Origin: a virus
Strand: one strand, 5' to 3'
Virus record (IMG/VR): IMGVR_UViG_3300010391_000162
Location: 1 to 23,626 of that record
Length of the DNA stretch: 23,626 nt
Notes under the pieces: model-generated
Told to the model about the DNA's origin: nothing
The model's input: the letters and a program-made list of their open reading frames with translations, nothing else
The model's database searches: none
Shown: in pieces, positions 1-23,626 of the stretch
Layout: the number at the start of each line of letters is the position of its first letter
Numbering within the stretch: the stretch's first letter is position 1
Position numbers and translations under genes: made by a program

Positions 1-1
1 C

Positions 2-106
2 ATCAATATTGCGGCGGGCTCGGCAATCGGTCTGCGGGTGATCAACACGGAAGACCTGAGTCTTCAGGATGCCTGGTGCATTGCGAAGTTTTTGATCGTA
101 CCTTAA
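2..106 (+). CDS. 3' end of an unidentified gene (partial)
   Basis: An open frame enters from the left edge and runs 34 codons to a TAA at 104-106. The visible C-terminus ends in AWCIAKFLIVP. I do not recognise the family. A virion protein such as a capsid protein would fit the position just before the connector and tail genes, but nothing in the visible residues proves it. A hairpin-rich non-coding segment starts directly after the stop. Confidence 0.5.
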   Translation: MNIAAGSAIGLRVINTEDLSLQDAWCIAKFLIVP

Positions 107-111
107 AACCA

Positions 112-171
112 CAGGCCTTAAGGCCTGGGCTAGAGAAAAGATTTTCCCTAGCCCAGACGTTAACGGCTGGG
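112..171. repeat. REP-like palindromic repeat: palindrome, linker hairpin, palindrome
   Basis: A perfect 16-bp palindrome, CAGGCCTTAAGGCCTG, lies at 112-127. It is followed by a hairpin with stem GGGCTAG/CTAGCCC (127-133 with 148-154) around an A-rich/T-rich loop. A second, imperfect palindrome lies at 152-171. The same arrangement recurs at 12878-12986, so this is a dispersed element rather than a gene-specific terminator, although it could also stop transcription of the upstream gene. Confidence 0.75.
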
Positions 172-190
172 ATTGAAGTAAGCCCGGCCT

Positions 191-238
191 GAGCGATGAG
201 CCGCGAATCATCGCTCGCGCATCCCGCGTGTACGGGAT
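191..238. repeat. Two tandem hairpins in the non-coding segment
   Basis: The first hairpin has a 9-bp stem, GAGCGATGA (191-199) with TCATCGCTC (208-216), and an 8-nt loop. The second has stem ATCCCG (221-226) with CGGGAT (233-238) and a 6-nt loop. Neither is followed by a T-run, so they look more like mobile repeat DNA than intrinsic terminators. Confidence 0.55.
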
Positions 239-249
239 AAACCTCCTAC

Positions 250-276
250 GGGGCGGTCCCTGGGAGGAGCCGCCCC
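250..276. repeat. GC-rich hairpin
   Basis: GGGGCGG (250-256) pairs with CCGCCCC (270-276), and an inner TCC/GGA extends the stem. There is no T-run downstream. It is part of the hairpin series that fills 107-322. Confidence 0.5.
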
Positions 277-286
277 GCTAAAACAC

Positions 287-318
287 AGCGGCCCAGGGCT
301 TAAGCCCTGGGCTGCCGC
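287..318. repeat. 20-bp palindrome just upstream of the HExxH gene
   Basis: CCCAGGGCTTAAGCCCTGGG at 292-311 is a perfect palindrome, and the identical 20-mer occurs at 12924-12943. AGCGG/CCGCT flanks extend it. It ends a few bases before the ATG at 323, so in the mRNA it would fold next to, and perhaps over, the ribosome landing zone. Confidence 0.75.
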
Positions 319-322
319 TGAA

Positions 323-865
323 ATGAAGAAGCTGCTCCAACTCGCAATGCTGGCCGGCCTGGCGCTGATCTTGCGCGCGCCCGCTGGGGCCTGCGATATT
401 CCGGCCAATGTCCGCATCATCTCCGCGGATCAGTGCGAGACGTGGCGATGGTTCAGCGGCGCCTGGGAGGTAGCCGACAAACGGATGTGGGTATGGGCGC
501 AACTGGAGAGTTTTATGTTCGGACAACCGAGCCGCTTCCGACCCAGAGAACTTCCCGAGGTCGTGCTGGAAGAGCATCCCGGCGAATATTTCTGGGATCC
601 GCGTTACCAAGGTTACGTCTACGGATCGTTTTGGTCTTTGGAGCAGCCTCCGCGCATCCACTACGCCGCTGAGACAAAGCACGTTCTTTCCCACGAAACG
701 GATCATTTCCGCTGGTGGATCGAGAGAGAAAGATTCGGTATAGAGGCCTGGGTCAACGTGGGGCATCTCAACAAACATGACCCCTACTTCGGCATGGGGG
801 AGAAGCTGAATTCGTTCTTCTATTGTCCGTTTCCGGGATGGGGGTCATGCTCACTAGAACCGTAA
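323..865 (+). CDS. Exported small protein with HExxH motif (candidate zinc metallopeptidase)
   Basis: This is a 180-residue ORF. Residues 1-24 form a signal peptide: a KK start, a hydrophobic core and an AGAC end that could be a poor lipobox or a signal peptidase I site. Residues 124-128 read HETDH, a match to the HExxH zinc-binding motif of gluzincins and metzincins. The surrounding helix is rich in aromatic and charged residues, and downstream Glu and His residues could supply a third ligand. I do not recognise a named family. There is no strong Shine-Dalgarno; a palindromic repeat ends just before the start. The 3' end overlaps the next gene. The function could be local peptidoglycan or protein cleavage by the virion, or modification of the lysogen surface; both are inference. 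The five-residue motif can occur by chance. Confidence 0.6.
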   Translation: MKKLLQLAMLAGLALILRAPAGACDIPANVRIISADQCETWRWFSGAWEVADKRMWVWAQLESFMFGQPSRFRPRELPEVVLEEHPGEYFWDPRYQGYVYGSFWSLEQPPRIHYAAETKHVLSHETDHFRWWIERERFGIEAWVNVGHLNKHDPYFGMGEKLNSFFYCPFPGWGSCSLEP

Positions 866-2937
866 AGTTCATTCTCTTTTGGCTGCTCCTCGCCGCGCCG
901 GGCTTCATCCTGAGCGAAGTCGAAGCGTGGGGGACTTGGGGCAGCGTCGGCAGCTTGCTCACGGCCAACAGCAAAGTCTCCGAGTCTACGAAGGTATTCA
1001 ACTTCTCCGCCACCTGCGAAGCGGGCAACGTCTGTGTCTGCGTCGTTGCGGCGGACAATGACGGCAACGGAACAGCCGACGATATAAACCTAATCACGGA
1101 TGCTGCGGGCAATACCTGGGTCGAAGCGATAGAACATGAATTTGATCCAGGAGCGGCCGGCGCTGGCGTCAGCGCCGCCGTACAATATACGAAACCTACG
1201 ACGGACATCACCACGGCGACCAACGTTACGGTGAATTTAGCGTCGGCCAGAACCGCCAAAGGCATCTCTTGTTGGGAATACACGATTGGAGCGGGAGCTA
1301 CAGTTTCTACGGCTTGCACGTTTGAAACCGGGACTACAGGCGTCGCCGGAACTGATCAGTGCACCGCATCGAGCGGCAATCGGGAGCACTTAGCGGTAAT
1401 GGGAGTGGGGCTTGAATTCCCAGACGCTACCTGCACAGGCCAAGTAAGCAGCACCTGTTTCACGGTAACCAGTTCTAATACTACGGGCGGAGGGAATGCC
1501 GGCAACATGGCGGCAAAAGGGGCATTCCTGATACAAACCAGCGCGACACCGCAGGCCGGAATGAGTTACACGGAAAGTGGCTCCGATTTTTCCGTAGCGC
1601 TTGCGGCGCTGGATGAGGATGTCGCAGGGACGAATTACACTCGCTCCGCGTCGGACGAAGTCCGGGCGGCCGAAGCGCAGCTCCGCGCCCTGGGCGTCAA
1701 GATCAGTGATGCTCTCCGCGTTGCCGAAGCGCAGCAGCGTGCTTTGGGGATTACTGCCCTCGGGGATGCGGTCGGCGTTGCGGAGCTGACCAGCGGCAGC
1801 CGGGGCGTGCCTGTGGCCGCCTCCGAAAGCCTGGCGACAGCGGAGACGACTGCCAGATTGGGGACCTATTTTATTGCCACTGCCGACAGCAATGCCCCGC
1901 TGGAGCTGCCAGCGCGCAGCGCCGGGCTTTTTCTCTCCGTCTCCGATCTGGTGGGCGTCAATGAGAGCCAGGCACAGCAGCGCGGCAAAGGCGTCAGCGT
2001 TGCCGACAATCTGGCCATCTCTGATCTGGGAAGTTACCGCGCCGGCCGTGTGGTGGCAACCGCCGATTCCACAGGTGTAGCTGAATCGCTGGCACGCGCG
2101 GCCGGCTACCATACCGCCTCGGCCGACGATCTCCGAATCGCCGAGCAACAAGCTTTGAATTTCGGCCAGGGCCGCCTGGTCTCGGACAATCTGGCGCTCA
2201 GCGATTCCCCTGGAAGCCTGGCGGCGCATTTTGCGGCGCCTGCGGATTCAGCCGTTGCCAGCGACACGAGCGCGCGGCTGGCGGGGTTGCATACCGCGAC
2301 GAGCGACAGCGTCAGGATTGCCGAGACACAGGCGCAACAATCGGGCCAGGGCCGCCTGGTCTCAGACAATCTGGCGGCGCAAGATGCGGCCGCATCGTTG
2401 GCCGCGCATCTCGCCACCACCTCGGAAACCAATCCAGCGCTCGATTCCAGTAGCCGCAGCGCCGGGCACTTTGCGGCAGTTTCCGACCTGGCCGGTGTCA
2501 GTGAAACGCAGGCGCAACAAGCCGGCCAGGGCCGCCTGGTCGCGGACAATTTGGTTGTGAGCGATCTGGCTGCGCGGCTCGGAACACACTTTGCCCCGGC
2601 CTCGGAGGCCGGGACCTTCGCGGACTCGGCGGCGCGGTTGGGCTCCCACTTCGCTGTCGCCAGCGACAGCGCGCCCGCGCTCGATTCCACGGCCCGGATG
2701 GCGGCGCTTTTTATTGCGCGAAGCGATCTGCTGGCTTTGGCCGATGTCGGCACCTATTTCTGCACGGGCGAGAACTGCGTTCACGATTTTGTGCGGCAGG
2801 CCAGTGAGTTTCTGGGCTTGAGCGAATCGGGGCGGCGGTCGCTCTATGTTCCGCGCATCTTCGGCTCAGTGCCGGGGCGCATCACGGAGGGCGCCGTGCC
2901 CGGGCGCGTCAAGGAAGGAACGGCGCCGGCAAGATGA
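847..2937 (+). CDS. Repeat-rich fibre-like surface protein
   Basis: The protein is 696 residues from ATG 847. The frame opens upstream at ATG 823, but 847 follows a G-rich stretch and begins directly with a signal-like segment. Roughly residues 30-255 look like an all-beta globular domain with Cys, Thr and Gly-rich strands. Residues from about 260 to 640 are tandem repeats of about 20 residues built around SD/AD-x-L/V-x-x-x-E/D. Three of these make a 60-residue (180-bp) super-repeat. The tail contains a CxxxxC pair (CTGENC). It overlaps the HExxH gene by 19 bp. The signal-like N-terminus (FILSEVEAW) is encoded by a dispersed repeat. A head fibre, a tail fibre or a lysogen surface adhesin would all fit; the sequence alone does not decide. 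Confidence 0.6.
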   Translation: MLTRTVKFILFWLLLAAPGFILSEVEAWGTWGSVGSLLTANSKVSESTKVFNFSATCEAGNVCVCVVAADNDGNGTADDINLITDAAGNTWVEAIEHEFDPGAAGAGVSAAVQYTKPTTDITTATNVTVNLASARTAKGISCWEYTIGAGATVSTACTFETGTTGVAGTDQCTASSGNREHLAVMGVGLEFPDATCTGQVSSTCFTVTSSNTTGGGNAGNMAAKGAFLIQTSATPQAGMSYTESGSDFSVALAALDEDVAGTNYTRSASDEVRAAEAQLRALGVKISDALRVAEAQQRALGITALGDAVGVAELTSGSRGVPVAASESLATAETTARLGTYFIATADSNAPLELPARSAGLFLSVSDLVGVNESQAQQRGKGVSVADNLAISDLGSYRAGRVVATADSTGVAESLARAAGYHTASADDLRIAEQQALNFGQGRLVSDNLALSDSPGSLAAHFAAPADSAVASDTSARLAGLHTATSDSVRIAETQAQQSGQGRLVSDNLAAQDAAASLAAHLATTSETNPALDSSSRSAGHFAAVSDLAGVSETQAQQAGQGRLVADNLVVSDLAARLGTHFAPASEAGTFADSAARLGSHFAVASDSAPALDSTARMAALFIARSDLLALADVGTYFCTGENCVHDFVRQASEFLGLSESGRRSLYVPRIFGSVPGRITEGAVPGRVKEGTAPAR
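904..931. repeat. Dispersed 'TCCTGAGCGAAGTCGAAG' repeat inside a coding region
   Basis: This segment matches a short interspersed repeat that I know from many bacterial intergenic regions. Here it is read in frame as FILSEVEAW and forms the end of the signal-like segment of the 847-2937 protein. Related elements are seen at 2997-3037 and 8631-8660. Confidence 0.6.
1984..2703 (+). repeat. 180-bp tandem coding repeats (about four copies)
   Basis: The block GGCCAGGGCCGCCTGGTC recurs at about 2164, 2344 and 2524, exactly 180 bp apart. A diverged copy begins at about 1984. Each unit encodes 60 residues made of three sub-repeats of about 20. Near-identity at DNA level in part of the unit suggests recent duplication or ongoing recombination. 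Confidence 0.85.
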
Positions 2938-2964
2938 GAAATGATTAGTCCAAAAGGAGAACCA

Positions 2965-4044
2965 ATGAAAAATCAACGGAGCCGCGACCGCCATTCGACT
3001 TTCGCTCATGGTCCTGAGCGTGAGCCGAAGGGCAAGGGAGCGGTTGCTCAAATCAAAAGCAGATTCCTCGCGTTGCTCGGAATGACAGCGGTGCTGACGT
3101 GGTGTCCGGCCCTGCACGCGCAGGGCGTGGAGGGTCTGGGCGGGCAGGACAGTGCCAGCGTGGTCATCACCCGTGCCCCAAATGGCGAACTCCGAACCGC
3201 GAATCCCGAGCTTTATTTTGGCCAGCCGCATCCCTACCACGTCGTGGCGCGGCATCCCAAAGCCGGCTGCGCGGTGACCGAAGAGTGCGGCGAAATCTTC
3301 ATGGATTATTGGGCCAAGAATCTCCGCACCACCGCCGGGACCAACTGGCAAGCGGATGTGATGTGCAAGCTCAGCGCGCCTCCGGCGCAGTGCAATTACC
3401 TGGCGCTGACCAATACCGCCATCACTCCGGCCATTGCCGACACCACGCTTTCCGGCGAGATCGTGATCAACGGCTTGGAGCGCGCCCAGGCGACTTACAC
3501 CAACACCTCGGCGGGCCTCGCCACGCCTGCCGCGCCTACAGTTACGGTGCGCGGGACCACGGGCGCGGTCAGCTATTGGTACTGGGTGGCAGCCTGCAAT
3601 TCGCAGGGCTGTACGGTGCTCTCGACCGCAGGCACCACCACCACGGCCAACGCCACGCTGTCGAACACCAACTACGACGATGTGTCCTGGACGGCGATTA
3701 CCGGCGCGACCAGCTACAAAGTCTGGCGGACGACGTCGGCCAGCGCGCCGACGGGAACCGTCGCCAACAAAGTTCAGAACGCCTCGTTCTGCAACGGGAC
3801 CGCCTGCCGCGCCTACGACATCTCGAACACGCTGGATACGGATACTGTGGCGGCGTCGCAGCAGACCTTTGCGGGCGTCTTAACCCTGGTGAAGACCTGG
3901 ACGGCGACGGCGACGCAATCGGCGCAGGCTTTTGGCGTGTTCAACGCATCGTCGGCCGGGACGCTGTGCTTTGAGGGCACATTCACGCAGGCCACGCTGA
4001 ACGCCAACGACACGTTGCAGTTGACCGAGACGATCTATTTCTAA
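2965..4044 (+). CDS. Phage virion structural protein with inserted FN3-like domain
   Basis: The protein is 359 residues from ATG 2965, preceded by AAGGAGA at 2954-2960; the upstream ATG 2941 lacks such a site. The N-terminal 50 residues are repeat-derived and end in a hydrophobic segment plus AHAQ, which looks like a signal peptidase site. The body resembles a siphovirus structural domain: LALTNTAITP, a DTTLSGEI strand, then near the C-terminus VFNASSAGTLCFE and a final LTETIYF strand. Between these halves, about residues 187-265, lies an FN3-like module (PAAPTVTV, SYWYWVAACNSQG, ITGATSYKVWR). The same module occurs in the spike at 18422-21376. Probable role: a virion surface or tail-associated protein. 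Confidence 0.65.
   Translation: MKNQRSRDRHSTFAHGPEREPKGKGAVAQIKSRFLALLGMTAVLTWCPALHAQGVEGLGGQDSASVVITRAPNGELRTANPELYFGQPHPYHVVARHPKAGCAVTEECGEIFMDYWAKNLRTTAGTNWQADVMCKLSAPPAQCNYLALTNTAITPAIADTTLSGEIVINGLERAQATYTNTSAGLATPAAPTVTVRGTTGAVSYWYWVAACNSQGCTVLSTAGTTTTANATLSNTNYDDVSWTAITGATSYKVWRTTSASAPTGTVANKVQNASFCNGTACRAYDISNTLDTDTVAASQQTFAGVLTLVKTWTATATQSAQAFGVFNASSAGTLCFEGTFTQATLNANDTLQLTETIYF
2997..3037. repeat. Dispersed repeat inside coding sequence
   Basis: This is a CTGAGCGTGAGCCGAAGGGC-type element of a common short interspersed family, read in frame near the N-terminus of the 2965-4044 protein. It is related to the element at 904-931. Confidence 0.5.
3058..3089. repeat. Dispersed 'GATTCCTCGCxxxGCTCGGAATGACAGC' family repeat, copy 1
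   Basis: This element, about 32 bp long, is nearly identical to 6712-6743 and related to 14271-14302 and 15100-15137. Here it is in frame and encodes SRFLALLGMTA, the first half of the hydrophobic export-like segment of the structural protein. Confidence 0.85.
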
Positions 4045-4101
4045 TGCCTCCGCGATCGCTCCGGCTGGGCGGAGCTGGGAGCTCGAAAGGGTACGCAGTA
4101 C

Positions 4102-5091
4102 ATGCGGATTTACAAACGTCCGGCGCCGGAAAAGCTCGTCGCTTCGCTTGATTTTCTGCCGGCGACGGGCGCCGTAACAATTACGTTGGTAAGCGTTACG
4201 GCGAAGAATCTAGCGACCGGCGTGGATGCTACCGCCGCCATCATTGCCGCCGACCCCGCGCCAGTCGTGCTGCCAGGCACGCAGAAGGTGGCTTTTGCCG
4301 TGCAGGGCGGAATCCTGGGAGAACACTACTCCATTGAAATCACCGTCACCGTCGCCGATGGCCAGGAATACAAGGATTACGCTTTCCTGGAGATCATTGC
4401 GGAAAACTTTGAGCTGTTCCGCAAGCTGGTCGCGGACCGCATCCAGGATGGCGCGACGAAGCTCGCCCAGCCCGCCATTGACGCCTGCATCGTCAAGGCG
4501 CTGCGGGGGCGCTACGCCCAGGCGCGCCCGCTGGTGCGCATCAAAGACTTCGCCGGGGACGGCCTGGTGTTCGAATACGCGGTGGATGCGACGGCGTTTC
4601 CCGACTGGGTGGATGGCGCCAGCTTCATCGGCCGGATCGAGTATCCGGCGGGTGAGAAGACCCCTGTATATCTCGACGGCGACGACTGGCTCTATCCGGT
4701 GCGGATCAGCTCCACGGTAAAAAAGCTGCGGCTGTTGACAACGATCCCGCAGACGGGGAAGACTTTGCGGATCCAGTATTCAGTCCCGCAAAAGACGGAT
4801 GCTTCCACCATTCCGGCGGCGGACTTGGAGGGCGCCGCCGATCTGGCGGCTTCCTATGCCTGCGTGGAGCTGGCGGCGGCCTATAACCAGTTGGTGGACC
4901 CGATGTTCGGCGCGCCCACGGACGCTGCGCACCAGACGAAATCGCAGCATTATCTGACGCTGGCGAAAAAGTACGAAGGGCAATTCGAGGCGGCATTCGG
5001 CCTCGATGCGGAAGTAAAGCAGCCGCCGGCCACAGCCTGGCGGGAGTGGCCCGCGCAGGGAGGCGGCGGGGAAAGCGCCATGACGCATTGA
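4102..5091 (+). CDS. Head-tail connector-like virion protein, two-domain
   Basis: The 329-residue product begins at ATG 4102. Residues 1-110 are beta-rich (LDFLPATGAVTITLVSV ... YSIEITVTVADGQEYKDYAFLEI), like the short adaptor proteins common in phage head-tail regions. Residues 110-300 contain a predicted helical start (KLVADRIQDGATKLAQPAID), a beta core, and a final helical pair (LAASYACVELAAAYNQLVDP, HYLTLAKKYEGQFEAAF) typical of connector and adaptor proteins. The position before the HK97-gp10-like gene supports a neck role. A 57-bp spacer with a small hairpin (4058-4075) precedes it. The family call rests on remembered patterns, so the connector name is moderate confidence. Confidence 0.6.
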   Translation: MRIYKRPAPEKLVASLDFLPATGAVTITLVSVTAKNLATGVDATAAIIAADPAPVVLPGTQKVAFAVQGGILGEHYSIEITVTVADGQEYKDYAFLEIIAENFELFRKLVADRIQDGATKLAQPAIDACIVKALRGRYAQARPLVRIKDFAGDGLVFEYAVDATAFPDWVDGASFIGRIEYPAGEKTPVYLDGDDWLYPVRISSTVKKLRLLTTIPQTGKTLRIQYSVPQKTDASTIPAADLEGAADLAASYACVELAAAYNQLVDPMFGAPTDAAHQTKSQHYLTLAKKYEGQFEAAFGLDAEVKQPPATAWREWPAQGGGGESAMTH

Positions 5092-5132
5092 AAGCAGGAG
5101 TCAGGAGCCAAAGGTCAGGAGCGAGGAGAAGA

Positions 5133-5357
5133 ATGAAACCAAGCATCGGACGGATCGTGATCTTCCACGTCAAAGAGATGGAGGGCGATATTAACAATGG
5201 AGCGCTGGAAGCCCCAGCCATGATCCTGCGGGTCTGGAACGATACCTGCGTGAATCTTCGGGTTTTTTTTGATGGAGATGGTTGTCTGACTGAATTCAAA
5301 AGCTCGGCCACGAACGGATCTGAGCCGGGGCAATGGAGCTGGCCGGAGCGGGTTTGA
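5133..5357 (+). CDS. Small conserved phage protein (74 aa, SH3-like appearance)
   Basis: The start is ATG 5133 behind AGGAGAA (5124-5130); an in-frame start at 5046 would overlap the previous gene and lacks such a site. The product begins MKPSIGRIVIFHV, has a central NLRVFFDGDG strand and ends GQWSWPERV. This layout (KPSxGRIV at the start, NLxVFxDG in the middle, TWxWPE at the end) is a small protein type that I recognise from many phage genomes. Its function is unknown; it probably folds as a small beta barrel. It sits between neck genes, so an accessory virion or assembly role is possible. Confidence 0.75.
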   Translation: MKPSIGRIVIFHVKEMEGDINNGALEAPAMILRVWNDTCVNLRVFFDGDGCLTEFKSSATNGSEPGQWSWPERV

Positions 5358-5368
5358 TTTCGCGACTG

Positions 5369-5384
5369 CCCCGGCTCGCCGGGG
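5369..5384. repeat. CCCCGGC/GCCGGGG palindrome
   Basis: A 7-bp stem with a 2-nt loop lies between two genes. Related palindromes occur at 8753-8772 (inside a gene) and 23371-23386. It is followed by AGGAGCG repeats that lie in the Shine-Dalgarno region of the next gene. Confidence 0.6.
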
Positions 5385-5409
5385 CCAGGAGCGCAGGAGC
5401 GCCAAAAGC

Positions 5410-5937
5410 GTGCTGGATTTGAAAGTAACGCTGAACGCGGAGAAGGTGAAGCTGCTGCTGGAGAAGGCGCCGGAGGAATTGCGCGCGGCGATTGAGCTGG
5501 GCTCCGCAAAACTGCTTTCCGAAATGCAGCGCACCGCGCAGTCGATCCTGGAGGGGCATACGCCCTACCCGGCAGTGGCCTTCGGGAACCTGGTGCGCGG
5601 CATTGATTTTGAAGTGGCCACACAGCCGCCGCTGGGCGGGCTGCTGTTCGTGAAGCCGCCTGCGGACGTTTACGCGCTGCCGGTGGAGACCGGCACGCGG
5701 CCGCATTTCCCGCCCACGGCGGCGCTGCTGCCGTGGATTCTGAAAAAGTTTCCGGGAGCCGAGGAGAAGCAGGCCAAGTCGTTCGCGTTTCTGATTGCTC
5801 GGAAGATCAGCAAGGTCGGCACCAAGGGCGTCTTCTTTTTCGAGCGGACGCGCGCGGCGCACGAGGGCGACGCTGCGGCGGCGTACGAAGAATTTCTGGA
5901 CGCCGCGATTGCGCGCCTGGAGGCCTCCGGCCCGTAG
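5410..5937 (+). CDS. HK97 gp10-like tail completion / head-tail joining protein
   Basis: The product is 175 residues from a GTG start at 5410. N-terminal residues 1-40 form a helix (NAEKVKLLLEKAPEELRAAI). The middle contains VETGTRPHFPPTAALLPWILKKF, where ETGTRPH followed by a W-containing helix is a hallmark of HK97-gp10-type proteins. The end has FFERTRAAH and a final helix. Size fits the family (about 130-175 residues). These proteins sit at the neck or tail end and join head to tail in siphoviruses. Neighbours agree: connector-like genes before, terminator-like and tube genes after. Confidence 0.75.
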   Translation: MLDLKVTLNAEKVKLLLEKAPEELRAAIELGSAKLLSEMQRTAQSILEGHTPYPAVAFGNLVRGIDFEVATQPPLGGLLFVKPPADVYALPVETGTRPHFPPTAALLPWILKKFPGAEEKQAKSFAFLIARKISKVGTKGVFFFERTRAAHEGDAAAAYEEFLDAAIARLEASGP

Positions 5938-5979
5938 TGCGCTCGCTGTCGCTGTGCTCCTGCTCGCGGAGGTTAGCTC

Positions 5980-6435
5980 GTGGCATTGACGAACATCGTT
6001 GACGAGATCGTGCTGAAGATCCAGGCCGTGCCGGGAATCGGGAGGGTCTACGGCTACCAGGACTACGCCGACTCGGAAGCGGCAGTGAAGGAAAAATACG
6101 TGTCCGGCGGCATCATTCACCTCTGGATCGTGACGCGGGAAGCTACCGCCGTTGAGGACGTTGGGAATCACAGCCGCCACCGCCACAAGATTGCGATCGT
6201 GGGTTTCCGCGCGGTAGAGAACAATCCTGACGGGGAGCAGCGCCACCAGGACCTGGTCGAGCTGGTGCGGGCGATCTTCGATGCCCAGGGCTCCAGGCAT
6301 CTGGCGAACCAGGCCGGATGGGTGCGCACGCCGATGCAGGTGGAAGAGTTCAGCCAGGCCGTGTTTTTGAAAATCGGCTTGTGTTGGTACGCCAAGCTCA
6401 GTTTGGAAGTGGAGCAGGAACGGATCGGCGGCTAA
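5980..6435 (+). CDS. Tail terminator-like protein
   Basis: The 151-residue product starts at GTG 5980 with GGAGG at 5968-5972, a 7-nt spacing, which settles the start. It opens with a helix (LTNIVDEIVLKIQAVPGIGRVYGYQDY), then alternating strands and a second helix (HQDLVELVRAIFD), the alpha/beta layout of small tail-terminator proteins. It lies directly before the tail tube region and after the gp10-like gene, the usual place for this role. The fold assignment is inference from pattern and order. Confidence 0.6.
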   Translation: MALTNIVDEIVLKIQAVPGIGRVYGYQDYADSEAAVKEKYVSGGIIHLWIVTREATAVEDVGNHSRHRHKIAIVGFRAVENNPDGEQRHQDLVELVRAIFDAQGSRHLANQAGWVRTPMQVEEFSQAVFLKIGLCWYAKLSLEVEQERIGG

Positions 6436-6504
6436 TCGCCGGGCAATGCGCAGCGGCTTCCGATGGTCGCCGCCGCGAAGGCAAGAGCAGAGAGGCATAG
6501 AGCC

Positions 6505-6705
6505 ATGAAAGTCAGATTCAAACAGGAAGTGGAAGCGCCGGTGATCAAGATCAGCGGCGCGGGGGGATATTCGCGCGAGTTCAAGCGCGAGGAGCAGCCC
6601 TTCGAGGCGACGGAGCTGGAAGCCGCGGTGCTCGAATCCAGCGGGCTGTTTGAGACAGTTCCGGAGCCACTGCCCTTCGCGGCTGCGGAAAAAGACGCGG
6701 CGTAA
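6505..6705 (+). CDS. Small phage tail-region protein (66 aa)
   Basis: The start is taken at ATG 6505 (MKVRFKQEVEAPVIKI). The frame is open from 6463, but that extension reads through repeat-like sequence. The product has a short beta start, SREFKREEQPFEATELEAAVLESSGLFE in the middle and an acidic, proline-containing end. Small proteins of this pattern often precede the major tail protein in siphoviruses. I know no defined function. Confidence 0.6.
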   Translation: MKVRFKQEVEAPVIKISGAGGYSREFKREEQPFEATELEAAVLESSGLFETVPEPLPFAAAEKDAA

Positions 6706-6711
6706 AACAGA

Positions 6712-6743
6712 AGCAGATTCCTCGCTGCGCTCGGAATGACAGC
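6712..6743. repeat. Dispersed 'GATTCCTCGCxxxGCTCGGAATGACAGC' family repeat, copy 2
   Basis: This copy is nearly identical to 3058-3089 but lies in the intergenic space before the major tail protein gene. It adds no coding sequence here, and the tail gene has its own Shine-Dalgarno further downstream. Confidence 0.85.
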
Positions 6744-6779
6744 AGGGGGAATCGGGATGATAGCAAAGGAGAATAAGCC

Positions 6780-7856
6780 ATGCCATTCGTAACACCGAGT
6801 CGGGAACTTGAATTCCAGGCCGCAGTATCGAACAACCAGCAGGCCGCCTGGGCCACGCCGCTGGCTGACGGCGTGCTGACGAAAGTGCTTTCGCTCGACA
6901 ACCTGTTCGCGCCGCGCCCCAGCCGCAACGCGCGCAGCGACCGCGGCAAATTCGGCAAAGGCTATGAATGGGCCACCAAGGGCGGACACCTGACGCGCAC
7001 CAAGGATGCCCCCATCTCGATCCAGGGCGACCTATCATCCTATGTGGCGGGCTGGCTGGGGATGTTCGGGCTGGGATCGGTGAGCAGCGTGCAGCCGGAC
7101 GGCGCCAGGAACCCCACCGTCTGGCGGCACACCTTCAAGCCTTTCGATCCCATCGTCGCCGTCACCAAACAGCCACCCGTTACGACGATTTACACTCAGG
7201 CGGGCAGCGCCGCGGCATTCAAGCTCAAGCTGCGCGCCATGGCCATCGCGCGCTTCGCCATCACCGGGGAGGCCCGCAACGACCTGAAGTTCAGTTGCGA
7301 CATGATTGGCTCCGGCGAGCGCGTGCAAGACCCCGTAACGGTGGGCGCGCCGACGGCGCTCAGCTATCTCGACATGGGCGGGATGGTGTTCACGCTGGGG
7401 CCGCAAGCCGCTGCCGTGGACCTCTCCGAGCGCCTGGTCAGCTTCCGCTGCGAAGCGGATCAGGACCTCGACGCCCCCAACGGCTACCATCCGGGCTCGG
7501 GGCTATATCGCGGCCGGCTATGGATCGGCTCGGCGCGCAAGGCGACCTGGGCGGCGCAGGTGTGGCTGAAAGAAGATTCCGCCGACATCCTGGGTTACTG
7601 GGACGCCGAGAATGTGCTGGAAGCCAAGTTCAAAATCACCGGCCCGCCCATCACAGGAACCTATTTCCACGATCTGGAAATCTTTTATCCGGCCCTGCGG
7701 GTGAGTGAAGTGCCGATCGGCTCCCGCGATGGCAAGATGATCCATGAAATCTCAGTCAGCGAGAATGATGTGTATTTGGACTCCACTGCCGGGGTACCGC
7801 AGCCGATTCAGATCATCGTGACCAACACCGAGACCGCCTACGGCACGGCGTCGTAA
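6780..7856 (+). CDS. Major tail (tube) protein
   Basis: The product is 358 residues from ATG 6780, with AAAGGAGA (6765-6772) at ideal distance. The N-terminus (FVTPSRELEFQAAVSNNQQAAWATPL) and the GYEWATKGGHLTRTKDAPISIQGDLSSYVAGWLGMFGLGSV segment match the usual build of siphovirus tube proteins, in which a short N-arm is followed by a domain describing deviation from a reference element. The rest is beta-rich with repeated polar strands. It lies between the terminator-like gene and the chaperone-position genes before the tape measure gene, which is the conserved place for the tube protein. The strong ribosome site fits a highly expressed structural protein. Confidence 0.8.
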   Translation: MPFVTPSRELEFQAAVSNNQQAAWATPLADGVLTKVLSLDNLFAPRPSRNARSDRGKFGKGYEWATKGGHLTRTKDAPISIQGDLSSYVAGWLGMFGLGSVSSVQPDGARNPTVWRHTFKPFDPIVAVTKQPPVTTIYTQAGSAAAFKLKLRAMAIARFAITGEARNDLKFSCDMIGSGERVQDPVTVGAPTALSYLDMGGMVFTLGPQAAAVDLSERLVSFRCEADQDLDAPNGYHPGSGLYRGRLWIGSARKATWAAQVWLKEDSADILGYWDAENVLEAKFKITGPPITGTYFHDLEIFYPALRVSEVPIGSRDGKMIHEISVSENDVYLDSTAGVPQPIQIIVTNTETAYGTAS

Positions 7857-7881
7857 AAGAAACCACCGCTTGCTGGCGCGC

Positions 7882-7928
7882 GGGTGGCGGGTGGCCCACA
7901 CAAGCCGTTGGCTTGTATGGAGCACCCC
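7882..7928. repeat. Dispersed repeat with perfect inner hairpin
   Basis: ACAAGCC (7900-7906) pairs with GGCTTGT (7910-7916) over a 3-nt loop; GGGTG and CACCC flanks can extend it. The GGGTGGCCCACACAAGCC type is an interspersed repeat that I recognise in outline. It separates the tail tube gene from the next gene. Confidence 0.55.
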
Positions 7929-7946
7929 AGCTCTGATGGAGCGTTG

Positions 7947-8678
7947 ATGAACCCCTACGAATTGAAGCTCGACGAGATCATCCAGCCGCTGATTGCCGGG
8001 CAGACGCGGATGAAGCATTTCTTGCGTCCGCCGGCGCAGGCCGATTGGGAAGCCTACGATGCCGCATTGAAAGTGGCGCTGGAGCGCAGCGAGGAAGGCA
8101 CGGCGCTGTTGCACGAAGAGATGGCTGCCGCCGACGTACTCTGGCGGCGAATCATCCTGCGCGTGGAAGGTTACGAAGCCTGCGAAGACTGGCGCGACAA
8201 AATCCCATTGTCGCACCGCCGCGCCGCCATCCTGCCGCTGACGCAGGTGGCCACCGCCGCGGAGCGCCAGGGCGATCCCGACGCCCCCTTCCGGCTGGCC
8301 ATGGACCGCATCGAAGTGGAATTGCTGGCGGCGCCGGATTATGAAGGCCTGCTGCACGTTTTCCGACCCCCCAACCCCGAAGATGAGGTTGAATTCGACC
8401 GCGTCCGCTCCGCGGCGGTCTGGATCCGGGGAACAACCCGCTCGGCGTTTCCGGCGAAACTCGGAAGTTACATAAGAATCTACGACCGGCTGATTATTGA
8501 CGTTCGCAATTACACCCTTGGCGGGGCGGAATGCAGCCGTGAACAGGCCGTGCAATGGATGGACGCCATGCACAAACAGATTGCGCTGATTGGCTTGTTC
8601 GCGCGGGAGGCGGCGGATTCGGCAAGCTCACCACCCCGTCCCGAGCAAAGTCGAGGGGCAGAAAATGTTGGCCATTGA
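7947..8678 (+). CDS. Putative tail assembly chaperone (first of two)
   Basis: The product is 243 residues from ATG 7947 with GGAG at 7938-7941. The frame opens at 7884 but that part reads through a repeat. It is largely helical, acidic and rich in Ala and Arg, with no signal peptide or membrane segment. It follows the tube gene and precedes the tape measure gene, separated from it by a second small gene and a reverse-strand island; this is the place of lambda gpG-like chaperones. The last 15 or so residues (SSPPRPEQSRGAENVGH) come from a dispersed repeat at the junction. No classical -1 slippery heptamer was noticed, and the next gene lies in the +1 frame, so a gpG/gpGT-type fusion is not supported. 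Confidence 0.5.
   Translation: MNPYELKLDEIIQPLIAGQTRMKHFLRPPAQADWEAYDAALKVALERSEEGTALLHEEMAAADVLWRRIILRVEGYEACEDWRDKIPLSHRRAAILPLTQVATAAERQGDPDAPFRLAMDRIEVELLAAPDYEGLLHVFRPPNPEDEVEFDRVRSAAVWIRGTTRSAFPAKLGSYIRIYDRLIIDVRNYTLGGAECSREQAVQWMDAMHKQIALIGLFAREAADSASSPPRPEQSRGAENVGH
8631..8660. repeat. Dispersed 'CCGAGCAAAGTCGAGGGG' repeat at a gene junction
   Basis: The repeat spans the 3' end of the 7947-8678 gene and the start region of the next. Its GAGGGG (8653-8658) lies 6 nt before ATG 8665, so the repeat appears to supply the next gene's Shine-Dalgarno. Confidence 0.6.
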
Positions 8679-9033
8679 TGATTGCGCCGCGCTCGAAAGT
8701 TTTTTGCCCCTCTTTCTGGAGCAGGCCATGGAAGCCAGCCAGCCGCGCCGGAGGCCCCGACGTGCCGGGGCCAAGCAATCCAAAGAAATCATTCCGGACG
8801 CGGTGATGATGGCCATCGCGCATCTCTGCGATCTGGACCTGATGAGCGCGGGAGTGCAATTCAGCCCACGGGACCTGACGGCGGCGGAAGCGCGGGGCCT
8901 GGCGCTGCTGCGCCGCGCCCGGAAGAGCTTCCAGGATGAGCGCGAGCGCTGCATTTGCGGCGCGGTGAATCTGCGAAACGCGCTTTCCTGTTTGGGATGC
9001 GGGCGGCGAGTGCGGGAGGCCACTGGTGGCTAA
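8665..9033 (+). CDS. Small protein with C-terminal zinc-ribbon-like motif, chaperone position
   Basis: The product is 122 residues from ATG 8665, overlapping the previous gene by 14 bp. The N-terminal half is helical (CAALESFLPLFLEQAMEAS, MMAIAHLCDLDLM). The C-terminus carries CxC-x12-CxxC (CICG ... SCLGCGRR), a likely zinc-binding knuckle pair. A GC palindrome at 8753-8772 lies in frame and encodes an RRPRRAG stretch. Position suggests a second tail-assembly chaperone, but the zinc motif is not typical of that role. An intrinsic terminator follows 16 bp after the stop. Confidence 0.55.
   Translation: MLAIDDCAALESFLPLFLEQAMEASQPRRRPRRAGAKQSKEIIPDAVMMAIAHLCDLDLMSAGVQFSPRDLTAAEARGLALLRRARKSFQDERERCICGAVNLRNALSCLGCGRRVREATGG
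8753..8772. repeat. GGCCCCG/CGGGGCC palindrome inside a gene
   Basis: A 7-bp stem with a 6-nt loop lies within the 8665-9033 gene. It is similar to 5369-5384 and 23371-23386. It encodes a basic RRPRRAG segment that may be an insertion. Confidence 0.5.
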
Positions 9034-9049
9034 CAGGCTCGAACTCGAA

Positions 9050-9081
9050 AAAAGGGCGGCAGCCTTCGCCACCGCCCTTTT
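9050..9081. terminator. Bidirectional intrinsic terminator between converging genes
   Basis: AAAAGGGCGG (9050-9059) pairs with CCGCCCTTTT (9072-9081) around a 12-nt loop. Read forward it ends in TTTTGTT; read on the other strand it ends in TTTTTT. It lies between the forward gene ending at 9033 and the reverse gene ending at 9188, so it can serve both. Confidence 0.85.
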
Positions 9082-9084
9082 GTT

Positions 9085-9182
9085 CGCCTTGCCCTACCTC
9101 GCCTTGCCCGGCCAGACCTCGGCACACCGTGCCTCGCCTTACCGTGCCAGACCGCGCCTTGCCACGCCCGACCTCACCTCGG
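9085..9182. repeat. Degenerate period-5 tract (consensus NNCCN, CGCCT/TGCCA-like)
   Basis: About 19 consecutive 5-mers almost all have CC at positions 3-4: CGCCT, TGCCC, TACCT, CGCCT, TGCCC, GGCCA, GACCT and so on. One unit breaks the pattern (CGGCA). The tract fills the whole gap between the terminator and the reverse-strand gene ending at 9188. It looks like an old pentanucleotide array that has decayed. Confidence 0.75.
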
Positions 9183-9187
9183 GAAAG

Positions 9188-9748
9188 TCATTTTACCAGT
9201 TTCCAAGTCGTAACAGCGAAAGTCCCGTAATGTCCGCCACTGTCGGGGCGGAAGTCCAAAATCCCGATGCGAGCTCCGGCGTCCTCCACAATGCGGCGGA
9301 GGAAATCGGTGTCTTGGACCAGGGCATCATTGTACTTGAGCGTGAACTTCACTTTCCAACTGTCGAACCGTGGCCGGTGCCGCATCACGCGGCCCTTGGT
9401 GGCGCGGATGACGACCGATTGCGAGTCAATAAAGTACTTCTTGGTGCCCAGGTCGATTTCTTCGGGACTGACGAAGATGCTCGCGGCGATGACCGCTTTG
9501 GCACTGCGCCTGCCGATCTTGTGGAGCATGGAAGCGCGGCGGATCGCAGCAAGGATGGCCCGGGCCGGGATGTACAGATTGCTGCCTGGGCCGTCCATGC
9601 GATACGCGGCCCGTTCAGCAGCTTGTTCAGGGCTCGGCCGGGTGACGGCATGGCTGGTGCCGCTTTGCACTGCGGCCTGGTCTTCCTCCGAGAAACGGTG
9701 CATCAACAGTGGGGTGGCTCCAAGGATTTCAACCTCGATGGTCTTCAT
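9188..9748 (-). CDS. Conserved hypothetical, second gene of a reverse-strand island
   Basis: The product is 186 residues. It opens MKTIEVEILGATPLLMHRFSE, has YIPARAILAAIRRAS, then a strand-rich centre (SQSVVIRATKGRVMRHRPRF, WKVKFTLKYND) and ends GILDFRPDSGGHYGTFAV. I recall similar phage and prophage hypothetical proteins. The ATPLLM start and the alternation of strands with two helices are reminiscent of RAMP/Cas7-like ferredoxin folds, but this is only a resemblance. Its start overlaps the upstream gene stop as ATGA, indicating translational coupling. The antisense 384-codon frame over this locus is a shadow. No function can be assigned; an accessory (moron) role is possible because it is transcribed against the tail module. 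Confidence 0.75.
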   Translation of the reverse strand: MKTIEVEILGATPLLMHRFSEEDQAAVQSGTSHAVTRPSPEQAAERAAYRMDGPGSNLYIPARAILAAIRRASMLHKIGRRSAKAVIAASIFVSPEEIDLGTKKYFIDSQSVVIRATKGRVMRHRPRFDSWKVKFTLKYNDALVQDTDFLRRIVEDAGARIGILDFRPDSGGHYGTFAVTTWKLVK

Positions 9749-10047
9749 GCTTCCACCTTCCTGGCGATGCCGTGCTTGAAGACGACGGGATCGCAGAATT
9801 CTTCATATTCCCAGATCATCAGACGCAGGTTGACATTGGCGCACGTATACGGGCCTGCCTCCACTGTGGCCTCAACGTTCAGCTTCTCCCCGATCGTACT
9901 ATCGGCTTCTTGCAATTCCATCGTGAGGGCATGGATTTGGGAGCGCAGCCGGAGGATGTTGACCAGCTCGGCCTGGGTAACAAATGGTGGAACCGGGAAC
10001 GTAGCTTGCGCGATTTTCAAAGTTGGGCTAGAAATTGATTTAGCCAA
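9745..10047 (-). CDS. Small helical protein, first gene of the reverse-strand island
   Basis: The start is chosen at TTG 10047 because a perfect AAGGAGG lies 5 nt before it on the reverse strand (10053-10059). The frame is open further up to 10149 without such a site. The resulting 100 residues contain a coiled-coil-like helix (ELVNILRLRSQIHALTMELQEADSTIGEKL) followed by VEATVEAGPYTCANVNLRL. This helix-then-EAGP pattern resembles small phage proteins I have seen, of unknown function. The 3' end overlaps the next gene by 4 bp. A possible promoter lies upstream at 10121-10149. Confidence 0.7.
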   Translation of the reverse strand: MAKSISSPTLKIAQATFPVPPFVTQAELVNILRLRSQIHALTMELQEADSTIGEKLNVEATVEAGPYTCANVNLRLMIWEYEEFCDPVVFKHGIARKVEA

Positions 10048-10120
10048 TGGTGCCTCCTTGTTAGGTGCCTTGGTTAGGGGAGCCTGTCGGCCTTCTACCG
10101 GCGGGCTCTCCGCTTTCCCG

Positions 10121-10149
10121 AAGCTACTCTCACCCATACAGCGTGTCAA
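10121..10149 (-). promoter_or_regulatory. Possible sigma-70-type promoter for the reverse-strand island
   Basis: On the reverse strand TTGACA (10149-10144) is followed by 17 nt and TAGCTT (10126-10121), which matches only TAnnnT of the -10 consensus. It would leave an untranslated leader of about 70 nt before TTG 10047. The -35 is perfect and the -10 is weak. Confidence 0.4.
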
Positions 10150-10172
10150 GCGAAATCTTGCGGGGGTGTACC

Positions 10173-12875
10173 TTGGCTAATCGCCTGCAACTAGAGGTCC
10201 AGGTTAAGGAGGATCAAGATGCATTCGTCGGTTCTATCCAAGGCGTGGAACTTTTAAAGGATAAAGTTGTCAAATTGACCAGCACAACAGTCTCACTGCG
10301 CAAAGAGTTGGGTGCCAACAGGCAGGCGCTGGAGGAGCTGGCGAAAGCGGCGGCTGCCGGGAACGTACCCGCGGCGGAAGCCGTGCGGATGAACCAGCAA
10401 TTGAGCGCACGGCAGAAAGAATTGCAAACATCCCTCCAGCAGGCTACCTTCGCGCAACGGACGGCCCGCCAGGAGCTCACCAACCTGATGTTTGCTCAGC
10501 GGGACGCACAAATGGAGGCGCAGCTGCTGGCGGCACAGTTCGGTGTCAACCTTCCCCATGGGATTGACCGTCTGGTGACGCGCATCCCCGGAGTCCAGCG
10601 AGCCATCTCAGCCGCATTCGTGATCGCGCCGGTACTGGCGCTGGGTGCAGCCTTCGTGGCGCTGCTCCCACACATTGCCGGGCTGATTGATAAAATTCGC
10701 GGCATCGGCCCGGCGCTGGAAGAGCAAGTCGCCAGCATCCATAGTCTGAATATTGCACTGGCTGGCCCTAAGACGCAGGGGGCAGCATCTATCAGGCTGA
10801 CGGACCTGCAAAGACAACAGGCGGGCCTCGAAAAAAAATTAGGACTGGCGCCCGGCGTCGCTCCCGATCCCTTTTGGACCCTTGATGCCCAGGCCATACA
10901 AGGGATGAGCGATGCAACCCGCAAGGCCCGCGAGGACTTGGTAAAAGTCAAGGCGGAGATCGTCGAAATAGGAAAGACCTTCGACGACCTGACCGTAAAA
11001 AACAAAGCGGCCATCGAGTCTTCCGTGGAGCGCGCGCGGAAATTGGGGCAGGAAACCGGGCTGATAGGCCTGGAAGGAACCGGCCTGATTGGGGCGCAGC
11101 AGGCCCAGGCCATCGAAGAGCTGCGGCGGCGGCAGCGGCAGGAAGGCTTGCCGCTGGGTATCGTGCAGCAGGAAGCCGTGGCGATCAACGAGAAATTCCG
11201 CAAAGAAAGTTTAGAAGCTCGACGGAAGGCAGCGGAAAAGGAACAGAAGGAAATTGCGCAATTGGTAAAGGCGGCGGAGACTCAGCAGAAGCAGGGCCTG
11301 GCCGGGCTTTTTGGGAAGCCAGAACAATTGCGCGCCGGGCTAGGCATCGAACCGGCCAAGGGACTGGCCTTTGATCTGGACGAGCTGCATAAGCGCGTCA
11401 AGGCGCATGAAGAGGCTCTGGCTGACATTCAGGAGCTGGAAGAGCGGGCGGGCATCGCCCGACTCGATCCCACGCGAAAAGCGATTGCCCAGATCAACAT
11501 CGAAGATCGCAAACGGATTGCGGAATTCCAAAGACTACGCGACCAAGGAATCCTTATCGAGCAGGAGCTTCAGGACGCCCGCGTAGCCATCGCAATGGAG
11601 GCCGAGGCGCAGCGCTTAGAAGTGATGCAGAAGGCGGCGGAGGAGCAGCGCCGCGCCATCGAGCAGTACGGGAACGACCTGGAAGGGCTTTTTGACCGCA
11701 CCATCGGCTCGGCGCGCTCGGCAAAAGAGGCGATTGCCAACATCTGGCGGGAGCTGGCCAACGAGTGGAAGCACCAAATCTTCCAGCAAATCGCTCAGGC
11801 CACGTTTCCTGGGGCCAGAGGCCCTTCGGCTACGCTCGGGACCAGCGCTGGCGCGCTGGGGGCCATCCTGGGGCTTCCTGGGGGGCTTCCTGGGGGCATT
11901 CCCGGCGCCGGTCCGGGTGGCACTCCACCGTTCTTTCCGGAGACTGGCATGAATTTTGCCCCGGGCACCCAGGCGCTGACCGGCGCGGGGGCCATCAGCC
12001 CGGCGGCGGTGGGCGCGGGAACGCAGCCGACTTTGGCGGCAAGCATGGGCCTGCCAGCGACGACGCCGATTGGGGAGCTGCTCGGGAAGAAAATGACTGG
12101 CGTCCAGCAAGCCGAATTGATGGGGGGCCTTGCCCTCATGAGCCTGACGGTTGGAAACCGTAACCGCACTCTCAGCACGCTGGGCGGGGCGTTCGGCGGG
12201 GCACTGACGGGATTATCGATCGGAGGAATGATCGGAGGGCCTATCGGAGCGGCAATCGGCGCTGGCATTGGCTTCGTCGCCGGAGGACTCATGGGCTTCT
12301 TCACTGGGGGCAGCGGAAAAGTAAAGCGCCAGGACACGGCCATCGAAAATGCCGGGTTCGCGCAGATCAAGCAGCTCCTGGAAGATTACGAGCGGCATCG
12401 CCGCGACTACGGCGACACAATTGACTCCATGAACCGGACCTGGGAACAAATGGCGGGACAGTTTGTTCGCAGCGAATCCAAGCGGGACGCCAAGCGCAAC
12501 TTCGAGCTTTACATCTCGCGCATCCAGGGCATTGAAGACGAGCGCAACCGAAGGCGGCAGTTGATGGCCTTGCTCCCGGTGCCATCGTTTCAGGCCGGAG
12601 GCCTGGTGAGTGGCGAATGGCGAATGGCGAGTGGCGGGAAACTGGCAGTGGTCCATCCCGGCGAATTTGTGATGAGCCAACGCGCCGTCCAGCGCTGGGG
12701 CACATCGCTTCTGGAAGGGTTGAATCGCGGCGCGCCTGCGCCGGCGACAAGCGGCGGCGGATATAGTTTGACAGTCTGGACGCCCTCCAAAGAATTTGCC
12801 GCCAAGATTGTGGAAGAAGGAATTCCGGTGGTGATTGGCCGGGGCGGAATGGCCAGCAGGATGTTGCGGCAATGA
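10173..12875 (+). CDS. Tail tape measure protein
   Basis: The product is 900 residues from TTG 10173 (LANRLQLEVQVKEDQ), behind a G-rich GCGGGGGTG; the frame is open from 10065 but homologous proteins usually start at a MANxLxLxIxAKD-like sequence. Residues 30-130 are coiled coil. A hydrophobic stretch lies at about 144-172 (AISAAFVIAPVLALGAAFVALL), followed by long helices to about 560. Next comes a Gly/Pro-rich linker and a glycine-zipper segment at about 670-713. The C-terminus has FQAGGLV and LAVVHPGEFVMSQRAVQRWG, a typical tape measure ending. These proteins set tail length and help DNA entry. At about 0.15 nm per residue this predicts a tail near 135 nm. A repeat-like GTGAGTGGCGAATGGCGAAT run lies in frame at about 12606-12640. 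Confidence 0.9.
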   Translation: MANRLQLEVQVKEDQDAFVGSIQGVELLKDKVVKLTSTTVSLRKELGANRQALEELAKAAAAGNVPAAEAVRMNQQLSARQKELQTSLQQATFAQRTARQELTNLMFAQRDAQMEAQLLAAQFGVNLPHGIDRLVTRIPGVQRAISAAFVIAPVLALGAAFVALLPHIAGLIDKIRGIGPALEEQVASIHSLNIALAGPKTQGAASIRLTDLQRQQAGLEKKLGLAPGVAPDPFWTLDAQAIQGMSDATRKAREDLVKVKAEIVEIGKTFDDLTVKNKAAIESSVERARKLGQETGLIGLEGTGLIGAQQAQAIEELRRRQRQEGLPLGIVQQEAVAINEKFRKESLEARRKAAEKEQKEIAQLVKAAETQQKQGLAGLFGKPEQLRAGLGIEPAKGLAFDLDELHKRVKAHEEALADIQELEERAGIARLDPTRKAIAQINIEDRKRIAEFQRLRDQGILIEQELQDARVAIAMEAEAQRLEVMQKAAEEQRRAIEQYGNDLEGLFDRTIGSARSAKEAIANIWRELANEWKHQIFQQIAQATFPGARGPSATLGTSAGALGAILGLPGGLPGGIPGAGPGGTPPFFPETGMNFAPGTQALTGAGAISPAAVGAGTQPTLAASMGLPATTPIGELLGKKMTGVQQAELMGGLALMSLTVGNRNRTLSTLGGAFGGALTGLSIGGMIGGPIGAAIGAGIGFVAGGLMGFFTGGSGKVKRQDTAIENAGFAQIKQLLEDYERHRRDYGDTIDSMNRTWEQMAGQFVRSESKRDAKRNFELYISRIQGIEDERNRRRQLMALLPVPSFQAGGLVSGEWRMASGGKLAVVHPGEFVMSQRAVQRWGTSLLEGLNRGAPAPATSGGGYSLTVWTPSKEFAAKIVEEGIPVVIGRGGMASRMLRQ
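12606..12640. repeat. GAATGGCGA-type short repeats inside the tape measure gene
   Basis: Tandem AGTGGCGAATGGCGA-like units resemble the GTGAGTGGTGAATAGTGAAT element at 15059-15085. They are in frame and encode GEWRMASGG between the AGGLV and VVHPGEF motifs. Confidence 0.5.
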
Positions 12876-12877
12876 GA

Positions 12878-12986
12878 CCCAGGCCTTAAGGGCTGGGCTG
12901 GGGAAAAGGGATTTTTACGGTAACCCAGGGCTTAAGCCCTGGGCTAGAGAAAAAGATTTTATCTAGCCCAGCCCTTAAGGGCTGGG
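12878..12986. repeat. REP-like cluster: three palindromes with linker hairpins
   Basis: Palindromes lie at 12878-12897 (imperfect), 12924-12943 (perfect, identical to 292-311) and 12967-12986 (perfect, CCCAGCCCTTAAGGGCTGGG), spaced 46 and 43 bp apart. GGGCTAGA/TCTAGCCC flanks join the second and third as a long hairpin. The cluster fills the whole gap between the tape measure gene and the next gene and ends 9 bp before its ATG. Confidence 0.85.
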
Positions 12987-12995
12987 ACATAAAAA

Positions 12996-13613
12996 ATGGC
13001 AGCGAGCGACACATTTCCGGTAGACGCGGACTACGCCATTGAGCTGACGCGGGAGGCGAACGTGCTGCGCGGGCGGGTGGAGTCGGCGCGGGAATATTTC
13101 CGAGAGAAAGCGGCGCCGCGCCGCGTGGTGGCGCTGGTATTTCATGGACGTCCCAGGGCCGATTGGTATTCCATCCAGAATTTTCGGCACAAGCTGCGGA
13201 CCGACTTCTTCACCTGGTGGGACAAGGAATCGGCCAGCGGCGCTTTTACCGGACGGAAGTATTCCATGTATTTCCATTCCGAGCCGGTGGTCTCGATCGT
13301 CGGGAATGAGAATTACGATATCCGCTGCGAGCTGATTGAGGCGGTAGGAGTGGCCATGGCGCTCTATCCCAGCTTCACGGGGGGCAATTATCCTTCGGTA
13401 AACATCCCGGTCGCCGGTGCGCAAGACCTGGGCGCCAACGGCAAGCTCTGGATTTATGGCGGCTATGGATACCGCGTGAATGGCACATTCACGAGCATTT
13501 ATTTGGACGAGCTTTTGACCGGCGGGGAGAACCCCAAGGAAGACGTAGTGCTGGGATTGCATCGCGTGCGAGTGGTGGGCGGGACGCCCACGAGCCTGGA
13601 CTATCTGATCTGA
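12996..13613 (+). CDS. Distal tail / gpM-like tail tip protein
   Basis: The product is 205 residues from ATG 12996, directly after the tape measure gene. It is beta-rich: VVALVFHGRPRADWYSIQNFRHKLRTDFFTWWDKES, then YSMYFHSEPVVSIVGNENYDIRCELIEA. A strand series with an FFxWWD turn and a closing xxYDIxxELxE strand resembles the distal tail proteins that follow the tape measure gene (lambda gpM, GTA distal tail protein). It has no signal peptide. The gene ends in a dispersed repeat. Role: forms the ring at the end of the tube and carries the hub. The name depends on order more than on motif. Confidence 0.55.
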   Translation: MAASDTFPVDADYAIELTREANVLRGRVESAREYFREKAAPRRVVALVFHGRPRADWYSIQNFRHKLRTDFFTWWDKESASGAFTGRKYSMYFHSEPVVSIVGNENYDIRCELIEAVGVAMALYPSFTGGNYPSVNIPVAGAQDLGANGKLWIYGGYGYRVNGTFTSIYLDELLTGGENPKEDVVLGLHRVRVVGGTPTSLDYLI

Positions 13614-13699
13614 AGCAGAGGAGGCAGAGGAGGCAAACGATGCAAAGGAAACGATCCAGCCGGTCCTATGCTTCTTCTGCTTCCCATGTTTCCTCTGCT
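13612..13699. repeat. Dispersed inverted repeat with AGCAGAGGA/TCCTCTGCT ends
   Basis: AGCAGAGGAGGCAGAGGAGG-type sequence on the left and CTTCTGCTTCC...TTTCCTCTGCT on the right bracket the start of the next gene. The left arm supplies GGAGG (13629-13633) 6 nt before ATG 13640, and the inside is translated as a Ser-rich N-terminus. Confidence 0.65.
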
Positions 13700-14056
13700 A
13701 CGGGTTTTGCCCTGACGCCGCCGGACGACGGCTTCGCGGAATTCAAAGCAGCCTACCCGCCGGAAGGGTGGACGCATCCGGAGCGCGCGCGGGCGGGTTG
13801 GAAGAAGCTGGCGCCGTCCGCGGAGTTGCGCAAAAAGATTCTCATCATGCTGGAGATTCAGAAAGCATCGCGACGCTGGGCCGACTCACAATTCATCCCC
13901 AACCCGGCGAGCTATCTGAACGGGCGCTACTTTGACGACGATCCCAAAGCCTATCCGCGGAAAGTGCTCACGATGGACGACCGCTGCCCGGACTGTCATC
14001 AGACTTTCCGGGTACACGCCTGGTTGCCGGGAGGCGAGAAGGTTTGTCCGAAGTGA
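13640..14056 (+). CDS. Stand-alone replication-protein-type C-terminal domain with a cut zinc ribbon
   Basis: The product is 138 residues from ATG 13640. Residues 1-20 are Ser-rich and derived from a dispersed repeat. Residues 28-115 match a domain I know from the C-terminus of phage replication initiation or helicase-loader-type proteins: FAEFKAAYP, then ARAGWKKLAPSAELRKKILIMLE, then RRWADSQFIPNPASYLNGRYFDDDP. The end is CPDC-x15-CPK and then TGA, where a zinc ribbon would be expected to finish CPxC. A replication-type domain in the tail-tip operon is unusual; it may be a displaced or reused fragment. The frame stays open after the TGA into the next small ORF. Confidence 0.65.
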   Translation: MQRKRSSRSYASSASHVSSATGFALTPPDDGFAEFKAAYPPEGWTHPERARAGWKKLAPSAELRKKILIMLEIQKASRRWADSQFIPNPASYLNGRYFDDDPKAYPRKVLTMDDRCPDCHQTFRVHAWLPGGEKVCPK

Positions 14057-14098
14057 AAAGAAGGGAGAAAGACGAAAAACTTCAAGACCAACAGCGGC

Positions 14099-14269
14099 AT
14101 GTTCACGCTGATTTACAGGGGCAAGGGGGAGACTTTTTTGCACTCTCCAACGCACCAACGTTTCCCCGCAGGAACCATCTTGCGGAATCCGGCGGGCTGG
14201 TTTGGAGTCCTGGAAGACGACGGAAACTGGAGCTGGTACGAGCAGAGGCTGAAGCGGGGTCGGAAGTAA
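14099..14269 (+). CDS. Small ORF (56 aa) between tail genes
   Basis: ATG 14099 opens a 56-residue frame: MFTLIYRGKGETFLHSP, then FPAGTILRNPAGWFGVLEDDGNWSWYEQRLKRGRK. It is in the same frame as the preceding gene, separated only by the TGA at 14054-14056 and 14 sense codons. Composition (several W and F, strand-like pattern, balanced charges) looks like a real small protein rather than noise. No clear Shine-Dalgarno stands before ATG 14099; AGGGAG at about 14072 is too far, and would better fit an ACG codon at 14081. I do not recognise a family. Confidence 0.45.
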   Translation: MFTLIYRGKGETFLHSPTHQRFPAGTILRNPAGWFGVLEDDGNWSWYEQRLKRGRK

Positions 14270-14270
14270 A

Positions 14271-14302
14271 AGCAGGTCCCTCGCTCCGCTCGGGATGACA
14301 AC
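14271..14302. repeat. Dispersed 'GGTCCCTCGCxxxGCTCGGGATGACA' family repeat, copy 3
   Basis: This is a variant of the elements at 3058-3089 and 6712-6743, lying just after the stop of the 56-codon ORF. A strong AAAGGAGG (14303-14310) follows it immediately. Confidence 0.8.
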
Positions 14303-14316
14303 AAAGGAGGGGGCTG
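14303..14316 (+). promoter_or_regulatory. Strong Shine-Dalgarno without a normal start codon at the right distance
   Basis: AAAGGAGG is followed 3 nt later by CTG 14314, which is in frame with the 14368-15057 gene with no stop between. ATG 14337 is out of frame and opens only 12 codons. Either the gene starts at CTG, or the site belonged to a start that has been lost, or it is fortuitous. Confidence 0.35.
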
Positions 14317-14367
14317 GAACGCGACCGCCCGAATTTATGGGCTGGGAGCGCAAAAGCCTACGCAGTA

Positions 14368-15057
14368 GTGGCTAGAACGCTCAGCGCAACGATTACCGGG
14401 CTGATTGCGCAGGACACGCAGCGGATCTGCCACCTGCTGACGTTCACCGTGGGCGCGACGACCTATCGCTTCACCGACGGCGACGCCATCAACCACCTGG
14501 GGAATGCTTATCTTTCCCACCTGGTCTTTGAGACTGGCCCGCGCTATTCCGAGAAACTGCGGAATGAGCCGGTGACGGTGAAGCTCCAGAATATTGACCT
14601 GGCTACGGCAAACACCTTGCGCATCGAGGGGACAGGTCTCCAGGGTCAGGAGGCCACGCTGGAGCGGCTGTTCCTGGCGGCGCGGGAAACCGTGGTGCTT
14701 TTCAAAGGCCGCATCAGCGAGATGGAAGTGAACGACCGCGACGCTACGCTCACGCTGAGCGGGGAGCTGGACCCCACGGGCAGCCAGGTCCCCAAGCGCA
14801 AGTATTCCCCGCTGTGCATGTGGGATTTCAAAGACGTGAACTGCGGCTACGTGGATGGCGTGGACCCGAACGATCCGGGAACCGGGCAGCCCTATGCGGT
14901 CTGCGGAAAGACCTTTCCGGAATGCCAGGTGCGCTCGCGCGAAGAGCGGTTTCCGGGCTTCCTGCACATCACGCGGGACCTGACGCTGGCGATTGAAGGA
15001 CAGTCGCCGGGCTACGAGCCGGAAGAGGGCGCGCTGAGCGCATTGCTGGAGCCATGA
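14368..15057 (+). CDS. Lambda gpL-like tail tip protein (DUF2163-type), probable Fe-S cluster site
   Basis: The product is 229 residues from GTG 14368. The N-terminal half is beta-rich (CHLLTFTVGATTYRFTDGDAINHLGNAYLS), as in baseplate hub proteins. The C-terminal half has RKYSPLCMWDFKDVNCGY and YAVCGKTFPEC. Cysteines 150, 159, 179 and 186 give C-x8-C-x19-C-x6-C, the same layout as the cysteines that hold an iron-sulfur cluster in lambda gpL. The end, RFPGFLHITRDL, is the closing strand often seen in this family. It lies directly before the gpJ-like gene, as in lambda. Role: tail-tip assembly around the hub. The start is uncertain because an orphan Shine-Dalgarno lies at 14303. Confidence 0.8.
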   Translation: MARTLSATITGLIAQDTQRICHLLTFTVGATTYRFTDGDAINHLGNAYLSHLVFETGPRYSEKLRNEPVTVKLQNIDLATANTLRIEGTGLQGQEATLERLFLAARETVVLFKGRISEMEVNDRDATLTLSGELDPTGSQVPKRKYSPLCMWDFKDVNCGYVDGVDPNDPGTGQPYAVCGKTFPECQVRSREERFPGFLHITRDLTLAIEGQSPGYEPEEGALSALLEP

Positions 15058-15058
15058 A

Positions 15059-15085
15059 GAGTGAGTGGTGAATAGTGAATGGTGA
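15059..15085. repeat. GTGAGTGGTGAATAGTGAAT dispersed repeat
   Basis: This is a short interspersed repeat of a type common in many genomes. It covers the gap between the gpL-like and gpJ-like genes and includes the first possible ATG (15079) of the latter. Confidence 0.55.
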
Positions 15086-17514
15086 AAGACAAAAGAAAAA
15101 GCAGGTCCCTCGTCGCTTCGTTCCTCGGGATGACAGCGGCCCTGTTGGTGGCATGGATGCACGTTAGCAATGAGACGGATATTCTGACGGCCAGTTACGG
15201 ACGCCCTGTGGCGCTGGCCTATGGACGTCACGTTGTGGGTGGCAACGTCATCCTGAAAGATGATGGCGCCGGAGACCGCACGGTGGTCCTGATTGCCTTG
15301 GGGGAGGGCGAATGGGACGGCGTGGAGCAGCTCTGGGTGAACGGCCTGGAAGTGGACCTGGAAGCCTCCGACGTTTTCCATTTCCATAAAGGCCTCACCG
15401 GCCAACTCAGCGCGCCGGGGGCGCTGGAGCCTGAAGGGATTGGATCGCTTTATCCGTTCGATACGGACGGCGACCAGAAAGCCGACGGCTTCACGCCTCC
15501 GGCAATTCAAGGCCTGACGTTTTCGAAGACCGCGCACCTGGCGCTCTCGATTCCCTTCGATGTCTATTCTCCCGACGCGGAGATTTCCGTGGTGGGCATT
15601 TACCGTTGCCGCAAAGTGCGCATCTTCGATGCTGCAGGGGTGCAGATTGCCTACCGCTGGGAAGACAACCCCGCCTGGCAGATCGCCGACCTGCTCACCT
15701 CCGTGCGCGGCCTATCCGACTCGCGGATTGACTGGGCATCATTTGACGCGGCCGCAACCTATTGCGATACGCTGATTGATCCGCTGGGCGATGGCAGCCA
15801 GGTTGCCCGGTTCGTCTCCAACGTGGCGTTTACCGAGGACCTGGATTTTGACCAGGGGCTTTTGGCCCTCCTTTCTACGTGCCGCGGGCATTTGCTGGAC
15901 ACCGACGGCACCATCAAGCTGCGCATTGACCAGGCGCGCGCCAGCGTCTTCGATTTCCAGGACCATGCCACCAACGCGAGCCCGCCGAACATCATGGAGG
16001 GGACCTTCAGCGTCTTCTACCGCGACACGCGCGAGACGCCCAATCGCCTCGAGTTGATCTTCCGCGACGTGAACAACGATCACGCCATCCTGACAAAGAT
16101 TTGGAACCACCAGGCGCAGCAAACCCGCACCGGACGCACGATTGTGGCGCTGCTGCATCTGGGAAACATGCCGCAGCATCAGGCGGAGCGCCTCGGGAAC
16201 TATCTGCTGATCCGGGCCATTGACAACAATCTGCATTGCCGCTTTGCGGGGCGCGCCGACTCGCTCAAAGTGATGCCCGGCGACGTCGTCCGAGTGAAGC
16301 ATGACGCCGCGCCATGGTCGCAGCAGCAAGCGGGCGCAGCGCTTTACAAAGATTTCGAAGTGCTGGAAGTTACCGACAACCCGGACGAAACGCGGGAATA
16401 TTTGTGCCGGACGTACAGCGCGGCGACCTACCCCGACACGGCCGGGCCAGCGCAATCGCTGATTGAAACCGACTTGGGGCGCTCCAAGCCTGTGCCGCCA
16501 CTGCCGCCGCACAAATGGTGGTTGGCGGCAACCCTCGCCGGTGACTTCGAACTGCGCTTTGCCGTCCCGAAAAATACAGACTACCGCGTGGGCGATTTGA
16601 CCTGCCTGATTGACGATATGCGCAGCCGCATCTATAACGGCGGCGAAGACCTGGTGGGTTACACGCTGTTGAACATGCCCGGCGGAATGAATCCCGGCGA
16701 CACCGAGATCGTAGTGAACGATTCTTCGATTTTCAAAATAGGCCAGTACATCACTATAGCGCTGGAAATCCTGAACGTCGTTGGACCGGGAACGCCAGGG
16801 AATCCTCCCACCTCAAACACCATCGAGGTGGCGCGGGCGCAGAAAGGGACGGAAGAGACGCCGGCGGGCGTTGCCAATGATAATGCCACGGTGCGGCCGC
16901 TGATCGAGCGTATCTTCCATTTCGTGCTGGAGCCGGGCTGGTCGCTCTCCCATCCCACAGACGACCTGGCCAGCGGCGATTATCGCAGAGAAATCTTCCG
17001 ACCGGGCCAGCTGATGATTCTGCACGCCGGCTTGGTCTTGACCGACGGGCGCGGCCTGAAAAGCACGCCGGTGGAAATTCCGATGACGGAGTTTGGCAGC
17101 GGGGCCGCTCCGGGAAACACCATTGCGGGGATGTTGCCGGGCTTTCTCGTAGTCCAGGGGGAAAGTCAGGAAGTACAGATTACGGGGGAACTGGAAGTGG
17201 CGGAAGACCTGGCGGCGCCGCTGGTGCTGCCCGTGGACCGCTGCATTGCGATGGTGTACGCCTACATGGAAGAAGCTCCGACGGGCGCGGACGTGCGGTT
17301 CCGCATGAAGCTGAACGGCACGGTGATTCAAGACTCGCTCTTCGGCCCGACCGTGGACGTGGAAGGGCGCATCCCCGCAGGTGAATTGGGGACCGGCGTT
17401 TTCTGGCTGGGCGAGTTTTGGGGGAACGTGAGCGAGCGCGAGCTGACGATTGAAATCCTGGAAGTCGGGGCGGGCTTTCCGGGAAAGAACCTGACGGTGA
17501 TAGTGAGGACTTAA
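15079..17514 (+). CDS. Central tail hub protein, gpJ-like (tail tip / host specificity)
   Basis: The product is 811 residues from ATG 15079. Later starts at ATG 15130 and ATG 15157 are plausible because the first 26 residues are encoded by dispersed repeats. The conserved part begins SNETDILTASYGRPVALAYGRHVVGGNVIL. Central features are WQIADLLTSVRGLSDSRIDWASF, then TLLSTCRGHLLDTDGTIKL and AERLGNYLLIRAI, then VMPGDVVRVKHD, all typical of gpJ/GTA host-specificity hub proteins. The C-terminal 300 residues are beta-rich and probably face the fibres. Its stop overlaps the next start as TAATG. Role: central hub at the tail tip, contacting the host and opening on infection. Confidence 0.8.
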   Translation: MVKDKRKSRSLVASFLGMTAALLVAWMHVSNETDILTASYGRPVALAYGRHVVGGNVILKDDGAGDRTVVLIALGEGEWDGVEQLWVNGLEVDLEASDVFHFHKGLTGQLSAPGALEPEGIGSLYPFDTDGDQKADGFTPPAIQGLTFSKTAHLALSIPFDVYSPDAEISVVGIYRCRKVRIFDAAGVQIAYRWEDNPAWQIADLLTSVRGLSDSRIDWASFDAAATYCDTLIDPLGDGSQVARFVSNVAFTEDLDFDQGLLALLSTCRGHLLDTDGTIKLRIDQARASVFDFQDHATNASPPNIMEGTFSVFYRDTRETPNRLELIFRDVNNDHAILTKIWNHQAQQTRTGRTIVALLHLGNMPQHQAERLGNYLLIRAIDNNLHCRFAGRADSLKVMPGDVVRVKHDAAPWSQQQAGAALYKDFEVLEVTDNPDETREYLCRTYSAATYPDTAGPAQSLIETDLGRSKPVPPLPPHKWWLAATLAGDFELRFAVPKNTDYRVGDLTCLIDDMRSRIYNGGEDLVGYTLLNMPGGMNPGDTEIVVNDSSIFKIGQYITIALEILNVVGPGTPGNPPTSNTIEVARAQKGTEETPAGVANDNATVRPLIERIFHFVLEPGWSLSHPTDDLASGDYRREIFRPGQLMILHAGLVLTDGRGLKSTPVEIPMTEFGSGAAPGNTIAGMLPGFLVVQGESQEVQITGELEVAEDLAAPLVLPVDRCIAMVYAYMEEAPTGADVRFRMKLNGTVIQDSLFGPTVDVEGRIPAGELGTGVFWLGEFWGNVSERELTIEILEVGAGFPGKNLTVIVRT
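15100..15137. repeat. Dispersed 'GGTCCCTCGxxx...CTCGGGATGACAGC' family repeat, copy 4
   Basis: This copy is in frame and encodes SRSLVASFLGMTA at the N-terminus of the gpJ-like protein, forming most of a hydrophobic segment. It is related to 3058-3089, 6712-6743 and 14271-14302. Confidence 0.8.
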
Positions 17515-18425
17515 TGGCTCATCAGCCGCAAGAACATCGCGGATGGCTGAAGCGGATCGTGGACGAGACCTGGGGGGACTTCTTCAACATCGTCGCCCCG
17601 GCGTCGCCCGCAGCGGGCCGTGTACGCCTCTATGCTGAGGGCGACTGCCTGAAGTTCAAGAAATCCAGCGGCACGGTGATTAATCTCTGCACCGGGGGGG
17701 CAACTCCGGGTCCGGGAGACTGCTGCGTGAATCCGATTGGGACGGCGGGGAACGAGCGGCGCAGCGGCCTGATTACCATTGACGCGAATGGCGGGAAATT
17801 CCAGGTTTTTGGCGACACGGATTTTCCCAATGATAGTTACAACACCAGAACTTTCAACGTGCCGGATTCCGTCTTCAAGATGCCATACGTGGTTTACAAG
17901 GGCGCTAGCACGGCCGACGGCTATGCGCAATTTGCAGGACGATATAACTGGCGGACGCTCACCAATCTTTATGTCGGCATCCTGGCGCGATTCAACCCGA
18001 TCACCAGCACACGTCTTTGGTTGGGAGTTACCAGCCTTGATTCCGTGAACTTCCAAACCGAGGACAATGTGATCAAACTTTATGTCCAAGACGCCGCGAT
18101 GTTCCGTTATTCCGTTTCGGCCGGGGACGCAAATTGGAAGTGCATTGTACAGGCCGGGAATAGCGGCGGGCTGGATCCGGCCATCGCGGATTCCGGCGTG
18201 GCCCCGGACACCAACCCCCACAAATATGAAATCATCTTCGACGACAAGTCGAGCCCCAAAAAAGTCATCTTCAAAATTGACCATACGGTCGTGGCGACTG
18301 TGAATCCCCCCAGGGCTTATGACACTTTCGCTCTGAATCAATGGATCTCGACTACGCGAACCATCTCGGGAACACAGCCGGAATTCGATTTTGCATTCTG
18401 GTACTTGGAGGCGGACACGGCATGA
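17514..18425 (+). CDS. Tail fibre-type protein, lectin/jelly-roll-like body
   Basis: The product is 303 residues from ATG 17514, coupled to the hub gene by TAATG and to the next gene by ATGA. The N-terminal 30 residues contain a WLKRIVDETWGDFFNIVAP helix. PASPAAGRVRLYAEGDCLKFKKSSGTVINL, a motif common at the start of phage fibre proteins, follows. Residues 90-300 are beta-rich with regular aromatic strands (LYVGILARFNPITSTRLWLGV, KYEIIFDDKSSPKKVIFKIDHTVV, FDFAFWYLEADTA), similar in pattern to lectin-like or concanavalin-type sandwiches. Probable role: fibre or receptor-binding accessory at the tail tip. No family name is certain. Confidence 0.65.
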   Translation: MAHQPQEHRGWLKRIVDETWGDFFNIVAPASPAAGRVRLYAEGDCLKFKKSSGTVINLCTGGATPGPGDCCVNPIGTAGNERRSGLITIDANGGKFQVFGDTDFPNDSYNTRTFNVPDSVFKMPYVVYKGASTADGYAQFAGRYNWRTLTNLYVGILARFNPITSTRLWLGVTSLDSVNFQTEDNVIKLYVQDAAMFRYSVSAGDANWKCIVQAGNSGGLDPAIADSGVAPDTNPHKYEIIFDDKSSPKKVIFKIDHTVVATVNPPRAYDTFALNQWISTTRTISGTQPEFDFAFWYLEADTA

Positions 18426-21376
18426 AAAAAACAGTTATCAGTTGCAAGTGGCGAGTGCAGAGCCGCGCGCGCCAGCAAGCGGTGGCGCGGTTGATCATCA
18501 TCGCGGTGATAGCCACCGCTCCATTACTGTCGCGGCTCGGATACGGCCAGTCCCCGGCGCTGACGACGGTGAAGGACACGGTCTACATGGGCGCGGCCGC
18601 GCCCGGCTCGGGGAATCCCGTGGCAAGCGGGACGGTAGTGATTTCCTGGCAGCCACTTCTGGACGCGGCGAACAAGCCCATCTTCGGCGGCACGCGCACC
18701 TACACGCTGACGAATGGCGCGCTGGCCGTCTCCCTGGTGCCGAATGCCGCGGGGACTCCAGCCGGAACGGCTTACACGGTGCGCTACTACCAGTCCGGCG
18801 TGGCCTTTCGGGAAGAGTTCTGGGTAGTGCCGGCAAGCTCGCCCATTGCATCCCCTGCCGCGCCTGTCGTAACCCAGGCCGGAACGCCGGGGACGACGAC
18901 GTATTACTACTGGGTGCTGGCGCGGAACGCGACCGGAGAAACGCTGATTGGCCCTTCGGGAGTGACGACCACTTCCAACGCCACGCTGAGCGGAACGAAT
19001 TACAACATTGCAGACGTTGCGGACGTGAGCGGCGCGACGGGTTATCGCTGGTTCCGCACCACCACGGCCACGGCGCCCGTGGTAGGAAGCTGCAACTGCC
19101 AGGTCACGGGCTCGCCGACGGCCGTCAGCGTCATCAACGACCAGACGAATACGTTGATCGCGGGGACCATTCCCACGGTGAATGACACCGACCCGAAAAC
19201 CCTGGCGCAAGTGCGGGTAGCTTTGCCGCCGTCGCCCACCGCGGCGTTTGCCGCCAGCCAGGTAACAGGGACGGGCATTGTGGCGAACCCCACGGCGACG
19301 CAGACCATTACGGCGCCGATAACTTCGGGGATTCCGCTCCAGGTGAAAGGGCGCAGCGGGAACAGCTCCAATGTTGCGGAGTGGTATGACAATCAAGGCA
19401 CGCCGGAACTCCAGGCATGGCTCGCGGCCGGCGGGGATTGGTGCGCGCAGGATTTTGGCAACATCAAAATTGCCGCTTGCTTTACAGGCGCAACTGCGGG
19501 CGCGAAGATGATCGCCGCCATTGCGGACCTACCTTCGGCTGGCGGCATTGTGGACGCGAGAGGGCTGGAGGGCGCACAGATCATCTCGGCGGATATGTTC
19601 AGTGGCGTGACAAAGCCGGTGAATCTCCTTCTGGGACACGCTACTTTTACGCTCTCAGTCACCCAAAACATTCCCAACAACGTGGCAATTGAAGGCCAGG
19701 GAAAAGGCAGCACCATCCTCAACTGGACCGGCTCGACCTCTGGAACCGCGCTGAATATCGGAACAAGCGCCACTCGATCCAGCGTCAGGCATTTGCAACT
19801 CACCACGGGACAGGCGGGAACCACCAAGGCAGTCAACGTGGCGCAGGGCGTGGATATCCTCCTGGACGATCTCCTCATCACTGGCGCCAGCGGCACGACT
19901 GGATTCAATCTCGCTATCAACATTACGGGCAACGGAGCGGCGGCAACGTCGAACAACGTGAGCGTCTTGAACAGCAGGATTGAGAATTATACGGGAACCG
20001 GCATTGGCGTGGATCACGCGATTCAGACGCACCTCGTCAATCTGGAGCTCAACTCCAATCTGAGCAACATCCTGTACAACGGCCTGCTGCTGGATACGGG
20101 GGTCAGCGGGCTTTTTCTGGAAGGGGTTTCGATAGGCTACGGTTTGCACGGCCTGGTTATTCAGGATACGGACCGCGGCGGGACTGGTGAGGCCCCCATA
20201 CATCTATTCTTCTCAAAGTTCCTTTCCGACACCACTTCCGGCGGCGATGGAATCTTGTTCGGCGCGACCCTTGCCACGAGCTACGTCAACGCCCATTTTA
20301 CCGATGTTTGGGCTGCCGGCGCTGGACGAAACAACGTAAACGCCCAAGTAACCGCGGGGGCGGTAGGCATTAAGATTTCCGGCGGACGCCAGATTTTCTT
20401 TGTTGGCGGGCGCATACGGAGCAATGACGCGGACGCCATAAAGATTGACGATGCGGACGTTCGGGATGTGTGGATCGAGGGCATGAATATCACGGAAAAC
20501 AATCAGGCCAACGGCGCGGATGCGCATGGCGTCTATGTCACCGCCGCAGCCACGAATCTCTCCTTCCTGAATAACAACGTCAGCAACCTTCCCAGCGGCA
20601 ACATGAAGTACGGTGTCAAGACTAGCGCCGTGAATGCCGATGAGCTGGCAATCATAGGAAATGATTTCACGGCGTTGGTTACCGGCGGTATTTCCAACTC
20701 CAGCACCGGCGACTTCGTGGAGGCGTTTAATAAGCCGAACGCCGAAATCAGAACCACGGGTTCCGGGGCGTGGAACATCGGTTTTGATTTCGCCGGGACA
20801 AGCACTCTGTACAAGCAGTTCCGGACCGCGCATGCCGCCGGGAATGTTCCCTCGCAACTGAATGTGGGTGTGGCCGACGGCGGCTTTGGCGGGATGCAGG
20901 TCAAGGATATTCGGAACGGAGCCAACACCTTCAACGATCAATCTGTGGAGATTCACACCGCAGAAGGTGGCGTCAGCGCAGGCGTTAGGTTGACGATAGA
21001 CAAAGCGGGCAATGTGAAGGTCGGGAGTGGCACTGCGGCGACGAAGCTGGATCTGGACGGGGCCTTCCGCTCAACCTTAACGACGGTTACGTTCAGCGCC
21101 ACGCCCACCTTCGATGCCAGCCTGGGCAACTCCTTCAAGATGACGCTGACGGCGAACGTGACCAGTTCCACGATCTCCAGTGCGCAGACGGGCGAGTTCA
21201 TCACGCTGCTGCTATGCCAGGACGCAACGGGCAGCCGCACGATGGCCTGGCCCGCGAATCTGAAACTGGCGGGAGGAACCTATACGTTGACTACCACGAT
21301 TAACAAGTGCGATTCCGTAACTGCCCTTTACGATGGAGCTAATTGGTATGAAACCGGAAGAGCGGCGAATCTGTAG
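18422..21376 (+). CDS. Tail spike/fibre with FN3-like and beta-helix domains
   Basis: The product is 984 residues from ATG 18422, overlapping the previous stop by 4 bp. Residues 1-43 look like a signal peptide but are largely repeat-derived. Residues 48-140 (TVKDTVYMG, ASGTVVISW, YTVRYYQSGVAFREEFWVVPA) match an N-terminal domain I associate with Acidobacteriota fibre proteins. About 144-225 is an FN3-like module, homologous to that of 2965-4044. About 380-780 shows the repetitive G-x-N-x-hydrophobic pattern of a right-handed parallel beta-helix. The end (TFDASLGNSFKMTLTANVTSST, CQDATGSRTMAWP, YDGANWYETG) is a terminal domain frequent in phage fibres. Role: receptor binding and possibly polysaccharide cleavage; no catalytic residues could be assigned. 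Confidence 0.75.
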   Translation: MKKTVISCKWRVQSRARQQAVARLIIIAVIATAPLLSRLGYGQSPALTTVKDTVYMGAAAPGSGNPVASGTVVISWQPLLDAANKPIFGGTRTYTLTNGALAVSLVPNAAGTPAGTAYTVRYYQSGVAFREEFWVVPASSPIASPAAPVVTQAGTPGTTTYYYWVLARNATGETLIGPSGVTTTSNATLSGTNYNIADVADVSGATGYRWFRTTTATAPVVGSCNCQVTGSPTAVSVINDQTNTLIAGTIPTVNDTDPKTLAQVRVALPPSPTAAFAASQVTGTGIVANPTATQTITAPITSGIPLQVKGRSGNSSNVAEWYDNQGTPELQAWLAAGGDWCAQDFGNIKIAACFTGATAGAKMIAAIADLPSAGGIVDARGLEGAQIISADMFSGVTKPVNLLLGHATFTLSVTQNIPNNVAIEGQGKGSTILNWTGSTSGTALNIGTSATRSSVRHLQLTTGQAGTTKAVNVAQGVDILLDDLLITGASGTTGFNLAINITGNGAAATSNNVSVLNSRIENYTGTGIGVDHAIQTHLVNLELNSNLSNILYNGLLLDTGVSGLFLEGVSIGYGLHGLVIQDTDRGGTGEAPIHLFFSKFLSDTTSGGDGILFGATLATSYVNAHFTDVWAAGAGRNNVNAQVTAGAVGIKISGGRQIFFVGGRIRSNDADAIKIDDADVRDVWIEGMNITENNQANGADAHGVYVTAAATNLSFLNNNVSNLPSGNMKYGVKTSAVNADELAIIGNDFTALVTGGISNSSTGDFVEAFNKPNAEIRTTGSGAWNIGFDFAGTSTLYKQFRTAHAAGNVPSQLNVGVADGGFGGMQVKDIRNGANTFNDQSVEIHTAEGGVSAGVRLTIDKAGNVKVGSGTAATKLDLDGAFRSTLTTVTFSATPTFDASLGNSFKMTLTANVTSSTISSAQTGEFITLLLCQDATGSRTMAWPANLKLAGGTYTLTTTINKCDSVTALYDGANWYETGRAANL
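18425..18465. repeat. CAGTTATCAGTTGCAAGTGG-type dispersed repeat inside the spike start
   Basis: This short interspersed repeat type is read in frame as KTVISCKWRVQSR at the N-terminus of the spike protein. Confidence 0.5.
18515..18538 (-). repeat. 24-bp dispersed repeat, copy 1 (reverse orientation)
   Basis: This segment is the exact reverse complement of 21873-21896 over 24 bp. In the spike gene it encodes TAPLLSRL, the end of the signal-like segment. Confidence 0.85.
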
Positions 21377-21432
21377 GATTTCCGATTTTTTGTCTGGCCT
21401 GCCTGTTGGCCGCTCCGCGGGCGGAGGACTTG

Positions 21433-22137
21433 ATGAAGAATATTAAAGAGGCGCTGATCTGCGGACTCCTGATTGCCTCCATTGGCTTCGTCCTACAACT
21501 TGGATACCTCGCCAACCGCGCCGAAGAATCATTGAGCCAACTTGATAGTCAGCTCTACTACCAAAACATGATGCTGATCCGGATGGAAGCGCAAACTGCC
21601 CGCGCGATCGCAACCATGGCTTCCGACGTCCACCAGGCCCGGCTCGATCTCCGCCGGCGCAGCGCGGAGTTTTCTTTCCTTGCGAGCCAGGCCCTCCAGG
21701 ACATGCATGACCACCTGGCTGCGGCAAACAGTTCTCTGCAAGGCTCCGCCGTGGCTTGGGTCTATGCGCTCGACCGCGCCGCCAGTGCAATCGAAGCCGT
21801 CGCCGGGCCCGCCGGCCAGATCGAGAGCCAGGTCTCCAGCGCGCTGGAACTGTCCTTCGATTGCGTCCATCAGAGCCGCGACAGTAATGGAGCGGTTGTT
21901 TTCGAGGGGAATCCGGATTGCTTCCACAACCGCTTTGTCGGCGCGGCGCGCGGCATCGAGCAGGCCGCCAAAGCCTGGGGCGACGCCGCCCCGCGCCAGG
22001 CCCAGGCCGCCACCGGTTTGCTGGAGCACGGCGCGCAGGCCGCAGAGCACACGGAGGCCATCGCGCGCGACCTGGCGAACCAGCCCCCGCTGTGGTTCCG
22101 CGCGCTGAAGTTGCTGCGCCGCCTTCGTCCTTGGTAA
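21433..22137 (+). CDS. Membrane-anchored helical protein
   Basis: The product is 234 residues from ATG 21433 with GGAGG at 21423-21427; the TTG at 21406 lacks a comparable site. Residues 5-28 form one membrane segment (ALICGLLIASIGFVLQLGYLA). The rest is mostly helical and rich in Ala, Gln and Glu, with a middle Cys-containing insert (FDCVHQSRDSNGAVVFEGNPDC) that includes a copy of a 24-bp dispersed repeat. The C-terminus is basic (RALKLLRRLRPW). Single N-terminal anchor plus a long helix could suit a spanin, a lysis regulator or a superinfection-exclusion protein; I cannot decide. No endolysin lies nearby. The next gene is the methyltransferase, 57 bp downstream. Confidence 0.55.
   Translation: MKNIKEALICGLLIASIGFVLQLGYLANRAEESLSQLDSQLYYQNMMLIRMEAQTARAIATMASDVHQARLDLRRRSAEFSFLASQALQDMHDHLAAANSSLQGSAVAWVYALDRAASAIEAVAGPAGQIESQVSSALELSFDCVHQSRDSNGAVVFEGNPDCFHNRFVGAARGIEQAAKAWGDAAPRQAQAATGLLEHGAQAAEHTEAIARDLANQPPLWFRALKLLRRLRPW
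21873..21896 (+). repeat. 24-bp dispersed repeat, copy 2
   Basis: Begins GAGCCGCGACAGTAATGG. It is an exact inverted match to 18515-18538, and a diverged third copy lies at 22154-22181. Ends AGCC.. and ..GGCT-like arms give a small stem. Here it encodes SRDSNGAV. Confidence 0.85.
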
Positions 22138-22160
22138 ATCCGAGCCGCAATCCGAGCCGC
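22137..22160 (+). repeat. 12-bp perfect tandem duplication before the methyltransferase
   Basis: AATCCGAGCCGC occurs twice in tandem directly after the previous gene's TAA. The second copy runs into the third copy of the dispersed repeat. Confidence 0.9.
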
Positions 22161-22181
22161 GACCGGCAGGAAGCGGTGGCT
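22154..22181 (+). repeat. Diverged third copy of the 24-bp dispersed repeat
   Basis: Begins GAGCCGCGAC and ends AGCGGTGGCT, with a diverged centre relative to 21873-21896. It lies 19 bp before the pentanucleotide array, in the leader of the methyltransferase gene. Confidence 0.6.
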
Positions 22182-22194
22182 GCGAGAAAACAGT

Positions 22195-23013
22195 TTGAAT
22201 GAGCAGAGCAGAGCAGAGCAGAGCAGAGCAGAGCAGAGCAGAGCAGAGCAGAGCAGAGCAGAGCAGAGCAGAGCAGAGCTTGTCCTCTATCGGGGAGATT
22301 GTCTGGAGATCATGAAGAGCATTCCAGCCGCATCGGTCTCGCTCATCCTGGCGGACCCGCCTTTCGGGATCACCGATTGCAAGTGGGACCGAAAGATTGC
22401 GTTGGAGCCGTTGTGGAGCGAATACAGACGCCTGCTCCAGCCCAAGGGGGTGGTCATGCTCTTTGCCGTGCAGCCGTTTGCTACTGACCTGATCAACGCC
22501 GCTCGGGCATGGTTTCGCTATGAATTCGTCTGGGACAAACGCATCAAGACGGGCTTCCTGAACGCTCATAAAATGCCGCTGCGTCAGCACGAAAATATTC
22601 TGGTGTTCTATCCACACCTGCCGCATTACCGACCGCCGGGCCTGCGGAGATGCCTTCACCACAAAAGCGGGCTGAGAGGGACTGCCGTCTATAGGGGTAG
22701 TTGGAAACAGGAGTGGGTGACAAAGCGCACTGGCTGGCCGTCTACAATCCTGTCGTTTGCGAGCCACGGTTTTCAGAACACGCAGGGGCCTGCCGCGAAG
22801 CCGCTGCGACTCCTGGAGTTTTTCATCCGGACGTACACCCGGCCGGGCGATATGGTCCTCGACAACTGCATGGGCAGCGGCTCCACGGGTGTGGCGGCGC
22901 TGCGATGCGGGCGCCGGTTTGTCGGGATTGAGATTGACCGTGACCGCTGCCGGGGAGCCGGAACTCGCATCCTTCGCTCCCGCGTAGAAGAAAAGCGTGG
23001 GCGAGCGACATGA
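22195..23013 (+). CDS. Site-specific DNA methyltransferase (beta-class N6A/N4C), phase-variable N-terminus
   Basis: The product is 272 residues from TTG 22195. Residues 3-27 are five copies of EQSRA from the GAGCA array. The enzyme proper begins LYRGDCLEIM, has motif IV DPPFG at 54-58, FLNAHKMPLRQHENILVFY in the middle, and the SAM-binding motif I DNCMGSGSTG at 223-232 followed by FVGIEID. DPPF before the G-rich motif defines the beta-type order of N6-adenine/N4-cytosine methyltransferases. No restriction enzyme gene lies beside it, so it is an orphan that may protect phage DNA or alter lysogen gene expression. ATG 22199 in another frame would serve at different repeat numbers. The ribosome site is weak (GAGA at 22184-22187). 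The stop overlaps the next start as ATGA. Confidence 0.9.
   Translation: MNEQSRAEQSRAEQSRAEQSRAEQSRAELVLYRGDCLEIMKSIPAASVSLILADPPFGITDCKWDRKIALEPLWSEYRRLLQPKGVVMLFAVQPFATDLINAARAWFRYEFVWDKRIKTGFLNAHKMPLRQHENILVFYPHLPHYRPPGLRRCLHHKSGLRGTAVYRGSWKQEWVTKRTGWPSTILSFASHGFQNTQGPAAKPLRLLEFFIRTYTRPGDMVLDNCMGSGSTGVAALRCGRRFVGIEIDRDRCRGAGTRILRSRVEEKRGRAT
22201..22279 (+). repeat. Perfect pentanucleotide array, GAGCA x15 plus GAGC
   Basis: Fifteen identical GAGCA units (22201-22275) and a final GAGC (22276-22279) lie in the 5' coding region of the methyltransferase. The array contains no stop and no ATG, GTG or TTG in the forward frames. Because 5 and 3 are coprime, all three frames encode the same pentapeptide in rotated form. 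Each gain or loss of one unit shifts the downstream frame. Confidence 0.98.
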
Positions 23014-23261
23014 CGCCTGAACAAGAGGGCCAACTGGAGCGGATCAAGAGGAATTTCTGCGCGCGCGTGGACATGAAGTACCGCGCTGGCGTCGCCGAGC
23101 ATTTGACCTATCTCGGCGATCTGACGGAGCTGGAGCTGGCAGAGCACGCCATCGGGGAAGCCTTGGACGAGTTCTGCTACCTCACCGCCCTACGCGAGAA
23201 GCTCCTGGCAAGGGATAGGGCAGCACGCGGACAGGACAGTGGGGCACCGCCCGTACCTTGA
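23010..23261 (+). CDS. Small all-helical protein, MazG/DUF5664-like
   Basis: The product is 83 residues from ATG 23010, overlapping the methyltransferase stop by 4 bp. The sequence (ERIKRNFCARVDMKYRAGVAEH, then LAEHAIGEALDEFCYLTALREKLL) has the acidic helix and D/E-x-x-YL pattern of short phage proteins related to MazG-type nucleotide pyrophosphohydrolases or the DUF5664 group. It is too short for a full MazG metal site as I know it, so activity is uncertain. Coupling to the methyltransferase suggests joint expression, so any frame change in that gene could also alter its translation. Confidence 0.5.
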   Translation: MTPEQEGQLERIKRNFCARVDMKYRAGVAEHLTYLGDLTELELAEHAIGEALDEFCYLTALREKLLARDRAARGQDSGAPPVP

Positions 23262-23370
23262 GGGGTGGGTGGCCGGGGGGATGGATGCTGTGGGTTTGAA
23301 TGAGGGTTTCACGGCGCGTGCGCAGCGCAGGAATGAGGCGTTCACGCCCGGCTCTTTGACAGTCCTAGTA

Positions 23371-23386
23371 CCCCGGCGCGCCGGGG
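23371..23386. repeat. CCCCGGCGCGCCGGGG palindrome
   Basis: A perfect 16-bp palindrome, related to 5369-5384 and 8753-8772. Confidence 0.75.
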
Positions 23387-23402
23387 CGAATACCTAGCGA
23401 AC

Positions 23403-23450
23403 AGCGCTCGGGCCGCGCGGCACGCTCGGCTTCAGCGCTATTTGTGTTTT
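23403..23450 (+). terminator. Candidate terminator after the methyltransferase operon
   Basis: AGCGCT (23403-23408) can pair with AGCGCT (23434-23439) around a GC-rich interior that can fold further, followed by ATTTGTGTTTT. The long loop makes this less certain than the hairpin at 9050-9081. Confidence 0.4.
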
Positions 23451-23507
23451 CACCTGTTTGCCGCCTTTGGCGTTCTGCAAATATGTTTTTCACGTTCTGC
23501 AAAGCTA

Positions 23508-23626
23508 CTAACTGTCCGCGGTTCCGCCCGCATAGGCAGCTTGAAACGGGTTCTTGGTCGGGAAGTCTTTCGACTCGGTGTATCCGGTGACATAGATGTT
23601 GCGGGCGCTGTCCAGCGCCAACCCGC
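23508..23626 (-). CDS. 3' end of an SBBP-type beta-propeller repeat protein (partial, host)
   Basis: On the reverse strand a frame entering from the right edge reads GLALDSARNIYVTGYTESKD, then FPTKNPFQ and AAYAGGTADS before TAG at 23510-23508. The ALDSxxNIYVTGYTxSxDFPTxNPFQ pattern is the SBBP beta-propeller repeat, common in large secreted proteins of Acidobacteriota and related phyla. It marks the return to host sequence. Confidence 0.8.
   Translation of the reverse strand, partial: GLALDSARNIYVTGYTESKDFPTKNPFQAAYAGGTADS

Follow-up and report, generated by a model that had tools for sequence, protein, structure and literature searches.

The methyltransferase gene and its surroundings

The window, the whole stretch of DNA analysed here, is a linear virus record of 23,626 bases. 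Near its right end, on the plus strand, lies an ORF (22195–23013, stop included) that encodes an N6/N4 DNA methyltransferase of 272 aa when read from a TTG codon. The product matched PF01555 (E 7.5e-25; 88.6 bits, cut-off 26.7) and PHROG 67 (E 7e-61), and both the catalytic motif DPPF (motif IV, 22354–22365) and the AdoMet-binding motif DNCMGSGSTG (motif I, 22861–22890) were intact in the sequence and in the alignment with homologues. The profile match, together with the DPPF and GSGS motifs, places the protein among the N6_N4 DNA methylases, bearing out the identity proposed in an earlier note on this DNA. Its family predicts that this intact beta-type enzyme would methylate DNA. Sequence relatives with solved structures were CcrM (6pbd), DpnA (5hek), and M.RsrI (1eg2), all beta-class adenine/cytosine-N4 methyltransferases; to our knowledge, none of the three carries a repeat tract. 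The enzyme did not qualify as a type III Mod protein: its core is about 245 aa long and matched PF01555 alone, and no res gene was recognised in the window. A cognate restriction enzyme was likewise not recognised there, so the earlier description of the enzyme as an orphan applies only within the window, the right end of which lies 0.6 kb 3' of the gene.

The 5' end of the ORF is occupied by a perfect (GAGCA)15 + GAGC tandem array (22201–22279, plus strand; 79 bp, period 5, 100% matches, TRF score 158). A letter-by-letter check gave exactly (GAGCA)15 for 22201–22275. The tract amounts to 15.8 copies overall, a value that is the one consensus tract length of a metagenome contig and from which the true length may differ. 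TRF found no other tandem array with at least five copies in the window, and a perfect 79-bp pentamer tract in 23.6 kb cannot be due to chance. The array is free of stop codons in all three frames, encodes EQSRA repeats in every one of them, and joins the methyltransferase core without a gap (ELVLYRGDCLEI..., 22276–23010, as delimited by the alignment and PDB matches). In an AlphaFold2 model (mean pLDDT 70, from a shallow alignment), LVLYR was placed in a strand with a block pLDDT of about 88, and the repeat formed a separate helix outside the core. Because of this arrangement, the enzyme probably tolerates the EQSRA-repeat tag but not the loss of LYRGD.

Both neighbouring ORFs are on the plus strand and lack a family match. 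The upstream ORF (21406–22137, 243 aa) ends 57 nt before the TTG codon, and the ATG of the downstream ORF (23010–23261, 83 aa) overlaps the methyltransferase stop codon (ATGA). This overlap at 23010 suggests translational coupling, so the 83-aa protein would likely co-vary with the methyltransferase.

The window also contains three families of short dispersed repeats: TTCCTCGCnnnGCTCGGAATGAC (3050–3089, 6704–6743, 14263–14302, and 15098–15137), the palindromic CAGGGCTTAAGCCCTGGGCT (112–322 and 12880–12997), and CCGAGCCGCGACnGTAATGGAGCGGT (18508–18542 on the minus strand, 21869–21903 and 22150–22181 on the plus strand). The last of these copies (CCGAGCCGCGAC..GAGCGGTGGCT, 22150–22181) lies directly 5' of the start region. 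All three families are probably of a kind known from Acidobacteriota genomes. At the right edge, a fragment of an SBBP beta-propeller repeat (23511–23624, minus strand; PF06739, E 4e-7) ends at a stop codon; it has the look of host sequence and may mark where a host gene begins to enter the record. No integrase was seen among the ORFs tested in the window. The SBBP fragment and the dispersed repeats are the hints that lend weak support to a prophage status. Amid the tail genes, one ORF (13640–14056) weakly resembled phage replication initiation proteins (PHROG 9474, E 8e-10).

Start codons, reading frames, and homologues

Two potential start codons precede the array in different frames, TTG at 22195–22197 and ATG at 22199–22201. 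When the region was rebuilt in silico with 0–21 GAGCA units, the enzyme (LYRGDCLEI...) was reached from TTG exclusively when n was divisible by 3, as at the present n = 15, and from ATG exclusively when division by 3 left a remainder of 2; with a remainder of 1, both starts were out of frame. Two of the three frames retain an upstream start. At n = 15, the frame opened by ATG 22199 is closed by a TGA at 22313–22315, which overlaps an internal ATG in the enzyme frame (22312–22314). Between 22195 and 22312 this frame has no ATG, GTG, or TTG, and an in-frame CTG lies upstream of the TTG at 22180. The earlier note had placed the array and both start codons correctly to the base, and the simulation reproduced its frame arithmetic. 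It had further stated that no usable start separates the array from LYRGD, that the ATG frame stops at about 22313, and that a start at 22312 would drop LYRGD; the codon search, the TGA, and the position of ATG 22312 within the GDCLEIM-coding sequence agree with each of these statements.

Expression signals around the array were sparse. Shine-Dalgarno energies were weak at both upstream starts (−4.9 kcal/mol for TTG 22195 and −3.0 kcal/mol for ATG 22199). We detected no sigma70-like promoter near or in front of the array and no terminator-like site on the plus strand between the array and the enzyme, and predicted RNA structure at the start region was no better than in shuffled sequences (z −0.5 and +1.4).

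Homologues were compared by aligning six viral proteins and one from a bacterial genome. Aligned homologues start a few residues before GDC, the start of L007 not being resolved, and D35 and C36 were invariant. In the viral homologues, start codons lie 5' of GDC. Not one of 80 viral homologues had a perfect tandem repeat of at least 14 nt in the 150 nt upstream of the core. The earlier note had suggested asking whether other family members lack the array, and it was without a counterpart in all 80. Given this absence, the array was most likely derived in this lineage, where the alignment puts it exactly at the N-terminus. With n = 0, the TTG frame would give MNELVLYRGDCLEI, a normal N-terminus for the family. 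An exact locus search of other viral contigs returned no sister loci, and no relatives were found of the window's tail protein or of its 1011-aa protein (18341–21376). Because no second copy of the locus was found, copy-number change at this site is something we infer.

Short-unit arrays in other phages and genomes

The closest phage case found is a pair of IMG/VR phage contigs, L189 and L195, which are 95% identical over 6.6 kb. Their methyltransferase gene has a GGAAC array just before GDSIEML, with 8.0 copies in L189 (8952–8991) versus 10.0 in L195 (minus strand), and the ATG is in frame in L195 and out of frame in L189. As in the window, a pentamer array immediately precedes an N6/N4 methyltransferase's GD.. 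motif, and the copy number of the array sets the frame. Unlike the window, the pair has a GGAAC unit, an enzyme of another subfamily, a TTGACA 31 nt upstream, and ATG starts in one frame.

GAGCA arrays themselves were found in several other settings. They interrupt C5 methyltransferase and PAPS-reductase-like genes in other viral contigs, and in genomes they precede ORFs resembling acyltransferase, LicD, and type III mod genes, the first two of these labels being read from sequence rather than from a profile search. Acyltransferase, LicD, and type III mod genes belong to classes known to phase-vary, and C5 methyltransferase and PAPS-reductase-like genes also count as typically phase-variable. 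At one locus, GAGCA copy number differed among sister contigs (10.8 in L022, 9.8 in L025, and 24.8 in L029). The longest GAGCA array, with 66 copies over 330 bp, was on the minus strand of L047 from Lactococcus chungangensis.

Many arrays elsewhere begin 31–36 nt after TTGACA, at about +1 of a promoter-like (sigma70-like) site. Of 94 non-redundant GAGCA contexts, 35 had an exact TTGACA 30–39 nt upstream of the array, the distance being precisely 33 nt in 14 cases, compared with 0–3 occurrences in each other 10-nt bin over the 120 nt upstream and 0–1 per bin downstream. The contexts with TTGACA were L013–L015, L018, L019, L022, L023, L025–L027, L029–L031, and many of L033–L148. A −10-like hexamer ended at most 9 nt from the array in 39 of the 94. 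Arrays of GGAAC, AGGAC, GACA, ACGA, and AAGC units kept the same distance (31–34 nt), and a frequent order was Shine-Dalgarno, TTGACA, start codon, −10, array. No TTGACA promoter of this sort precedes the array in the window.

In PAPS-reductase-like genes (L023:2088, L027:966, and L191 on the minus strand) and in C5 methyltransferase genes (L013:74, L015, L026:1621, L031, and L014:2577), differing units occupy a homologous codon. These arrays, of GAGCA, GGAAC, or GACA units, always lie 31–33 nt after TTGACA, as though what is inherited were the site rather than the unit. The spacing after TTGACA might arise if an array is destabilised by transcription that begins on it.

A recurring element of Lachnospiraceae type consists of a Shine-Dalgarno sequence, TTGACAGCCATGCGGAATAGA, a GAGCA array, and then the terminator-like GCTAACTGCGCCCTTTTTG (L018, L030, L044, L045, L056, L094, L103, L110, L127, L137, and others). 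Rfam assigned no family to ten promoter-plus-array loci. The element looks like a repeat leader attenuator of the pil1 type. Terminator-like sequence follows some TTGACA arrays, in keeping with the pil1 attenuator (PMC3894217), but intragenic arrays are at odds with that model.

A candidate translational switch

Two known systems resemble the window most directly, in line with the precedents that the earlier note had named, phase-variable mod genes and lic1A. In Streptococcus suis, a GAGCA(n) tract near the 5' end of the modS DNA methyltransferase gene sets the frame by its length, and both production of ModS and methylation by it occur only with 21 repeats in modS1 or 18 in modS2 (PMC8125046, PMC6265453). 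The window ORF likewise has a simple sequence repeat at its 5' end with a unit that is not a multiple of 3. ModS is, however, a chromosomal type III Mod protein with a central recognition domain, whereas the window encodes a viral enzyme of about 245 aa (PF01555/PHROG 67) with two start codons in different frames, and switching, established for ModS, is presumed here. In the Haemophilus influenzae genes lic1A and lic2A, the tract follows several starts in two frames, so that some expression persists at most repeat numbers; lic1A has three initiation codons in two frames (PMC4019658). TTG 22195 and ATG 22199 similarly provide starts in more than one frame 5' of the tract. The lic genes differ in having CAAT tetramers, in being lipooligosaccharide genes, and in residing on a bacterial chromosome. 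Dixon et al. (2007) reportedly identified the functional lic2A starts by experiment. A ModS-like tract and a lic1A-like double start are already known; the window adds a member that stands out by its phage setting, its different methyltransferase family, and its two starts in different frames.

By analogy with these systems and with the L189/L195 pair, the window probably encodes a phase-variable phage methyltransferase, controlled at translation through slipped-strand changes in the GAGCA tract. The occurrence of GAGCA arrays at typically phase-variable genes elsewhere and the differing counts in L022, L025, and L029 also speak for this reading. The tract separates both upstream start codons from the enzyme's first conserved strand, and mispairing would add or remove whole 5-bp units, each change shifting the enzyme frame. 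An enzyme extended N-terminally by EQSRA repeats would be made from TTG at n = 0 mod 3 and from ATG 22199 at n = 2 mod 3, and n = 1 mod 3 would allow it from neither start. This model supposes that tract length shifts in real populations and that at least one upstream start is used. If the enzyme methylates DNA, virions or lysogens would then differ epigenetically. The switch would have three states if output from TTG and ATG differs and two if only one start is used; the three-state design and the stronger ATG put forward in the earlier note are matters of inference. The observation in that note is confirmed, and its interpretation is partly supported.

The expansion could instead be neutral, slippage having lengthened an array in an unneeded or unexpressed gene where switching is invisible to selection. 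The array may be recent, since the homologues lack it, and the weak start signals also suit this account, but the enzyme is still intact, the array fills precisely the stretch that parts the start codons from the first conserved strand, as it does in modS and the L189/L195 pair, and an upstream start is kept in two of three frames. We regard neutral expansion as unlikely. A true start at ATG 22312 appears considerably more doubtful. The array would then be an untranslated leader, or part of a short upstream ORF ending at TGA 22313, with re-initiation at the overlapping ATG. The ATGA overlap at n = 15 would allow this, and the UCUGGAG before ATG 22312 is the best Shine-Dalgarno match among the gene's candidate starts (−8.0 kcal/mol, within the best 4% of window positions). 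These same letters, however, are codons of the conserved LEIM, and initiation there would remove LYRGDCLEI, including the strand at residues 29–33, which belongs to the predicted core, and the invariant D35 and C36 of GDC, 5' of which the viral homologues carry start codons.

That the tract is an assembly artefact, its real length or presence being different, is highly improbable: the virus record was assembled as a fragment and repeats are prone to collapse, but 79 bp is below the usual read length, the flanks are unique, the array is perfect, and homologous situations occur in independent contigs. We give least credence to attenuation as in Streptococcus gallolyticus, where pil1 and pil3 phase-vary through gain or loss of units in a GCAGA leader (PMC3894217). 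There the array lengthens a leader peptide and controls a terminator before the downstream gene. GCAGA is the GAGCA unit in rotation, and thus of the same pentamer class, but it acts on a leader peptide and terminator rather than on an enzyme's own frame, and the window array continues in frame into the enzyme. A pil1 attenuator was rejected for this array, as both the promoter-like site and a plus-strand terminator-like site between array and enzyme are absent.

Beyond the translational switch that we favour, we advance only tentatively the broader proposal of a three-level phage switch (off, TTG-low, and ATG-high) in which tract length would set the methylation of phage and host DNA. It might exemplify a broader tendency of phages to position arrays of short units at or within genes for DNA modification (L013–L015, L026, L189, and L195).

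Most known phase-variable methyltransferases are encoded on bacterial chromosomes. Should phages carry such enzymes as well, even a clonal population of phage would be an epigenetic mixture. Only some virions would then be shielded from a given host restriction enzyme, and the methylomes of lysogens would differ. The L189/L195 pair, with 8 repeats out of frame and 10 in frame, means that this idea can be tested, perhaps with sequence data already available.
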